Part shown: piece by piece, positions 1 through 64,000 of the stretch
Position numbering within the stretch: position 1 is the first letter of the stretch
Layout of the letters: the number at the start of each line of letters is the position of its first letter
NCBI RefSeq assembly: GCF_004101785.1
Contig: NZ_CP035130.1
Coordinates: 992,001 to 1,056,000, forward strand
Length of the DNA: 64,000 nt
Direction of reading: 5' to 3'
DNA from: Gudongella oleilytica
GTDB taxonomy: Bacteria; Bacillota; Clostridia; Tissierellales; Tissierellaceae
The notes under the pieces: generated by a model
The model's input: the letters and a program-made list of their open reading frames with translations, nothing else
Databases searched by the model: none
What the model was told of the DNA's origin: nothing
Program-made: the position numbers and the translations under genes

Positions 1-432
1 TCTGTCATAGATAGAAATGAAATAATGGAAGCAAACCCAGAAGCAGATATAACAGTGATAGATTCGAAAAGCGCCTCAATCGGTCAGGGTTTATTAGTGT
101 ATTATGCGAGCGAAATGTTAAAACAAGGAAAATCTAAAGAAGAAATCGTAGAGTGGATTGCTTGATGTTAAACCGGTTTTAAATGTTTCAAATGATGGAA
201 GATTAGATGTTGTAAAAAAATTAGAGGGATAAAATTCGCGTAACTAAACCGGAAGAACAAATGATATTCATCACCCATGGTGATTGTATTGAAGATGCAG
301 AGTATCTGAAATCTCTGATTTTGAGTGAGACAGTGCCCAAAGATATAGTTATAAATAGTTTGGGACCAATCATAGGGACACATACAGGACCAGGGTTGGT
401 GGGTGTATTTTTTTTTAGGAAAAGAAAGATAG
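1..432 (+). pseudogene. DegV family protein, decayed and cut by the window edge
   Basis: Three pieces of one DegV (fatty-acid-binding fold) protein lie in order in different frames. The first (1-165) includes VIDSKSASIGQGLLV and stops after EEIVEWIA. The second, from about 161, reads DVKPVLNVSNDGRLDVV and stops near 231. The third (frame of 261) reads FITHGDCIEDAEYLKSL and SLGPIIGTHTGPG, the conserved DegV C-terminal signatures. The middle of the protein, normally about 40-60 residues between the first two pieces, is missing. A run of nine T at 408-416 shifts the frame; removing one T would give FFLGKER and a stop at 430-432, the usual DegV ending. I infer one internal deletion and two frameshifts. 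DegV proteins bind fatty acids for FakA-type kinases; this copy cannot be functional. Confidence 0.8.
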
Positions 433-565
433 TTATGACGTCCGTTCCGTTAAGAATTAAAAATGTATATTAGCTCACAGACATGAAGCAGGTATAGATG
501 ACAGAGTTTCTATCAATTTATATCTTCATTTTTAGCAAAAGAGTGATTGGACAGAGTGGGGATAA

Positions 566-2257
566 ATGATGGCGGTTAGTAAACATAGAAAATTAAAGAG
601 AACAACACAAATTGTCAAAATATTTGCAAACCATGGATTTGGCGCATTAATGGATAGATTAGGAATTTTAAAATATCTTAAAATAGAGATGCAAACCAAA
701 GAATATTCAGAAAGGGAACTTTCAAAATTATCAATTGGGGAGAGACTGAGATTATCTTTTGAAGAGTTGGGGCCGACATTTATAAAATTGGGTCAAATCA
801 TGAGTACTAGACCAGACTTATTGCCTCGTGAGATCATACATGAAATGGAAAAACTTCAAGATGCAGTAGCCCCATTTTCAATAAGCGATGTTAAACAAGT
901 AATAGAATTTGAGTTAGGAGATAAACTTGAAAATATATTTAGAGAGTTTAAAGAGGAACCTATAGCGGCAGCTTCTATTGGGCAAGTTCATCGTGCAAAA
1001 TTATTATCAGGTAAAGATGTGGTAGTAAAAGTTCAAAGACCTAATATCGAAAAAAATATTGAGCTTGATTTGGGTATCCTTAAAGATTTAGCAGATTTTA
1101 TAGATAATCGAACTAAGCTGGGGAAACTTTATAGTTTCAGTAAAATGGCTGAAGAATTTGAGACTACCATAACGAATGAATTAGACTTTAGGCTTGAAGG
1201 CGAAAATGCAGAAACTTTTAAAGTGAATTTTAAGGATGAAGCAAATGTAATAGTTCCAGATATTAGTTGGATCCATACAACGAGTCGTGTACTTACAATG
1301 GATGAAATCAAAGGAACTTCTCTAAAAAACTTTGAAGCGTTAGATCAATTAGGGTTAGATAAAAAAATAATAGCAAGAAATTTAGCCAACTCTGTTTTAT
1401 ATCAGATATTAAGAGATGGTTTTTTCCACGGCGATCCTCATCCGGGGAATATAATGGTGCTCGAAAATAATAAGATAGCTTTTTTAGATTTTGGGATGAT
1501 AGGACAACTGAGCCCTCATAGGAAAAACCAGTTTTTGAAAATGTTAATGGGAATAACTTTGAAAGATAGTAAGCTGATTATTCAAGCAATTGTTGAACTT
1601 GATGCAATATCAAACAGTATCAATATGAGAAAGTTGGGAAAAGATATTGATCGATTAAGAGATCAAGTTTTGTCGGTTCCATTGAGTGAAATAAAAATAG
1701 GTGAAGTTTTTAATGAAATTTTTGATTTAGCATTTACTTATAATATGATGATTCCAGGGGAATTCACTATGCTTGCTAAATCCCTTATAACTTTGGAAGG
1801 GTTAGTTGAGAAATTGGACCCTGATCTTAATATCCTGGAAATTGCCGAACCTATTGCAGGAAAGTTGATTTTCACTTTGATTTCCCCTGAGAAAATAGGC
1901 CGGGAAATCTTGAGTGGTGCTATGGATTATGGTAATCTAGTTCGAAAGTTTCCGTCTGTTTTTTTAAATTTTCTAGGTAAAATAGAACATGATGACTTTA
2001 CAATACAAATTAAGGTGAAAGAGGCAGAACGATATGCGCAAAAAATTGATAGATCCTTCAGCCGATTATCAATAAGCATAGTGTTTCTATCTTTAAGTAT
2101 AGTAATTGCGGGAACAATCATTGGATTAAGTTTAATTGGCATGGAAGCGGCTGATTTTATAATGGTCTTAAGTATAATATTAAAAGGTAGCCTTTTCCTG
2201 GCGGCAATTACCTTTGCAGCACTGATTATTGCAATTTTAAGATCAAAACGAACATAA
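566..2257 (+). CDS. ABC1/UbiB (AarF) family atypical kinase-like membrane protein
   Basis: The 563-residue protein has the full UbiB/ADCK signature set: KLGQ near residues 74-77, the alanine-rich nucleotide loop AAASIGQ near 134-140, an invariant Lys in VVVKVQ near 155, the ExD motif ELD near 205, the catalytic loop HGDPHPGN near 288-295 and DFG near 308-310. Two hydrophobic segments close the C-terminus (about 505-530 and 535-558), as in bacterial UbiB. Members act as ATPases or atypical kinases in isoprenoid or quinone lipid metabolism; the role in an anaerobe is unknown. ATG at 566 or 569 could start translation (GTGGGGAT lies just upstream). Base composition is clearly more AT-rich than the genes beyond 5.5 kb. 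Confidence 0.9.
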   Translation: MMAVSKHRKLKRTTQIVKIFANHGFGALMDRLGILKYLKIEMQTKEYSERELSKLSIGERLRLSFEELGPTFIKLGQIMSTRPDLLPREIIHEMEKLQDAVAPFSISDVKQVIEFELGDKLENIFREFKEEPIAAASIGQVHRAKLLSGKDVVVKVQRPNIEKNIELDLGILKDLADFIDNRTKLGKLYSFSKMAEEFETTITNELDFRLEGENAETFKVNFKDEANVIVPDISWIHTTSRVLTMDEIKGTSLKNFEALDQLGLDKKIIARNLANSVLYQILRDGFFHGDPHPGNIMVLENNKIAFLDFGMIGQLSPHRKNQFLKMLMGITLKDSKLIIQAIVELDAISNSINMRKLGKDIDRLRDQVLSVPLSEIKIGEVFNEIFDLAFTYNMMIPGEFTMLAKSLITLEGLVEKLDPDLNILEIAEPIAGKLIFTLISPEKIGREILSGAMDYGNLVRKFPSVFLNFLGKIEHDDFTIQIKVKEAERYAQKIDRSFSRLSISIVFLSLSIVIAGTIIGLSLIGMEAADFIMVLSIILKGSLFLAAITFAALIIAILRSKRT

Positions 2258-2300
2258 TTTGATCAATGGATACAATTAACTATAGAGGTGAGAAATTAAT

Positions 2301-3020
2301 ATGGCAGTTGATCTGATACTTTTTTTTGCGATTTATTCATTTTTAGGGTGGGTGATGGAAACTTTATTTGCAAGTATTAAACACAGAAAATTTATCAATA
2401 GGGGATTCCTTAGAGGACCCTTTACACCTATATATGGGTTTGGCGGAATTATTATTGTTTCTTACTTTAACTGGAGTCCATTTTCTTTAGAGGATAAATC
2501 ATTATTATTGATGATAAATTTGATTGTTTCAATATTATTAGTTACAATATTGGAGTTTGTCACTGGATTTATATTGGAAAAAATATTTCATGAAAAATGG
2601 TGGGATTACAGCTATAATTTCTTGAACATTAAAGGGTATATATGCATTAAATACTCAATGTTATGGGGAATGCTTGCCTTTGCATTAATTCAAATAGTCC
2701 ATCCAATTATCATAAATTTTACGCGTACTATTCCTGTTCAGTTTAAAGAATATGTTGCTATCATTATTGTTGTTTATTTTATTATTGATACTATAAAATC
2801 TATTATTGATATATTGGATTTAAGAAGAACAATTCTCCTTTATTCTGAACTATCAGTACACGTGTACAAAAATAAGATTATAAAATATAAAAGGATCTTT
2901 CTTGCTTTCCCCAAATTGCTTTTCTTAAATGCGGATATAATAAATCGCGATGTGAGGAGGATTTTGAATGGTAGAGTCGATAAAATCAAAACTGAGTTTA
3001 AAAATAAATTTCACACTTGA
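2301..3020 (+). CDS. CmpB-type putative ABC-transporter membrane protein (PF06541-like)
   Basis: The 239-residue protein has about five hydrophobic segments and the family hallmarks YSFLGWVMET near residue 14, the GFLRGPFTPIYGFGG stretch near 34-50, and a KWWDYS segment. This family is annotated as putative ABC-transporter type IV or CmpB; its substrate is unknown and no ATPase lies nearby. A GAGGTG ribosome site precedes the ATG. Its 3' end overlaps the start of the HD-domain gene by about 50 bases in another frame, so the two are probably co-transcribed and translationally coupled. Composition is AT-rich like the neighbouring ubiB-like gene. Confidence 0.8.
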   Translation: MAVDLILFFAIYSFLGWVMETLFASIKHRKFINRGFLRGPFTPIYGFGGIIIVSYFNWSPFSLEDKSLLLMINLIVSILLVTILEFVTGFILEKIFHEKWWDYSYNFLNIKGYICIKYSMLWGMLAFALIQIVHPIIINFTRTIPVQFKEYVAIIIVVYFIIDTIKSIIDILDLRRTILLYSELSVHVYKNKIIKYKRIFLAFPKLLFLNADIINRDVRRILNGRVDKIKTEFKNKFHT

Positions 3021-3546
3021 AAAAGAATATTGTGAGTGCGTGTGGGATTTGATTGATCATGAAAAGGTAAAGTTAATGAAAAAATATATGCAACATGGAG
3101 ATATAAGCTGTTACGATCATAGTCTGCGTGTGTCTTATATTAGTTTCCGGCTGTGTAAGAAACTAGGGCTGGACCCCTGTTCTGCAGCAAGAGGTGGACT
3201 TCTTCATGATTTTTTCTTGTATGACTGGCACACCGATAGCAAGCCTTACACAGGACTACATGGATTTGTTCATCCAAGCATAGCACTTAAAAATGCTAAT
3301 GAGTATTTCTCTCTGAATAATATTGAAAAGGATATTATTGAAAAACATATGTGGCCATTAACATTAAGGTTACCCAAATATAAAGAGTCTTATGTCGTCC
3401 TGATGGTAGATAAATATTGTGCTACTTTTGAAACTTGGGATTCAATAAGTAAAAAACTACTATGGAAAAATACTAATCAATTAAAACAGTTATTTGATAA
3501 TGTTGGGAAAACTTTTAGAGTTAGTCTGAACTTCCGGCATAATTAA
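2968..3546 (+). CDS. HD-domain phosphohydrolase
   Basis: The 192-residue protein carries an HD metal-dependent phosphohydrolase core: YDHSLRVSYIS (first His), GGLLHDFFLYDW (the HD pair), HGFVHP and EKHMWPLT (later His ligands), and a distal Asp in VLMVDKYC. Small stand-alone HD proteins of this kind are common in clostridia and their substrates are generally unknown. The ATG at 2968 is supported by GAGGAGG eight bases upstream, although it lies inside the previous gene. A different function within the HD superfamily (nucleotidase, RNase) cannot be excluded. Confidence 0.82.
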   Translation: MVESIKSKLSLKINFTLEKEYCECVWDLIDHEKVKLMKKYMQHGDISCYDHSLRVSYISFRLCKKLGLDPCSAARGGLLHDFFLYDWHTDSKPYTGLHGFVHPSIALKNANEYFSLNNIEKDIIEKHMWPLTLRLPKYKESYVVLMVDKYCATFETWDSISKKLLWKNTNQLKQLFDNVGKTFRVSLNFRHN

Positions 3547-3895
3547 CTCTCGGATATCTGAAAATGAATTTTGAATACTCTGGAAATGTTCATTTTCCAA
3601 CGAAATCAGTAAAACATGGTATGCTTATAGAGAGTTAATTTTTTTAGGAAGTTAAGAGTAAAAGAACTTGATAAAAATCAAACAACAACAAATGTCAACA
3701 AACTGGAAATCCCTATGTATGAAACACAATTATCGACAAGATTATTTGCTGCTTACTCAGTAAAGCATAAAAATTTCATCAAGAAACACTGATTAATTTA
3801 TGCGTGGTCAATAAAATGAGCATTAATAAGAAAATTTATGATAACATGACAAATATAAGCACATTGGTGAATCACCCAATGTGCTTATGTTTGTA
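3547..3895. other. Intergenic stretch with a coding-like scrap
   Basis: This 349-base gap has no convincing gene. On the plus strand, 3658-3792 reads as about 45 codons without a stop (ending IKKH and TGA at 3790-3792), including KLEIPMYETQLSTRLFAAY, but no start codon with a ribosome site precedes it and I recognise no family. It may be the tail of a deleted gene. No clear terminator was seen for the HD gene. Confidence 0.35.
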
Positions 3896-4345
3896 TTACT
3901 CAATATCAATTGTAACACTATTGTTTGGTTTCTCTTCTTTAGGAACTTTGACTTTAAGCAAGCCGTTTTCAAGTTTTGCCCTAATACCATTGGGTTTGGC
4001 ATCTTCCAAATAAATTGAACGACTCATAGAACTATAACGTCTTTCTCTGTGGATGAAATTCCTTTTCTCTGATTCATTCTTTTCATCCTTAACAATAGCA
4101 ATCACAAGCTTTCCATCGTTAAGTTCAACATTGATGTCTTTTTTGTCTATACCTGGCACTTCAGCCTCAATGAGATATTCACTGCCATTATCTTCGACAT
4201 CAACTTTGAATGTGTCATTTGCGAGGGATCTTCTAAAAGGCCAGTCATTAGAAAAAAAGTCATCAAGTACGTTGTAGAAGTCCTCAAAGCCAGTGTTTGT
4301 AGAGATTTCCTTGTTCTTTTTGTTGAAAGGGACTAATCCAGCCAT
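3896..4345 (-). CDS. hsp20: Small heat shock protein, Hsp20/alpha-crystallin family (copy 1)
   Basis: The 149-residue protein has a short N-terminal arm (MAGLVPFNKK, LDDFFSNDWPF) and an alpha-crystallin domain with FKVDVEDNGSEYLIEAEVPG, the RRYSSMSRSIYL strand and the GLLKVKVPK motif near the end. It is an ATP-independent holdase chaperone. I chose the ATG at 4345 because AAGGAG lies nine bases upstream; a TTG nine bases earlier is too close to that site. It is about as long as and very similar to the second copy at 37775. Transcription should be under HrcA control through the CIRCE element just upstream. It sits alone, transcribed against the preceding HD gene. Confidence 0.93.
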   Translation of the reverse strand: MAGLVPFNKKNKEISTNTGFEDFYNVLDDFFSNDWPFRRSLANDTFKVDVEDNGSEYLIEAEVPGIDKKDINVELNDGKLVIAIVKDEKNESEKRNFIHRERRYSSMSRSIYLEDAKPNGIRAKLENGLLKVKVPKEEKPNNSVTIDIE

Positions 4346-4375
4346 AAATAACAACTCCTTTTCATTTTATTTTTA

Positions 4376-4402
4376 TTAGCACTCTCGTCACCTGAGTGCT
4401 AA
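4376..4402 (-). promoter_or_regulatory. CIRCE operator (HrcA site)
   Basis: A perfect TTAGCACTC-N9-GAGTGCTAA inverted repeat lies between the promoter and the hsp20 start. This is the HrcA operator consensus, so the gene should be heat-derepressed. Confidence 0.96.
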
Positions 4403-4404
4403 TT

Positions 4405-4435
4405 ATTATATAACACAAAAAAATCGATGTGTCAA
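4405..4435 (-). promoter_or_regulatory. Sigma-A promoter of hsp20 copy 1
   Basis: On the minus strand TTGACA (4435-4430) is followed after 17 bases by TATATA (4412-4407), or after 19 bases by TATAAT (4410-4405). The CIRCE element lies immediately downstream. Confidence 0.8.
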
Positions 4436-4497
4436 TATCATTATCCGCATAAGATCTTAAAAAATTTAACTTAGATAAGATTAATAAATATTAGCAT

Positions 4498-5430
4498 CAG
4501 ATGTGAATGTCAACGAAAAAGTTTACCACCAGGGACGCAGACAAAATCCTGGATTTAATTTAAGTTAGGAGGTGCCGCGCATTCACATAAGAAGAACGTA
4601 TAAAAGCAGTAAAACTGTTGATTCAGTCTGATATGAGTTATCCTACAGTCATTCGTGAGTCGGAGTATTCTTATAGAAGAGCTTTACGAAATTGGTAGGA
4701 AGAATATCTGCAGGATGGTAATCTTCATCAAGGTTACGTTAAAAATACTAAATTCTCAGAAGACGAAAAGGAAATAGCTGTGAATTATTATCTTGAGAAT
4801 GGTAAAAGTGTGTCTAAAGCCGACAAAAAACTTGGTTATCCAAGTCGTCCAGTGTTGGATAAATGGATATTAGAGAGAGCACCAGATGAAAAGAGACATT
4901 GTTGTACTGGTGGATCTAATATAAAATATGCACTTGAACAGAAAGAAAAAGCTGTCATTTCTTTGTGCTCTGGAAACGAACCTGCCAAACAGGTTGCTGA
5001 AGAGCATGGAGTAACTATAGAAAGTATTTATAACTGGAAAAGACAGCTTCTTAAAGAGGAGCTTGCAAAGGCAACTGCCGATAATGCTCAGGAACATTGA
5101 AAAACCTAAAGTACATTCTGACCGAGGATGTCACTACCGTTGGCCAGGTTGGTTAGAACGGATTGAAAAAGCACAGCTTATAAGATCTATGTCAAAAAAA
5201 GGATGTTCGCCTGACAATGCAGCATGTGAAGGTTTTTTTGGTAGACTTAAGAATGAGATGTTTTAAGGTTACTCCTGGGCTGATGCTACGATAGCTCAAT
5301 TCGTAAAAGAGCTTAATGAATACATTAAATGGTATTCTGAAGAGAGGATAAAACTATCACCAGGAGGAATGAGTCCTATAGAGTATAGGAGGAGTCTATG
5401 ATTGGCTTTTTGAGGTCCAAAAAACATCCG
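4498..5430 (+). mobile_element. Remnant of an IS3-family insertion sequence
   Basis: The limits are tentative. A weak inverted similarity pairs 4498-4521 with 5406-5430 (both arms contain GATGT and end in AAAAAG). Inside lie a broken orfA and only the 3' third of orfB. The element is far shorter than a normal IS3 member because most of orfB has been deleted. Confidence 0.5.
4564..5399 (+). pseudogene. IS3-family transposase orfA/orfB, inactivated
   Basis: The frame beginning at 4564 reads an OrfA helix-turn-helix protein: EERIKAVKLLIQSDMSYPTV, then AVNYYLENGKSVSKADKKLG, then VAEEHGVTIESIYNWKRQLL. It is broken by in-frame stops at 4588 (TAA) and 4696 (TAG) and ends at 5100. A second frame from about 5063 carries the end of OrfB: KPKVHSDRGCHY (second catalytic Asp), CEGFFGRLKNEMF (catalytic Glu region), then a stop where family members have Tyr, then a tail ending SPIEYRRSL. 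The N-terminal part and first catalytic Asp of OrfB are gone. It cannot encode an active transposase. Confidence 0.85.
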
Positions 5431-5483
5431 CACCCCCCTTTGCAGATATCTTATTTTGAACGTGTCAAAAAGGTATGCTGTCG

Positions 5484-5513
5484 AAATAAAAAACACCAGG
5501 ATAATTCCCGGTG
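5484..5513 (-). terminator. Rho-independent terminator of the SLH-M23 gene
   Basis: On the minus strand a seven-pair stem (CACCGGG with CCTGGTG, loop AATTAT) is followed directly by TTTTTTATTT. It lies ten bases beyond the stop codon. Confidence 0.85.
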
Positions 5514-5522
5514 CTTTGCCAC

Positions 5523-7001
5523 TTACTTCATAAGTTCCTGATAATTTGCCTTAGTGATACTCTTGCCATAAATAATGAATCCGGGTTCGATATTAGTCCT
5601 GTAATAGGACATAGTGAAGTGGAGATGAGGTCCTGTGGAAAATCCTGTGGAACCAACCGTACCAATAAGCTGTCCTTTTTCAACCATCTCCCCCTGGGAA
5701 ACATGTAGTTTTTCAAGATGGAAATAGACACTGAACAGACCCTCTCCATGATCTATGACAATGCTGTTTCCAGTCAGGATCAAAGGCATAGCAAGAGTAA
5801 CCTTACCTCTGTTTGCAGCTGATATCTTTGTATTAAGCGGTGCAGCAATATCTATACCTGCATGTCTGTAGGAGGTAGGTGCTCCGTTTACAGTACGAGT
5901 CTCACCAAATTCAGTTGTTACCCTGCCCGTGACTGGCAGTATAAAGGGCTCCGAATAATACTTTACCGGAGAAGAAACATCTCTTGAAGGATTGAAATAC
6001 TTTCTGTATTCAGCATTCGCTTCTTCTGTTCTTGTGCTTGACTCGATATTTGGATCGACTTTAAGATATTGGACCCTAAAATCCCTTGAGGATATTTCCA
6101 CATACTTCGTAGATATATTTCCTGTTTTTTCATCAATGAACCTCAAACTATATACTCCAGGCTTTGTATTATAATTTGTCGGAATGTATCCTCTAAGGAC
6201 ATCACCATCCTCATACCACACATAGTCTGGATACAGGCTCTGAACAAGTGAAGCTCTATTAGCATTATCGGCGTGGTAAGCCGTCAATCTCAAAAGTTCA
6301 CCTTGTTGCAGCTTGGTTTTTGACAGAACGACATTCACTGGCAACTCGCTATCTTTAATGATTCCCTGCTTCAATAGCAACCTATAGGATACTATTGAAG
6401 CCTGTGCCCTGGTTGCATTTTGCTTCGGAGCAAAGCTACCATCGGGATAACCTGAAATGAAATCCAAAGCGACAGATTCTATTGAACTATTATAATAGTA
6501 CCGGGCAACAGAATCAAAATCAACCAAGCTTGAACGGGCAGCATCAAACTTAGCAGGTTCGACAGTTCCTCCTGATTTTGTATACGCATTAACAACGATG
6601 CTGGACATTTCCTCTCTCGAAATATACTTTTCTAAATTTACTTCATTTGCAATTCCATATTCATTTGACCTTATTAAATCATTTTTTATCGCTGCCTCGA
6701 TATAAGGCTGTCCCCAGTACTCACCTGGAGTCCTGTCTCTGACACTTATTCCTTGTGATTTTACAATAATTGAAATAAATTCAATTCTTTTAACTTGATC
6801 ATCAGGCTTAAAGCTGCCATCAGGATAACCGGATATGGCCTTATGATCTGAAACTCTCTCAATATATGACTTTGCCCAGTGATTGTCAAGATCACTGAAA
6901 GCTACTGCATATGATGTGTTATCAAACGAAGCAGCTATGATGAGAATAGTAACTAATGCTGCTATAAACCTTATAATTCTGTTCCTTGACTTAACGATCA
7001 T
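5523..7001 (-). CDS. Secreted S-layer-homology protein with M23 (LytM-type) metallopeptidase domain
   Basis: The 492-residue protein starts with a signal peptide (basic MIVKSRNR, hydrophobic core to about residue 32). Three SLH repeats follow: FSDLDNHWAKSYIERV...GYPDGSFKPDD, a degenerate second copy, and YYYNSSIESV...GYPDGSFAPKQ. Next comes an Ig-like linker region and then a C-terminal M23 peptidase with its zinc motifs HAGIDIAAP (HxxxD) and HLHF. SLH domains bind pyruvylated secondary wall polymer, so the enzyme is held at the cell surface and should cut peptidoglycan cross-bridges. GGGAGGA precedes the ATG by nine bases. The gene is monocistronic, with its own terminator. Confidence 0.92.
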   Translation of the reverse strand: MIVKSRNRIIRFIAALVTILIIAASFDNTSYAVAFSDLDNHWAKSYIERVSDHKAISGYPDGSFKPDDQVKRIEFISIIVKSQGISVRDRTPGEYWGQPYIEAAIKNDLIRSNEYGIANEVNLEKYISREEMSSIVVNAYTKSGGTVEPAKFDAARSSLVDFDSVARYYYNSSIESVALDFISGYPDGSFAPKQNATRAQASIVSYRLLLKQGIIKDSELPVNVVLSKTKLQQGELLRLTAYHADNANRASLVQSLYPDYVWYEDGDVLRGYIPTNYNTKPGVYSLRFIDEKTGNISTKYVEISSRDFRVQYLKVDPNIESSTRTEEANAEYRKYFNPSRDVSSPVKYYSEPFILPVTGRVTTEFGETRTVNGAPTSYRHAGIDIAAPLNTKISAANRGKVTLAMPLILTGNSIVIDHGEGLFSVYFHLEKLHVSQGEMVEKGQLIGTVGSTGFSTGPHLHFTMSYYRTNIEPGFIIYGKSITKANYQELMK

Positions 7002-7240
7002 CTATTATCGTCCTCCCTTCATGCTATATCCAGAGGATGTAAACCGGTCATGTACATTATATATTACCAGCCAAATATTTACACTAAGCATAAGGAAGTT
7101 GTATGGGAAATAGTCATGAAAAGACTTGATGCAAAACCAGTATCACAACGGAGTCGATTCATTTTACAGTTCAAAAGGCTTTAGAAGCACACTGAGAGTC
7201 TGATTATAATTCAAAATGCAAGAAATAATATATTTATCAA

Positions 7241-7267
7241 GGCTCGCGATTAAAGCGGGTCTTTTTT
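7241..7267 (+). terminator. Stand-alone terminator-like hairpin
   Basis: GGCTCGC (7241-7247) pairs with GCGGGTC (7255-7261) with two wobbles, followed by six T. No gene lies upstream on this strand; the 7002-7240 region shows only a possible 18-codon reading frame near 7117. It may end an unannotated short transcript or be left over from a lost gene. Confidence 0.6.
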
Positions 7268-7281
7268 GTCCGATAAATATT

Positions 7282-7297
7282 GGTTTAGGTGTCAAAA
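7282..7297 (+). repeat. Left terminal inverted repeat of the IS1182-type element
   Basis: GGTTTAGGTGTCAAAA matches the reverse complement of 9125-9140 at 13 of 16 positions. Confidence 0.75.
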
Positions 7298-7459
7298 GTA
7301 CTTTTCACACCCAAGTACAATCATAAAAATCTTGTCCAACTAACAGCAACGACCATTAATGTAACTGAAAAACGCCTTAGAAGCATTGCAATATTAACAT
7401 TTTCCGACCTATTTGTGATATAATAAAGGTATCACAGGTAATTCGGAAAGGTGGATATT

Positions 7460-9115
7460 ATGGCTTTTAAACCCAATGCTGTCCAACAAATCAACATGGA
7501 AGATGCGCTGCTTAACCTCCCGCCACGTGTTAAGAAATTTGTTGAGAAATCATGGTCCGCCGGTTTTTCAGAGATCATTTTTCCACAGATTAACGAAAAA
7601 CGGTTCGCGGTCTTGTACAGTGACAATCCGGCTACCCGACCCAACACGCCTGTCAATGCCATCATCGGTGCGTTGATCATTAAAGAACTGTTTAGCCTAA
7701 CTGACGAAGACCTGCTGGAATCCATCCTGTGCGACGTACGGTTTCAAGTAGCACTACGCACCACCAGTTTCAAGGAACAACCCTTCAGCGACCGCACCTT
7801 CAGCCGATTTCGTGAACGATTGTACTATCACGAACTGAACACCGGCGAAGATTTACTAAAAGAAGAAATGGTTGATCTGGCCGAAGCCTTTCGAAAGTAC
7901 CTAAACATCGAACCCACTTTAAAACGAATGGACAGCCTGATGGTGGCCTCTGGCAGCAAGAAGATGAGCCGCCTTGAAATTTTGTACACCTGTGTTGCCA
8001 ACTTGGTAAAGCAGCTTCATAAAAACGGTGAAACAACATTGGTGCAACCCCTGCAGACCTACCTGAAAGAAGAACACCGAAACCAGATCATCTACCACCA
8101 GCGCCATGAAGACCTGGACCAACGCCTGAATGCTGTTATCCAGGATGCGAAACACCTGATGGACCTGGTGCCGGTAATAAGCCAACAAACAGAAGCTTAT
8201 CACCACCTGGTCCGAGTGATGGAAGAACAAACCCACACCGATGACACAGGAACGACCATAGCTAAGCCGAAAAAAGATATCTCGACCCAGAGTATGCAAA
8301 ACCCCTCCGACCCAGACGCCACCTTCCGCTGGAAAAGCGGCCAGAACCATAAAGGCTATGTGGCACATGTCGTTGAAACCACAGGTAAAGAAGGCAGTAT
8401 GATCACCGCCTACGAATATCAGCCCAACACCCACAGCGACAATGAGTTTTGTCGAAAAACCATCGAAGAGATGGGCCCTCAGAAAGAGAAGACCACCCTG
8501 GTAGCTGACGGAGCCTATGCCAGTACCGAGAACACCTTAATGGCAGAAGCCAACAACATAGATCTGGTGACCACCTCCCTCTTGGGAAAAGCCCCAAATG
8601 AAGTACAAGCCCATTTCAAACTCGATACCGAGAATCATAAGGTGTTAAAATGCCCAGCTGGGAAAAAACCATACAAAACTTGCTATTACCAACAGACAGG
8701 AATCTATCGGGCCTCTTTTACACTGAGCGCCTGCCAGGATTGTCCGCTACGAAATCAATGTGGCATGAAACCCCAAAAGAAATCCAACTACGTGATGATT
8801 ACCGAAAAAACGGTTCAACGGGCCGAATATCTACAAAAGTATTCTCTGCCAAAATACCAGGAACTGGCAAGAATACGAAACGGAGTGGAAGGCATACCCT
8901 CCGTCCTTAGGCGCAAGCACCATGTTGATCAAATGCCTGTCCGGGGTTATCTGCGCTCAAAAATGTGGTTTGGGTTTAAAATTACAGCAATCAACGTTAA
9001 AAGAGTGTTGAAAAAGGTAAGACAGGACCGTTTTCTTCCGGATATCTTGACAAATATTCAAGACATTTGGGAAACAATGTTTTCAACTCAACATTTTGTA
9101 AGATTGTGGGCTTAA
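7460..9115 (+). CDS. IS1182-family transposase
   Basis: The 551-residue transposase has the N-terminal DUF772-like region (SDNPATRPNTPVNAIIGALI, then PFSDRTFSRFRERL) and the C-terminal DDE part with KSGQNHKGYVAHV, TLVADGAYAS and the late NGVEGIPSVLRRKH segment holding the catalytic Glu. It moves DNA by cut-and-paste. I start at the ATG at 7460, five bases after GGTGG; an in-frame GTG at 7451 overlaps that site. A TATAAT at 7419-7424 inside the element probably drives it. The reading frame is uninterrupted, so the element may still be active. Confidence 0.93.
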   Translation: MAFKPNAVQQINMEDALLNLPPRVKKFVEKSWSAGFSEIIFPQINEKRFAVLYSDNPATRPNTPVNAIIGALIIKELFSLTDEDLLESILCDVRFQVALRTTSFKEQPFSDRTFSRFRERLYYHELNTGEDLLKEEMVDLAEAFRKYLNIEPTLKRMDSLMVASGSKKMSRLEILYTCVANLVKQLHKNGETTLVQPLQTYLKEEHRNQIIYHQRHEDLDQRLNAVIQDAKHLMDLVPVISQQTEAYHHLVRVMEEQTHTDDTGTTIAKPKKDISTQSMQNPSDPDATFRWKSGQNHKGYVAHVVETTGKEGSMITAYEYQPNTHSDNEFCRKTIEEMGPQKEKTTLVADGAYASTENTLMAEANNIDLVTTSLLGKAPNEVQAHFKLDTENHKVLKCPAGKKPYKTCYYQQTGIYRASFTLSACQDCPLRNQCGMKPQKKSNYVMITEKTVQRAEYLQKYSLPKYQELARIRNGVEGIPSVLRRKHHVDQMPVRGYLRSKMWFGFKITAINVKRVLKKVRQDRFLPDILTNIQDIWETMFSTQHFVRLWA

Positions 9116-9124
9116 AATCGGCTG

Positions 9125-9140
9125 TTTTGACACTACAACC
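9125..9140 (-). repeat. Right terminal inverted repeat of the IS1182-type element
   Basis: It is the inverted partner of 7282-7297. The outward AATATT at 9141-9146 matches 7276-7281. Confidence 0.75.
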
Positions 9141-9226
9141 AATATTAAAATTTTAACATTTACCATTCAGAGTAATGATATAATCTTAATGTGATTTGTT
9201 TTAACTTTCAAACGATGGAGGAAATA

Positions 9227-10858
9227 ATGAGCAATCGAGAGAGTATACTGGAGATTTTAAGTAAAGCCAAGGCAGCGTCATCAGTTTCACCTGATAGGGC
9301 TATAGAGATGAGCAACGAGGCTTATCAAATGTCGAGAGACGGTGGATTTAAAAGAGAGGAAGGATTTTCTCTACTGGGAGCCGCTTATGGCTACAGGGTC
9401 AAATCCGATGTTGGGAATCTGCTTGACATGAGTCTGGCTGCAAGACAAATTTTTGAGGAGCTGGATGACCATGAGGGCTTGATGAGAGCCTTGAATCTTG
9501 CTGGTGTCGCTTACTTTTACAGTTCATTGTATGAGGAGGCCATGAGGAATTTTCTGAAGGCACTGGACTATTCAAAGGTGGTTAATGACCCATTTCTCGA
9601 GAGCAGTGTTCTGAATAATATTGCCGAGGTTTATCGGGAAACACTTTCATATAATAAGGCTATAGAGTTCTATAAAAGAGCTGAAGGATTAAGCAGGGAA
9701 AATGGACTGGATATTAACAGGGCTGTAATCCTGGGAAATATTGGGGAGATATATCTAAAGGAAAGCAAGCCTGAGGAGGCATTGAAGTGCTTTGAATCGG
9801 GCAAGATGATTTTGAAAGATATGAATGACCCGATAAGCCTGGCTGAGATAGAGAGCAGGATAGGCCAGGTTTACCAGGCTATGGGAGGCAGGGCTGAAGC
9901 CGAGGAGCAGTACAAGAAATCCCTGGCTATGCTGGAAACATTGGAAAACAAATATTATTCAATAGACATACTTACAAACCTGGCATCTCTTTACGCCGAG
10001 ACAGACCTTGATGAAGCCATGGAGTTGCTTGCAATTGCCATCAGCTATGCTGAAGAGATAGATGCGAAGAAGAAAATTAGCTCCGTTTACAGACAAATTG
10101 CCTCTATTAATGAGGATTACGGTAACTACAGTGTTGCACTGGATTATTTTAAACTATACTGCTCATACAGTGAAAAGCAGAGTAATTTGGCACTTGGTAA
10201 CCGATTAGAGATCCTGAACATTGAGCTTAAGCATACAACGGATTTTGAGCAATTGAATCAACTTAAGGATAGGTTTGAGCATGAGATAAAGCTCCAGAAG
10301 CTTGAAATCGAACGAATGAATGAAATGAACCGAAGCCTTGAAAAAAAGATTTCAGAGGACGAGCTGACAGGAATACTCAATAGAAGAGCAATAAATAAGA
10401 AGCTGCACGAGATTGCTGAGGCTGCCAGGGACGAGAAATTCTTTTTGACTGTATATATGCTTGATATCGACAATTTCAAGATGTATAACGATCATTGGGG
10501 TCATTCAGACGGAGATAAGTGTCTGATATCCATAACCAAAGCCATAAGCTCGATCGCCTGGTCAAGGAATGATATTTTTGGACGTTACGGCGGTGAAGAA
10601 TTCGTGTATATCGCAAGAACAAAGGATTATGATACAGCACTTGGACTTGGGGAAGAAATCAGAGAAGAAGTGGAGAAACTTGGACTATATTATGGCAATG
10701 GTTCCGATAAGACTCCAACTACAATAAGCATCGGTGGAGTCGTTGGATCTGGAGAAGAGCTATCCAGTGTCCCCAGACTACTGCAAATGGCCGACGATCA
10801 GCTTTATATCTCCAAGAGAAGCGGTAAAAATAGAGTCAGACTAATAAGTCTTGATTAA
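9227..10858 (+). CDS. TPR-repeat diguanylate cyclase (GGDEF)
   Basis: The 543-residue protein has no signal peptide or membrane segment. Residues 1 to about 330 form tetratricopeptide repeats (for example ALNLAGVAYFYSSLYEEAM and AVILGNIGEIYLKESKPEEA), then a coiled coil, then a GGDEF domain beginning DELTGILNRRAINKKL with the active-site GGEEF near 455-459. It should make cyclic di-GMP in the cytoplasm, gated by a TPR partner. The inhibitory I-site RxxD is absent: the matching position reads SRND. The ATG at 9227 follows GGAGG by five bases, making the longer upstream reading unlikely. A TATAAT lies at 9178-9183, just beyond the insertion sequence. The MFS gene follows 24 bases later. Confidence 0.92.
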   Translation: MSNRESILEILSKAKAASSVSPDRAIEMSNEAYQMSRDGGFKREEGFSLLGAAYGYRVKSDVGNLLDMSLAARQIFEELDDHEGLMRALNLAGVAYFYSSLYEEAMRNFLKALDYSKVVNDPFLESSVLNNIAEVYRETLSYNKAIEFYKRAEGLSRENGLDINRAVILGNIGEIYLKESKPEEALKCFESGKMILKDMNDPISLAEIESRIGQVYQAMGGRAEAEEQYKKSLAMLETLENKYYSIDILTNLASLYAETDLDEAMELLAIAISYAEEIDAKKKISSVYRQIASINEDYGNYSVALDYFKLYCSYSEKQSNLALGNRLEILNIELKHTTDFEQLNQLKDRFEHEIKLQKLEIERMNEMNRSLEKKISEDELTGILNRRAINKKLHEIAEAARDEKFFLTVYMLDIDNFKMYNDHWGHSDGDKCLISITKAISSIAWSRNDIFGRYGGEEFVYIARTKDYDTALGLGEEIREEVEKLGLYYGNGSDKTPTTISIGGVVGSGEELSSVPRLLQMADDQLYISKRSGKNRVRLISLD

Positions 10859-10882
10859 AAAACGGAGGCTTTGCAAGATTAA

Positions 10883-12133
10883 ATGACAAAAGATAACACT
10901 TCACAAGCCAGGATCGAGCTAATTTTATTTTTTATCCTCATATCCATCGTTGCCTTGGGAAATGGCCTGAGTGACAGCATCTACTCCAATTATTTCAAGG
11001 AAGTGTATGGGGTGACAGCCTTTCAAAGAGGCTTGATTGAATTTCCCAGAGAGCTTCCAGGGATACTATGCACGGTTGTGATCGGAGTGCTGGGATTCAT
11101 GGGAGACATAAGAGTAGCATTTATTGCACAGATTTTATCTCTAATAGGAGTCACAATGCTTGGTCTTTTAACTCCGTCATTTGGAATAATGCTTGTATTT
11201 CTGTTTATTAACTCCATGGGAATGCACCTCTTTATGCCATTGCAGGACGCCATAGGCATGTCCCTGGCTGAGCAGGACAGAATAGGAAGAAGAATGGGGC
11301 AATATTCAAGTGTCAGGGCAGCATTCAGCCTGATGGCAGCATTGATGGTGTTCTTTGGGTTCAGGACAGGATTTTTCACATTTCAGGAGCCTGTAAAGAT
11401 CGTGTTCCTTATTTCCGGTGCACTTTTTACAGCGGCAGCTGTTATTACCGCTCTAATGTCCCGAAGAGTTAATATTGAGATCAAATCCCAAAAACGGAGA
11501 AAACTGGTATTCCGAAAGCAATATAAGTATTTTTATTTTCTCACTGTCCTTAAGGGAGTACAAAAGCAGATAGCATACGTTTATGGTACCTGGATAATTG
11601 TTGACCTTCTTATGAAGAAGGCTGATACAATAGCACTTCTAACAATAGCCTTTACATTCGTTTCAATATTTTTTCTAAACAAGCTTGGGCACTGGATGGA
11701 CAGGTACGGAATAAAAAGCATGATGTATTTTGATGCGTTGACCTTCATAATCGTTTATCTTGTATATGGCGGCATGGTATGGGGAATTGAATCGGGAGCT
11801 TTGCAAAATCAGGGATGGGCGGTCTGGACGATATACTTGCTGTATATAGCCGACAGGTTATCTATGCAGATTGGTATGGTCAATTCAATCTATCTTAGAT
11901 CTATTGCAGTGGATAAAGAAGAAATAACATCTACTCTGTCCATGGGTGTTAGTCTCGATCATATAATATCCATAATAGCTGCAATGATCGGCGGCTTTAT
12001 TTGGACAAAATGGGGCAGTCATTGGGTGTTTTTTCTGGCTGCATTGTTTTCAGTAGGCAATCTTTATGTAGCAGCGAAGGTACAGCCAGAGGAGGAAGCG
12101 GCAGCGGCGGAGCTGCTAAGGTCAAAGGGATAA
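10883..12133 (+). CDS. Major facilitator superfamily transporter
   Basis: The 416-residue protein has about twelve hydrophobic segments and MFS features such as the loop GHWMDRYGIKSMMYFDAL between the halves and an N-terminal GLSDSIYSNYFKEVYGV helix pair. It starts directly after the TPR-GGDEF gene with no terminator between, so they are probably co-transcribed. The substrate cannot be told from sequence. The stop codon TAA directly before the ATG at 10883 rules out a longer form; the GGAGG is 14 bases away, so initiation may be weak. Confidence 0.88.
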   Translation: MTKDNTSQARIELILFFILISIVALGNGLSDSIYSNYFKEVYGVTAFQRGLIEFPRELPGILCTVVIGVLGFMGDIRVAFIAQILSLIGVTMLGLLTPSFGIMLVFLFINSMGMHLFMPLQDAIGMSLAEQDRIGRRMGQYSSVRAAFSLMAALMVFFGFRTGFFTFQEPVKIVFLISGALFTAAAVITALMSRRVNIEIKSQKRRKLVFRKQYKYFYFLTVLKGVQKQIAYVYGTWIIVDLLMKKADTIALLTIAFTFVSIFFLNKLGHWMDRYGIKSMMYFDALTFIIVYLVYGGMVWGIESGALQNQGWAVWTIYLLYIADRLSMQIGMVNSIYLRSIAVDKEEITSTLSMGVSLDHIISIIAAMIGGFIWTKWGSHWVFFLAALFSVGNLYVAAKVQPEEEAAAAELLRSKG

Positions 12134-12294
12134 ATTGATATTTTTTCTCCAATATGCAGATTCTAATAGTTTCAACATGATTCTAAGGGTATAAAGGCAG
12201 TAGAGAATAGTGTTGGAGCAAGCCATCAGTACCGTGAGAGAAACTAAAAATACGGCTCACTCCAGGGTTGGTTTCAGGAAAGGAGTGGTGAAAA

Positions 12295-12996
12295 GTGTCG
12301 GAGCTTAATAAGAAATATGAAATTGTTTTCAAAGACAAAAAACAGGAAACCTCAGACATATTTTCCTTCGTATTCACCAAGCCGGATGGTTTCAACTGGG
12401 CACCAGGTCAGCATGGTATTTTCCGGTTTCACGACTATGACTTCGAATCAGACAAGGGGTATCGAGTGTTCAGCTTCACATCAGTACCTGAGGATAATAT
12501 CCTTATGTTCACATCATGTACATATGACAGACCTGGCTCAGAGTTCAAGGAGCATCTCTTAAGGCTGAGAGAAGGTGACATTATGACCGTGGAGGATCCC
12601 CAGGGCAGGTTTGTTGTTGATGATTATAACAGGCCTGTTTGCATCCTTGCAAGAGGTATTGGGATCACACCTGTTAGAGCAATACTTCGGAAGCTGGACA
12701 TATCGGGATCAAATCCGACTAAGATGAAAATATATTACCTGGATGAGGGAGGAGAATACGCCTTCGAGGAAAGCCTACGGCATATCGATAATAAGATACC
12801 AGGTCTTGAGATCGAATTCCTGAAAAGCCTTGATACCTTACAGGACAGAGCTGAAGCCTTTGCAAGGATCATTGGAAATGAAGGCCTCTACTATACTTCT
12901 GGGACAGCGGGAATAAACGGTATGCTGATCGAGGTGCTGCTGGCGCTTGAAATTGACAAAACAAACATCAAAGCTGATAATTTTATTGGTTATTAG
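12295..12996 (+). CDS. FAD/NAD(P)-binding ferredoxin-reductase-like oxidoreductase
   Basis: The 233-residue protein is a compact FNR-fold enzyme: an FAD-binding barrel with GQHGIFRF and YRVFSFTS (the RxYS-like flavin motif), then a nucleotide-binding half with ARGIGITPVRAIL and a C-terminal YYTSGTAGINGML. It lacks its own iron-sulfur domain, so it would need an external electron partner. The GTG at 12295 is supported by AGGAG nine bases upstream. Its immediate neighbours (MFS upstream, ferritin-like protein downstream) suggest a redox role, but the partner is unknown. Confidence 0.85.
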   Translation: MSELNKKYEIVFKDKKQETSDIFSFVFTKPDGFNWAPGQHGIFRFHDYDFESDKGYRVFSFTSVPEDNILMFTSCTYDRPGSEFKEHLLRLREGDIMTVEDPQGRFVVDDYNRPVCILARGIGITPVRAILRKLDISGSNPTKMKIYYLDEGGEYAFEESLRHIDNKIPGLEIEFLKSLDTLQDRAEAFARIIGNEGLYYTSGTAGINGMLIEVLLALEIDKTNIKADNFIGY

Positions 12997-13051
12997 AAGT
13001 CACTTGATTTGTTTGAACATAGTTGGGTAATTTGTTTTTGAGATAAACTTG

Positions 13052-13079
13052 TAATAATACCAAATTAAAGGTATTATTA
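13052..13079. promoter_or_regulatory. Perfect 10-base inverted repeat upstream of a ferritin-like gene
   Basis: TAATAATACC and GGTATTATTA are separated by eight A-rich bases. No T-run follows, so it is not a normal terminator. It ends 34 bases before the ATG at 13114. It resembles the repeat upstream of the other ferritin-like gene (58157-58180) in its ACC-N8-GGT centre, so it may be an operator. Confidence 0.5.
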
Positions 13080-13113
13080 AGGTGAAACCATACTACACTA
13101 AAGGAGTGATTTT

Positions 13114-13587
13114 ATGAATTTCGATGGTAAGCAAATTTTGTCAACATTCGTCAAAATGGAGGAGGAGGTTACAAAATACTACGCTGAGTTAGCTGAGAAT
13201 GCGCCGGATGAGAAATCTAAAGCACTGTTTGCGCGTATGTCCCAGGAGGAAGACAAGCACAACAGAATGTACACAGCTCTTCTTGAGAAGCATGGCGGGG
13301 AAATGACCAGGGAATTCTCTGAGGAAGAAGTAGAGTACGTAAAATCACTGATCGAGGAGAATATCACCTCGAAGCATGAATTTGATAAGAACATGAAGTA
13401 CGCAGACTCATTGCTCCTGGCTGAAAGGATGGAAAAGGACGGCATACTTTTTGTCCATCAAATGATGGGGATGTATCCTGACATTGCCCAGAAGGAAATG
13501 AATGTAATACTTAACGAAGAAAAGAAACACCTGATGATGGTTAGAGAAAGAATGCAGTTTGGTCCATTGAGATCACTTGGATTATAA
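13114..13587 (+). CDS. Rubrerythrin-like ferritin-superfamily diiron protein
   Basis: The 157-residue protein folds as a four-helix ferritin-like domain. Candidate metal ligands are the Glu in KMEEEVTKYY, EEDKH in helix 2, Glu in LLAERMEKD in helix 3 and EEKKH in helix 4. There is no rubredoxin domain at either end, so it is not a classical rubrerythrin. Such proteins handle peroxide or iron in anaerobes. A strong AAAGGAG site precedes the ATG. A terminator follows at once. Confidence 0.82.
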   Translation: MNFDGKQILSTFVKMEEEVTKYYAELAENAPDEKSKALFARMSQEEDKHNRMYTALLEKHGGEMTREFSEEEVEYVKSLIEENITSKHEFDKNMKYADSLLLAERMEKDGILFVHQMMGMYPDIAQKEMNVILNEEKKHLMMVRERMQFGPLRSLGL

Positions 13588-13610
13588 TTAAGGAGAATAT
13601 TTACGAATAA

Positions 13611-13636
13611 GGGAGCTATCTTTTAGCTCTCTTTTT
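13611..13636 (+). terminator. Terminator between convergent genes
   Basis: GGGAGCTA pairs with TAGCTCTC (one wobble) over a five-base loop, followed by five T. It overlaps the last codons of the opposing gene. Confidence 0.85.
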
Positions 13637-14053
13637 ATTTAAGTCCCAGTTGACTGAATAGATCAAAAATCCGCCAATCGCAATACTGATCATTTGCATA
13701 GGGGAGATTAATGCCTCATCGCTTAGCGAGCTTATAAATGGCGCAAAGCTAAAATACTTAACCTCTTTCGACACTTCAACCGACAAGTCGGCACCTCTGC
13801 GCTTAGTGTATCCGGTATGCTGCGTGCCTTCATTATCAATAAAGGAATACTCCACCGACCATTCATACCTCTTCTCAGCAGGATATCCGGTATTTGATCC
13901 TCCGAATCGCCTAGTTTCTATCTGAGCAGAAGCAGTTGCTCCGAATAAAAAAAGTAAGATGTTGGATAAGGTGCTTATAATAAGAAAAATCCCGATAAAT
14001 GTTATCAAAGCCCTCCAGAAAAAAGCGGGCTTGCCATTGTCTTTACCCTTCAT
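13616..14053 (-). CDS. Small membrane protein, DUF3592-like
   Basis: The 145-residue protein has an N-terminal membrane helix (about 10-38, ALITFIGIFLIISTLSNILL), an extracytoplasmic middle that reads YEWSVEYSFIDNEGTQHTGY, and a second membrane helix (about 115-135). That layout and the V-Y-F-D/N-G-Y pattern resemble DUF3592 proteins; I offer this only as a resemblance. It is monocistronic, convergent with the ferritin-like gene, with AGGAGG upstream of its ATG. Confidence 0.6.
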   Translation of the reverse strand: MKGKDNGKPAFFWRALITFIGIFLIISTLSNILLFLFGATASAQIETRRFGGSNTGYPAEKRYEWSVEYSFIDNEGTQHTGYTKRRGADLSVEVSKEVKYFSFAPFISSLSDEALISPMQMISIAIGGFLIYSVNWDLNKKRAKR

Positions 14054-14196
14054 AGTATCCTCCTGAAATCATTTGTCTATATGATACCACTGGAGTATCA
14101 CTGGCTTCAATTATATTCTAATTATTCCTAAACTTGTTGACTCTGTGGTTACGACTTTGATAAACTGTACTTGTAATTAGTTGGCAAGGTGGTTCT

Positions 14197-16464
14197 ATGG
14201 ATACCGACTATAAAATCAAATCTAAACTGAGGAAAAAATACACATACATACCCGTACTCTCAGTAGGGGTAATTTTTGTGTTCTCAATATTAATAATGAC
14301 CTCAACCATAAGAAGCCACTATTACGAGATACTTAGAAATGAATCCTCAAGATTATCAAAGAGCTACGCGCATAATTTGGAGATAGCAGCTGAAGCGCAG
14401 GAAATGGCAAATGAGATAATGGATCAGAGGCTTATGGGAACAGGTGAAATGGTCTACAGCTTCAATGGTGAATTTTCGGAAACCAAACTGAAGGAGGTTT
14501 CAGAATCTCTTCAAGTGGATGATATCTACGTATATGATGAAAATGGTGTAATTATCTCCTCAAATAATGGGAAGTACATAGGTTGGGTCGCCGAGCCGGG
14601 TCACCCGGTACACGATTTCATGATTAGCGGGAATAGTAGTCATATCGACCAGATCAGGCCGGATAGCGAAAGCGGGGAGCTGTTTAAATACGGATATTAC
14701 AGGCTCGGGAACGGATATTTTGTCCAGACCGGAATAAAAGCATTGAGAGTTCAGGAATTTTTAGGGTCCTTCAATACACAGAAGCTTCTGGATCAAATGC
14801 ACTCAGACGGACACGTGTTAAAGGCATATTTTGTAAACACCAGTAATGTAATTGTTGGCTCTACTGATATTTCTGACTATGGAAAAACATTTGGCGGGAA
14901 TTCATCTGATGAAGCAAGTGATACACCAGAGGATTCATCCTGGATAGCAGATTACAAGGGAGAAGAATCATTCTATGTAACGACCCCTGTAGTAGTCGAG
15001 GAACAGAGGATAGGAACTCTTGGCTTCGTCCATTCACTTAAATCGACCAATGAGACTATAAATAGCATAATATTCCTGGGCGGGGGTCTTCTTCTCTCAA
15101 TCGCAGGATTGATAGTAATATTTAACAGATCAGCATATAAGAATGATGAAAAGCTGACCAAAATGGCTTATATTGACTCTCTTACCGGGATACCAAATCA
15201 TGCTTACCTTATGGATGAGTTGAAGGAGTGGTGTTCCAAGGGAAGCTATGACAGAAATGCTCTGCTCCTAATTAACATAAGTAATTTCAAAGCTTTGAAC
15301 ATGGCTTTCGGATATGATTTCGGAGACTCAGTATTAAAACGGGTAGCAGAGCAGCTGTATGATGCTTTTGACAAAAAATATGACATTTTCAGATTTGCTT
15401 CCGACAGATTTGTTCTTCTGGTTAAAAGCTACAAAGACAGGAATGATTTGAACCTACTGGCTGAACAGATAGTAAACTCCGTCGACAAGGAAATTATTGC
15501 GCATGGCTATACAAAGGCACTGAACCTTAATATTGGTATAGTAGAGGTAGGGGGACGTTACAGAGATCCAAATGACATAATAAGGGACGCTACTATAGCT
15601 TTGGACTACGTAGGCGTAGTTGAATCCGAACTGTACTCATATTATGAATACTCGATGATGGAGGGATTGAAACGAGATGAAGAGATCGAGGCTGAGCTCA
15701 TAAAGGCTATCCTGAATCCTTCTGAAGGTGGATTACACTTGGTTTATCAGCCAATATTCGACGCAAGAACAAACAAAATATCCGGGTTTGAGGCTTTGGC
15801 AAGATTAAACAGCCCTGTTCTCGGACCGATTTCTCCGATTGAATTTATAGCGATAGCCGAAAGAAGAAGGCTGATGGTGCAGCTCGGCAACTGGATAGTC
15901 GATACTGCACTATTATTTCTGAAGGATATTGAAAATCAGGGTGTAAGCGGCGTAAAGATAAGTATCAATATTTCGGCAGCTCAATTGCAGGATAAGAGCT
16001 TTATCCCCAGATTGAGGAGGGTAATGGCTGAGACAAGGATAAAACCTTCCAATGTTGAATTGGAGGTTACAGAGTCCATAATCCTGGACAATTACGAAGA
16101 GATAAACTTAAGCCTTGGTCAATTGAGAAAAGAAGGAGTGACCATAGCAGTAGACGACTTTGGTACTGGGTACTCGTCATTCTCAAGGCTTAACCAGCTG
16201 AACATAGACACAATTAAGATAGATAAAACGTTTATCGAAAGAATAACCAATACCCCACATGAGATGCTGCTTACCGGAGATATAATTTCCCTGTGCCACA
16301 GACTGGATCTCACAGTTGTTGCCGAAGGAGTTGAAAATGATGTCCAGGCAGCATACCTGTTGGATCACAATTGCGATAAATTTCAGGGCTATCTCTTCAG
16401 CAAGCCCCTTCAGTTCAGAGAGGCAATATACATATTAAGAGATCAGATCATAAGGGATGCGTAA
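14197..16464 (+). CDS. Membrane-bound cyclic di-GMP phosphodiesterase (Cache-type sensor, degenerate GGDEF, EAL)
   Basis: The 755-residue protein has a membrane helix near 20-40, an extracytoplasmic sensor of about 250 residues that resembles a Cache domain (DDIYVYDENGVIISSNNGKY), a second helix near 288-310, then GGDEF and EAL domains. The GGDEF signature is replaced by ASDRF (401-405), so it should not make cyclic di-GMP. The EAL domain keeps its catalytic set: FEALAR (532-534), the Asn in INIS, the Glu in EVTES, DDFGTGYSS (653-654), KIDKTF and AEGVEN. I infer an active phosphodiesterase controlled by an external signal. AAGGTGG precedes the ATG. Confidence 0.92.
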   Translation: MDTDYKIKSKLRKKYTYIPVLSVGVIFVFSILIMTSTIRSHYYEILRNESSRLSKSYAHNLEIAAEAQEMANEIMDQRLMGTGEMVYSFNGEFSETKLKEVSESLQVDDIYVYDENGVIISSNNGKYIGWVAEPGHPVHDFMISGNSSHIDQIRPDSESGELFKYGYYRLGNGYFVQTGIKALRVQEFLGSFNTQKLLDQMHSDGHVLKAYFVNTSNVIVGSTDISDYGKTFGGNSSDEASDTPEDSSWIADYKGEESFYVTTPVVVEEQRIGTLGFVHSLKSTNETINSIIFLGGGLLLSIAGLIVIFNRSAYKNDEKLTKMAYIDSLTGIPNHAYLMDELKEWCSKGSYDRNALLLINISNFKALNMAFGYDFGDSVLKRVAEQLYDAFDKKYDIFRFASDRFVLLVKSYKDRNDLNLLAEQIVNSVDKEIIAHGYTKALNLNIGIVEVGGRYRDPNDIIRDATIALDYVGVVESELYSYYEYSMMEGLKRDEEIEAELIKAILNPSEGGLHLVYQPIFDARTNKISGFEALARLNSPVLGPISPIEFIAIAERRRLMVQLGNWIVDTALLFLKDIENQGVSGVKISINISAAQLQDKSFIPRLRRVMAETRIKPSNVELEVTESIILDNYEEINLSLGQLRKEGVTIAVDDFGTGYSSFSRLNQLNIDTIKIDKTFIERITNTPHEMLLTGDIISLCHRLDLTVVAEGVENDVQAAYLLDHNCDKFQGYLFSKPLQFREAIYILRDQIIRDA

Positions 16465-16513
16465 TAAAGCCTGTCATGGGTATTCATTGGGTAGAAGCTA
16501 AGGAGATGTTACT

Positions 16514-17851
16514 ATGGGAATTGAACAGGATCTTAATATAACAGGCAAGCTGGTGCTGATATTCGTTCTTACTCTGGTCAATGCTTTTTTTGCTGCATCG
16601 GAGATGGCAATGGTTTCAGTCGATCGGATCAGATTGATCAACAAGGCTGAGGAAGGCGATAAAAAGGCCAGACTTCTTCTTGATATCCTTAAGGAGCCAT
16701 CAAGGTTTTTGTCTACCATCCAAGTAGGTATAACCTTTGCGGGATTTTTCTCCTCAGCTTCAGCTGCAGTAAGCATATCAACTGCCCTCGGAGGCCGGCT
16801 GGAGGCTCTCGGGGTACCATTCGGAAAGGATATTGCCTTTGTTGGGATAACTCTCATGCTTTCATATATCATGCTGGTAATTGGGGAACTGGTACCTAAA
16901 AGGATAGCATTAAACCATGCTGAACGTTTTGCCATGCTTGCAGTCAGGCCAATCAGTATGGTTGCAAAGGTGATGCACCCATTTGTGACTTTTCTCTCTT
17001 TATCAACAAATGCTATACTTAGACTTTTAGGCGTTAGCCAGGAGGGCGTTGAGGCAAAGGTAACACTGGAGGAAATCAGCTCTATGGTCGAAGTGGGACA
17101 CGAGCAGGGCTTTATTAACCCGGTTGAAAGAGAGATGATCAAGAGTGTAATAAGCTTCGACGACAAGCTTGCAGAAGAGATAATGACAGCCAGGACAGAG
17201 GTTTATATGATCGATGCTGACGACCGGATAGAGGATTACATAGATGATCTTCTGTCCTTAAAATACTCGAGGATACCTGTCTATGAGGAAGATATCGATA
17301 ATATAGTCGGCATACTCTACTTAAAGGATTATCTTCTTGAAGCTTATAAATCAGGATTTCTTAACGTTGACATAAAAGCTATCCTGAGGCCGGCATATTT
17401 TGTTCCGGAGAGAAAAAACATCAACGATCTGTTCCTCGAGCTTAAGAATACTCGAAAGCACATGGCAGTTTTGATAGATGAATACGGTGGATTTTCAGGC
17501 ATTGTAACTATGGAGGACCTAATAGAAGAGATCATGGGAGATATCGATGATGAATATGACCATGATGATCCGGACGTTAAGCTTCTTGATAAGGACACAT
17601 ATATTGCACGGGGATCAGTTTCTATCAAGGAGCTTAACAGCAGGCTGGAAATAGAACTGGATGAGGAAACTGAGGACTACGACACACTGGGAGGGTTTAT
17701 TATACATCACCTGGGTTATATCCCTGATGACGGGGATAAACCGGAGCTTACTATATCAGACTTGTCCTTCAGAGTCGAGAGTGTAGAGGACAAAAGAGTA
17801 GTAGCAGTCAGAATATCAAAGTCAGAATCTCATGAAAAGAAAGAGGAATAG
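16514..17851 (+). CDS. CNNM/HlyC-CorC family membrane protein with CBS pair
   Basis: The 445-residue protein has an N-terminal DUF21 (CNNM) membrane domain (VNAFFAASEMAMVSVDRIRL; about 10-190), two CBS domains (IMTARTEVYMIDAD and MAVLIDEYGGFSGIVTMEDL) and a C-terminal CorC/HlyC domain (IARGSVSIKELNSRL to the end). CNNM proteins are linked to Mg2+ or Co2+ efflux; many are still called hemolysins. CTAAGGAG lies eight bases before the ATG. It follows the EAL gene by 50 bases without a clear terminator and is itself terminated downstream. Confidence 0.92.
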   Translation: MGIEQDLNITGKLVLIFVLTLVNAFFAASEMAMVSVDRIRLINKAEEGDKKARLLLDILKEPSRFLSTIQVGITFAGFFSSASAAVSISTALGGRLEALGVPFGKDIAFVGITLMLSYIMLVIGELVPKRIALNHAERFAMLAVRPISMVAKVMHPFVTFLSLSTNAILRLLGVSQEGVEAKVTLEEISSMVEVGHEQGFINPVEREMIKSVISFDDKLAEEIMTARTEVYMIDADDRIEDYIDDLLSLKYSRIPVYEEDIDNIVGILYLKDYLLEAYKSGFLNVDIKAILRPAYFVPERKNINDLFLELKNTRKHMAVLIDEYGGFSGIVTMEDLIEEIMGDIDDEYDHDDPDVKLLDKDTYIARGSVSIKELNSRLEIELDEETEDYDTLGGFIIHHLGYIPDDGDKPELTISDLSFRVESVEDKRVVAVRISKSESHEKKEE

Positions 17852-17864
17852 AATAATCGATAAG

Positions 17865-17907
17865 ACCCTGGACTCACTATACGTAAAACTGACCAGGGTT
17901 TTCTATT
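17865..17907 (+). terminator. Terminator after the CNNM/CorC gene
   Basis: ACCCTGG and CCAGGGT pair across a 21-base loop and are followed by TTTCTATTTT. Confidence 0.65.
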
Positions 17908-18007
17908 TTACATGGATCACAATAGCGAGTCTTCGCTGGACTAATAAGCATAATTACTGTAAAATTTAGGTATTCACAGGATATTTTGTCAGAAAAGGAT
18001 GATACGA

Positions 18008-18730
18008 TTGAGAGATGCTGTAATTATTGATTTGGACAGCGAACATGAGCTGGTCATAACGACCGATGGGTGTACAGGTATTGGTAACCTCGAGGGAGAT
18101 TTATTTCCGCTGGAAATCGAAGAAGTAGCCTGGACAGCTTGTAAGGTAGCTCTTATGGAGCTAATATCCCTTGGTGCAAGACCGGTTGGATATGCTTTTA
18201 ACCACATAGCGGACTTGGCGGATCATAATAAGACAGAAGCAGGGATCGAAAAATGCCTCAATGATTTCGGCTTTATTGACATTCCCCATATATCAAGCAG
18301 CGAGAAGAATTTCAAGGTCCACCAGACGACCATTACCATAGCTCTGACCGGGGTTAGAGAAAAGAGGGAAAAAACAAAGTGCAGCAATCCAGTGTATGTA
18401 CTTATTGGTGAGCCGCTTGTCGGTATGGAGGTTCTTGAAAACCCTGAGAAAATGATTTTACCAGAAGAGTTCATCAGATTGAAGAAAGCCGAGGGAATAT
18501 ATGAAATAATTCCAGTCGGATCCCATGGCGTTGAATGGGAATTGAGCCAATTTGGAGTAAAGCCATTAGAGACAGTAATTGATCTTAAAAAATCCGCAGG
18601 ACCAGCTACTTGTGTAATTGCAGAAGTTTGCCCGGCTTCTATCGATGGTCTGAGAGAAATATTTGGCAGGAAACTTACAATACTGAGCTCTGAATGCGGT
18701 CCTTTCAGGGAAGGTGAAGCCTATGCTTAG
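18008..18730 (+). CDS. AIR-synthase-related (PurM/ThiL/HypE-like) ATP-binding protein
   Basis: The 240-residue protein matches AIR-synthase-fold proteins: an N-terminal RDAVIIDLD and ELVITTDGCTGIG (the PurM/SelD-type metal-nucleotide strand), SLGARPVGYAFN, and a C-terminal PVGSHGVEWELSQFG. These enzymes activate substrates by ATP-dependent phosphorylation; it is not SelD, ThiL or HypE proper and the substrate is unknown. I favour the TTG at 18008, nine bases after AAAAGG; the in-frame ATG at 17999 would overlap that site. The stop codon overlaps the start of the next gene, so the two products are coupled. Confidence 0.72.
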   Translation: MRDAVIIDLDSEHELVITTDGCTGIGNLEGDLFPLEIEEVAWTACKVALMELISLGARPVGYAFNHIADLADHNKTEAGIEKCLNDFGFIDIPHISSSEKNFKVHQTTITIALTGVREKREKTKCSNPVYVLIGEPLVGMEVLENPEKMILPEEFIRLKKAEGIYEIIPVGSHGVEWELSQFGVKPLETVIDLKKSAGPATCVIAEVCPASIDGLREIFGRKLTILSSECGPFREGEAYA

Positions 18731-20312
18731 AGTGCCGGAAATCAAGCTTTCACTTGCTCAGAATGAAAGACAGCTCCCTGAAATTTTATCAAGGACCCTG
18801 GGAATAAGAACGGATGAGATAAGAGAATGGTCGATATATAAAAAATCGATCGATGCCAGGAAAAAAGATATGATCAGCTTTGTCTATTCAGTCGACTTCC
18901 AGGTAGATAACGAAGATAAAATGCTTAAGAGACTTTCAAAAAAAGGAGTAATAAAGGCAGAGAGCATTAGCTTTAAATATACTCCAATCGCTGAGAAGGA
19001 TTCTATACGCCCTGTGATTGTAGGTACAGGGCCATCAGGAATTTTTGCAGGAATGGTACTTGCGGAGCTTGGATATAATCCCATTCTTCTTGAAAGAGGT
19101 AAGAGGGTGGATGACAGAGTCAGGGATGTTGAGAAATTCTGGGAAACGGGAATACTTAACACTGAATCAAATGTTCAGTTTGGTGAAGGGGGAGCAGGAA
19201 CCTTCTCAGATGGTAAGCTCACAACATTGATCAAGGACCCACGCTGCAGAAAGGTCCTGGAGTACTTTGTTGAAGCCGGTGCTCCTGAGGATATCCTTTA
19301 TGTGAATAAACCTCACATAGGTACGGATATATTGAGGAGAGTAGTCTCGAATCTTCGGGAAAGAATAATATCCCTTGGTGGCGAGGTGAGATTTCAGGCA
19401 AAGGTAACAGACCTTATTATCAGAGATGGTGCTGTTGCAGGTGTAGTAATCAACGGGGCTGATGAATTGGAGACCGATAAGGTTGTTCTGGCATTGGGCC
19501 ACAGTGCCAGAGATACCTTCGAGATGCTCTACCACTCTGGGATCGGCATTCAACAGAAGGCATTTTCCATCGGTGTAAGGATAGAGCATCCACAGGAAAT
19601 GATAAGCAGAAGTCAATATGGAGAGCTGTACACTCACCCTCGGCTGGGAGCTGCCGACTACAAGCTGTCCGGTCACTTTGACAATGGGAGGTCAGCCTAT
19701 ACCTTTTGCATGTGTCCAGGTGGAACCGTAGTAGCTGCAGCTTCTGAGGAAGGGATGACAGTCACAAATGGAATGAGTGAAAGAGCCAGAGACAGGGTAA
19801 ACGCCAATGCAGCCTTATTAGTCAATGTTACCCCCGAGGATTTTGGGAGTGATCACCCGCTTGCTGGAGTCGAGTTCCAAAGGTGCTGGGAAAGAAGTGC
19901 ATACGAGGCCTCAGGAGGGTCATATAAAGCACCAGCACAATTAGTCGGAGATTTTCTTGTGGATAGGACCTCAAAAGCTTTTGAAGGAATTGAGCCCAGC
20001 TACAAGCCGGGCGTAGTAATGACTGATCTGAGAAAGTGTCTTCCTCCTTATGTTACAGAAACAATGAAAATGGCAATAATTGAATTTGATAAAAGGCTTA
20101 AGGGGTTTGCCAGACCCGATGCAGTTATGACAGGGGTCGAAACAAGGAGCTCGTCACCAGTGAGAATAACAAGAGACGAGGAGCTGCAGACAAATATCAA
20201 AGGTCTATATCCGGCAGGTGAAGGTGCAGGCTACGCAGGAGGTATAATATCAGCAGCTGTTGATGGTATTAGAGTTGCAGAGAAGATCGGAAACTGGAAA
20301 GGAGGGAAGTAG
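18723..20312 (+). CDS. FAD-dependent dehydrogenase of the COG2509 family
   Basis: The 529-residue protein has an N-terminal alpha/beta cap (about 1-95), then a dinucleotide-binding motif VIVGTGPSGIFAGMVLAELG near 97-116, the NVQFGEGGAGTFSDGKL segment typical of COG2509, and a C-terminal flavin-binding end YPAGEGAGYAGGIISAAVDG. The substrate is uncharacterised; it resembles HI0933/GidA-type flavoproteins. The ATG at 18723 follows GGAAGGTG by seven bases and overlaps the previous stop (eight-base overlap), a coupling signature. The following NYN gene starts three bases after its stop. Confidence 0.88.
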   Translation: MLRVPEIKLSLAQNERQLPEILSRTLGIRTDEIREWSIYKKSIDARKKDMISFVYSVDFQVDNEDKMLKRLSKKGVIKAESISFKYTPIAEKDSIRPVIVGTGPSGIFAGMVLAELGYNPILLERGKRVDDRVRDVEKFWETGILNTESNVQFGEGGAGTFSDGKLTTLIKDPRCRKVLEYFVEAGAPEDILYVNKPHIGTDILRRVVSNLRERIISLGGEVRFQAKVTDLIIRDGAVAGVVINGADELETDKVVLALGHSARDTFEMLYHSGIGIQQKAFSIGVRIEHPQEMISRSQYGELYTHPRLGAADYKLSGHFDNGRSAYTFCMCPGGTVVAAASEEGMTVTNGMSERARDRVNANAALLVNVTPEDFGSDHPLAGVEFQRCWERSAYEASGGSYKAPAQLVGDFLVDRTSKAFEGIEPSYKPGVVMTDLRKCLPPYVTETMKMAIIEFDKRLKGFARPDAVMTGVETRSSSPVRITRDEELQTNIKGLYPAGEGAGYAGGIISAAVDGIRVAEKIGNWKGGK

Positions 20313-20314
20313 AG

Positions 20315-21181
20315 TTGGAGGATAAGAGATTTGCGGTTCTTATAGATGCTGACAATGTATCAGCGAAATATATAAAGTACATCCTTGATGAAACTGCCAA
20401 TTATGGGACTGCTACTTATAAAAGGATATACGGGGACTGGACTAAACCAGGAGCAGCTGCATGGAAGGATGTATTGCTTGAAAACTCAGTAACCCCGGTT
20501 CAGCAATATAATTATACTGTCGGGAAAAATGCAACAGATTCAGCCATGATCATCGATGCCATGGATATTCTATACTCAGGAAATGTAGATGGCTACTGTA
20601 TAGTATCAAGTGACAGCGACTTTACAAAGCTTTCAGCAAGGCTAAGAGAATCAGGGATGATGGTTATAGGCATGGGAGAGAGAAAAACACCTAAGCCTTT
20701 CATTTCAGCCTGTAACCTCTTTAAGTATCTGGATGTTCTGGCGGAGTCAGAGAAAAAGGCAATCGGGCTTGAAGAAGACAGAGACCAGGACAGAGATGGC
20801 AGAAACAACTCAACAGGAAACGGAAAGAGTAAGGCGGCTATTACTGAAGATCAGGAAAAGAGCATGACCGATCTGAGTGTTATTAAGCTTGCAATAAAGA
20901 AGATGCTGGCCGAGGCATCTGGTGAAGACCAAAGGATGAATATGGGTGAGATAGGAAACAGGCTGGCCAAAAGGTACCCCGATTTTGACGTCAGAAACTA
21001 TGGTGACACCAAGCTCTCCAAATTCCTTAAGAAATTTGATTTTCTAAGAATAGAGTCGGGAGGAGAGGGAGGCACTTCACTTTGGGTTTCTTTAAGATCA
21101 GAGGAGGAGCCACCAGAAGAGGAGAATATCCCTTTAGAAAAGAAGAAACGTCCATATTACAGAAAGAGAAATAAAACATAG
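20315..21181 (+). CDS. NYN-domain putative RNase with C-terminal OST-HTH/LOTUS-like domain
   Basis: The 288-residue protein has an N-terminal NYN (PIN-like, LabA/DUF88) domain: LIDADNVSAKYI, YNYTVGKNATDSAMIIDAM and VSSDSDFTKLSARLRE supply the acidic metal-binding residues. A polar linker follows (about 150-185), then a winged-helix of OST-HTH/LOTUS type (KMLAEASGEDQRMNMGEIGN...PDFDVRNYG...LSKFLKKFDFLRIES). I infer an RNA-processing nuclease with an RNA-binding wing. It starts at TTG (20315), eight bases after GGAGGG, in a four-gene operon. The RNA target is unknown. Confidence 0.85.
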   Translation: MEDKRFAVLIDADNVSAKYIKYILDETANYGTATYKRIYGDWTKPGAAAWKDVLLENSVTPVQQYNYTVGKNATDSAMIIDAMDILYSGNVDGYCIVSSDSDFTKLSARLRESGMMVIGMGERKTPKPFISACNLFKYLDVLAESEKKAIGLEEDRDQDRDGRNNSTGNGKSKAAITEDQEKSMTDLSVIKLAIKKMLAEASGEDQRMNMGEIGNRLAKRYPDFDVRNYGDTKLSKFLKKFDFLRIESGGEGGTSLWVSLRSEEEPPEEENIPLEKKKRPYYRKRNKT

Positions 21182-21193
21182 AGGAGACCTATT

Positions 21194-22144
21194 ATGGAAA
21201 AGCCTGTTGACACATTTCAACCGATTATTAAGACCTTGATAAGAGTCGGGATAGGACTTTTGGTACTGCTAATGATCATTGCCTTCAACAATGTGATACA
21301 GATTTCATCCTTCATGTCAGGGATCCATCCACTGTTGGGTCAGATTACACTTGTAGTTTTGCTTCTTGTGTTTCTTGCCCTATTGTTATTACCACTTATT
21401 AGCTTCTTAAGCTTCAGGAAGGCTCTCCCGATACCTGAGGACGAGAACTCTCCTGAATTCGCTAATTACCTTAATGAGACCAAACGAAGGCTTCAGAAAA
21501 ACAGATATCTCAGGGAGAAAGATTATCAGTTTTCAGATGGTTCAGATTTAAAGAATCAAATCATCCAGGCTTATGAGATATTGGGTAAACGATCCAGAGA
21601 GCTTATAAAAGGAAAAGCTACAGGGGTTTTTCTTTCCACATCAATTTCGCAAAATGGTGTGCTGGACAGTTTTTTTGTACTGGGAACACTAACAAAAATG
21701 CTGTGGGAGGTGTCCAGGATATATGAGGAGCGGCCATCGATAGCGAGATTAGTATCACTTTATGGCAACGTTGCAGCAACAGTACTTATGGCCAGAGGGA
21801 TTGAAGATCTGGATCTATTGGACGAGCAGGTTGAGCCTCTTATTGCATCCATACTGGGAGGAGGGATGGCTACCCTGGTCCCTGGAGCGGTAATGGCGAC
21901 GAATCTTGTTGTTAACTCAATAACTGAAGGCTCAGTAAATGCTCTTCTAACCCTTCGAGTAGGCTGCATTGCCCAAGGATATCTTAGCTCAGTAACAATC
22001 CCGGAAAGAAAGGCATTAAGAAGAAGTGCGACCATAGAAGCCTGCGGTATGCTCGGTGAGGTCATGAAGGAAAATTCTGTGCTTATACTTAAGGCTTTTG
22101 CAAAAGGCGCCAGGAACGCTGCTAAGAATACCTTCAAATTATAG
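21194..22144 (+). CDS. DUF697-like membrane protein
   Basis: The 316-residue protein has two N-terminal membrane helices (about 15-38 and 47-73), a charged cytoplasmic stretch, and a C-terminal region with several short hydrophobic helices (LVSLYGNVAATVLMARGIED, IASILGGGMATLVPGAVMA) matching DUF697/YcjF-type proteins. Function is unknown. It is the last gene of the AIR-synthase-like/COG2509/NYN block, 12 bases after the NYN gene, with GAGGAG upstream. A strong terminator follows. Confidence 0.72.
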   Translation: MEKPVDTFQPIIKTLIRVGIGLLVLLMIIAFNNVIQISSFMSGIHPLLGQITLVVLLLVFLALLLLPLISFLSFRKALPIPEDENSPEFANYLNETKRRLQKNRYLREKDYQFSDGSDLKNQIIQAYEILGKRSRELIKGKATGVFLSTSISQNGVLDSFFVLGTLTKMLWEVSRIYEERPSIARLVSLYGNVAATVLMARGIEDLDLLDEQVEPLIASILGGGMATLVPGAVMATNLVVNSITEGSVNALLTLRVGCIAQGYLSSVTIPERKALRRSATIEACGMLGEVMKENSVLILKAFAKGARNAAKNTFKL

Positions 22145-22252
22145 TGGATCTAAACATGAAGACGAATTATTCCACTCATGAAAAGGTTTTCACAAAATAT
22201 GAAAATAAATTAACAAAGATTCAAATATAAAATACTTACGCAAATCAACCTG

Positions 22253-22290
22253 AAAGCGTTGGAATCGTAAGATTTCAACGCTTTGCTTTT
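22253..22290 (+). terminator. Strong terminator of the DUF697 operon
   Basis: A 14-pair stem (AAAGCGTTGGAATC with GATTTCAACGCTTT, loop GTAA) is followed by GCTTTT. Confidence 0.85.
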
Positions 22291-22461
22291 ATAAACGGGA
22301 AATACGCTTGATCGATGTTCAGTAGCTGGATTAAAAACATATAACAATTAATCAGCAAATTACTTTCGTTCAGGATCAGACCCAATTTATCTTTGCTTAG
22401 TGTGGCGAAATTTACTGTCAAACAGTTAACAAACTTGTCTTAATAATCTGTAAATTCTAAG

Positions 22462-22490
22462 TAGACAAAATTCATTGGATGTATTAATAT
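22462..22490 (+). promoter_or_regulatory. Candidate promoter of the NSS transporter gene
   Basis: TAGACA and TAATAT are 17 bases apart, about 50 bases before the ATG. Confidence 0.45.
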
Positions 22491-22542
22491 ATTCTATAGA
22501 TGGGATGTTTCCTATTAAATCAAAATCAAAGGAGGGAATTTG

Positions 22543-23949
22543 ATGGAAAACAAAAGAGAAAATTGGGGTTCCAGGATCGGCTTTATCATGGCAGCAGCAG
22601 GTTCGGCCGTAGGACTTGGTAACATCTGGAGATTTCCGTACTTGGCAGGCGAAAACGGCGGTGGAGCATTTATTGTAATTTATTTGATGTTTGTTGTTTT
22701 CATTGGATTCAGTATAATGCTTGCTGAATTCACAGTAGGAAGAAAAACTGGTTTAGCAGCAGTTGGTGCTTACAAAAAAATCAACAGAAGCTTTACCTTT
22801 GCAGGGGTTCTTGGAGTTCTTAGTGCATTCTTCATAATGGGTTTTTATCCAGTAGTTGGAGGTTGGGCTACTGCCTATATTTTGAAATCCTTTACTGGAT
22901 TGCTTTCAGATCCTGCAGCAATTGGGGACATGTTTGGAGCATTCATTGGTAACCCAGTTGAGCCGTTGATATGGATGGCAATATTCCTTGCAATCAACAT
23001 TGTTATTGTTGCGAAGGGTATTTCCGGTGGAATCGAAAAAGCTGGAAAGATCCTTATGCCTACATTATTTGTACTATTGATTCTTATCGCCATTAGAAGT
23101 GTCACACTTCCTGGAGCAGGAGCAGGCCTTGATTTCCTTTTTAAGCCTGACTGGTCAGTAGTTAACGGCGGAACATTCCTTGCAGCACTAGGACAAGCTT
23201 TCTTCTCACTAAGCCTTGGTATGGGCTGTATGATCACATACGGATCCTACCTTAGCAAGAGTGAAAACCTTCCTTCAAGTGCACTTACAGTATCACTAAT
23301 GGATACAAGTGTTGCATTGTTGGCAGGTGTTGCAATATTCCCTGCATTATTTGCATTTGGGATGGAGCCAGCAGCTGGCCCTGGTCTTGTATTCGTAGTA
23401 GTTCCTCAGATATTTGCACAAATGGGTGGTCTTGGACCAATATTCTCAGCAATATTCTTTATAGCTCTTATGGTTGCGGCACTTACCTCCTCAGTATCAC
23501 TCCTTGAGGTAGTAGTAGCATACTTGATGGACGAAAGAGGATGGGCAAGGAAGAAATCAGTATATTTATCAGGAGCTATAATGGTAGTAACTGGGATACT
23601 ATCATCCTTGTCACTTGGAGTAATGTCAGGATTTACCTTATTTGGAGTTGGGGCATTCGACTTCTTCGACATATTGACAGACAAGATATTCCTTGCAATC
23701 GGTGGCTTGATACTGGCAGTATTTGTTGGCTGGTTCATGGATAAGAACGAGTTGAAGGAAGAAATGACAAACGGTGGTGCAATAAAGTTCGGTTTGTTTG
23801 AGTTTTGGTATGCACTTGTCAAATTTGTTATTCCTATAGCTATCGCTATAGTAGCTTTCTTTGGAATTACTGGAATAGCTCAAACCAGTTTGATGCTGTT
23901 TGGACTTGCTGTAATAGCAGTTCTTGCAATATTCTCTAAAAAACTTTAA
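22543..23949 (+). CDS. Neurotransmitter:sodium symporter (NSS/SNF) family transporter
   Basis: The 468-residue protein has eleven to twelve membrane helices and the NSS signature in helix 1, GSAVGLGNIWRFPYLAGENG, which forms the Na+ and substrate sites; helix 6 carries FFSLSLGMGCMITYGSYL. Bacterial members import amino acids with Na+. The helix-6 region resembles the amino-acid/tyrosine-type branch, but the substrate is not certain. ATG at 22543 is six bases after GGAGGG. The gene is alone and ends in a bidirectional terminator. Na+ coupling fits the Na+-pumping complex encoded at 52.8 kb. Confidence 0.93.
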   Translation: MENKRENWGSRIGFIMAAAGSAVGLGNIWRFPYLAGENGGGAFIVIYLMFVVFIGFSIMLAEFTVGRKTGLAAVGAYKKINRSFTFAGVLGVLSAFFIMGFYPVVGGWATAYILKSFTGLLSDPAAIGDMFGAFIGNPVEPLIWMAIFLAINIVIVAKGISGGIEKAGKILMPTLFVLLILIAIRSVTLPGAGAGLDFLFKPDWSVVNGGTFLAALGQAFFSLSLGMGCMITYGSYLSKSENLPSSALTVSLMDTSVALLAGVAIFPALFAFGMEPAAGPGLVFVVVPQIFAQMGGLGPIFSAIFFIALMVAALTSSVSLLEVVVAYLMDERGWARKKSVYLSGAIMVVTGILSSLSLGVMSGFTLFGVGAFDFFDILTDKIFLAIGGLILAVFVGWFMDKNELKEEMTNGGAIKFGLFEFWYALVKFVIPIAIAIVAFFGITGIAQTSLMLFGLAVIAVLAIFSKKL

Positions 23950-23958
23950 TAAGAGTAT

Positions 23959-23990
23959 AAAAAATGCCATCCGATCGGATGGCATTTTTT
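23959..23990. terminator. Bidirectional terminator between NSS and the thioredoxin genes
   Basis: A perfect palindrome (ATGCCATCCGATCGGATGGCAT) is flanked by A6 and T6, so it serves both strands. Its right edge touches the stop codon of the minus-strand gene. Confidence 0.93.
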
Positions 23991-24639
23991 ATGCAACTTG
24001 AGTTTTCTCTATCTCTTCAAGAAATACTTCCAGAGGTTGGTTTCCAACGAATTCGTAAATATCATTTATTACTATCTTCGGCACGCTTGATACATTATAC
24101 TCGTCTGACAGATCATAGAAGGTTTGTGCCTCAATCATATCTGCAGTAATGTTATCATTCAACAATGCCAGGTGGTGAGCTTTTTCAACTGCACCCGGAC
24201 AATGCGGGCAGCCAAGAGTTACAAAAACCTTTATATTTACAGGCTTTTTAACCTTTGAAAGTCTTTCAGTGATAGATTCAGCCAAAGGTTGACCATTTCC
24301 TGATACAGCGATAACGCTGCTTATAAAGGAGTTTATCTCATGTCCTGAAGGTATACCGTTAAATTTGATTCTCTTATATTCGCCTGTTTTATCGAGAAGA
24401 ACAAGACTGGGTGCAAGAGAAACTTCGAATTTCTCAGCCAGGTCTGAATCCTTATCAAGGTCGTATTCAACCAGTGACATCTTAGGGGATGCCTGGACTA
24501 ACTCACCAACAAAATCCCTGGTTTCAAGACAAGTCTCGCAAAGTTCCTCCTTGGTGAAAAGAGCGATTTTAACTTCATCCTTCATGGCTGAGAATACGTC
24601 CTTTAGTTGTTCTAATACCTCTTCATTGATATACTTCAT
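23989..24639 (-). CDS. Protein disulfide oxidoreductase-like protein with two thioredoxin folds
   Basis: The 216-residue protein contains two thioredoxin folds: the first with CETC (34-37) and a cis-Pro in SLAPSL, the second with CPHC (144-147) and cis-Pro in SSVPKI. This architecture resembles PDO/glutaredoxin-like proteins and the N-terminal part of AhpF, which pass electrons from a thioredoxin reductase to a peroxidase or disulfide. It follows the thioredoxin reductase gene by 15 bases, so the two probably form an electron relay. No peroxidase gene lies beside it. Expression should follow the operator at 25693-25717. Confidence 0.88.
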   Translation of the reverse strand: MKYINEEVLEQLKDVFSAMKDEVKIALFTKEELCETCLETRDFVGELVQASPKMSLVEYDLDKDSDLAEKFEVSLAPSLVLLDKTGEYKRIKFNGIPSGHEINSFISSVIAVSGNGQPLAESITERLSKVKKPVNIKVFVTLGCPHCPGAVEKAHHLALLNDNITADMIEAQTFYDLSDEYNVSSVPKIVINDIYEFVGNQPLEVFLEEIEKTQVA

Positions 24640-24654
24640 CTGTTATCCCCCTTA

Positions 24655-25632
24655 TTATTTCAGGTTATTTATATAGTCGTTTGCAGCCAGTGCACATTTT
24701 GCACCATCAGCAGCCGACATTATGATTTGCTTGTAAGGTGTGTCAGTAACATCACCAGCAGCGAACACACCGGGAACACTTGTCATTCCGTAACGGTCAA
24801 CGGCTATTTCATTTCTGGAGTTCAACTCGACAAAACCCGCAAACATTTCGCTATTTGGCAAATAACCAATCTCCACGAATAACCCTGACGCTTCAATTAT
24901 ATATTCTTTTGAACTTTCCTTATCCAGCACCCTTATTCCACTCATAAATTTGCCACCAATAACTTCGAGTATTTCTGTAGCAAGCTTAATTTTCACATTT
25001 GGTTTTTGAATCAGTTGATCAACCAAAACCTTATCAGCCCTGAACTGCGAACGGTGAACGAGCGTTACCTTAGCTGCAATCTTCGATAGGTCAAGGGCGG
25101 CTTCAACGGCTGAATTTCCTCCACCTGCTACGACGACTTCTTCCTCTGCAAACAGTGGGCCGTCGCATATGGCGCAATAGCAGACGCCCTTACCTGAAAA
25201 CTCCTTTTCACCAGTAATACCCAGTCTTCGAGGCTTGCTCCCGGTTGCAATGATGACTGTTTTTGTTCTGAAAGCTTTGCCGCTCTTCAAGGTGACAATC
25301 TTGACGTTTGATTCAGTATCGTTTTGTACCTTCTCGACTTCCTCATATTCAAGAATTGTAACATTAAGCTCTTTGACATGTTCTAAAAATTTTTTCACCA
25401 GACCTTCTCCTGAGAGAGAAGGAAGGCCAAGGTAGTTTTCGACGGATGAAGTATCAATTACCTGACCACCTTTGTCCCGGGCAATTATTAATGTTTCCAA
25501 GCCCTTCCTCTTAGCGTATAAAGCAGCATTAAGTCCTGCTGGGCCAGCACCCAAAATAAGAAGATCATAAATCTTATTATCATCCTGAATGGCTGCTGAT
25601 GTTTTTTTGTGTAAATTGATTTCGAAACTCAT
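24655..25632 (-). CDS. trxB: Thioredoxin reductase-like flavoprotein
   Basis: The 325-residue protein has the FAD motif ILGAGPAGLNAALYA near 26-40, the redox-active CAIC (153-156) in the central domain, the NAD(P) motif VVAGGGNSAVEAALDL and a C-terminal GVFAAGDVTD. Standard TrxB carries HRRxxFR for NADPH; here it reads HRSQFR, so cofactor preference may differ. An N-terminal extension of about 20 residues precedes the FAD fold. The ATG follows GGAGGTG. It heads a two-gene operon with the double-thioredoxin protein, which is its likely acceptor. Confidence 0.93.
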   Translation of the reverse strand: MSFEINLHKKTSAAIQDDNKIYDLLILGAGPAGLNAALYAKRKGLETLIIARDKGGQVIDTSSVENYLGLPSLSGEGLVKKFLEHVKELNVTILEYEEVEKVQNDTESNVKIVTLKSGKAFRTKTVIIATGSKPRRLGITGEKEFSGKGVCYCAICDGPLFAEEEVVVAGGGNSAVEAALDLSKIAAKVTLVHRSQFRADKVLVDQLIQKPNVKIKLATEILEVIGGKFMSGIRVLDKESSKEYIIEASGLFVEIGYLPNSEMFAGFVELNSRNEIAVDRYGMTSVPGVFAAGDVTDTPYKQIIMSAADGAKCALAANDYINNLK

Positions 25633-25692
25633 CTCGCACCTCCAATACTTTTGAAAACCAATACGTTCGTACCAGTCTCTTTCTTATAAAGT

Positions 25693-25717
25693 AACTATAC
25701 CCCAATGGGGTATAGTT
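25693..25717 (-). promoter_or_regulatory. CsoR/CstR-like palindromic operator
   Basis: AACTATACCCC and GGGGTATAGTT form perfect 11-base arms around AAT. ATACCCC...GGGGTAT is the pattern bound by CsoR-family repressors (copper CsoR, persulfide CstR). It fills the spacer between -35 and -10 of the trxB promoter, an ideal repressing position. No csoR-like gene is in this window. Confidence 0.78.
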
Positions 25718-25722
25718 GTCAA
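25694..25722 (-). promoter_or_regulatory. Sigma-A promoter of the trxB operon
   Basis: On the minus strand TTGACA (25722-25717) and TATAGT (25699-25694) are exactly 17 bases apart. Confidence 0.85.
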
Positions 25723-25762
25723 TAAAAAATTGCCGCTAATGATTTATACCATCAGCAGCAAT
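25721..25762 (-). terminator. Terminator of the HTH regulator gene
   Basis: A 14-pair stem with three wobbles (minus strand ATTGCTGCTGATGG with TCATTAGCGGCAAT) is followed by TTTTTTATT, directly abutting the trxB promoter. Confidence 0.85.
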
Positions 25763-25786
25763 GACTTAAGATATCAAAAATCGCTA

Positions 25787-27310
25787 TTATTGATTCAATG
25801 CTCTGAGAAGCTCCTTAAGCTTCGCAAGGACTATCTCCCTGTCGTAAGCTTTTTGATCTGCCTCCTTGATCCTTTCGTTTATATATTCAAAAAGACCCTT
25901 GTTTATACCGTTATACTTGAATAAGATAGTAACGGGTCTGGGCTTGTATCTGGAAATGATCGAAAAAGCATCTATTCTTACCAATATCTTTATGTCCTTG
26001 AACAGCTTCTTGTCAAGTAATATCACGCTGTAATTCTCATAAGTCTCCAGTAATGAGATCATATTTATAAGATGCTGCTTGTAATGCCCAAGCGTGTAGG
26101 GCAGGGGACCATCCGGAAAGAAGTGGCTGAGATCGATCATCACTTTTTCTGATTTAACATCCTCTACACTTGGAAGGGACAGGATTTCAATATATCTGTT
26201 ATCCTTAAGGCACTTAAAAAAAAGCTTCTGTCTTTCAAGAAGGAATTTTTCAGCGCTTTCCTTCATCCAGCCTGCGTTTTCATGTACCTCGCCAATTACA
26301 GATACCGGCATTGTTATTGAGCTGAGACTTTGACTGAAGGTGCAGGTTTCAGAAAATATTGATTCAGCATCAAGAAGCTCCTTAAAATACTCGGTCCTGT
26401 TCTTATCAGTAAATACCTTAAGCAAGGGTTGACACTTTTCAATGAGACCGTAGAAGGTTTCAATAAGTGACTTTACCTTGGCTTTATCTGTAATATAATA
26501 GTTAAGCTGTGAATCAGATCTGTTTTCAAGTGAAGCAGACGTTAGTGCCAATGATTCCCCGGCAATCATCAGAGTCTGCCTGAATGGACCCCAATTATCC
26601 GTAGGGTAGTAATATGACTCAAGATTTCCATTCATATAGATTGGAAGCCACTTTTCAATCGCACCGAGAATATTCTCAAGCTCACCCTCTACGGAGTGGA
26701 CAAGGATAAACCTGTGCCCTTTCTGTAGCACCCTGTTAAGCAGCTGCGTCCAGGTAAAATAAAAATTCACGTCATCGATAAGCCAGGACAATGGCTCATC
26801 ACTGTAGAGATAGATATTAGAAGGCTCAAGAAGGCTTGCTTCAAATAAGAACCTCTTAATACCCTCACGTTTTCCCTCCAGACCAACATAATCGGACGTT
26901 ATAAGAAAATCGTCCAGATCAGCTGTTACCTTCAAATCCTGATCTCCTGGTTCAATACCAAAAAACTCAATTTTCTCAATGAGATTTTTTATAAGGCTGG
27001 CATTTTTATCAGGTGCTTCATCCTTTAACCAATGCATCAGGTTGTCTTTGATTGCATCCGATTCGCCTGATGCAGATGACAGGGAAAGTCCAAGCTGCTC
27101 AATCAGATCATTAATCATTTCCAACTCAATCGCCTTTTCCACAATAAGCATTGAGATATCCTCCAAATGACTGCTTCTTTCAGAGGGTAATCGATTACCT
27201 GTACGCCATCTGCTTATCAGAGATACGTCTACCTGCAGAGCTTCTGCAAGTTGATAATTTGTAATTCCAAACATGTTCAGCAATAAATTAAGCTTCTCGA
27301 AAAATTTCAT
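25787..27310 (-). CDS. Large XRE-type HTH regulator with unknown C-terminal domain
   Basis: The 507-residue protein starts with an XRE/Cro helix-turn-helix (FGITNYQLAEALQVDVSLIS, then RWRTGNRLPSE; residues about 12-40). The remaining 430 residues have no motif I recognise; they look like a soluble mixed alpha/beta sensor region. ATG at 27310 follows AAGGGAG by nine bases; a longer TTG start (27331) lacks a site. It is preceded by prsA on the same strand but separated by a terminator, and followed by its own terminator just before the trxB operon. Confidence 0.75.
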   Translation of the reverse strand: MKFFEKLNLLLNMFGITNYQLAEALQVDVSLISRWRTGNRLPSERSSHLEDISMLIVEKAIELEMINDLIEQLGLSLSSASGESDAIKDNLMHWLKDEAPDKNASLIKNLIEKIEFFGIEPGDQDLKVTADLDDFLITSDYVGLEGKREGIKRFLFEASLLEPSNIYLYSDEPLSWLIDDVNFYFTWTQLLNRVLQKGHRFILVHSVEGELENILGAIEKWLPIYMNGNLESYYYPTDNWGPFRQTLMIAGESLALTSASLENRSDSQLNYYITDKAKVKSLIETFYGLIEKCQPLLKVFTDKNRTEYFKELLDAESIFSETCTFSQSLSSITMPVSVIGEVHENAGWMKESAEKFLLERQKLFFKCLKDNRYIEILSLPSVEDVKSEKVMIDLSHFFPDGPLPYTLGHYKQHLINMISLLETYENYSVILLDKKLFKDIKILVRIDAFSIISRYKPRPVTILFKYNGINKGLFEYINERIKEADQKAYDREIVLAKLKELLRALNQ

Positions 27311-27417
27311 CCTCTCACACTCCCTTAACAATTATACCCCGTTGAGTACTTTTACGCAATATTGCAATGGTTTATTAACTGAATTTTTCGTATTTTAGGG
27401 CATTTCAGGATGAGATA

Positions 27418-27445
27418 TAAAAACGGGATGCCATATGGCACCCCG
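27418..27445 (-). terminator. Terminator of prsA
   Basis: Minus-strand CGGGGTGCC and GGCATCCCG pair (one wobble) and are followed by TTTTTA. Confidence 0.85.
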
Positions 27446-27457
27446 GATCTATATAAT

Positions 27458-28348
27458 CTAATTGAACAGGTTATTCTTAACTGTGTATTTTCCTTTGACT
27501 TCACTATACCAGGTCTGGTATGCCTCAGTCATTTTAGTCTCTTTGAGAACCTCGGTTATTGTTTCCTTTGAACCCTCAAGAGTAGCCTCCTCAGCTGCTT
27601 TCTTATCGAACACCTTTATTATGTGAAAGCCGAAAGATGTTTCAACAGGTTCGCTTACTTCACCTACAGCAAGTCTGAACGCAACGTCCTCAAATGGCTG
27701 CACCATGGCACCCTTCCCAAAATATCCAAGATCTCCGCCATTGCCTGCATTGCTGGTATCAAGAGAATACTCCTTTGCAAGGTCCTCGAAGCTCTCACCG
27801 GAGTTGAGCTTATCCAGTATGTCGTCAGCCTCTTCCTTTGTAGCCACAAGAATATGGCTCGCTTTGACTTGCTCAGATACGTCAAAATCCTCTTTGTTTT
27901 CTGCAAAATATAGTGCTATCTCTTCATCAGATACTGTGATCAAAGGCTCCATAAGCTTTTCTATGCTCAGATTAAGCTTCAAATTCTTCCTGATACTTTC
28001 TTCTGTATAGCCATACATCTGCAAAGTGTTCTTAAGTCCCTCTTCTCCACCATAAGCCGCTGCCATCTCAGCATACTCAACGTCTATCTCATCTTCAGAT
28101 ACTTCGATATTGTTCGCCTCCACTTCCAGCTGCAGCATCGTCTCAAGGATCAATGCTTCGAGGACTTCTTCACCATTTTGCTCAACCAGGTAGTCATAGA
28201 ATTCACCCTTAGTGATCTTAACATCATTTACCATCGCAACGACTTCTTCGTCTCCTGAGTTTGAACAAGCTCCTGCAAAAGCCCCAAAAATCAGCACTAT
28301 AGCTATAAGTGCAGTCAATTTTCCTTTTTTGTTTAATACACTTTTCAT
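27458..28348 (-). CDS. prsA: PrsA-type parvulin foldase lipoprotein
   Basis: The 296-residue precursor has a lipoprotein signal peptide with lipobox FAGAC (Cys about residue 28), an N-terminal SurA/PrsA chaperone region, and a PpiC parvulin domain (VKASHILVATKEEADDILDK, GGDLGYFGKGAMVQPFEDVA, FGFHIIKVFD). It is a membrane-anchored peptidyl-prolyl isomerase that helps secreted proteins fold, such as the SLH-M23 and GH73 proteins encoded nearby. The gene is monocistronic with its own terminator and AGGAGAGGAG upstream. A cytosolic relative lies at 50704. Confidence 0.93.
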   Translation of the reverse strand: MKSVLNKKGKLTALIAIVLIFGAFAGACSNSGDEEVVAMVNDVKITKGEFYDYLVEQNGEEVLEALILETMLQLEVEANNIEVSEDEIDVEYAEMAAAYGGEEGLKNTLQMYGYTEESIRKNLKLNLSIEKLMEPLITVSDEEIALYFAENKEDFDVSEQVKASHILVATKEEADDILDKLNSGESFEDLAKEYSLDTSNAGNGGDLGYFGKGAMVQPFEDVAFRLAVGEVSEPVETSFGFHIIKVFDKKAAEEATLEGSKETITEVLKETKMTEAYQTWYSEVKGKYTVKNNLFN

Positions 28349-28532
28349 TTATTCAGCTCTCCTCTCCTGTTAATACCTATACAGTATACCATAAAAAAAG
28401 AGTGGATGGGGTTACAATTCAAATCCGGCAGGTGAAAGTTTGGTGAAATCTATGGATCTGATACAGTTAACTCCGAAAGTTTTATGGGTATAAACACCTA
28501 AAGTGTGTTGTTAGTGATTTGGAGGTTTAACT

Positions 28533-30314
28533 ATGGATTCAGCAAGTAGTGCTTTAATAATGAATAAGGCTTCCGTGGGTTATGTAATACTTGAATCCCA
28601 GGACATCCCTAATGACCCTGCCGGCATGGTTATTGTGGAGGCAAATGACAGTATAATTAATGCCCTGAAGATGAAGATCCCGGAGGATAGGACAATACTG
28701 GGCAATTCACTGGGAAGCTTTCTCTTTGAACAAATCAAAGCAATAATATTGGACTCCCTTATGAATGACCAGCCTTCAGAAAGGTGGACGGAGCTTTTGG
28801 GCTGCAGCTGCCAGGCAAAGGCCATAAGACTGGATGACAAAAGGTGTGCAATTGTTGTCATAACCGGAGCAAATGACACCTCCAAATCTGAAAGAATGAA
28901 GCTCAGGCTTCTTGATAATATTCCGGGGATGGTCTACAGGCGTACATTGGACAAGGATTGGACCATGGAATACATATCAGATGGATGCAAGGGTCTTACC
29001 GGCTACGATCCTGAGGAGCTGATACAAAATTCTATGATTTCATATAATGAGGTGATACAGGAGGAGCATCGCGAGAATGTTTGGGAAACCATTAATATTG
29101 CTGCAAGCGAGAATAGGCCATATAACCTTGAATACCAGATCAGGACAAAGGACAACAGACTTAAGTGGGTCTATGAGCAGGGGCAGGCAATCTATGATAT
29201 AGATGGCCAAATAGAGGCACTTGAAGGAATAATCGTCGATGTGACTCTTCAGAAAAAAAGGGAGGAGCAGATCAACTTCCTTACCTACCACGATTCCATG
29301 ACCGGACTATATAACAGAAGATATTTCACGGAGCTATCATCTCAGCTTATTTTCGATGATGCTCTTCCGATCTCTGTAATTATCGGAGATATAAATGGTC
29401 TGAAGATGATAAATGACGCCTTTGGCCATGAATTTGGCGATTGCCTCATAAAGGAGACAGCAAATATTCTAAAGGAATCAGTGAGAAGCTCCGACATAGT
29501 CACCAGGATCGGTGGAGACGAATTTGCCATATTTCTCCCGCATACACCCAAGGATACCGCTTCGACAGTTCTTGAAAGAATTGAAAAGGGTATAATGATA
29601 TACAATGAAGATAATAGGGATACTCCTATCAAGATAAGCATTTCACTTGGTCTGGATACTGTAAACACTCGGGATGAAAGCCTTGATGAGTCAATTAGAA
29701 ATGCTGAGGACATAATGTATAAAAATAAGCTCTTTGAACACAGAAGCTCACACAACAGCATACTGGCCTCTATCAGGGACATGCTATCCAGAAGGGGCGA
29801 GATGCGGGAGGAGAATCTGTCCACACTTCAGTGCATAGCTCAAAAGCTTGGCGAAGAGCTGCGTCTGGATGAGGAAGTGATCCAGCAGCTGATCATACTT
29901 GCTTCTATACATGACCTTGGGAAGGTAACTATCGATTCAGAGCTTCTTAGTAAGAAGGAACCTCTGACCAATGAAGAGTGGGAAGTGCTGAGACGACATC
30001 CCGAGATGGGCTACAGGATAGCCATGGCCTCAATGGATCTTGCCGCAATAGCCGACTACATCCTTTCACACCACGAGAGATGGGATGGCAAGGGCTACCC
30101 ATCAGGTCTGAAGGGAGAGGAAATACCTCTTTTATCAAGGATCATAGCCATTATCGATGCATATGATGCAATGACAGGAGGCAGACCCTACAGAGAGAGA
30201 CTCACTATCGAGGATGCCATTGTTGAGATTATGGATAATGCAGGAACTCAATTCGATCCGGAGCTTTCTGAGATCTTTGTAAGGATATTGAAAAGCGGCG
30301 AAGCTCTGTGCTGA
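28533..30314 (+). CDS. PAS-GGDEF-HD-GYP cyclic di-GMP signalling protein
   Basis: The 593-residue cytoplasmic protein has an N-terminal PAS-like part (about 1-105), a PAS/PAC domain (about 130-245, YRRTLDKDWTMEYISDGCKG), a GGDEF domain with an intact RIGGDEF (327-331) and intact inhibitory site RSSD (318-321), and an HD-GYP phosphodiesterase domain with HDLGK (460) and HHERWDGKGYP (513). It can in principle both make and degrade cyclic di-GMP. The PAS part probably senses redox or a ligand. It is one of three c-di-GMP proteins in the window and stands alone, with GGAGG before the ATG. Confidence 0.94.
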   Translation: MDSASSALIMNKASVGYVILESQDIPNDPAGMVIVEANDSIINALKMKIPEDRTILGNSLGSFLFEQIKAIILDSLMNDQPSERWTELLGCSCQAKAIRLDDKRCAIVVITGANDTSKSERMKLRLLDNIPGMVYRRTLDKDWTMEYISDGCKGLTGYDPEELIQNSMISYNEVIQEEHRENVWETINIAASENRPYNLEYQIRTKDNRLKWVYEQGQAIYDIDGQIEALEGIIVDVTLQKKREEQINFLTYHDSMTGLYNRRYFTELSSQLIFDDALPISVIIGDINGLKMINDAFGHEFGDCLIKETANILKESVRSSDIVTRIGGDEFAIFLPHTPKDTASTVLERIEKGIMIYNEDNRDTPIKISISLGLDTVNTRDESLDESIRNAEDIMYKNKLFEHRSSHNSILASIRDMLSRRGEMREENLSTLQCIAQKLGEELRLDEEVIQQLIILASIHDLGKVTIDSELLSKKEPLTNEEWEVLRRHPEMGYRIAMASMDLAAIADYILSHHERWDGKGYPSGLKGEEIPLLSRIIAIIDAYDAMTGGRPYRERLTIEDAIVEIMDNAGTQFDPELSEIFVRILKSGEALC

Positions 30315-30383
30315 CAGGCTTTTATGGAGCTAATGGATATGATAATATTAAAAACAGCAATTTAACTTACATGGAGGAGCATT

Positions 30384-31193
30384 ATGAACCCAAGCACAAA
30401 TGAGTTATTATTCGCATTCGGGATAACCCTTTTTGCTGGATTGTCAACAGGTATTGGAAGCGCACTGGCATTCTACACAAAGCAGACAAACAAAAAATTC
30501 CTTTCAGCAGCACTTGGTTTTTCTGCAGGAGTCATGATATACGTTTCCTTTGTTGAAATTTTCGCAAAAGCGAGAGAGTCCCTTGAGGGTATTTATGGGC
30601 CGACTATGGGGCTGGCGGCAACTACCTTCGCTTTCTTCGCAGGCATAGCAGTTATTGCACTAATAGATAAGTTCGTGCCCAGTGGTGAAAACCCCCACGA
30701 AATGAGAGACGTCAGGGAAATGAGGATAGTTCCCGATGAAAGCCATGAGCTTATGAGGATGGGATTGTTCTCAGCACTTGCCATAGCGATCCACAACTTT
30801 CCTGAAGGACTTGCAACCTTTATAAGTGCACTTCAGGATCCTTCCCTTGGCATATCCATTGCAGTAGCCATAGCGATCCACAATATTCCTGAAGGAATTG
30901 CCGTGTCTGTACCGATATATTTTGCGACAGGGAACAAAAAGAAAGCATTCAAGTATTCATTCATGTCAGGATTGTCCGAGCCTCTCGGAGCAATTGCAGG
31001 CTATTTCCTGCTTATGAACTTTTTTGACGATTCAATGTTTGGCTACATTTTTGCTGCCGTGGCAGGTATAATGGTATATATATCACTTGATGAGCTATTG
31101 CCAACAGCAGAGAAATATGGTCAGCACCACATAGCCATATGGGGTATGATCGGAGGAATGGCACTAATGGCCTTGAGTCTCATCATTTTATAG
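30384..31193 (+). CDS. zupT: ZIP family divalent metal transporter (ZupT-like)
   Basis: The 269-residue membrane protein has eight predicted helices and the two ZupT metal motifs HNFPEGLATF and HNIPEGIAVS, plus AIAIHN twice. A His-containing cytoplasmic loop (NPHEMRDVREM, DESHELMR) lies between helices 3 and 4. It should import Zn2+ and perhaps Fe2+ or Mn2+. TGGAGGAG precedes the ATG. It stands alone. Confidence 0.93.
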   Translation: MNPSTNELLFAFGITLFAGLSTGIGSALAFYTKQTNKKFLSAALGFSAGVMIYVSFVEIFAKARESLEGIYGPTMGLAATTFAFFAGIAVIALIDKFVPSGENPHEMRDVREMRIVPDESHELMRMGLFSALAIAIHNFPEGLATFISALQDPSLGISIAVAIAIHNIPEGIAVSVPIYFATGNKKKAFKYSFMSGLSEPLGAIAGYFLLMNFFDDSMFGYIFAAVAGIMVYISLDELLPTAEKYGQHHIAIWGMIGGMALMALSLIIL

Positions 31194-31223
31194 CTGTAAA
31201 CTATTCCCAATTAATAATCCTTT

Positions 31224-31232
31224 TGGTATAAT
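31224..31232 (+). promoter_or_regulatory. Extended -10 promoter of the GNAT gene
   Basis: TGGTATAAT fits the TGnTATAAT extended -10 rule, 31 bases before the ATG at 31264. Confidence 0.6.
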
Positions 31233-31263
31233 TATCGCAATATTAGTAAATCGGGGTGTATAT

Positions 31264-31818
31264 ATGCCGTCAATTGAAACTGAAAGACTCAGGCTTAGAA
31301 GGTTCAAGCTAAGCGATATCGGAGATTTTTATGAATATTCCAGCAATCCACTTGTCGGCCCGAATGCAGGCTGGGATTATCACAGAGACCGTGAGGAAGC
31401 TCTTCTTCTTTTGAAGAATTTTTCAAATAACAACGAGATTTGGGCTCTGGAGCTCAAGGAGAACTCCAAGGTCATAGGCTCCATTGGAGTACATAAGGAC
31501 CGAAAACGAGACAACAAAGGAGCGAGAATGCTCGGATATGTGTTGAACCCCGAATATTGGGGAAGAGGACTATGTACTGAAGCGACCCTTGCGCTGGTTA
31601 AGCATGCATTTGAGGGGATGAAGGTGTCCCTGCTGTCTGTTTATCATTACCCTGACAATGAACGCTCCAGGAGAGTGATCGAGAAATGCGGCTTTACCTA
31701 TGAGGGCATGTTGAGGAACGCGACAGTAACATATGATGGCAAAATATGTGACGACTTATGCTACTCGATGACAAGGGATGAGTACATTAAAATATTTGGC
31801 AAGAAAGAGAATAAGTAA
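31264..31818 (+). CDS. GNAT N-acetyltransferase (RimJ/RimL type)
   Basis: The 184-residue protein is a typical RimJ/RimL acetyltransferase: ETERLRLRRFKLSDIGDFY at the N-terminus, IGSIGVHKD, the acetyl-CoA motif YVLNPEYWGRGLCTEATLAL near 100-119, and NERSRRVIEKCGFTYEGMLR near the end. Members acetylate ribosomal protein N-termini or other amines; the substrate here is unknown. It has its own promoter and terminator. Confidence 0.9.
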   Translation: MPSIETERLRLRRFKLSDIGDFYEYSSNPLVGPNAGWDYHRDREEALLLLKNFSNNNEIWALELKENSKVIGSIGVHKDRKRDNKGARMLGYVLNPEYWGRGLCTEATLALVKHAFEGMKVSLLSVYHYPDNERSRRVIEKCGFTYEGMLRNATVTYDGKICDDLCYSMTRDEYIKIFGKKENK

Positions 31819-31824
31819 TACCAG

Positions 31825-31861
31825 GTCCAGGGCAGTCTAAAAAGCTGCAGCTGGACTTTTG
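31825..31861 (+). terminator. Terminator after the GNAT gene
   Basis: GTCCAG (31825-31830) and CTGGAC (31851-31856) pair, with an inner GCAG/CTGC helix, followed by TTTTG. Confidence 0.7.
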
Positions 31862-31912
31862 TTATAGGCTTAGAAAAGTAACAAAATCGTAACCTTAAAT
31901 CAGCCTCCGATT

Positions 31913-31942
31913 TTGTCATTGGACATCTATAAATGGTATAAT
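31913..31942 (+). promoter_or_regulatory. Promoter of the DUF438 gene
   Basis: TTGTCA and TATAAT are 18 bases apart, with TGG before the -10. Confidence 0.7.
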
Positions 31943-31968
31943 AACCGTATATACCGAAGGAGGATAAT

Positions 31969-33135
31969 ATGGATAAGATAAATCGACTGATGACCTACAT
32001 CAAAAGACTAAACTCCAGGGAGGATGGCAGGAGTCTTTATCTGGAATACAAGGAGGATATAGATACAGTAACACCTCAGGAAGCCTTTGAGATATTCCAT
32101 GGACTTCTTCAGGATGGCCTCAAGGAGTATGAAATATTGTTATTCCTTGATAAGATAATAAATGTATTTTTTGAAAGCCTTTCCAACTACAGATACCAAA
32201 GACCTAAGAATGACAACTTTCTCATGGATCTTATGCTTGAAAACGAGGAAATGAAGAAGAAAATCGAAGGTATAAAGATCGTTATCAGGGAGCCTGTACC
32301 ATCAATAAGAAGACAAAAGCTACTTCCTCTCGTTGAAGAGCTTAAGGAATTCTATCCTCACTACACCAAAAAGGAAAATATACTGTTTCCATATCTTGAG
32401 AAGAAAATGGAGAAATTCCAAGGCCTTACAATAATGTGGGCTCTACACGACGAGGTCAAAAGGGAAATCGAATACGCAATCGAGCTGATAAAGGATCCGG
32501 AGAGTGAAGACCATGCGGTCAACGTTGCAATTGCCCAGATGTTCTTTGGAGTGCTGGGTCTGGTCAGAAAGGAGGAGCTAATCCTTTTCCCTTCGGCAAG
32601 TGAGGTCCTTGAGGAACACGAGTGGTACGATATGCACAAACAGAGCTATGAGTATGAGTTCCCATATATACAAAAAACCTGGGACCCTGAGTTTATTAAG
32701 GAGTCTATGGCTGTGGATGGATCAAAAGGGACCTTCAGGACAGAAACCGGCGAGCTTACCATGGATCAGATGGCATTGGTATTCAATTCCCTTCCTGTTG
32801 ATATGACCTTTGTAGATGAAAACAATAAAGTAAGGTTCTTTACAAGACCAAAGGACAGGATCTTTCCAAGGTCGCCCGCAATAATAGGGCGTGATGTAAA
32901 AAATTGCCACCCGCCGGACAGCGTCCATATAGTCGAGGAAATTGTAGACTCCTTTAGAAGAGGAGAAAGAGATACAGCGACCTTCTGGATCAATATAAAG
33001 GGTAAGAAGGTACTGATCCAGTATTTTGCGTTGAGAGACGATTCAGGCAGCTACAAAGGAGTCATCGAGGTAAGCCAGGACATAACAGGAATTTCGCAGC
33101 TGCAGGGTGAGAGAAGGCTGCTTCAGTGGGATTAA
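31969..33135 (+). CDS. DUF438 / hemerythrin-like / PAS domain protein
   Basis: The 388-residue protein begins with a DUF438 region (about 1-75), continues with a hemerythrin-like helical domain containing HYTKKENILFPYLE, ALHDEVKRE and EELILFPSA (candidate His/Glu iron ligands), and ends in a PAS domain (about 270-378, LPVDMTFVDENNKVRFF to GVIEVSQDITG). This layout is a known clostridial family proposed to sense oxygen or redox state, perhaps through a diiron site or haem. No output domain is present, so it may act by protein contact. It sits 50 bases before the secreted GH73 gene. Confidence 0.85.
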   Translation: MDKINRLMTYIKRLNSREDGRSLYLEYKEDIDTVTPQEAFEIFHGLLQDGLKEYEILLFLDKIINVFFESLSNYRYQRPKNDNFLMDLMLENEEMKKKIEGIKIVIREPVPSIRRQKLLPLVEELKEFYPHYTKKENILFPYLEKKMEKFQGLTIMWALHDEVKREIEYAIELIKDPESEDHAVNVAIAQMFFGVLGLVRKEELILFPSASEVLEEHEWYDMHKQSYEYEFPYIQKTWDPEFIKESMAVDGSKGTFRTETGELTMDQMALVFNSLPVDMTFVDENNKVRFFTRPKDRIFPRSPAIIGRDVKNCHPPDSVHIVEEIVDSFRRGERDTATFWINIKGKKVLIQYFALRDDSGSYKGVIEVSQDITGISQLQGERRLLQWD

Positions 33136-33185
33136 GAAGAATTGTGACGGAATAGCGGGCAGAAGCATTGGGAGGTGCATTAGCA

Positions 33186-35270
33186 TTGAGAAGAATCAAA
33201 TCAGTTGTTTTAATAATGGCTATGTTGATAGTATCATTGATATCATCGGATAGAGCATACGCTGCTGAACCAATTAGGCTGGTGGTAAACGGAAGAGATA
33301 TTACCCATATGTCAGCACCGATCCTCGACAACAACAGGACTCTTGTCCCCGTTCGGTTTGTCGCAGAGGAGCTGGGAGGCAAGGTAGGCTGGGATAATAC
33401 AAACAGAGCCGTCTCAATAGAAAAAGACGGGAAGAAGATAGTTCTCATCGTAGGAAGCAGAATGATACAGCTTGACAACGGCACAAAAGCAATGGTTTCA
33501 GATGTCGCTCCGAAGATTATAAATGACAGGACTTATGTTCCATTAAGGGTCATAAGCAATGCCCTGAATATAGGTATCGAGTGGAAGAATGAAACAAGGA
33601 CAGTTTATGTTGATTCCTCAAGAAGCTCAACCATGGAGCCCTTCTTCAACATGAGGATCACAAGTCCTGCATCCGGAATAGTGATCACCGGAACCACCGA
33701 GGTGTCCTACTCAATAGGAGCACAGGAGCTTTCCAGGGGCAATGAACTGAGATTGATGCTATTAGACAGGTTTAATGCCAAGGGCTTTGTCGTGGCCAGA
33801 GGCACAGGCTCTGCAGGCAAGGTCACATATATCCCGAAGGTAGAGGACAATGGCAGCAAGCTTCTTGCGGCAGCACTATATGATTCAAACGGGATTTTGA
33901 TCGCATCTGATGTCATACCTGTGACTGTTCAGGTGATGCCGCAGGTTTCAATAGGCGGGATATACGACGGTATGACTGCCAATGGTGCAGTTCAATTGAC
34001 TCCACAGCTTAACTTTGTTCCCCATTCAGTTACCTACACAATGACAAATCTAAGCAACGGTAATGTACTCGAGTACAAGGAATTGGACCCATACGGAACC
34101 TTTACCTGGGATCCAGCCTTCGAGCAGCAGGGAAGCTACAGTGTCAAGCTTACAGCATATGATATGTCCATGAAGGGCTATGACAGTAGATCGATACAGT
34201 TGTCTGTTTTACTCGATAAGAAGCTGTCGCTTTCCGGCGTATCACAGGGAATGACAGTAAATAATCCGGTGACACTTATTGCTTCCAGAAACTTCAATGT
34301 AAAGGATACAACCTATGTTCTAAGGGACAAGGCAACAGGATCAGAAACAGCACTGGCTACCATACCATACGGAGGATATACCTGGTTTCCCGGACCTCAG
34401 TACTCAGGAGATAAGGAACTAATGGTAAGAGTGACGGACACACTTGGCCAAAGCTGGACAAGCAGTCCAATTAGTGTAAGGGTCGATGGAAGTCCAAGGA
34501 TACAATTTCTGGGTATCGGACCAACCGAGGTCATAACCGGAGCAGCCAAATTAAACTACAGGAGCAATGTTAATGTAACAAATGTAAAATATACGCTGAC
34601 GAATATAAAGACTGGCGAAAAACGAACGATCCTGCCATCTGCAGGGTTTACGGAGGCTCCCTATGCTCCGCTTCCAACCGATACAGGTGACTGGAGGGTG
34701 CAGGTAGAAGGGAGCTACAACGGAAGCATCTTGAGGAGCGAATCAGTTCAGTTCAAGGTATATACAGGGAATATCCATGGTCCGTACAGCATAATCGAAA
34801 AGGAAAAATTCCTCGGCTTTGCATCAGACATGGCTGTGGAGGAAATGAAAAAAACTGGAATGTCAGCAGCTATCCAGACAGCACAGGCTATACTTGAAAC
34901 AGGCTGGGGACAAAGTGTACCAAGCGACAAGTATACCGGCAAAAAGTCTAATAACCTTTTCGGTATAAAGCAAAAAGGAAATGAGGACTATGTCATATCC
35001 AACACCTGGGAAGTATACAACGGAGTCACATACAGGATCGATGCCAAGTTCAGAGCCTACAAGGATCCTAAGGAAAGCTGGAATGACCATAAGGCATTGC
35101 TTCTTAACGCCGCAAGATACCAGATATTCAGGGACGTCATGCACGATTATACATCAGGTGCCTGGGCTATTAGAAGAGCAGGCTATGCAACAGATCCCCA
35201 ATATCCATTGAAGCTTATAAGACTTGTAAATCAATATAACCTCCAGGAACTGGACAGGATAATCTTTTAG
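33186..35270 (+). CDS. Secreted GH73 glucosaminidase with copper-amine-oxidase-N-like domain and Ig-like repeats
   Basis: The 694-residue precursor has a signal peptide (LRRIKSVVLIMAMLIVSLIS, cleavage after AYA), a stalk domain of the copper amine oxidase N-terminal type (NNRTLVPVRFVAEELGG...DRTYVPLRVISNAL; about 28-140), about four Ig-like repeats (each starting MTxNxPVxL or similar), and a C-terminal GH73 glucosaminidase with QAILETGWGQS (likely catalytic Glu) and SNNLFGIK. It should cleave glycan strands of peptidoglycan outside the cell. The TTG at 33186 follows GGAGGTG by eight bases; a TTG at 33168 lies upstream of that site. Confidence 0.9.
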   Translation: MRRIKSVVLIMAMLIVSLISSDRAYAAEPIRLVVNGRDITHMSAPILDNNRTLVPVRFVAEELGGKVGWDNTNRAVSIEKDGKKIVLIVGSRMIQLDNGTKAMVSDVAPKIINDRTYVPLRVISNALNIGIEWKNETRTVYVDSSRSSTMEPFFNMRITSPASGIVITGTTEVSYSIGAQELSRGNELRLMLLDRFNAKGFVVARGTGSAGKVTYIPKVEDNGSKLLAAALYDSNGILIASDVIPVTVQVMPQVSIGGIYDGMTANGAVQLTPQLNFVPHSVTYTMTNLSNGNVLEYKELDPYGTFTWDPAFEQQGSYSVKLTAYDMSMKGYDSRSIQLSVLLDKKLSLSGVSQGMTVNNPVTLIASRNFNVKDTTYVLRDKATGSETALATIPYGGYTWFPGPQYSGDKELMVRVTDTLGQSWTSSPISVRVDGSPRIQFLGIGPTEVITGAAKLNYRSNVNVTNVKYTLTNIKTGEKRTILPSAGFTEAPYAPLPTDTGDWRVQVEGSYNGSILRSESVQFKVYTGNIHGPYSIIEKEKFLGFASDMAVEEMKKTGMSAAIQTAQAILETGWGQSVPSDKYTGKKSNNLFGIKQKGNEDYVISNTWEVYNGVTYRIDAKFRAYKDPKESWNDHKALLLNAARYQIFRDVMHDYTSGAWAIRRAGYATDPQYPLKLIRLVNQYNLQELDRIIF

Positions 35271-35282
35271 AGAGGAATAACC

Positions 35283-36530
35283 ATGAGAATAGGCTATGCA
35301 TGTCTTACGAGGGGAATACCCTATACCGATATAAAGGGAACAGTTCAAAAAAATGCCACCGAAGCAAGGTTGAGGGATATAATCGCCCACAACCTTGCTT
35401 CACTTGACAGGATACTTGATTACAACAGAGATAACAGTATAAATATGTTTCGAATTAGCTCAGATATCATACCCTTTGGATCAAGTCCGGTCAACAAACT
35501 CCAATGGGACAAAGAGTTTGAGGAGAAGCTGGCTGCACTGGGGAAGAAGCTTAAAGCTTACAATATCAGAGTATCAATGCATCCTGGTCAATATACTGTC
35601 CTTAATTCACCGAGGCCAGAGGTCGTCGACAGAGCTATTCTTGACCTTGAATACCATTTAAGATTTTTAGAGGCTTTGGGAACAGATGCTGCCAATAAGA
35701 TAATTATCCATGTAGGAGGAGCCTATGGAGACAAGCGGTCTGCCATGGATGCATTTGTTGAAAACTGGGATAGACTTAAGGACCCAATAAAGTCCAGACT
35801 CGTTATTGAAAACGACGACAGGACTTACACCATTGAAGAGGTACTCCAACTGGGAATAAGAAGAAATATCCCTGTGGTATTTGACAATCTTCACCATCGG
35901 GTAAACGGGAATACCGGATCCGATTCGATATGGATCAAAGAGGCTGGTAATACCTGGAAGCAAAAAGACGGGGTTCAAAAGATCCATTATTCACAGCAGG
36001 ATGAGAGCAAAAGTCCAGGTGCCCACTCAGGAACAATAGATGTCTATAAGTTACTGAAATATTTGGAAGAAACCTCAGGCACAGACTTCGACATAATGCT
36101 TGAGGTAAAGGACAAGAACCTCTCGGCAATAAAGGCAATCAGTGCTCTGAATTCAAGGGACATAACCTCTCTTGAGAAAGAGTGGAGCAGGTATAAGTAT
36201 AATGTCCTGGAAAACTCACCAAGGATATACCAGGAAATAAGAGAGCTTCTTAAGGATAAATCATCATATCCCGTGATCGAATTCTACAAGCTTTTAGACC
36301 AGGCACTAAGCACACCCCCTACACCCGGAACTTCAGTTAACGCACTGGAGCATGTCTGGGGATATTTCAAGGACATAGCTGACGATAAGGAAAGAGCATG
36401 GTACTCAAAAACAATCAACTCAGCCTCCGCAGACTCTTTATCTCTTGGTGTTGTCAAGCGCAAGCTATGGGCTATGGTTGAAAAATACGATGAAAAGTAC
36501 CTTAAGAATTCCTATTATTTTCACTTATAA
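35283..36530 (+). CDS. uvsE: UV damage endonuclease UvsE with C-terminal extension
   Basis: The 415-residue protein is a UVDE TIM-barrel enzyme: MRIGYACLTRG at the start, NMFRISSDIIPFGS, VSMHPGQYTVLNSP, IIHVGGAYGDK, VIENDDRTYT, VFDNLHHRVN and FDIMLEVKDKN carry the metal-binding and catalytic residues. It nicks DNA 5' of UV photoproducts. Typical UvsE proteins are about 300 residues; this one has some 120 more after the barrel, ending HVWGYFKDIADDKERAWYSK and YLKNSYYFHL, which resembles the DUF1722 (YbgA) domain. AGAGGAATAA before ATG gives a weak site, 12 bases after the GH73 gene. Confidence 0.92.
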   Translation: MRIGYACLTRGIPYTDIKGTVQKNATEARLRDIIAHNLASLDRILDYNRDNSINMFRISSDIIPFGSSPVNKLQWDKEFEEKLAALGKKLKAYNIRVSMHPGQYTVLNSPRPEVVDRAILDLEYHLRFLEALGTDAANKIIIHVGGAYGDKRSAMDAFVENWDRLKDPIKSRLVIENDDRTYTIEEVLQLGIRRNIPVVFDNLHHRVNGNTGSDSIWIKEAGNTWKQKDGVQKIHYSQQDESKSPGAHSGTIDVYKLLKYLEETSGTDFDIMLEVKDKNLSAIKAISALNSRDITSLEKEWSRYKYNVLENSPRIYQEIRELLKDKSSYPVIEFYKLLDQALSTPPTPGTSVNALEHVWGYFKDIADDKERAWYSKTINSASADSLSLGVVKRKLWAMVEKYDEKYLKNSYYFHL

Positions 36531-36568
36531 ATGAAACAGTTATCCTATATGTAAGGAGAGAATGGTAA

Positions 36569-37666
36569 ATGACAGAGTTTGTCTGTAACAGCTGTGGAGA
36601 AAGATATCCTGAAAACACAAAGGAATACAGATGTAAATGTGGAGGTCTTTTTGATCTGGTAACTGGGAAGACTACCTTTGATTTTGACAAGCAACTCAGT
36701 ATAAAAGACCTGTCGCTATGGAGATATGAGGAGGCTTTGCCGTATACAGGTGAAGCAGCCTCAAAGATAACTATGGGGGAAGGTCTTACCCCCCTTGTCA
36801 AGGTGCAGGATGGTTTATTGGGTAAGGCTGAGTATTTCATGCCGACCTTGTCCTTTAAGGACAGAGGGGCAGTTATGCTGGTGCTTCATGCCAGGAAGAT
36901 GGGATTTAATAGTATAGCCATAGACAGCAGTGGAAATGCAGCCACCGCAGTTGCGGCATACAGCGCCCGTGCAGGCATCAAATGCAGTGTCTTTGTCCCT
37001 GAAAGCACCTCAGAAAAAAAGCTTGCACAAATAAAGGCACATGGAGCTGAAATAAATCTGATAAAGGGACCAAGGGAGGCTTCCGGCGCTACAGCAAGGG
37101 AATTTGTTGAGACGAACGATTCATTCTATGCCAGCCACATATATAATCCATTGTTCTACCAGGGAACAAAGACATACTTCTATGAGGTCTTCGAACAGCT
37201 GGGTGGTCGATTTCCCGACGGCTTCATAATCCCTGTGGGCAATGGAACACTTATACTTGGAGCAGAGAAGGCTTTTGAAGAGCTTCAGAGTGCAGGTTTT
37301 ATCCATAAGTGGCCCAGGATAATAGGAGTTCAGGCATCAGGGTGTGCTCCCATCTATAAAGCATTCAAGGATGGTCTTGATGTAGTACCTCAAATAGAGT
37401 CATCAGGAACTGAGGCAGAAGGGATAGCCATAGCCGCTCCTGCAAGAGGAGAACAGATACTCAAGGTAATAAGAAAATCAGGCGGGGATATGGTTGCAAT
37501 CGATGATGATGAGACACTAAAGGCACGGGCACTGCTGGCGGCTAAAGGAATTTATGTGGAAATAACATCAGCCGTAAATTATGCTGCTTATTTAAGAATA
37601 ATGGCTGAAAATGGAGGAAAATTATGGGTAATACCATTTTGTGGAGCAGGAATAAAAAGTAGTTGA
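36569..37666 (+). CDS. thrC: Threonine synthase (PLP-dependent)
   Basis: The 365-residue protein has an N-terminal zinc-ribbon-like CNSCGERYP...CKCGG, the PLP-lysine motif LSFKDRGA, SSGNAATAVAAYSARAG and a C-terminal glycine-rich PVGNGTLILGAEKAF and PFCGAGIKSS. It converts O-phosphohomoserine to threonine. At 365 residues it is the short class II-like form; related pyridoxal enzymes are a less likely alternative. AAGGAGAG precedes the ATG. It is followed by the heat-shock promoter of the second hsp20. Confidence 0.88.
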   Translation: MTEFVCNSCGERYPENTKEYRCKCGGLFDLVTGKTTFDFDKQLSIKDLSLWRYEEALPYTGEAASKITMGEGLTPLVKVQDGLLGKAEYFMPTLSFKDRGAVMLVLHARKMGFNSIAIDSSGNAATAVAAYSARAGIKCSVFVPESTSEKKLAQIKAHGAEINLIKGPREASGATAREFVETNDSFYASHIYNPLFYQGTKTYFYEVFEQLGGRFPDGFIIPVGNGTLILGAEKAFEELQSAGFIHKWPRIIGVQASGCAPIYKAFKDGLDVVPQIESSGTEAEGIAIAAPARGEQILKVIRKSGGDMVAIDDDETLKARALLAAKGIYVEITSAVNYAAYLRIMAENGGKLWVIPFCGAGIKSS

Positions 37667-37691
37667 CATATATTTTTAATGGTAGTATAAT
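37663..37691 (+). promoter_or_regulatory. Sigma-A promoter of hsp20 copy 2
   Basis: TTGACA (37663-37668) and TATAAT (37686-37691) match consensus perfectly with a 17-base spacer. Confidence 0.95.
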
Positions 37692-37709
37692 AAAGACAAT
37701 CCAAAGAAA

Positions 37710-37736
37710 TTAGCACTCAACTCATAAGAGTGCTAA
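37710..37736 (+). promoter_or_regulatory. CIRCE operator (HrcA site)
   Basis: A perfect TTAGCACTC-N9-GAGTGCTAA repeat lies just downstream of the promoter and about 40 bases before the ATG. Confidence 0.97.
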
Positions 37737-37774
37737 CAAAAACAATAAAAAACAATAGAAAGGAGTTGTTGATC

Positions 37775-38221
37775 ATGGCAAGCTTGATACCTTTTAACAG
37801 GAAAGGAAACAGGTTGATGGGTCCGGACTTCGGTGATTTCTATGGTATGCTGGATGATTTCTTCAGCGACGATTTTATGCCGAGAAGAAGCCTGGTCAGG
37901 GACACCTTCAAAGTGGACGTAGTTGATAAGGAGAAGGAGTATGTAATCGAGGCTGAGCTTCCAGGTGTTAAGAAAGAGGAAATATCCCTCGATATCCACG
38001 ACGGTCAACTCAGGATCTCTATTGAGAGAGAAGAGAAGGTCGATGAGGAGAAGAAAAATTACATCCACAAGGAAAGAAGATATAGCTCTATGAGCAGATC
38101 CGTATATCTTGGGGATGCATCAGCGGATTCGATCAAAGCAAAGCTCGATAACGGCGTTCTTACAATTACTATACCAAAGACAGAAAAGCCTGAAGTAAAA
38201 AGCAAAATCGAAATCGAGTAA
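37775..38221 (+). CDS. hsp20: Small heat shock protein, Hsp20/alpha-crystallin family (copy 2)
   Basis: The 148-residue protein closely matches the copy at 3896: MASLIPFNRK start, LDDFFSDDF, a crystallin domain with RRYSSMSRSVYL and the GVLTITIPK motif. It is an ATP-independent holdase. The ATG at 37775 lies nine bases after AGGAG; an upstream in-frame start at 37730 falls inside the CIRCE and is not credible. With copy 1 it forms a CIRCE-regulated pair; neither hrcA nor dnaK/groESL is in the window. Confidence 0.95.
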   Translation: MASLIPFNRKGNRLMGPDFGDFYGMLDDFFSDDFMPRRSLVRDTFKVDVVDKEKEYVIEAELPGVKKEEISLDIHDGQLRISIEREEKVDEEKKNYIHKERRYSSMSRSVYLGDASADSIKAKLDNGVLTITIPKTEKPEVKSKIEIE

Positions 38222-38228
38222 CAAAAAA

Positions 38229-38256
38229 GCGGGGAAAAGCAGAACCCCGCTTTTTT
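38229..38256 (+). terminator. Terminator of hsp20 copy 2
   Basis: GCGGGG and CCCCGC flanked by A6 and T6 form a strong hairpin with a ten-base loop. Confidence 0.92.
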
Positions 38257-38270
38257 CATATGACGAACAT

Positions 38271-38294
38271 ACCGAGCAACGTGGAGGGATCTCA
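38271..38294 (+). repeat. Degenerate copy of intergenic repeat module A
   Basis: The sequence CCGAGCAACGTGGAGGGATC resembles the A module found at 42492-42520, 46174-46202 and 51518-51546, here without the other modules. Confidence 0.6.
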
Positions 38295-38425
38295 GTATTT
38301 ACCTTTAACTTTTTTTAACAGCGAACAGCTATATGCTAATAGCTTTTTTATAATAACCAAATTCTGATTAGAAACTCTTATTTCAAGGTATATGTATAAA
38401 AACTAACTCCAAAGGAGGAAATACG

Positions 38426-38656
38426 ATGAATGTAATAATCTATTCAACACCCACCTGACCATGGTGCACAAAGGTAAAGGATTACCTAAACCAGAAGAAC
38501 ATAAGCTTCACTGACTACGATGTATCCAAAGACTACAATAAAGCAGTGGAAATGGTTCAAAAATCAGGTCAAAGAGGAGTACCGGTAATAGACATTAATG
38601 GTCAGATCATAGTAGGATTTGACAAGGCCAGCATAGATCAAATACTCGGATTATAG
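38426..38656 (+). CDS. Selenocysteine-containing glutaredoxin-like protein (UGA at the active site)
   Basis: Reading from the ATG at 38426 (AAAGGAGG seven bases upstream) gives 76 residues ending at TAG 38654-38656: MNVIIYSTPT-U-PWCTKVKDYL, then the cis-Pro segment QRGVPVIDI and GFDKASIDQIL. Residue 11, encoded by TGA at 38456-38458, is the place of the first Cys of the glutaredoxin CPWC motif (NrdH/YruB-like). A plausible bacterial SECIS hairpin follows. The frame is otherwise open and in-family to the end, so this is a selenoprotein, not a pseudogene. It would reduce disulfides or persulfides in the cytoplasm. It has its own ribosome site and terminator. The tRNA selenouridine synthase encoded at 42703 shows the cell makes selenophosphate. 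Confidence 0.88.
38459..38493 (+). promoter_or_regulatory. Putative bacterial SECIS hairpin
   Basis: Directly after the UGA, TGGT (38462-38465) can pair with ACCA (38490-38493), and above an internal loop GGTAA (38473-38477) pairs with TTACC (38482-38486) around the loop AGGA. The apical loop starts 19 bases after UGA, within the range of known bacterial SECIS elements. Confidence 0.65.
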
Positions 38657-38662
38657 TGGAAA

Positions 38663-38690
38663 ATGGCTCCCTGAAAGGGGAGCCATGGTT
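38663..38690 (+). terminator. Terminator of the Sec-glutaredoxin gene
   Basis: ATGGCTCCC and GGGAGCCAT pair around TGAAAG, followed by GGTTTTG. Confidence 0.85.
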
Positions 38691-38765
38691 TTGCACAAAT
38701 TTACAATAATATATAACTACCTATTTTAATCCATGGTATAATGGTAGGGTATGGAGGTGAGATGA

Positions 38766-39155
38766 TTGGCAAGACCAATGAAAGAAAGAAAGGTATGCTG
38801 TTTACCGGAAACAAATCTATTCGGACCACTCAATAGAAGACATGCAACAGGTGATGAGATAGTAATGTCTGTTGAGGAGTATGAAACAATAAGACTAATA
38901 GATCAGGAAGGCCTAATGCAGGAAGAATGTGCAGACAGAATGGATGTCGCTCGTACAACTGTGCAGAGGATATACATTTCAGCTCGTAAAAAGCTGGCGG
39001 ATGCAATTGTGGAAGGAGTAACCCTGAAAATCGAGGGTGGATCATATAAGCTATGCTCCGATGATGAGAAGGACCACTTCTTCTGTAAGAATTGCAGGCT
39101 GCACCCCGGCAGACAAAGAAGAAGACACCAGGGGATGTACAAAAGTCAGGAATAA
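38766..39155 (+). CDS. UPF0251 (DUF134) DNA-binding protein
   Basis: The 129-residue protein matches DUF134: [15 protein letters not shown] start, [19 protein letters not shown], and a helix-turn-helix [20 protein letters not shown]. The tail is basic and has a CKNC pair. Members are small DNA-binding regulators often beside Mrp/NifH-like ATPases, as here. It starts at TTG (38766) after GGAGGTGA. A TGGTATAAT extended -10 lies at 38734-38742. Confidence 0.88.
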
Positions 39156-39176
39156 TAATAGAAAGAAGGCTTAGTA

Positions 39177-39998
39177 ATGAGTGAAACCTGTAACAGCAGC
39201 TGCAGCACCTGCAGTGTTGAATGCAATGACAGAACAGCTGCTCACAATGAATTCGCTGCAAAGATGAACGAAGTAAGCAATGTAAAAAAGGTAATCGGAG
39301 TGGTCAGCGGCAAGGGCGGAGTAGGGAAATCTCTGATAACCTCAATGCTTGCGATAAACATGAACAAGAGAGGCTTCAAGACTGCAATAATGGATGCAGA
39401 CATAACCGGACCATCAATTCCAAAATCCTTCGGTATCGACGGTAAGGCAGTATCAAACGGCAAGAGCCTGATCCCAAGGATAAGTGACAATGGAATCAAG
39501 ATAATGTCAGTAAACTTGATACTTGAAAATGAATCCGACCCTGTCATCTGGAGAGGGCCTATAGTGGCAGGAGTGGTAAAGCAATTCTGGACTGATGTGG
39601 AGTGGGGAGACATCGACTACATGTTCGTGGATATGCCACCTGGAACAGGAGACGTTCCACTGACTGTATTCCAGTCACTTCCAGTCGATGGGATAATAGT
39701 GGTCACATCACCACAGGAGCTTGTATCAATGATAGTTGCCAAGGCGGCTAAAATGGCGAGAATGATGAATGTACCTATAATCGGTTTAGTTGAGAACATG
39801 TCATATCTTGAGTGCCCGGACTGTGGCAAGAAAATAAACGTATTTGGCGAAAGCAGAGTTGAAGAGGTCGCTGCAGAGCAGTTGATACAAAACTATGCCA
39901 GAGTACCTATAAATCCGAATATTGCGGCAGCAGTTGATAACGGAGCGGTAGAGCACATAGACGTAAGTGTTCTTGATGATCTTGCAGCTGCCTTATAA
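39177..39998 (+). CDS. mrp: Mrp/NBP35-type iron-sulfur carrier ATPase
   Basis: The 273-residue protein has a Cys-rich N-terminus (CNSSCSTCSVEC), the deviant Walker A VVSGKGGVGKS, the DADITGPSIPKSF switch region, MFVDMPPGTGDVPLT and the C-terminal CPDCG pair that bridges a transferable Fe-S cluster in a dimer. It delivers clusters to apo-proteins. It lies 21 bases after the UPF0251 gene, probably in one operon, followed by a terminator. Confidence 0.94.
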   Translation: MSETCNSSCSTCSVECNDRTAAHNEFAAKMNEVSNVKKVIGVVSGKGGVGKSLITSMLAINMNKRGFKTAIMDADITGPSIPKSFGIDGKAVSNGKSLIPRISDNGIKIMSVNLILENESDPVIWRGPIVAGVVKQFWTDVEWGDIDYMFVDMPPGTGDVPLTVFQSLPVDGIIVVTSPQELVSMIVAKAAKMARMMNVPIIGLVENMSYLECPDCGKKINVFGESRVEEVAAEQLIQNYARVPINPNIAAAVDNGAVEHIDVSVLDDLAAAL

Positions 39999-40009
39999 TA
40001 GCCTATAAG

Positions 40010-40035
40010 AGAGACTGGTCAGCCGGTCTCTTTTT
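40010..40035 (+). terminator. Terminator after mrp
   Basis: AGAGACTGG and CCGGTCTCT pair (one wobble) around TCAG, followed by TTTTTA. Confidence 0.88.
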
Positions 40036-40055
40036 AACAATGACAGGAGGAACTG

Positions 40056-40562
40056 ATGAACACAAAGAAATTAGCGTTTTCTGCAATGCTTGTAGCCCTT
40101 GGGATTTTGCTCCCAATGATATTCCACAGCTTCAATATGGGTGGCCAGATATTTCTGCCTATGCATATACCTGTACTCGTGGCAGGTCTTTTATTAGGGC
40201 CGTTATCAGGATTACTCGTCGGCATACTTACGCCCATTCTAAGCAGCCTTTTAACAGGAATGCCCACCATGTTCCCAATGCTGCCGATCATGATTTTCGA
40301 GCTTGGAGTATACGGACTTTCCTCAGGCTATATAGGGAAAGTACTTAATGACAGAGTCTATATCCCTCTGTTGGCAGGGATGATCGATGGAAGGATAGCG
40401 GCAGGTATAGCCGTATTCATACTCTCAATGGGCTTTGGAGCTCAGCTGTCGCCGATACCCTTCATTAAGGGAGCAATAATTACTGGTTTACCAGGCATAA
40501 TTATCCAGCTTGTAGTAATACCGCCGCTTGTAAAGCTTTTAAGAAGGCATATTGACCTATAG
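40056..40562 (+). CDS. ECF transporter S component (substrate unknown)
   Basis: The 168-residue protein has about six membrane helices and the S-component pattern of an N-terminal KLAFSAMLVALGILLPMIFH, then HIPVLVAGLLLGPLSG and MPTMFPMLPIMIFELG. S components capture a vitamin or metal and use a shared EcfAAT energising module. No ecfA or ecfT lies in the window, so it must use a module encoded elsewhere. The substrate is not evident and no riboswitch leader fits in the 57-base gap before it. AGGAGG precedes the ATG. Confidence 0.82.
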   Translation: MNTKKLAFSAMLVALGILLPMIFHSFNMGGQIFLPMHIPVLVAGLLLGPLSGLLVGILTPILSSLLTGMPTMFPMLPIMIFELGVYGLSSGYIGKVLNDRVYIPLLAGMIDGRIAAGIAVFILSMGFGAQLSPIPFIKGAIITGLPGIIIQLVVIPPLVKLLRRHIDL

Positions 40563-40587
40563 ACATCTTATCACAAGGATTTCACAT

Positions 40588-40625
40588 AACCCTCACTTGA
40601 CTATTGGTGAGGGTTGAACTATACT
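40588..40625 (+). promoter_or_regulatory. ftsH promoter overlapping a 9-base palindrome
   Basis: TTGACT (40597-40602) and TATACT (40620-40625) are exactly 17 bases apart. AACCCTCAC (40588-40596) and GTGAGGGTT (40607-40615) form a perfect inverted repeat flanking the -35 and reaching into the spacer. No T-run follows, so it is more likely an operator than a terminator. Confidence 0.8.
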
Positions 40626-40663
40626 TCACTTAATCGATACGTCTGTAAAATAAGGAGAATCAA

Positions 40664-42484
40664 ATGAAAAAAATAGACAAACCAAAGAAACCGATAATGT
40701 ATTACTATGTAATAGCAATGTTGATAGTCATCCTTTTGAATTCCTATGTGTTCCCAAGGATGGCGAAGTCACAGATCGAACCGATCGACTACGGCACATT
40801 CCTTCAGAAGCTCGAGAACGGTGAGATAAGCGTAGTAGAGATCAAGGACAACCAGATATATCTCCAGGGCAAAGGAGATAGTCCTGAACTGTTTTCGACA
40901 GGCACAATGGACGACCCTCAGCTGGTGGACAGGCTTTATTCTGCCGGAGTAACCTTCTCGAGAGTGGTCACTGACACGACGCCCACATTGGGAAGTCAAA
41001 TATTCTCATGGATTATCACCATAGCCATATTCGTAGGGATAGGACAGCTTTTCTCAAGATACATGCAAAAGAAGATGATGGGCGGCAACGACGTCCTCTC
41101 CTTCGGGAAGAGCAACGCAAAGATCTATGTGGAGTCAAAGACAGGAAAGACCTTTGATGATGTAGCAGGACAGGAGGAAGCAAAGGAAGCTCTCGAGGAA
41201 ATAGTTGACTTCCTGCACAATCCAACGAAATACAAAGACATCGGGGCAAATCTTCCTAAGGGAGCACTGCTTGTAGGCCCCCCGGGAACTGGTAAGACCC
41301 TTCTTGCAAGAGCAGTAGCCGGAGAAGCCAATGTGCCATTTTTCTCGATCTCCGGATCGGAATTCGTGCAGATGTTCGTCGGCATGGGAGCAGCAAAGGT
41401 GAGAGATCTTTTCAAGCAGGCACAGGAGAAGGCACCGTGTATAGTCTTTATCGATGAGATCGACACCATAGGAAAGAAAAGAGACTCCTCGGGCTTTAAC
41501 AGCAACGATGAAAGAGAGCAGACTCTGAATCAGCTTTTAACTGAGATGGATGGCTTTGACGGCAAGGAGGGAGTTGTAATACTGGCTGCCACAAACAGGC
41601 CTGAATCCCTGGATAAGGCGCTACTAAGGCCAGGACGATTCGACAGGAGAATACCGGTTGATCTGCCTGATCTTCAAGGCAGGGAAGCGATCCTGAAAGT
41701 CCATGCAAGAAATGTAAAGGTCGAGCCTGACCTTGACTATAATGCTATAGCAAGGGCAACTGCCGGTGCCAACGGAGCTGAGCTTGCTAATATGATAAAC
41801 GAGGCTGCAATAAGGGCAGTCAAGATGGGCAGAGAAACCATCAACCAGTCAGACCTTGAGGAGTCAGTAGAGGTAGTATTGGCAGGATACCAAAGAAAGC
41901 AGGCAGTAATTTCCACAAAGGAAAAGAGGATCATTGCATACCACGAAATAGGTCACGCGCTTGTCGCGGCTAAGCAGACGGATTCAGATCCGGTGCATAA
42001 GATAACCATAATCCCAAGGACATCTGGAGCCCTGGGATATACAATGCAGGTAGCAGAACAGGAAAGCGTCCTTATGAGCAAGGAGGAGCTGTTCAACAAG
42101 ATAGTCACTATCACTGGAGGAAGGGCAGCAGAGGAGATAGTCTTCGGCTCTATAACCTCAGGTGCCTCCAACGACATAGAGCAGGCAACAAAGATCGCCC
42201 GCGCAATGGTAACCCGCTTTGGAATGAGCGACACCTTCGGCATGATGGCACTTGAAACACAGACCAACCCATACCTGGGAGGAGACACATCCCTCACCTG
42301 CTCAGGTGAGACCTCATCAAAGGTAGACGCAGAGGTTCTGGCGATAATAAAAAGTGCCCACCAAAGGGCAAGAGATATACTGAATGAAAACATTGACAAG
42401 CTTCGAGAGCTTTCCAATTATCTTCTCGAGATGGAAACCATCACCGGAGCACAGTTTATGGAGATACTCAACAAAGATAATTGA
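40664..42484 (+). CDS. ftsH: ATP-dependent zinc metalloprotease FtsH
   Basis: The 606-residue protein has two N-terminal membrane helices (about 11-30 and 107-125), an AAA+ module with GPPGTGKT, VFIDEID and the second region of homology ATNRPESLDKALLRPGRFDR, and a peptidase domain with zinc motif HEIGH and the third ligand in DIEQATKIAR. It degrades membrane and regulatory proteins. AAGGAG precedes the ATG. The last codons and stop (AAAGATAATTGA) lie inside intergenic repeat module B, showing that repeat insertion may have replaced its 3' end. Confidence 0.96.
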   Translation: MKKIDKPKKPIMYYYVIAMLIVILLNSYVFPRMAKSQIEPIDYGTFLQKLENGEISVVEIKDNQIYLQGKGDSPELFSTGTMDDPQLVDRLYSAGVTFSRVVTDTTPTLGSQIFSWIITIAIFVGIGQLFSRYMQKKMMGGNDVLSFGKSNAKIYVESKTGKTFDDVAGQEEAKEALEEIVDFLHNPTKYKDIGANLPKGALLVGPPGTGKTLLARAVAGEANVPFFSISGSEFVQMFVGMGAAKVRDLFKQAQEKAPCIVFIDEIDTIGKKRDSSGFNSNDEREQTLNQLLTEMDGFDGKEGVVILAATNRPESLDKALLRPGRFDRRIPVDLPDLQGREAILKVHARNVKVEPDLDYNAIARATAGANGAELANMINEAAIRAVKMGRETINQSDLEESVEVVLAGYQRKQAVISTKEKRIIAYHEIGHALVAAKQTDSDPVHKITIIPRTSGALGYTMQVAEQESVLMSKEELFNKIVTITGGRAAEEIVFGSITSGASNDIEQATKIARAMVTRFGMSDTFGMMALETQTNPYLGGDTSLTCSGETSSKVDAEVLAIIKSAHQRARDILNENIDKLRELSNYLLEMETITGAQFMEILNKDN

Positions 42485-42607
42485 CAATAAATGTCATCCC
42501 GACCAACGTGGAGGGACCTCTTAGCCAGTTGGAAAAGTTGGAATGTTGGAAAAGTTGGAACATAATATAGTAGTTAGCTGGGCGAGCATTGCTCGCCTTT
42601 TCTTTTT
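42473..42607 (+). repeat. Composite intergenic repeat B-A-D-C, copy after ftsH
   Basis: In order: B (AAAGATAATTGACAAT, 42473-42488, covering the ftsH stop), A (GTCATCCCGACCAACGTGGA, 42492-42520), D (three AGTTGGAA units, 42527-42561) and C, the hairpin GGCGAGC-ATT-GCTCGCC (42581-42597) followed by TTTTCTTTTT, which should terminate ftsH. Confidence 0.75.
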
Positions 42608-42613
42608 GCCTTT

Positions 42614-42737
42614 TTTCATTGTGAATTGTGCTCTGTGAACTGTAAATTAAAGATTCTCGATTTGACTTTGTCATCCTGACCAACGTAGAGGGATCTATCT
42701 TTTCATTGTGAATTGTGCTCTGTGAATTGTGAATTAA
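42614..42737 (-). repeat. Direct-repeat cassette downstream of mnmH
   Basis: Two 37-base copies (42614-42650 and 42701-42737, 35 of 37 identical, core CATTGTGAATTGTGCTCTGT) flank an A module (42669-42697). The copy next to mnmH codes for the last residues of MnmH. Compared with the ftsH side the A module has the opposite orientation relative to its gene. Confidence 0.75.
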
Positions 42738-43752
42738 GAAATCTCTCAATGAGATTTCTTGCCGTCTCCTCAGGGTCCAGATTCTCAACCTCAAAGACAT
42801 AATTTTTCGGATTATGTTCATACATGGGATCGTAATAATCCCTCATCAACTCCTCTACCACTACTGGGTAGTTTCCATTCCTTACCTCGATGATATATTT
42901 GTCAATCACATCATTCCCGACTCTCTTCCTTAAATGATTCAATGCTTCAATAAGTTCATCATCCGTATCATAGACATAATCAGCCATAATGTTTTTGATT
43001 CTCTGCTCCATTGGAGCGGTTACCCTCACATGCCTTCCATTTCTTATCTTATCAAAAAGGTATTCAGGAATGACTGATCTCCCGATCCTCTTGCTTTCAC
43101 CCTCAGCAAAAACAAGATTTCCTTTTCTGCCTGCAAGCTCCTCAAAAACCAGCGACTCGAACATCTTCTGGCTGTTAGGCTCACCCAGGCCTACTGAACC
43201 AAGGGTTGAACCTCTGTGGTTAGCACAGGCCTCAAGATCAAGAACATCAGCTCCCTGGGCTCTCAAAGCGTCAAGCACCTGAGTTTTCCCAGTTCCCGTG
43301 TTTCCATAAAGCACCACCAGATCAACAGGCTCAGCGATCTTAGGAAGATTATCGTTGATATATGCCCTGTAAGCCTTATAACCGCCGTCAAGTTTTAATG
43401 CACCTATCTTAAGGCTCCTTAAAAGACTTACTATGCTCGTACTTCTGAATCCGCCTCTGGCGCAAAAGAACACCATATGGGGATAGTCCTTACTTATTTG
43501 GAGAAGCTCCTGAAACATCTGCGGTAGCCTTTTGGAAACTGCCTCAATCCCAAGCATCTTCGCCTTATCGACGCTCTCCTGAGCATAGGCTGTACCTATC
43601 TCTGCCCTTTCCTCATTTGTAAAAATAGGAATATTTATTGCTCCGGGAATAGTCTCCTCCTTGTACTCCAGGGGGGTCCTGACATCTATTAAAATGTATT
43701 CTCCAGATGACAGCTTGTCTCTAAGATCCTCGTACTTTATATCTGTAAACAT
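42703..43752 (-). CDS. mnmH: tRNA 2-selenouridine synthase MnmH (SelU)
   Basis: The 349-residue protein has an N-terminal rhodanese domain with catalytic Cys at residue 97 (FFCARGGFRSTS), the same number as Cys97 of E. coli YbbB, followed by a P-loop domain (VVLYGNTGTGKT near 150). It replaces sulfur with selenium at U34 of tRNAs through a geranylated intermediate, using selenophosphate. The C-terminal residues NSQFTEHNSQ are encoded by an intergenic repeat and are unlikely to be ancestral. Its presence fits the Sec-glutaredoxin 4 kb away. It is convergent with ftsH. Confidence 0.95.
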   Translation of the reverse strand: MFTDIKYEDLRDKLSSGEYILIDVRTPLEYKEETIPGAINIPIFTNEERAEIGTAYAQESVDKAKMLGIEAVSKRLPQMFQELLQISKDYPHMVFFCARGGFRSTSIVSLLRSLKIGALKLDGGYKAYRAYINDNLPKIAEPVDLVVLYGNTGTGKTQVLDALRAQGADVLDLEACANHRGSTLGSVGLGEPNSQKMFESLVFEELAGRKGNLVFAEGESKRIGRSVIPEYLFDKIRNGRHVRVTAPMEQRIKNIMADYVYDTDDELIEALNHLRKRVGNDVIDKYIIEVRNGNYPVVVEELMRDYYDPMYEHNPKNYVFEVENLDPEETARNLIERFLNSQFTEHNSQ

Positions 43753-43890
43753 GATCGACCTCTTAATGTTAGATTTTCTACTTTTCTATTATATACTAAA
43801 ATCCTTTACAGTAAAGCAATTGTAAAAATCTATATAAAAATCCTTCGATCTATTGTAAAATAATGAGATAAGAATACGAGGAGTGAAGAG

Positions 43891-44322
43891 ATGGACAAAC
43901 TTGGAATTGCTAAGAAATACCTATATGCCAATGATTTGAAGCTGGTAGTGATGAAGGACGGCATACCCCTTGCAAGCTCTACAGACAGGGGGATAAAGCC
44001 TGTTTATGACGTATACACCAAGGAGCTTCATTACCTTGAGGGAGCATACATTGCCGACAGAGTGACAGGCAAAGCTGCAGCAATGCTACTTTCAGAGGCA
44101 GGAATTAAGGGGATATACACAGACCTTATCAGCGATGCGGCAATAGAGATACTTGAGCAGCACCCCATACTGGTTGAGTATAAAAAAAGAGTTCCCTATA
44201 TACTAAACCGCGAGGGCAATGATATGTGTCCCATTGAAAAGATATCAAGACGTGTTGATGATGTTGAAGGCCTTATTAAAGGCATTGAGGAGTTCTTCCT
44301 TGAGGTAGGAATGACCAGGTAG
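43891..44322 (+). CDS. DUF1893 domain protein
   Basis: The 143-residue protein matches DUF1893: LYANDLKLVVMKDGIPLASS, GAYIADRVTGKAAAMLLSEA and a C-terminal NDMCPIEKISRRVDDVEG with one Cys. This fold is deaminase-like in some relatives, but no function is proven. ATG at 43891 follows GAGGAG by eight bases. The EamA gene starts 14 bases after its stop, so they are probably co-transcribed. Confidence 0.85.
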   Translation: MDKLGIAKKYLYANDLKLVVMKDGIPLASSTDRGIKPVYDVYTKELHYLEGAYIADRVTGKAAAMLLSEAGIKGIYTDLISDAAIEILEQHPILVEYKKRVPYILNREGNDMCPIEKISRRVDDVEGLIKGIEEFFLEVGMTR

Positions 44323-44336
44323 GGGAGGGGAGAAAT

Positions 44337-45203
44337 ATGAGCACAGAGAAAAGAAAAGCGATCCTCCAGATAATCACTGCAGCCATACTCTTAAGCACTG
44401 GTGGAGTAATACTTAAGTTCATTGATATGCCCTCTATGGCAATAGCCGGATCAAGGGCTGTTTTTTCCGCTGCTGTAGTCTGGCTTTATTTAAGAAAGCC
44501 CAGGTTCACGTTTTCTAAGGCTCAGATATCAGGAGCAATCTGTTATTCCTCCATGGTTATCCTTTTTATAGTTGCAAACAAGCTCACAACAGCGGCAAAT
44601 GCAATAATACTTCAATTCACTGCGCCTATATGGGTGGCGATACTTGGTGCGATTATCCTTAAGGAAAGACCCAGATGGTATGACATAATAGCAATACTTT
44701 TTACAGGGGTAGGGATGCTTTTATTCTTCCTTGATGATATGGGAGGAGGTAGTACTGCAGGAAATATGGTTGCAGTTGTTAGTGGAGTGGCACTTGCAGG
44801 AGTGACCATTTCCCTCAGGTTTCAAAAGGATGGATCCCCCGTTGAAACTACACTACTTGGTCATCTCATAACCATAGCCATAGGTATACCTTTTCTATCC
44901 GGAGCAAGCTTCAGCCTGCAAAATATTATTGGCATATTCCTTCTTGGCACGTTTCAGCTGGGGTTAGCTTATATTTTCTACTCCCTTGCGATCAGGCATC
45001 TTACAGCAATGGAGACCATACTCATTATGGTTTTGGAGCCAATACTGAATCCAATATGGGTATTCCTCTATAACGGCGAAAGACCGGGATTTATGTCGCT
45101 TTTAGGGGGTATAATAGTAGTTGGAACGATCGTGTTGAGAGGTGTCATTTCAAGCCGTAATCATCAAATCGAAAAAAGTAAATCTGTAAAACAACAAATT
45201 TAA
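44337..45203 (+). CDS. EamA/DMT family transporter
   Basis: The 288-residue protein has ten membrane helices in two EamA repeats, with STGGVILKFIDMPSMAIAGS and RAVFSAAVVW near the start and GTFQLGLAYIFYSLAIRH and LEPILNPIWVFL in the second half. Members export or import metabolites such as amino acids; the substrate is unknown. GGAGGGGAG precedes the ATG; it follows DUF1893 in one unit. Confidence 0.9.
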   Translation: MSTEKRKAILQIITAAILLSTGGVILKFIDMPSMAIAGSRAVFSAAVVWLYLRKPRFTFSKAQISGAICYSSMVILFIVANKLTTAANAIILQFTAPIWVAILGAIILKERPRWYDIIAILFTGVGMLLFFLDDMGGGSTAGNMVAVVSGVALAGVTISLRFQKDGSPVETTLLGHLITIAIGIPFLSGASFSLQNIIGIFLLGTFQLGLAYIFYSLAIRHLTAMETILIMVLEPILNPIWVFLYNGERPGFMSLLGGIIVVGTIVLRGVISSRNHQIEKSKSVKQQI

Positions 45204-45323
45204 AGTCGTTACAAAACTAAAATAAAATGATAAATTGATAAAAACGCATATATAACCACATACTGGGTTAAGTGGTATACTCAGGGTAAATAAATCACAA
45301 ATGAATATACAAAGGATGCCGAT

Positions 45324-45995
45324 ATGACCATTGAAGAGCCCTTGTCTCTCAAGGAATTCTTCATTAGCATAATAATGGGAGTATCCAACACCCTTTCAAG
45401 AAAGACCTATATTGAGGGAGTTAGAAAGAAGCTTCTTCAGGCCTATGTTTTTATGAAGCCTGAGAAATTTGTTGGGATGTCGCTATTGATTATTATCGGA
45501 CTGGGACTTATTGTTTGTGTGTTATCTAAAATGTGGTTTCTTGGAATACTGGGGTTTCTTGTAGGCTTTAAGCTTACTGACATTGTAGTTGGCTTTATCA
45601 AGAAGAAGAGGACGAGGCAGGAAGAGACATTCTGGAGGGAAGGACCAATGGAATATAATCTTGTTGTTAATGGAGAGGTCATTCTGGATAAGCTTAAGCT
45701 CGCAGATAATTATAGTAAAAGGCTTAAGGGTCTCCTCGGAAGAAGCTCACTTACAAGTGGAGAAGGGCTTATAATAAGACCCTGCAATTCTATCCATACC
45801 TACAGGATGAAATTTGCTATCGATGTTTTGTATATTGATAAGAAAAATATTGTATTAAAGGTAGTCGATTCAATAAAGCCCGACAGATTAGGACCCCTTA
45901 TCCTGAAGTCCGCATATGTTATTGAAGCCTCCGCAGGTGCGTTTCGCGGCAGGGTAAAGGAAGGGGACAGGGTGCACATTGTACCGAATGAGTAG
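45324..45995 (+). CDS. DUF192 protein with N-terminal two-helix membrane domain
   Basis: The 223-residue protein has an N-terminal part with two membrane helices (about 50-68 and 72-90) preceded by an amphipathic segment (RKKLLQAYVFMKPEKFVG) that resembles the start of TadB/TadC-type T2SSF proteins; this is my inference. Residues 110-223 are a DUF192 domain (NYSKRLKGLLGR, CNSIHTYRMKFAIDVLYIDK, the GAFRGRVKEGDRVHI end). Stand-alone DUF192 proteins are periplasmic or surface proteins of unknown function. The fusion is unusual. A TGGTATACT extended -10 lies at 45273-45281. Confidence 0.75.
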   Translation: MTIEEPLSLKEFFISIIMGVSNTLSRKTYIEGVRKKLLQAYVFMKPEKFVGMSLLIIIGLGLIVCVLSKMWFLGILGFLVGFKLTDIVVGFIKKKRTRQEETFWREGPMEYNLVVNGEVILDKLKLADNYSKRLKGLLGRSSLTSGEGLIIRPCNSIHTYRMKFAIDVLYIDKKNIVLKVVDSIKPDRLGPLILKSAYVIEASAGAFRGRVKEGDRVHIVPNE

Positions 45996-46076
45996 CAGCC
46001 TGCGGCCGCAAGATGAGAGATAAGAACTAAGAGCCAAGAAAAAGCAAGATCTTTTGTAGTACTCGGAATGGAGCTG

Positions 46077-46236
46077 CCATCCTGAGTGCAACGAAGGATC
46101 TTACTTTTTGGCGACCAATGGTCGCCCCTACTTTTTTCCTACTTGCCAACTCTTCCAACATTCCAACTTATTCGAGATCCCTCCATGGTAGTCGGGATGA
46201 CAACATAATTGTCCATTGTCAATTGTCCATTGTCGA
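46077..46236 (-). repeat. Composite intergenic repeat B-A-D-C, copy after the HerA-like gene
   Basis: Read on the minus strand from the HerA-like stop codon: B (46236-46205, GACAATGGACAATTGACAAT), A (46202-46174), D (46170-46142, AGTTGGAATGTTGGAAGAGT) and C (hairpin GGCGACC-ATT-GGTCGCC, 46126-46110), followed by a second, inverted A-like piece (46101-46077). The order matches the ftsH and parvulin copies. C is not followed by T on this strand. Confidence 0.75.
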
Positions 46237-47799
46237 TTACTTAAACAGTCCCTTCGTTATACCGCCCAAAAGTCCTCTTGCGATCTTTCTTCCAATGTCG
46301 CCGGTAACAGTATTTAGTGTAGTCTTGGCAACCTTGTTCAACGGGTTGTTTGCCTTTGCCTTTGCTTTTTCTCTTTCTTCAGATAGAAGTCTTCTCTCTT
46401 CCTCCTTGCGAGCCTTTTCAGCAGCTTTTTCCTCTGCAAGTCTTTGCTTTTCAAGCTCCTTTTGCTCCTTCTCAAGCTGCTTTTTCTCCTCGGCTTCCTT
46501 TTCCTCAGCCATCCTTTCCTCAACCTTGCGCTGAAGGAGCTCATAGGCTGATTCCCTGTCAATTGTCTCTGAGTACTTGGTTCCCATAGGTGAGGAGAAT
46601 ATCAGGCTGTTTCTTTTCTCAGGAGTGATAGTTCCCATAAGGCTCTTTGGAGGTGCAATAAGTGCTCTTTCAACAATGGAAGGTCTGCCCTCCATATCCA
46701 GGAAGGAGACAAGTGCCTCTCCTGTTTTAAGCTCTGTGATCACGTCCTCGACCTTGAACGCAGGATTTTGCCTGAAGGTCTCTGCTGCTGATTTTACTGC
46801 TCTTTCATCTCTTGGAGTATAGGCTCTCAGAGCATGCTGTACTCTGTTTCCAAGCTGACCAAGAATCTTATCGGGAATATCTATCGGGTTCTGGGTTATA
46901 AAGAACACTCCAACTCCCTTGGAACGGATAAGCCTTACCACCTGTTCGATTTTTTCCATCAAGATCCTTGGGGCATTATCAAACAACAAATGCGCCTCAT
47001 CGAAGAAGAAAACTATCTTAGGCTGTGGCAGATCCCCAACCTCAGGAAGCTCTTCAAACAGCTCAGAAAGCATCCACAGGAGGAAGGTGGAGTATAGAGT
47101 AGGGGAGTGGAACAACTGCTCGGCTGCAAGGATATTTATCATACCCTTTCCTGTGTGGTCAGTCATCATGAAGTCCCTTATATCAAGAGCGGGCTCCCCA
47201 AAGAAGATATTTCCTCCCTGGTCCTCAAGCCTCAGTAGCGATCTTTGTATGGCTCCAATTGACTGAGCAGAAACATTTCCATATTCCAGAGTTATATTCT
47301 TTGCATTCTCACCTACATACTGAAGCATAGACCTTAGATCCTTGAGGTCTATGAGAAGCAGCCCCATGTCGTCAGCAAGCCTGAAAACAATGGAAAGTAC
47401 TCCTTCCTGAGTGTCGTTCAATCCAAGGAGCCTCGAAAGGAGAAACGGTCCCATTTCGCTTATGGTGGTTCTGACAGGATGGCCAAGCTCACCGAATACG
47501 TCCCATAGTCTAACCGGGTAGGATTGGTATCTGAAGTTTTCGATGCCAATATACTCGATCCTTTCCTTCAGCTTAGGATTTTCAGCACCCGGCTCTGCAA
47601 GGCTTGCCAAATCTCCCTTGACATCTGCAAGGAATACCGGTACCCCTATAGAGCTGAAGTGCTCTGCCATAACCTTTAGTGTAATAGTTTTACCTGTTCC
47701 GGTAGCTCCTGCAATCAGGCCGTGTCTGTTGCTCATTCTGGATAGAAGCTCGACGTTGTTTTCACCTTTTCCAATCAAAAAGCTGTAGCCATCAGTCAT
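46237..47799 (-). CDS. HerA-like ATPase (DUF853)
   Basis: The 520-residue protein carries a HerA/FtsK-type ATPase: Walker A GATGTGKT near residue 34-41, [14 protein letters not shown], Walker [15 protein letters not shown] and the sensor region [16 protein letters not shown]853 members are putative DNA translocases or helicases of unknown role, here without a nearby NurA nuclease. The C-terminal 100 residues form a highly charged coiled coil rich in K, E and A. It stands alone, with AAGGAGGG before the ATG. Confidence 0.9.
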
Positions 47800-47855
47800 A
47801 CGAACCCTCCTTAAACCCTTTTCTTTATTGTATTACAGCAATTGACATATATCAA

Positions 47856-47883
47856 ATAAAAAGAAGCTACCTGAGGTAGCCTC
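47856..47883 (-). terminator. Terminator of the DUF4332 gene
   Basis: Minus-strand GAGGCTACC and GGTAGCTTC pair (one wobble) around TCA, followed by TTTTTATTT. Confidence 0.85.
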
Positions 47884-47886
47884 TCG

Positions 47887-48291
47887 TTAGTGTTTGACGA
47901 CTTTAGGCAGCGCTTTTGCTCTAAGTATCCAGTTCTCAACCTGCTTTTGAGCTGGTAATCCTCTAACAAGATTTTTTTCTGCATTTACTTCCTTCATCTT
48001 CTTAAGAAGAGTATCTGCTTTTCTGGTTGCAAGCTCTGGGACCGAATCTACTCCTGCTGCTTCGAGAACTTCAGCATACTGTGGTCCGATACCCTTGACT
48101 CTGTAGAGATCGCAATGGTTGACCCACGTAAGTATGAGCTTTTCACTTATGCCGGTTTCCTTAGCCAGCTTGGCCCTGCCTTTTTTATCAGCTGCAGCTT
48201 CCAGTAGCTGCTCCGTTTTCGCTATTCCCGCTTCGATCAGCTTTGCTGCATAAGCCGCTCCGATGCCTTGGATTGCCTCAATTTTTGCCAT
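47887..48291 (-). CDS. DUF4332 helix-hairpin-helix protein
   Basis: The 134-residue protein has two helix-hairpin-helix-like units (IEAIQGIGAAYAAKLIEAG and LYRVKGIGPQYAEVLEAAGV), typical of DUF4332. HhH units usually bind DNA non-specifically, so a nucleoid or repair accessory role is possible. The ATG at 48291 follows AAGGGGG by six bases; a longer start has no site. It is divergent from the thioesterase gene. Confidence 0.85.
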   Translation of the reverse strand: MAKIEAIQGIGAAYAAKLIEAGIAKTEQLLEAAADKKGRAKLAKETGISEKLILTWVNHCDLYRVKGIGPQYAEVLEAAGVDSVPELATRKADTLLKKMKEVNAEKNLVRGLPAQKQVENWILRAKALPKVVKH

Positions 48292-48365
48292 AATATACCC
48301 CCTTCGCCTATTTGTTACTGAATTTATACCACAAATTTGCAATTTCTAACATTTAACCAAAATTA

Positions 48366-48395
48366 TTGTCATTTCAGCTTAACATTTGCTATAAT
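48366..48395 (+). promoter_or_regulatory. Promoter of the acyl-ACP thioesterase gene
   Basis: TTGTCA and TATAAT are 18 bases apart, 19 bases before the ATG. Confidence 0.75.
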
Positions 48396-48413
48396 TTCTT
48401 TGGAGGGATAGAT

Positions 48414-49139
48414 ATGACAAAATTCATGAAGGAATTCCTGGTTCCTTATTTTGATACTGATCCAAAGGGCACATTAAGACCTGAAATTGTGCTGTCATAT
48501 ATGGCGGAAACATCATCCTGGCATAGCGACAGTCTGGGTGTAGGGCACAAGCTGCTTAACGCAAAGGGCTATGGGTGGATGCTAAACAGATGGGAGGCAG
48601 AATTTTTTATGCTTCCCCAGGCAAAGGAAAGAGTAGTTATAAGGACCTGGACGTCAAGCTTTGACAGGTTTTATGCCGCAAGAGAGTTTACGATGGAGGA
48701 TGAAAACAGTAGTCTCCTGGCAAAAGCAAGTACCCGGTGGATCTTCCTTGATATGAAAAAGAAGAGACCAATAAGGATCCCTGGGGAGATACAGGAGAAA
48801 TACAGCTTTCTTAATGAGCATTGTTTTGAAGGTTATACGGAGCTTAAGCCTTTGTATGTTTCGGAAGGAAGTGCTATAACAACGAGAAAAAGTGATATAG
48901 ACAACAATAATCACGTAAACAATATCAGGTACATCGAATGGATGCTGGAGCAGATCCCTGAGGATGTGTTGGGAAGTCGAAGTCTTAAGAAACTGGCAGT
49001 CAATTATAAGAAGGAGGTACTCCTTGGTGATACTATAAGCACCAGTATTGCAGCAGACCCTGAGAATGAAGGTCGATTCCTTCATCTGATATCAGTGGAC
49101 GGAGAGAACAATGCTCTGGGAATGACCGAGTGGAAGTAA
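48414..49139 (+). CDS. Acyl-ACP thioesterase (PF01643 type)
   Basis: The 241-residue protein has two hotdog folds: LVPYFDTDPKGTLRPEIVLS and LGVGHKLLNAKGYGWMLNRW in the first, DIDNNNHVNNIRYIEWML in the second, where the Asn and His act in catalysis. It releases free fatty acids from acyl carrier protein; clostridia often use it for membrane tuning. The ATG at 48414 follows GGAGGG by six bases, with its promoter just upstream; an upstream start at 48366 would lie inside the promoter. Confidence 0.93.
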   Translation: MTKFMKEFLVPYFDTDPKGTLRPEIVLSYMAETSSWHSDSLGVGHKLLNAKGYGWMLNRWEAEFFMLPQAKERVVIRTWTSSFDRFYAAREFTMEDENSSLLAKASTRWIFLDMKKKRPIRIPGEIQEKYSFLNEHCFEGYTELKPLYVSEGSAITTRKSDIDNNNHVNNIRYIEWMLEQIPEDVLGSRSLKKLAVNYKKEVLLGDTISTSIAADPENEGRFLHLISVDGENNALGMTEWK

Positions 49140-49164
49140 AAAAGGGCCATTAAAGGTCCTTTTT
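49139..49164. terminator. Shared terminator between convergent genes
   Basis: AAAAAAGGGCC and GGTCCTTTTT pair with one wobble around ATTAAA; the A and T runs serve both strands and it overlaps the 49150 stop codon. Confidence 0.75.
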
Positions 49165-49641
49165 CTGGATTTTTCCGTTTTCGTCGAGCATCATTTCAGT
49201 TATTTTGTCCAGCACAGGCACATTGTCAACCTTGATGCACTCAAGAGTGTGTATCTTCTTGCCGATACCCTTACCGGCCTTATAGTTGGCCTTCATGACC
49301 TTCATCAAAGATACCGGGTGCTCAGGCTCCTTAAGCGATATAAATGCAGTGTTTTCAACAGCTATGGCATCTCCTATAAGCTTCTCAAAGTCAATCCCGT
49401 CAATTCCCGGGATAAGGAAGAATTCAGTTTCGGTCTTAAGATCTTCAAATCCTTTGACCTGAACGATAGGGAAGGCTGCCTTGGCGACTGCCATAAGGGA
49501 TGCCATCAGGGGTCTGATACCTGCCGAACGGTGACCTGATACCACTATGGATTCCTTTTTCATTATGGCGTTCTCGATATATTGTCCCTGTTCCTCTGTC
49601 ATAAAGCCTTGGGATACAAATTTTGCAATCATTGGATTCAT
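49150..49641 (-). CDS. Small protein resembling a degenerate TadA/CpaF-type ATPase core
   Basis: The 163-residue protein reads SIVVSGHRSAGIRPLMASL where secretion ATPases of the TadA/VirB11/GspE group have a Walker A loop, then LIGDAIAVENTAFISLKEPE and VMKANYKAGKGIGKKIHTLE where they have their arginine-finger and His-box parts. The P-loop Lys and Thr are missing, so ATP binding is doubtful. I offer this only as a weak resemblance; the protein could also be an unrelated orphan. It stands alone, convergent with the thioesterase gene. Confidence 0.5.
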   Translation of the reverse strand: MNPMIAKFVSQGFMTEEQGQYIENAIMKKESIVVSGHRSAGIRPLMASLMAVAKAAFPIVQVKGFEDLKTETEFFLIPGIDGIDFEKLIGDAIAVENTAFISLKEPEHPVSLMKVMKANYKAGKGIGKKIHTLECIKVDNVPVLDKITEMMLDENGKIQKKDL

Positions 49642-49698
49642 AATATCACTCCTCTTATTTGATTATGGATATATTGTATCATCATGAATTGAAATATT

Positions 49699-49717
49699 AA
49701 AGTACTAAAGGTACTTT
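49699..49717. promoter_or_regulatory. Seven-base palindrome between divergent genes
   Basis: AAAGTAC-TAAAG-GTACTTT lies between the 49150 gene and mgsA. It has no T-run and may be an operator; nothing else supports this. Confidence 0.35.
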
Positions 49718-49763
49718 ACAAGAAATATCGCTGAGGGTTTTACAGAGGACTGGAGGGAGTATG

Positions 49764-50234
49764 ATGGACAATCAAAGTGTAAAAATGAAGAAGAAAAAAA
49801 AGATCGCACTTATAGCTCACGACAACATGAAAAAGGAGCTTATACAATGGGTGGAGGAGCGTAAGAATATTCTGGAGAAGCACCAGCTTATGGGCACCGG
49901 GACTACAGCAAGGCTGTTAGAGGATAAGACTGGTCTTGAGGTTAAGGGCTACAAATCAGGACCTATGGGCGGTGATCAACAAATTGGTGCCAGAATAGCA
50001 GAGGGCGAGATCGACTTTATGATATTCTTCTGGGATCCCCTGGAAGCACAGCCTCACGATCCTGACGTAAAGGCTCTTTTAAGAATAGCGGTGCTTTACG
50101 ATATCCCTGTGGCAAACAACAGGGCCACTGCCGATTTTCTTCTTTCTTCACCGCTTATGGATGAGGAATATGAAAGAAGAGTATATGATTTTGAGGGTGC
50201 ATTGAAGAACAGAGTGAAGCTCTTTGACAAATAA
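49764..50234 (+). CDS. mgsA: Methylglyoxal synthase
   Basis: The 156-residue protein has the MgsA hallmarks: IALIAHDNMKKELIQWVEE, LMGTGTTARLLEDKTGL (phosphate loop), SGPMGGDQQIGA with the catalytic Asp region, and FFWDPLEAQPHDPDVKALLR. It converts dihydroxyacetone phosphate to methylglyoxal and phosphate, a bypass of lower glycolysis. I prefer the ATG at 49764, six bases after GGAGGG, over the adjacent one at 49761. Confidence 0.95.
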   Translation: MDNQSVKMKKKKKIALIAHDNMKKELIQWVEERKNILEKHQLMGTGTTARLLEDKTGLEVKGYKSGPMGGDQQIGARIAEGEIDFMIFFWDPLEAQPHDPDVKALLRIAVLYDIPVANNRATADFLLSSPLMDEEYERRVYDFEGALKNRVKLFDK

Positions 50235-50429
50235 CAAATTAATTAAATAATTAGTTAATTTGCAAAAAATCCCTTGCAAAATGGGCATTTTAGTGTTATT
50301 ATTGACTTGAGCTTTAATTCAGTAGTGATAACACAGTAACAATATTTTGGTTGGCCTTATCGGATCATAACTCAAATTTATTGTTTTACGGTTACATGAA
50401 TTAAAGAAATAAATTTTGGAGGTTATGAA

Positions 50430-50627
50430 ATGAAGGGTACAGTAAAATGGTTCAACGCAGAAAAAGGATTCGGATTTATTACTACTGAAGAAGGAAACGA
50501 CGTTTTCGCACACTACTCACAAATCCGTAAAGAAGGCTTTAAGACTCTTGAAGAAGGACAAGCTGTTGAGTTCAACGTAGTTGAAGGACAAAAAGGCTTG
50601 CAAGCTGAAGAAATAACAATACTTTAA
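50430..50627 (+). CDS. csp: Cold-shock protein (CspA/CspB family)
   Basis: The 65-residue protein is a single cold-shock domain with RNP motifs KGFGFIT and DVFAHYS, and ends [15 protein letters not shown]. It binds single-stranded RNA as a chaperone. The leader from the stop of mgsA is about 195 bases with a TTGACT box near 50303, giving a long 5' untranslated region such as controls csp translation at low temperature. TTTGGAGG precedes the ATG. A terminator follows. Confidence 0.96.
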
Positions 50628-50640
50628 TTTAAAGCCTCTA

Positions 50641-50666
50641 AACCTCCCGCAACAGGGAGGTTTTCT
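50641..50666 (+). terminator. Terminator of the csp gene
   Basis: AACCTCCC and GGGAGGTT pair around GCAACA, followed by TTCT. Confidence 0.85.
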
Positions 50667-50703
50667 ATTGTGTGGAGAAAACTACAAATAAAGGAGAAAT
50701 CGA

Positions 50704-51450
50704 ATGAGTGAGCATTTAGCAGTAGCAGTAGTTAACGGCAAGGAGATAACGCGAGGAGACATAATGAAGTTTCTGAACGATATGGGTCCTCAAATGGCAA
50801 TGCAGTTTCAGTCCCCTGAGGGGATCAATAGAGTGATAGATGAGATGGTAAATCAGGAGCTTCTCTACCTGGATGCTGTTGAAAACAACTTTGAGAAGGA
50901 AGAGGAGTTCGATCAGGTTCTTCAGGCTACAAAGGTAAGTCTGTTGAAGGGGTATGCCTTCAATAAACTTATTTCTGGAGTAACTGTTGATGAGGAGGAG
51001 CTTAAAATGTATTTTAATGACAACAAGCATCTGTTCAATCAGCCTGAAATGGTCAAGGCCAGTCATATCCTTGTTGCTGACGAAAATAGAGCTATGGAGA
51101 TTGTAGATGAGCTTGAGGGCGGAATGGACTTTGAAGATGCTGCAAGGAGCTACTCAAGCTGCCCCTCAAGTGAGGTTGGAGGAGCGTTGGGCGAGTTCGG
51201 AAGGGGACAGATGGTGCCTGAATTCGAGGAAGCTGCCTTCAATATGGAGCTTGGTGAGATATCAGCACCTGTCAAGACTCAATTTGGATACCACATTATT
51301 AGACTTGAAGAAAGAAAAGAGGCAAAGGATGCTTCCTTCGATGATTCAAGGGAAGAGGTTGAAAAACAGGTCATCCTAAGAAAACAGGAAGCCAAATATA
51401 TGGAAAAGATAAACAGCCTTAAGGATGTTTACAAAGTGGAGATTAAGTAA
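50704..51450 (+). CDS. Cytosolic SurA/PpiC-type parvulin
   Basis: The 248-residue protein has no signal peptide. Its N-terminal helical chaperone part (VNGKEITRGDIMKFL) precedes one PpiC domain (VKASHILVADENRAMEIVDE, GGALGEFGRGQMVPEFEEAA, FGYHIIRLEE). It is a peptidyl-prolyl isomerase that probably works in the cytoplasm, unlike the PrsA lipoprotein at 27458. AAAGGAG precedes the ATG. Its stop codon TAA merges with repeat module B. Confidence 0.92.
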   Translation: MSEHLAVAVVNGKEITRGDIMKFLNDMGPQMAMQFQSPEGINRVIDEMVNQELLYLDAVENNFEKEEEFDQVLQATKVSLLKGYAFNKLISGVTVDEEELKMYFNDNKHLFNQPEMVKASHILVADENRAMEIVDELEGGMDFEDAARSYSSCPSSEVGGALGEFGRGQMVPEFEEAAFNMELGEISAPVKTQFGYHIIRLEERKEAKDASFDDSREEVEKQVILRKQEAKYMEKINSLKDVYKVEIK

Positions 51451-51611
51451 AGATAATTGACAATTGACAATGGACAATGGACAATGGACAATTGATAGTT
51501 CACAGTTAACAGTTTCTTGTCATCCCGACTGTAATGGAGGGATCTCAACGAGTTGAAAAGCAATGCGTTAGGCGTTAAGAGATAGTAGGGGCGACCATTG
51601 GTCGCCCTTTT
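51449..51611 (+). repeat. Composite intergenic repeat B-A-D-C, copy after the parvulin gene
   Basis: B begins in the parvulin stop codon (AAAGATAATTGACAAT, identical to 42473-42488, then tandem GACAATGG units to 51496), A is GTCATCCCGACTGTAATGGA (51518-51546), a D-like AGTTGAAAAG follows, and C is the hairpin GGGCGACC-ATT-GGTCGCCC (51589-51607) with TTTT, which should terminate transcription. Confidence 0.78.
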
Positions 51612-51651
51612 CGAATTTCACTATTCACTGCTAACTATTCACTTCCCATTT

Positions 51652-52668
51652 TCATCTATATGCCCTGAAATACTGCTCCGGATATCTATATTTTATGCCC
51701 TTCCTGTGCAGGTTGTTCAGGACCCAATTTGGATTTCTAAGGATCTCGCGACCTAATGCGACAAGGTCAGCCTTTTCACTGCCAAGAATAAATTCCACCA
51801 TTTGCAGGTCGTCGATCAATCCTACCGCTATTGTAGGAACATTGCATTCCTTTTTTATCCTCTCAGCAAACCTTACCTGATATCCCGGGTAAAGCTCCAT
51901 TTCTGCAGGAACCAGTCCTCCTGAACTGACATGGATTATATCCAGTCCGTCCTTTACAAGATCCGTTATCTCACAAATCATATCTGCATCAATTCCGCCC
52001 TCTGTATAGTCGGAAGCAGATACTCTCAGAATAAGCGGCTTTGTCTCAGGCCAGACCTCTTTAACCGCATCGATCACCTCAGACAGCAGTCTGACTCTGT
52101 TATGCAAGTTGCCTCCATATTGGTCGGTCCTTTTATTTGTCAGGGGAGAGAGGAATTCATGAATAAGATATCCATGTGCACCGTGGATCTCAAGCAGGTC
52201 ATATCCTGCATTAAGAGCTCTTTCAGCGGCCTTTTTGAAGCTTTGTACTATTTCTTTTATGTCGTTAAGAGTCATCTCTCTTGGCACTGCATACTGGTCA
52301 TCGTAAGGCAGAGAGGAAGGACCAATTATATCCTCATCACTGACAGCGCATTTTCTGCCCGCATGCGCAAGCTGTATTCCAGATGCTGCCCCATAGCCCT
52401 TTACCATATCGACAAGTTCCTTAAGACCATCGATATGTTCATCTGACCAAATACCAAGATCCTTGTCCGATATCCTGCCTCTGGATTCTACCGCAGTTGC
52501 TTCCTGTATCACAAGGCCGGTTCCTCCAAACGCCCTTGCTCCGTAGTGCAGCCTGTGAAAATCCTTCACAATTCCAGAATCGTCAGATGAATACATGCAC
52601 ATAGGAGGCATGACAATCCTATTTCTCAATTCCACATCTTTTATTTTGAAAACCTCAAGCGCCTTCAT
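51652..52668 (-). CDS. namA: Old Yellow Enzyme family ene-reductase (YqjM/NamA-like)
   Basis: The 338-residue TIM-barrel flavoprotein has the YqjM-type motifs: RIVMPPMCMYSSDDSG with the regulatory Cys, QLAHAGRK, LLEIHGAHGYLIHEFLSP and ADLVALGREILRNPNW. Members reduce activated double bonds with NAD(P)H and FMN. It is monocistronic and divergent from the nqr operon; the 144-base region between holds both control regions. Confidence 0.94.
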   Translation of the reverse strand: MKALEVFKIKDVELRNRIVMPPMCMYSSDDSGIVKDFHRLHYGARAFGGTGLVIQEATAVESRGRISDKDLGIWSDEHIDGLKELVDMVKGYGAASGIQLAHAGRKCAVSDEDIIGPSSLPYDDQYAVPREMTLNDIKEIVQSFKKAAERALNAGYDLLEIHGAHGYLIHEFLSPLTNKRTDQYGGNLHNRVRLLSEVIDAVKEVWPETKPLILRVSASDYTEGGIDADMICEITDLVKDGLDIIHVSSGGLVPAEMELYPGYQVRFAERIKKECNVPTIAVGLIDDLQMVEFILGSEKADLVALGREILRNPNWVLNNLHRKGIKYRYPEQYFRAYR

Positions 52669-52776
52669 TTAATCACCTCGTTGGTATTTATACCTAAAAA
52701 ATAATGTGACAAACATCAATATGAGGGACCTATAGTCTATTGAATAAAGAAGGTAAAATGTGGTATTAATAGTGTA

Positions 52777-52791
52777 TGAGAATCATTACAT
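52777..52791. promoter_or_regulatory. Fur/PerR-like box upstream of nqrB
   Basis: TGAGAATCATTACAT matches the TGATAATNATTATCA box at 11 of 14 defined positions. It lies about 22 bases before the nqrB start. A TTGAAT-N18-TATTAA promoter candidate sits just upstream. Confidence 0.45.
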
Positions 52792-52812
52792 AACATCAAC
52801 GGAGGTGATCTT

Positions 52813-53796
52813 TTGTTTTCCGGTCTAATGGCAAAATATTTCACTAAGCAGAAAATGATGAGGACAGTTATCGTATCACTCATCCCGATCATGGCTGCGG
52901 CTACATATTTCTATGGTTTACGGGTATTATTGTTATTTTTAGTAGTGCATGCCTTCGGTATAGGCACGGAGTATATCTTTGAGAAGAAAAACAAAAAGAA
53001 AATTTCGGAGGCAATTTTCGTAACGTGCATGTTGTATACCATGACACTTCCACCTTCGACTCCCTTCTGGATTGCTGCAGTAGGGATAGTCTTTGGTGTG
53101 TTCTTCGGTAAGATGGTTTTCGGAGGCTTCGGGAAAAATATCTTCAACCCGGCTTTAGTTGGAAGGGCCTTTATTTATGTTTCCTTCCCCGAACCGCTAA
53201 CTATACATTGGACAAAAGTATCAACAGGCTTCCCGGGAGGATTCGGGACCTATCTGAACGAGACGGTTGAGATGGTATCAAGCGCTACTCCAATGCTCGC
53301 ATATAGGGACTCAGGTGCAATGGAACCAATGTTTAACCTCCTACTTGGAAATATATCAGGATCAATAGGGGAGACCAGTGCCATTCTTGTCGTCCTTGCA
53401 GGTGCTTACCTTATTTACAAGAAGGTAGCCTCATGGGAGACTATGGCAGGTTGTATAACGGGCTTCCTTGTACTGAGTACAGTTCTTTTCATGGCGGGTA
53501 TTAAGCAGGTTCCAAATCCGATGTTTGGACTTCTTGCTGGAGGATTGTTGTTTGGTACTGTATTTATGGCAACCGACCCGGTTTCATCTCCCAAGACAAA
53601 GGAAGGAAGATGGATATACGGGATATTGATTGGAATAGTTACTGTAATAATAAGAGGGTTTGCTCTTTTTGCAGGAGGAGTCATGTTTGCAATTCTTATT
53701 GGCAACACCTTCGCTCCAATAATCGATGAGGCGGTAAATGCTTACAAGAAGAACAAGAAAGAAAAGGCAGCCGAAAAGAAAGAGGTGACAGCATGA
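52813..53796 (+). CDS. nqrB: Na+-translocating NADH reductase subunit B (NqrB/RnfD type)
   Basis: The 327-residue protein has about ten membrane helices and the NqrB/RnfD motif FNPALVGRAFIYVSFP. The covalent FMN site SSAT (156-159) has Thr159 as the likely flavin ligand. At 327 residues it has the short RnfD-like length, lacking the extended N-terminus of proteobacterial NqrB (about 410). It begins at TTG (52813) after GGAGGTGA. It overlaps nqrC by four bases and opens a five-gene operon; no nqrA lies beside it. Confidence 0.9.
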   Translation: MFSGLMAKYFTKQKMMRTVIVSLIPIMAAATYFYGLRVLLLFLVVHAFGIGTEYIFEKKNKKKISEAIFVTCMLYTMTLPPSTPFWIAAVGIVFGVFFGKMVFGGFGKNIFNPALVGRAFIYVSFPEPLTIHWTKVSTGFPGGFGTYLNETVEMVSSATPMLAYRDSGAMEPMFNLLLGNISGSIGETSAILVVLAGAYLIYKKVASWETMAGCITGFLVLSTVLFMAGIKQVPNPMFGLLAGGLLFGTVFMATDPVSSPKTKEGRWIYGILIGIVTVIIRGFALFAGGVMFAILIGNTFAPIIDEAVNAYKKNKKEKAAEKKEVTA

Positions 53797-54383
53797 AAAA
53801 GTCATTTCTTTACCCAATAGTATTCATGTCCCTATTGACAGCTATTTTTACATTTATTCTGGCTTTCATGGAATTTGGAACCGCAGAAAGGGTGCAGCAA
53901 AACCTGGAGCTGGAGCTTCAAAGAAAGATACTTTATGTTTTTAATATTCCAGTAGTAGATAACAGTGCAGAGGTAGTAAACGCAGTATTTGAAGACAAGA
54001 TAACCCAGGATGGAGATGTATTTATTTACAAAGAAGACGGACAGACCGTAGGGTATGCATTTCCTGCGAAGGGTCCAGGGTTATGGGGCGGCATTGAGAC
54101 ATATGTGGGTATCTCTGAGGATTACAGTACGATCCTTGGGTTGGCTATCATAACTCAGAATGAGACTCCTGGTCTTGGCGGCCGTATTGGAGAAGAAGAA
54201 TTCCTTAGTCAATTCAGGAATCTCGATGTATCAAGCGCAGTCGAGGGTGGCTACATAACCTACAGACCGGCAGCAGGAGGCAATGTTGATGCAGTAGCAG
54301 GTGCAACTTTAACCTCAAAATCTGTTTCAACATTTCTCAACGAAGACATTCACAACTTCCTTGCTGAGAGAAAGGGGGAATAG
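53793..54383 (+). CDS. nqrC: Na+-translocating NADH reductase subunit C (NqrC/RnfG type)
   Basis: The 196-residue protein has one N-terminal membrane helix and an FMN-binding domain with AGATLTS (169-175), where Thr172 should carry covalent FMN; consensus is SGATLTS, so the first Ser is Ala here. Length is nearer RnfG than full NqrC. ATGA overlap with nqrB couples translation. Confidence 0.9.
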   Translation: MKKSFLYPIVFMSLLTAIFTFILAFMEFGTAERVQQNLELELQRKILYVFNIPVVDNSAEVVNAVFEDKITQDGDVFIYKEDGQTVGYAFPAKGPGLWGGIETYVGISEDYSTILGLAIITQNETPGLGGRIGEEEFLSQFRNLDVSSAVEGGYITYRPAAGGNVDAVAGATLTSKSVSTFLNEDIHNFLAERKGE

Positions 54384-54386
54384 ACC

Positions 54387-55007
54387 ATGGCAAAGCAAAC
54401 AGCTAAAAATATTCTATCTATGGGGCTATGGGTCGACAACCCGGTATTCAGGCAATTGATCGGAATATGTTCAGCCCTTGCAGTAACAAACCTAATGGTA
54501 AATTCTCTTGTTATGGGGATAGGACTTACCTTTGTAACAGCTCTATCATCATTTACGATATCAGCAATAAGGCAGTTCACACCTAAACATATCAGAATGA
54601 TGGTTCAGGTACTTATTATAGCTGCTTATGTAATCATGGTGGATATTTACTTAAAGGCTTTCATGCCTGAGCTAAGCAAGGCACTTGGACCCTATGTAGG
54701 ACTTATAATAACAAATTGTATCATAATGGGAAGAGCTGAAGCCTATGCACAGAAAAACAAGCCGATACCATCCTTCATTGATGGAGTCGCCAATGGCCTT
54801 GGATATACAGGAGTACTTCTATTCATTGCCTTTTTCAGAGAGCTTATGGGCTTTGGAACGTTATTTGGAGTAAAAATTCTTGGAGACTGGTGGACATCAT
54901 GGACGATCATGATAATGCCGCCAAGTGCATTCTTCCTGCTGGCAATAGTAATCTGGATCACTCACAATATTCAGGATAAGAAGAGTAAGGAGGTGGCTAA
55001 ATCATGA
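54387..55007 (+). CDS. nqrD: Na+-translocating NADH reductase subunit D (NqrD/RnfE type)
   Basis: The 206-residue membrane protein has six helices and family motifs NPVFRQLIGICSALAVT and GLIITNCIIMGRAEAYA, whose Cys residues help hold an intramembrane Fe-S centre with the E subunit. FIDGVANGLGYTG is also typical. It starts three bases after nqrC and overlaps nqrE. Confidence 0.93.
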   Translation: MAKQTAKNILSMGLWVDNPVFRQLIGICSALAVTNLMVNSLVMGIGLTFVTALSSFTISAIRQFTPKHIRMMVQVLIIAAYVIMVDIYLKAFMPELSKALGPYVGLIITNCIIMGRAEAYAQKNKPIPSFIDGVANGLGYTGVLLFIAFFRELMGFGTLFGVKILGDWWTSWTIMIMPPSAFFLLAIVIWITHNIQDKKSKEVAKS

Positions 55008-55594
55008 TAGAAGTAAATCCAATGGTAATATTTATAGCATCCATTTTCACAAATAACATGATATTGTCCAATTTCCTTGGAATGTGCTCCTTTATAGCGG
55101 TATCGAAGGAAATAAACACCTCTTTGGGTCTTGGCCAGGCTGTTACCTTTGTATTAGCAGGCACAACAGTCATCAATTATCTTGTTTACCATTACATCCT
55201 GGTTCCATATAACCTTGAGTTCTTGAGGTTCATCGTCTTTATTATAAGCATAGCTGCCTTTGTACAGCTGATTGAAATGATCCTTGAGAGGTATATACCT
55301 AATCTTTACTATGCACTCGGTATATTCCTTCCATTGATAACAGTCAACTGTGCAATACTTGGAGTTTCTCTGTTCATGGTAATAAGACAGTATACTTTCC
55401 TGCAATCCTTAGGCTTTGCAGTTGGTTCAGGTATTGGGTGGACAATGGCTATCGTTGCTCTTGCGGGGATCAGACAAAGACTAAAAAGATCGAGTGTCCC
55501 TAAGGGTCTTGAGGGACCTGGAATTACCCTGATAATAACCGGTATAATGGCTCTTGCCTTCATCGGGTTTTCAGGGATAGTCCAGATATCATAG
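55004..55594 (+). CDS. nqrE: Na+-translocating NADH reductase subunit E (NqrE/RnfA type)
   Basis: The 196-residue membrane protein has six helices. Motifs NNMILSNFLGMCSFIAVSK and TVNCAILGVSLFMV carry the Cys residues pairing with NqrD. Membrane topology mirrors NqrD in inverted form. It overlaps nqrD by four bases (ATGA). Confidence 0.93.
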   Translation: MIEVNPMVIFIASIFTNNMILSNFLGMCSFIAVSKEINTSLGLGQAVTFVLAGTTVINYLVYHYILVPYNLEFLRFIVFIISIAAFVQLIEMILERYIPNLYYALGIFLPLITVNCAILGVSLFMVIRQYTFLQSLGFAVGSGIGWTMAIVALAGIRQRLKRSSVPKGLEGPGITLIITGIMALAFIGFSGIVQIS

Positions 55595-55605
55595 GGGGGA
55601 TCGAT

Positions 55606-56703
55606 TTGGACAATATATTGATCTCAACCGCGTTTATAACAGTAATAACTGCATTGTTCGCAGTACTCCTGACAATTGCAGACAGGACCATTAATAACTA
55701 TGGAATTGTCAAGCTAACTATCAACGATGAAAAGGTGTATGACATTGAGGGTGGTTCTTCACTGCTGGCAGCCCTAACTGCAGAGAAGATATTTATTCCT
55801 TCTGCATGCGGAGGTAAGGCCACTTGTGGTTATTGCAAGGTCCAGATCCATGAGGGCGGAGGCCCAGTACTTGCCACAGAGCTGCCCTTCCTGACAGAGG
55901 AGGAGCTTGAGAGGCATGTCAGGCTTTCCTGTCAATGCAAGGTGAAGCAGGACATAAAAATAGAAATCCCTGAGGAGCTTTTCAACGTCAAGGAATTTGA
56001 AACCACAGTAATTGAAATCATCGATCTTACAGATACGATCAAGAAACTTCGTTTTCAGCTGCCTGAAGGGGAGGAATTCAACTTTAAGCCTGGACAATAC
56101 GTTCAGCTAAGGGCGCCTTTGTATGAAGGCAATGACGAAGAGGTATACAGAGCGTATTCTATAGCTTCCTCTCCAACTGAAAAAGGGTATTTTGATCTTG
56201 TTATCGGGTATGTACCCGAGGGTATCGCCACAACATATGTTCATCACCACCTTGAGGTCGGCAGCAAGGTTCTTATTAATGGACCATTTGGGGACTTCTA
56301 TTATCAGGATACCGACAGGGATATGGTAATGGTTGCTACTGGAACAGGTGTTGCCCCTATACTTGCAATACTGAATTATATGAGGACAAACGACATCAAG
56401 AGAAAGGCTACCTTCTTCTTTGGAGCAAAGACGACAAGCGACCTGTTTATGCTGGATTATTTCAAGGAGCTGGAGGAGACTCTCTTCGACTTCACCTTTG
56501 TTCCTACCCTTTCAAGAGTTTCTGAGGGTGAGGTGTGGGATGGTCAAAAAGGCAGAGTAAACAATGCCATCGACAAGCTGCTTGATTCAGGGGAAAATAA
56601 AGAGGCTTACCTCTGCGGGAATGCAGCTATGATAGACAGTGTGGTAACTTCTCTTACAAATAAGGGAATGCCTGTTGAGCTAATATTCTACGACAAATTC
56701 TAA
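55606..56703 (+). CDS. nqrF: Na+-translocating NADH reductase subunit F (NqrF)
   Basis: The 365-residue protein has an N-terminal membrane helix, a [2Fe-2S] domain with Cys68, Cys74, Cys77 and Cys109 (same spacing as NqrF of Vibrio cholerae, +6, +3, +32), an FAD domain (PGQYVQLR, YRAYSIAS) and an NADH domain (GTGVAPILAILNYM, YLCGNAAMIDSV). It takes electrons from NADH. This subunit is the mark of NQR rather than Rnf, which would have RnfB and RnfC. It starts at TTG (55606). A strong terminator closes the operon. Confidence 0.95.
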   Translation: MDNILISTAFITVITALFAVLLTIADRTINNYGIVKLTINDEKVYDIEGGSSLLAALTAEKIFIPSACGGKATCGYCKVQIHEGGGPVLATELPFLTEEELERHVRLSCQCKVKQDIKIEIPEELFNVKEFETTVIEIIDLTDTIKKLRFQLPEGEEFNFKPGQYVQLRAPLYEGNDEEVYRAYSIASSPTEKGYFDLVIGYVPEGIATTYVHHHLEVGSKVLINGPFGDFYYQDTDRDMVMVATGTGVAPILAILNYMRTNDIKRKATFFFGAKTTSDLFMLDYFKELEETLFDFTFVPTLSRVSEGEVWDGQKGRVNNAIDKLLDSGENKEAYLCGNAAMIDSVVTSLTNKGMPVELIFYDKF

Positions 56704-56707
56704 CAGT

Positions 56708-56733
56708 GTCCCCCGAAAATTCGGGGGACTTTA
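56708..56733 (+). terminator. Terminator of the nqr operon
   Basis: GTCCCCCGAA and TTCGGGGGAC form a perfect ten-pair stem, followed by TTTAT. Confidence 0.9.
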
Positions 56734-56792
56734 TAATGCCTGGAATGAAGGTATATGATATAATCATCTTAGATCCTAAGGGGAGGGTAAAG

Positions 56793-58142
56793 ATGAAACT
56801 GGAATTGTTTGATTTTATTGACAAGACCCTGGAGCTTATTGAAGGAAAATCCAATGTGCTTAACAGAGTTGCAGGTGAGCTGGAGAAATTCTTCAATGAC
56901 AGTCTTTTCATTAAGGACCATTTTTTAAATGTCAATTACAGAATAAAATCAGCGGAAAGTCTAAAGGAAAAGATTTTAAGACACAATTTTTACATGAAGT
57001 ATGATTCTCCCGAAAGCCTTGTTGAGGACCTGTCAGACCTTATAGGGTTTCGTATAGAGTGTAGATTTATTGAGGATGAAGCAAAGATATATCAGGATAT
57101 TCTAAGGCTTTTCAACCTCCAGCTGGATGGAGGATATTATTCCAATCCTCTTAATGAAAGCATATCCCTTAATCTTGAGGAGCGGCAGCCACAGATCCAG
57201 AAGAATGGATTTGAGATATACAAGATCGACGGCAGATATGAAAAAGATGGCATAGTGGTAAATTTTGAACTTCAGATAAAATCTATGGTAAACGTATTTT
57301 GGGGAGACATTGATCACAGGGTATTGTATAAGAACTTCAACTATATGCTTACTGAGGATTTTTTCAGGGACATCATGTCATCCATCAAGGATAATTTGAC
57401 GATGATAGACAGGCAGCTCATGCTTATATACAATCATTTGAGCAGTATGGACGCCAGTTCCACACCTACAAAAAAGGTTCAGCTAAAAAGCCTCCTTTCA
57501 AAGACTATCCATGATATATACATAGTAAAGGTACGTCAGGAGGTAGGCTTTGTTCTGGACTTCAAAAAGTCAAGCGATGTTATAGTAAACTTCATTTTTT
57601 CAAGAACCGAGGATGGAAATGGAAGCTACACCGAAAGCTTTTTGAGGATATTGAACAGACTTAACGACATAGGTAAGCGGACGATTGACTTTAACACCTT
57701 TATAGATTTTGAACGGGAGATATTTTATAACGATGAGTTCACGAGAAAGTTTGGAAGCAGGATCCTTCAGGTCATAAACAGGGACTTCAGGTGGAACCTG
57801 TTTTTCAAGATAATATTTGAAATAGAGGAAGGTACAAGAGCTGAGGATTTTGAAAGCTTCATGCACTATCTGAGATACAGCTACCAGGATATTATCAGGA
57901 GGGCCATGGAAGGCATGAGACTAAGTGATGATGAAAAGCTTGATATGGAAGTTCAGTTGATGGAATTTATTTACGAGGCATTTAAGGATGAAGCAAGCAT
58001 AGATTTTATAAATCTTGTCACTATCCAGGGCCTGGAAAATCAGCTTTTACACCTTATTGGACCAATAAATGGATATGATGAATGGCTGGCAAAAAGAAAG
58101 GACATCAAGAATCAGATATTAGGCTATCAGTACCACTATTAA
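56793..58142 (+). CDS. RelA/SpoT-domain protein with long C-terminal extension
   Basis: The 449-residue protein starts with a RelA/SpoT-type nucleotidyltransferase core: NYRIKSAESLKEKILR (GTP/ATP site), DLIGFRIECRFIED with an acidic residue position, and ELQIKSMVNVFWGDIDHRVLYK. Synthetases of this fold make (p)ppGpp or pppApp, or pyrophosphorylate tRNA in toxin systems. The C-terminal 200 residues (from about 250) match nothing I recognise and lack TGS/ACT domains. ATG at 56793 follows GGGGAGGG. The longer upstream reading would overlap the nqr terminator. Confidence 0.8.
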   Translation: MKLELFDFIDKTLELIEGKSNVLNRVAGELEKFFNDSLFIKDHFLNVNYRIKSAESLKEKILRHNFYMKYDSPESLVEDLSDLIGFRIECRFIEDEAKIYQDILRLFNLQLDGGYYSNPLNESISLNLEERQPQIQKNGFEIYKIDGRYEKDGIVVNFELQIKSMVNVFWGDIDHRVLYKNFNYMLTEDFFRDIMSSIKDNLTMIDRQLMLIYNHLSSMDASSTPTKKVQLKSLLSKTIHDIYIVKVRQEVGFVLDFKKSSDVIVNFIFSRTEDGNGSYTESFLRILNRLNDIGKRTIDFNTFIDFEREIFYNDEFTRKFGSRILQVINRDFRWNLFFKIIFEIEEGTRAEDFESFMHYLRYSYQDIIRRAMEGMRLSDDEKLDMEVQLMEFIYEAFKDEASIDFINLVTIQGLENQLLHLIGPINGYDEWLAKRKDIKNQILGYQYHY

Positions 58143-58156
58143 ATAAAATGGAGTGA

Positions 58157-58180
58157 GTTTTACCTGAAAATGGGTAAAAC
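58157..58180. promoter_or_regulatory. Eight-base inverted repeat upstream of a ferritin-like gene
   Basis: GTTTTACC-N8-GGTAAAAC is perfect and has no T-run. It ends 31 bases before the ATG at 58212, much like the repeat before the other ferritin-like gene. Confidence 0.45.
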
Positions 58181-58211
58181 AATATCAAATAAATCAAAAA
58201 GAGGTGTTTAC

Positions 58212-58703
58212 ATGTATAAGGAAGAGTTGGAAGTAATAAAACAAGCTATTCTAAATGAGGTAGAAGGCTATGAATTTTACAAGCTGGCTTCGGAAAAAGC
58301 AGTTTCTGGCGGCAGCAAGGACGCATTTCTGGAGCTTGCCAACGAGGAACTCAAGCACGTAGAGTACCTAAAAGAGCTATTTGATAAAATCAAGGGAAAT
58401 CCTACAGAGGATTTCGAGCTGGCATTCAACACAGAGCTGCCATCACCGGGAATATATAAATGGGGAAAAATGGACGTGGACATGTTGGCTCTGGCAATGT
58501 CTGTTTTCGGTATAGGGATGCAAATGGAGAAGGATTCAATTGAATTCTACAAGAAGGCAAAGGAAAACACAAAATTCGAAGCTGCCGCAAAACTGTACGA
58601 TACATTGATCAAATGGGAGTTTGTACATCTGAATCAATTCACTGAGCAATATGAGATGTACAGAAAAGATTGGTGGAACGAGCAAAATTTTGCACCGTAT
58701 TAA
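58212..58703 (+). CDS. Rubrerythrin-like ferritin-superfamily protein
   Basis: The 163-residue protein is a ferritin-like four-helix bundle with candidate ligands in EVEGYEFYK, NEELKHVEYL, MEKDSIEFYKKA and KWEFVHLNQF. No rubredoxin domain is present. It should detoxify peroxide or store iron. The ATG at 58212 lies five bases after AGAGGTG; the longer frame from 58170 includes the inverted repeat. A terminator follows. Confidence 0.85.
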   Translation: MYKEELEVIKQAILNEVEGYEFYKLASEKAVSGGSKDAFLELANEELKHVEYLKELFDKIKGNPTEDFELAFNTELPSPGIYKWGKMDVDMLALAMSVFGIGMQMEKDSIEFYKKAKENTKFEAAAKLYDTLIKWEFVHLNQFTEQYEMYRKDWWNEQNFAPY

Positions 58704-58710
58704 CAGCAAG

Positions 58711-58738
58711 ATAACAGGGTCTTCCCTGTTATTTCTTT
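58711..58738 (+). terminator. Terminator after the ferritin-like gene
   Basis: ATAACAGGG and CCCTGTTAT pair around TCTT, followed by TTCTTT. Confidence 0.85.
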
Positions 58739-58759
58739 GTATGAAAGGATTGACACAAA

Positions 58760-59128
58760 ATGACAGAATTAAAACAACTGGGAATTATCCTGCTGTTGCT
58801 TTGGATAGGGCAAACCGTACAGGGGATATTTGGTCTTGCACTTCCGGGGAACGTTCTTGGTATGCTGCTTTTACTCATTCTACTCGTTACAGGCTTACTG
58901 AAGCTTAAGCATGTGGAAAGAGTGACGGAGGTCCTTCTGGGACATTTGTCGTTTTTATTCGTTCCCTCGATTGTTGGGGTGATGACTGTAGCATATCTAT
59001 TTAAAGGAAATGTTATCAAGATATTCATAATTGTATTTTTCAGTATAATAGTTGTAATGGTGACCTCGGGACGAACAGTACAATGGATGCTCCAAAGAAA
59101 AAACAGAAAAAGAGGTGACCAGCTATGA
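58760..59128 (+). CDS. lrgA: CidA/LrgA family holin-like protein
   Basis: The 122-residue protein has four membrane helices and the LrgA motifs LPGNVLGMLLLLILL and FLFVPSIVGVM. LrgA/CidA modulate murein hydrolase activity or pyruvate transport with LrgB. It overlaps lrgB by four bases (ATGA). Confidence 0.92.
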   Translation: MTELKQLGIILLLLWIGQTVQGIFGLALPGNVLGMLLLLILLVTGLLKLKHVERVTEVLLGHLSFLFVPSIVGVMTVAYLFKGNVIKIFIIVFFSIIVVMVTSGRTVQWMLQRKNRKRGDQL

Positions 59129-59814
59129 TCCAATACCTGGATACGCCTGTTTTTGGAGTAGGGGTATCGATTCTTGCATATTCAATAGGTTTGATGGTGG
59201 CCAAAAGAACAAGACTGGCGATAATGAATCCTCTACTCGTGGCTATGGTAATAGTGATTTCTATCCTTACAATCTTGGGCGTGGATTATCAAACCTACAA
59301 CAAAGGAGGTGCAATGATCACATTCTTCCTTGGACCTGCCACGGTTGTTCTTGCAGTGCCGCTTTACAGACAATGGGAGCTACTGAAGAGCAACCTTATG
59401 CCTATCCTTACAGGGATTGCAGTTGGCTCTATCGCTGGCGTTGCATCAATTATTATACTTGGAAGGCTGCTGGATCTTGATACTGTCCTTATAGCCTCGA
59501 TGGTTCCAAAATCTACAACTACTCCTATTGCCATAGAGATTTCCGCAGTAATAGGAGGAAATCCGTCGCTGACCGCCACTTTTGTTTCCATCACAGGAAT
59601 TACAGGCTTTATAGCCGGAGTAAGGATAATCGATGCCTTTGGTATTAGAAATCCAATTGCAAAGGGCATAGCCATGGGAACAGCATCCCATGCGGTCGGT
59701 ACTGCAAAGGCAATGGAGGTAGGAGAGGTTGAGGGAGCAATGAGTTCTTTGTCAATAGGGGTAGCAGGAATAATAACAGTTTTTCTGATACCGGTCATTA
59801 TGTGGTTTCTCTAA
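59125..59814 (+). CDS. lrgB: LrgB family membrane protein
   Basis: The 229-residue protein has about seven to eight helices and the LrgB signatures MVPKSTTTPIAIEIS and GTASHAVGTAKAMEVGEVEG. It acts with LrgA in membrane and cell-lysis control or metabolite efflux. Coupled to lrgA by overlap; msrA follows 17 bases later, so all four genes to 60823 may be one unit. Confidence 0.94.
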   Translation: MIQYLDTPVFGVGVSILAYSIGLMVAKRTRLAIMNPLLVAMVIVISILTILGVDYQTYNKGGAMITFFLGPATVVLAVPLYRQWELLKSNLMPILTGIAVGSIAGVASIIILGRLLDLDTVLIASMVPKSTTTPIAIEISAVIGGNPSLTATFVSITGITGFIAGVRIIDAFGIRNPIAKGIAMGTASHAVGTAKAMEVGEVEGAMSSLSIGVAGIITVFLIPVIMWFL

Positions 59815-59831
59815 CTGAAGGAGGCATTAAA

Positions 59832-60308
59832 ATGAAGGATATTTACCTTGCCGGAGGGTGCTTTTGGGGTGTTCAGGAGTATTTTTCCAGGATCGAGGGC
59901 GTTGTATATACTGAGACTGGATACGCAAACGGAAAGACCAAGGAGCCTGACTACAGGTCAGTATGCACAGGTACCACAGGACATGCTGAGACTGTGTTTG
60001 TAAGGTATGATGAGGAGAAAGTGGGATTGAAATATCTTCTCGAAAAATTCTTTAGAATTATCGATCCGACACTTATGAACAGGCAGGGCAATGATATAGG
60101 TACTCAGTACAGGACAGGCATCTATTATGTCGATGAAGAGGATGCCATTATTGCCAAAGTTGCAATGGACGAGGTTCAAAAGAAGTATAAAATCCCTTTG
60201 GCAACGGAACTAATGCCATTGTCATATTATTATCCTGCTGAGGATTATCATCAGGATTATCTAAAGAAAAACCCGTTTGGCTATTGCCATATAAATCTAA
60301 ACGCATAG
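59832..60308 (+). CDS. msrA: Peptide methionine-S-sulfoxide reductase MsrA
   Basis: The 158-residue protein has catalytic Cys10 in AGGCFWGVQEYF, GYANGKTKEPDY, GTTGHAETVFV and the tail YYYPAEDYHQDYLKKNPFGYC. It reduces the S form of methionine sulfoxide. ATG at 59832 follows GGAGG; the longer frame from 59802 overlaps lrgB. No MsrB gene is seen; the next gene instead reduces free R-sulfoxide. Confidence 0.96.
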   Translation: MKDIYLAGGCFWGVQEYFSRIEGVVYTETGYANGKTKEPDYRSVCTGTTGHAETVFVRYDEEKVGLKYLLEKFFRIIDPTLMNRQGNDIGTQYRTGIYYVDEEDAIIAKVAMDEVQKKYKIPLATELMPLSYYYPAEDYHQDYLKKNPFGYCHINLNA

Positions 60309-60319
60309 GAGTGACCATT

Positions 60320-60823
60320 TTGTTCAAACTGGATCCAATTAAAAACATGAATGAAGAGGAAAGACTGAAGTACATGCTAATGCTGCTGAAGGGACAATTA
60401 AGCTCAGAAAATGACGAGCTTGCAAATTTATCCAACGCATCTGCAATAATAGATGCATGTGTTGACGATCTTAACTGGTCGGGATTTTATCTTATGAGAG
60501 GCGGGCAGCTTGTTCTTGGACCATTCCAGGGATTGCCGGCGTGTAACAGGATCGACATCGGGAAGGGAGTATGTGGGACTGCAGCTGAAACGAGAGAAAT
60601 CCAGCTTGTACCGGATGTTCATCTTTTTCCAGGGCATATCGCCTGCGATTCCGCGTCAAATTCTGAATTGGTGGTACCTATTATCAAAGATGGCAAGGTT
60701 TTTGGAGTGCTTGATATGGACAGCCCTAAAAAAGAAAGATTTACAAAGCTTCATGCGGACTATTTTGAGAAATTTGTTGAACAGCTGAACCTTTATATAG
60801 ACTGGACGAAGGTCTGTTTCTAA
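60320..60823 (+). CDS. msrC: Free methionine-R-sulfoxide reductase (GAF-type fRMsr)
   Basis: The 167-residue GAF-domain enzyme has NWSGFYLM, LVLGPFQGLPACNRI, GKGVCGTAA and GHIACDSASNSELVVPI. Cys75, Cys85 and Cys109 have the spacing of the catalytic set of E. coli fRMsr (84, 94, 118). It reduces free Met-R-sulfoxide. TTG at 60320 follows AGGAGTG; a longer reading would overlap msrA. Together with msrA it covers both stereoisomers. Confidence 0.92.
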   Translation: MFKLDPIKNMNEEERLKYMLMLLKGQLSSENDELANLSNASAIIDACVDDLNWSGFYLMRGGQLVLGPFQGLPACNRIDIGKGVCGTAAETREIQLVPDVHLFPGHIACDSASNSELVVPIIKDGKVFGVLDMDSPKKERFTKLHADYFEKFVEQLNLYIDWTKVCF

Positions 60824-60845
60824 TTTTGCATCGCGGGGTGTGGCA

Positions 60846-62171
60846 TTGAATAAATTTGAACTGCTGGACAAGACAATCAAAGACTCAGAAAAAGAGGTTG
60901 ATCAGCTGCTGAAATGCAAAACTTTTTTTGAAGCTGAATCCCTGGTGAAGGGTGACGGTCTCAGATCAATATTGTATTTCTGCGACAATATCAAAGCAAT
61001 GCTTCAATTATTGGATTCAGGTATGGAAGGCAAGATCGATTTGGTGTATATCGATCCGCCGTTTAATACTCGGTCAAGCTATAATAAGAAGCTCAGGTTA
61101 AAAAGCAGATCCCACTCTCTGGATATTTCCAGCGAAACCTACAATGACAATTGGAAGAACCTTGGGGAATATCTTCAGATGATGACTATAAGGCTTATGC
61201 TGATCCACAGGCTTCTATCCGAGAAAGGGACTCTATATCTTCATGTAGACTATAGGACGGCGCACTATTTCAGGCTTATACTTGACCATATATTTGGTGA
61301 ATACAGATTTCTGAATGAGGTCATTTGGGCCTACAAGTCGGGTGGTACAGGACGAAGGAGCTTCTCAAGGAAACACGACAACATATTGGTCTATACCAAG
61401 ACTGACAAGTATATTTTCAATCCCCAAAAGGAAAAGTCCTATAACAGGGGGTTTGCTCCATACCGCTTTAAAAATGTCGAGGAGTTCAAGGATGAAATAG
61501 GCTGGCATACTCTGGTAAACCTGAGAGATGTCTGGAATATTGATATGGTCGGAAGGACCTCAAGCGAAAGAGCGGGGTACGAAACTCAAAAGCCTTTGGC
61601 TCTCCTGAGACGGATAATACAAACATCCTCCAACGAGGATTCTATTGTAGCTGACTTTTTCCTTGGGAGTGGTACGACTGCCAAGGCGGCCATGGAGTCA
61701 GGCCGTAAATTTATTGGGTCGGATTCGAGCACCATAAGCTATGTAACGGTCAGCAAGAGACTTAAGGATGATAATTTGGGGTCAAGGATCTTTGCCGACT
61801 TTAATCAGATTACAGCAATTCCTGGTAAACTTACCTACAGGATCCTTAAAAATGGCGAAGGGATCGTTTTGTATCTGCAGGAGTATATACCTTCAAGGGA
61901 TGAGCTGGATAGTGGAAAGGTAGATCCTGAAAAGCTTTCTTCTTTGGTTGAGGAGTCTCCATTGATATTTTTAGACTATATCGCCGTCATTGGAGTAAAT
62001 AGTGAAAGAATGATTCTTAGTGAATACTTCATGCCAGATATTCCTCAACAGATAATGATCCCAGATGGGTACAAGAAGGTAATAGTTCAGTTGGTCGATG
62101 TTTTTGGCGCAGTTCAGGAGATTGCAATAGGAGGAGATAATATTGAACAAGACGGAAGGACTGAAGCCTGA
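60846..62171 (+). CDS. Orphan beta-class DNA methyltransferase
   Basis: The protein of about 441 residues has motif IV IDPPFNTRSS near residue 70 before motif I FFLGSGTTAKAA near 280, the beta-class order of N6-adenine or N4-cytosine methyltransferases. The C-terminal 120 residues (from about 320) are not part of the usual catalytic core and may contact DNA. I see no restriction endonuclease beside it. GGGGTG precedes a TTG at 60846; an in-frame GTG at 60840 overlaps that site. It overlaps pepD by 29 bases. Confidence 0.88.
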   Translation: MNKFELLDKTIKDSEKEVDQLLKCKTFFEAESLVKGDGLRSILYFCDNIKAMLQLLDSGMEGKIDLVYIDPPFNTRSSYNKKLRLKSRSHSLDISSETYNDNWKNLGEYLQMMTIRLMLIHRLLSEKGTLYLHVDYRTAHYFRLILDHIFGEYRFLNEVIWAYKSGGTGRRSFSRKHDNILVYTKTDKYIFNPQKEKSYNRGFAPYRFKNVEEFKDEIGWHTLVNLRDVWNIDMVGRTSSERAGYETQKPLALLRRIIQTSSNEDSIVADFFLGSGTTAKAAMESGRKFIGSDSSTISYVTVSKRLKDDNLGSRIFADFNQITAIPGKLTYRILKNGEGIVLYLQEYIPSRDELDSGKVDPEKLSSLVEESPLIFLDYIAVIGVNSERMILSEYFMPDIPQQIMIPDGYKKVIVQLVDVFGAVQEIAIGGDNIEQDGRTEA

Positions 62172-63585
62172 AAGAGTTTTTCACTACTTTGAGGAATTGA
62201 CAAAAATCCCAAGGTGTTCCTTTGATGAGAAAAGGGTAAGTGATTACCTTAAATCAGTTGGTGAGGGACTTGGGCTTGAGACAATTCAGGACGAGGCACT
62301 GAATATAATAATCAAGAAACCTGGATCAAAGGGATATGAATCAAAGCCAACTGTCATAATTCAAGGCCACATGGATATGGTCTGCGATAGGTCAGAGGGA
62401 TTTGACATAGATTTTTCCAGGGATCCAATACCTTTTGAGGTCAGGGATGGTTTGATAATGGCACCTAATACTACCCTTGGTGCAGACAACGGGATCGCAG
62501 TTGCAATGGGATTGGCTATTCTGGAGGATAAAACGCTGGAACATCCGCCCCTGGAGGTCCTCATAACAACCAATGAGGAATCCGGTATGACCGGTGCAGC
62601 TCAGCTGGATAAAAAAAATCTTTCAGGCAAGATCCTCATAAACATTGATTCAGAGGAAGAGGGCAAGCTCCTGGTAAGCTGTGCAGGTGGCAAGAGGTTC
62701 TCAATAGAGATTCCTGTAAACTTTAAGGTTACTGACAAATCTTCATTTACTTTGAAGGTATCCGGACTGAAGGGTGGCCATTCAGGTATGGAGATCGATA
62801 AGGGCAGGGGTAATTCCAACAGGCTGCTTGCCAGAGCTTTGGATGGATTAAGAGAGATCGACTACGATCTTTGTCATATTGAGGGAGGATCAAAGTCAAA
62901 CGTTATACCTAGACTTTCATCCGCAATAATCTGTCTTGCAGACAGCGATATTGAGAAAGCAAGGGTAATTGTCAATGAAATGGAGAAACACTTCAAGGGA
63001 GAGCTTTCTACAAGCGATCCAGACGTAACCCTTACGCTTGAAAAGACCAAGGACAGAGTAAAAGCCTTCGAGGACACTGTCAAACTCAAAGTCATCGCAG
63101 CACTATTGTTGGTCCCCAATGGTGTAAACTCGATGAGTATGGATATTGAAGGCCTTGTGGAAAGCTCAAATAATATGGGGGTTGTTTCGACCCTGGAGGA
63201 TAAGGTAGTCGTAGAGAATGCCATAAGAAGCTCTGTCAAGTCATTGAAGGATATGCTATCCCGACAGATGGAGATTATTGCTGAATCTCTTGGGGCAAAC
63301 TGGTCAAGCTCCGGTGAGTATCCAGCATGGCAATACAGGAAGGATTCCTACATCAGGGATCTATTTGCACAAACCTACAGGGAGATCTCAGGTAAGGAGA
63401 TGGAGATCGAAGCAATACATGCAGGGCTTGAGTGCGGATTATTTTACGAGCTGCTGGGTAACATCGACATGGTTTCGCTGGGGCCTGATATGTGGGGAGT
63501 CCATGCACCCGGAGAGAGGCTGAGCATCGACTCTGTTGAAAGAACCTATAATATTCTTGTTGAAGTTTTAAGTAAAATAAATTAA
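62143..63585 (+). CDS. pepD: Aminoacyl-histidine dipeptidase (PepD, M20C)
   Basis: The 480-residue zinc peptidase has IIQGHMDMVC, NTTLGADNGIAVAMG, LITTNEESGMTGA and the dimerisation lid SGLKGGHSGMEIDKG, then IHAGLECGLF near the end. It splits dipeptides of broad sequence in the cytoplasm. TTG at 62143 is preceded by AGGAGGAG and lies inside the methyltransferase gene, so translation is coupled. Confidence 0.94.
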   Translation: MNKTEGLKPERVFHYFEELTKIPRCSFDEKRVSDYLKSVGEGLGLETIQDEALNIIIKKPGSKGYESKPTVIIQGHMDMVCDRSEGFDIDFSRDPIPFEVRDGLIMAPNTTLGADNGIAVAMGLAILEDKTLEHPPLEVLITTNEESGMTGAAQLDKKNLSGKILINIDSEEEGKLLVSCAGGKRFSIEIPVNFKVTDKSSFTLKVSGLKGGHSGMEIDKGRGNSNRLLARALDGLREIDYDLCHIEGGSKSNVIPRLSSAIICLADSDIEKARVIVNEMEKHFKGELSTSDPDVTLTLEKTKDRVKAFEDTVKLKVIAALLLVPNGVNSMSMDIEGLVESSNNMGVVSTLEDKVVVENAIRSSVKSLKDMLSRQMEIIAESLGANWSSSGEYPAWQYRKDSYIRDLFAQTYREISGKEMEIEAIHAGLECGLFYELLGNIDMVSLGPDMWGVHAPGERLSIDSVERTYNILVEVLSKIN

Positions 63586-63653
63586 TATATAGGATGTGCG
63601 ACGAAACAATATGGGTAATATACCTATGGAAATAAAAACAAAGGAGAATGATG

Positions 63654-64000
63654 ATGAGCGATAACAAGCATGTACACGATGAGCACTGCAATCACGATCA
63701 TGACCACGAGCACGAGGAAATGGAGATAATAACTCTGACACTCGATGACGACTCCGATCTGGATTGTGCAGTATTGGGAATTTTTGAGGTAGAAGACAAG
63801 GAGTATATCGCATTGCTTCCACTGAGCGATGACGAAGAAGAGGAAGAAGAGGATGACGTTCTCCTCTACAGATATATGGAGAAGAATGATGAGGAGTTCG
63901 AGCTGGAGCTTATTGAGGACGAAGAAGAATTCGACCTTGTATCAGAGGCTTTCTACGCTCTTTATACAGATGAGGACGAGTTTGAGGATGACGAAGAGGA
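63654..64000 (+). CDS. DUF1292 acidic protein (partial, runs off the window)
   Basis: The visible part has a His-rich start (HVHDEHCNHDHDHEHEE) likely to bind metal, then the DUF1292 core (ITLTLDDDSDLDCAVLGIFE, YIALLPLSDDEEEEEEDDV, FELELIEDEEEFDLVSEAF). DUF1292 proteins are small and of unknown function. Three in-frame ATG follow AAGGAG; 63654 has the best spacing (seven bases). The reading frame is open at 64000, so the end is unseen but probably near. Confidence 0.88.
   Translation, partial: MSDNKHVHDEHCNHDHDHEHEEMEIITLTLDDDSDLDCAVLGIFEVEDKEYIALLPLSDDEEEEEEDDVLLYRYMEKNDEEFELELIEDEEEFDLVSEAFYALYTDEDEFEDDEE

Follow-up and report, generated by a model that had tools for sequence, protein, structure and literature searches.

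The glutaredoxin gene described here lies at 38426-38656 on the forward strand of the window, a 64,000-nt stretch of the Gudongella oleilytica genome that we analysed at full length. Its frame runs from an ATG start through 76 residues to a TAG stop and contains a single in-frame TGA, at codon 11. Translation gives the N-terminus MNVIIYSTPT-U-PWCTKVKDYL, in which the TGA aligns with the first active-site Cys position of glutaredoxins (TPT-U-PWC). With Cys placed at codon 11, the product scores 68.4 bits against the Pfam Glutaredoxin model PF00462 (cut-off 22.9) and 100.9 bits against the NCBIfam model TIGR02196, GlrX_YruB (cut-off 88.55). An earlier sequence-only reading had proposed a hidden selenoprotein with a sole TGA at the Cys position, a frame that stays open and in-family up to its natural stop, and a strong ribosome site; translation, family models and the upstream sequence agree with it on all three. 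The features of the locus, in window coordinates, are as follows.

37775-38221, forward: small heat-shock protein like Hsp18, upstream neighbour, below its model cut-off (context only)
38411-38418, forward: ribosome-binding site AAAGGAGG, 7 nt 5' of the ATG, read from the sequence directly
38426-38656, forward: putative Sec-containing glutaredoxin of YruB type, 76 residues (translation, family models, orthologs)
38456-38458, forward: in-frame TGA, read as selenocysteine in U-P-W-C (TGA in 11 and TGT in 2 of 13 family orthologs)
38472-38487, forward: candidate bacterial SECIS hairpin, 6-bp stem AGGUAA/UUACCU, loop AGGA (Watson-Crick pairing in UGA sequences, synonymous constraint)
38663-38686, forward: stable hairpin past the stop, 10 bp with a GAAA loop, possible weak terminator (z -5.58 for 38656-38700)
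38766-39155, forward: hypothetical NF003257-like small protein, downstream neighbour, below its model cut-off (context only)

The NF003257-like gene is followed by an Mrp/ApbC-like ATPase gene, also below the cut-off of its best NCBIfam model. Both downstream neighbours are kept in all three other genomes of the genus and the upstream heat-shock gene in two of them; near the other 9 family orthologs, within loci of about 1.5 kb on each side, none of the five neighbours tested has a homolog. The gene had also been credited with its own terminator, a claim that stands in part: the hairpin past the stop is strong, but a terminator scan of 38150-38800 accepted none and the T-run that follows is only four as read. 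The glutaredoxin gene may be transcribed alone. Rfam at its gathering threshold gave no match in the window, and a plasmid search gave none.

Across the window, 76 TGA-interrupted frames passed the length filter, and the glutaredoxin ranked third among them by downstream codon use. A Pfam search of ten others (ranks 1, 2 and 4-11) matched two, to FMN_bind and LrgB, and left eight without a match. As hidden selenoproteins both were rejected: their matches lie wholly downstream of the TGA and, as read, reflect ordinary gene starts.

Selenocysteine machinery and Sec/Cys exchange among relatives

The genome is a single contig of 2.36 Mb with a listed completeness of 97.89%, and it carries a selD-selA-selB-tRNA-Sec cluster on that same contig. 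The cluster components (contig coordinates) and a further selenophosphate user inside the window are:

1393240-1393332, reverse: tRNA-Sec (selC), anticodon TCA (Rfam, ARAGORN)
1394093-1395985, reverse: selB, 384.6 bits against a cut-off of 242.25
ORF immediately upstream of selB: selA, 621 bits against a cut-off of 267.9
1397530-1398456, reverse: selD, 395 bits against a cut-off of 125
42703-43752 of the window, reverse: MnmH, tRNA 2-selenouridine synthase, an independent selenophosphate user, 357.5 bits against a cut-off of 241

Since tRNA-Sec, selB, selA and selD are all found above curated cut-offs, the genome holds a complete Sec route. A genome lacking selA, selB or selC, which the sequence-only reading had named as a refutation, is thus not what is seen, and MnmH, from which the sequence-only reading had argued that Sec decoding was credible, is present as described. 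A second above-cut-off Rfam match to tRNA-Sec, at 1446613, is a tRNA-Ser according to ARAGORN and was set aside. The selD gene has an in-frame TGA of its own (codon 15, motif SSG-U-AAKIG; locus L047, complement of 1402-2439), so that selD of this genome is probably a selenoprotein gene too.

At the position of codon 11, and exactly there, homologs in relatives have either TGA or a codon for Cys. An ortholog at E<=1e-22 occurs in 13 of 28 family genomes, with TGA in 11 and TGT in two (G008 and G027). Among the loci of the genome_contigs set, 11 of 30 have TGA and 19 of 30 TGC or TGT; seven of these 11 TGA loci coincide with family genes already counted, and the 11 come from Tissierellales, other Bacillota, Synergistota and one Chloroflexota. 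Every homolog row examined shows TGA, TGC or TGT at this codon, a pattern opposite to the one named in the sequence-only reading as telling against it, namely close relatives with a normal stop and no Cys alignment. Searched as DNA with zero mismatches across 391 class genomes, the motif (U/C)PWC-x-KVKDYL gave 8 matches: four with TGA, all already known, and four with TGT.

SelB at E<=1e-80 was found in 19 of the 21 genomes searched, among them every one of the 11 family genomes with UGA; the two selB-negative genomes (G005, G010) have no glutaredoxin ortholog at E<=1e-22. Both TGT species have it as well, so lack of selB is not what cost them Sec at this codon.

For the alignment A1, the codon counts and the tree, seven genome_contigs loci (L017-L021, L024 and L025) were left out as protein-identical matches to the search_genomes loci L051-L056 and L062. 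The Chloroflexota homolog L030 has TGA followed by a different peptide and was placed in the tree and outside A1. In one other genus of the order, two genomes (G057 and G068; L077 and L079) have tandem glutaredoxin pairs in which one copy carries TGA (NT-U-PHC) and its neighbour, 160 nt off, TGT. These TGA copies lie outside A1, as do further TGA-bearing matches that exist beyond the defined loci.

Geometry and conservation of the hairpin downstream of the UGA

The hairpin at 38472-38487 lies 19 nt past the UGA. As described in PMC13188914, the bSECIS model takes an apical loop of 3-9 nt with a G within its first two nucleotides, an upper stem of 4-16 bp, a distance of 16-37 nt from the UGA and a minimum free energy of at most -7.5 kcal/mol. 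The hairpin has this geometry (loop AGGA, 6 bp, 19 nt), so the downstream hairpin of SECIS size noted from the sequence does exist, with a borderline energy: -7.3 kcal/mol over 40-50 nt from the UGA and -10.0 over 55-66 nt. Its folding energy does not stand out (z -0.95 and -1.21), and over 66 nt starting ahead of the UGA the minimum-energy fold differs from the SECIS hairpin. Across the 14 distinct UGA sequences (12 from Bacillota and 2 from Synergistota), the 45-nt minimum-energy fold includes the exact 6-bp hairpin in 11; it is missing from L051, L036 and L062, of which L036 retains five pairs, and in the 51-nt fold it is absent from L060 and L061 as well. As a control, we examined all 2662 TGA triplets of the window, counting both strands: a hairpin of the model geometry comes within the next 50 nt after 313 of them, 173 of these also with a minimum free energy of -7.5 or below, so the hairpin of any one sequence proves little.

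Comparison across sequences is more informative, although kinship among them flatters every hairpin conservation test. All 84 of 84 cells are paired in the 14 UGA sequences, against at most 53.6% in slid controls. For cells paired, double-change cells and the covariation score, 2 of 500 shuffles each reached the observed value. Two further measures did no better than shuffling: 261 of 500 shuffles matched the count of double-changed pairs, and all 500 the count of pair types. The double change is G-C to A-U on both stem sides in three sequences of one genus. In two of the three it is purely synonymous (AAG to AAA, CTA to TTA); the third, L056, has TTT (Phe) at the second codon. As one pair in one genus, it may represent a single event.

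Because the KVKDYL peptide itself forces part of the pairing, we took synonymous choice as the fair test and compared distinct sequences that encode the same peptide motif, (U/C)P-(W/Y/H)-C-x-KVK-(D/A)-Y-(L/F), comprising 14 with TGA and 8 with TGT. Six Watson-Crick pairs form in 13/14 UGA and 1/8 Cys sequences (Fisher 0.0004, not corrected for relatedness); with G-U allowed, six standard pairs form in 14/14 and 4/8. The same contrast appears in single codons, TAC being used in 13/14 UGA versus 1/8 Cys sequences and GTA in 14/14 versus 4/8; the loop codon AAG is alike in both (14/14 and 7/8). Among a wider group of 10 Cys homologs, between 2 and 6 of the 6 stem positions pair, with all 6 only in G027 and the other 9 imperfect.

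Hairpin codons also depart from the usage of the same residue elsewhere in the UGA genes: GTA occurs in 14/14 hairpins versus 35/80 elsewhere, TAC in 13/14 versus 8/30, AAG in 14/14 versus 20/55 and GAT in 13/13 versus 39/59. Mean synonymous codon identity is 0.83 across the six codons of the hairpin, a level that none of 20000 random draws reached, as against 0.44 in 50 other columns. The two Synergistota genes carry the conserved hairpin block. Acetomicrobium, a member of that phylum, has Cys and Sec glutaredoxin copies on one contig about 58 kb apart (L035 and L036), with 6 of 6 hairpin positions paired in the Sec copy and 4 in the Cys copy. Conservation at synonymous sites raises the predicted hairpin above chance, and a SECIS is supported by a synonymous constraint that is mostly absent from Cys homologs with the same peptide.

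Rival readings and a proposed mechanism

Three other readings of the interrupted frame merit consideration. A TGA is one substitution away from TGC or TGT, and two family relatives do have TGT, so the frame could be a pseudogene in which a Cys codon mutated to a true stop. The same TGA, however, recurs in 11 of the 13 family orthologs as well as in homologs from Synergistota and Chloroflexota, and the protein 3' of the UGA is conserved, with dN of 0.04-0.23 in eight family pairs (dS was not computable in six of the eight, where we take it as saturated, and exceeded 1.4 in two). A dead gene would not retain both the frame and the synonymous hairpin, and we regard this reading as highly improbable. 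The single-base difference between TGA and a Cys codon would equally allow for a sequencing error in an ordinary Cys glutaredoxin, but assemblies of other species show TGA at the same codon, which leaves this possibility more remote still, close to negligible.

A reassigned or leaky code that inserts Cys or Trp at the UGA would also let the frame continue in family, and the aligned residue in homologs is Cys. Against this stand the complete Sec pathway of the genome, the agreement of the hairpin with the bSECIS geometry and the use of TGA as stop codon by 9 of the window's 42 long ORFs. Under selenium shortage Cys can be inserted at Sec codons; at this one it would not be the normal product. 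We judge such decoding very unlikely, if somewhat less so than the pseudogene. The frame, its family, the decoding machinery, the exchange of Sec and Cys and the synonymous conservation of the hairpin, all read from DNA, together argue that the gene almost certainly encodes a YruB-type selenoprotein glutaredoxin, decoded through SelB and the hairpin, with a Sec-Pro-Trp-Cys site and a predicted disulfide-type reductase activity.

For this selenoprotein glutaredoxin we propose that SelB carrying Sec-tRNA-Sec would bind the hairpin 19 nt past the UGA, leading to decoding of the UGA as selenocysteine. The mature protein would reduce disulfide-type, or selenenylsulfide, bonds, with the Sec selenolate attacking the substrate and Cys14 resolving the intermediate; Sec incorporation, catalysis and substrate are all inferred here from the gene and its relatives. 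Our guess at the electron donor is one of thioredoxin-reductase type, because the bifunctional glutathione synthase model TIGR01435 has no match in the genome (none of 14 control genomes reached its cut-off either) and a thioredoxin reductase was found.

The window also encodes a protein disulfide oxidoreductase (23989-24639) in the 23989-25632 region of the reverse strand, scoring 245.2 bits against TIGR02187, PDO_seleno_TRX (cut-off 185). It has CETC and CPHC motifs without an in-frame stop and adjoins a thioredoxin-reductase/AhpF-like flavoprotein, the latter below both cut-offs. This oxidoreductase could act as the reductant of the glutaredoxin. A Cys-type MsrA lies at 59802-60308 on the forward strand of the window, and two further MsrA copies are found elsewhere in the genome.

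Known relatives and the history of the Sec codon

Sec-glutaredoxins are already known, and the present gene adds a well-supported further example to them; the phenomenon itself is not new. Two reviews, PMC13188914 and PMC9312934, place Sec-glutaredoxins with a UxxC motif in their tables before the heading for predicted families, and in 2006 PMC1794560 listed them for clostridia and Geobacter. The selenoprotein glutaredoxin of Clostridium (Alkaliphilus) oremlandii was characterised by Kim et al. (2011, Mol Microbiol 79:1194), as cited in PMC9312934 and PMC4333827. By those descriptions rather than by sequence identity, the two are alike as glutaredoxin selenoproteins of anaerobic clostridia. 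Unlike in C. oremlandii, a pairing of Sec-glutaredoxin with Sec-MsrA is not seen in this genome: all three MsrA copies are without an in-frame stop, and the idea that the glutaredoxin serves a Sec-MsrA is unsupported in that form.

Relative to GlrX_YruB, whose model it passes, the protein is set apart by Sec at the first active-site position. The UXX-star (seleno)protein families are likewise glutaredoxin-like and, by family name, include selenoprotein members, but the protein falls below the cut-off of each model (bits/cut-off: NF041212, 61.4/66; NF041114, 45/72; NF041211, 44.3/100; NF047338, 32.7/97; and the fusion model NF045501, 32.3/325) and, unlike them, keeps its second Cys (UPWC). Its best solved relatives are the PDB glutaredoxins 7c10 (E 1.1e-15) and 7c12 (E 3.1e-14), which align over residues 2-76 with a one-residue gap mid-alignment and have CPHC and CPHS, respectively, at the active site. 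Our literature search returned no paper tying Soehngenia, selenoprotein and glutaredoxin together, and by title none of the Gudongella papers concerns selenoproteins.

A tree built from 30 selected rows (15 with Sec, 15 with Cys; 76 columns) needs six Sec/Cys label changes, at least four of them forced by supported branches; 12 of its 27 inner branches are open and the bootstrap had not settled. In the sister genus g6, two Sec species and two Cys species form supported sister pairs, and selB is found in all four. The TGT gene of G027 (L057) has the full Watson-Crick hairpin, its 16 nt identical to those of the window, and this hairpin is a likely leftover of a Sec-to-Cys change. A perfect hairpin in G027 beside an imperfect one in G008 would fit a recent change from Sec to Cys better than the reverse. 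Whether Sec was recently lost in some family lines that still have selB, as the two TGA and two TGT species of g6 and the intact hairpin of G027 suggest, is a question on which we stand evenly divided.

Gene finders tend to miss or truncate such short Sec genes, so the catalogues of redox genes in these anaerobes may have gaps. The family offers a clean comparative case: one protein that carries either Sec or Cys, with selB in both kinds of genome and a SECIS legible from synonymous sites. If the recent loss is real, the g6 pattern, together with the near-identical hairpins of Bacillota and Synergistota, would amount to a natural experiment on why one active site retains Sec or gives it up.
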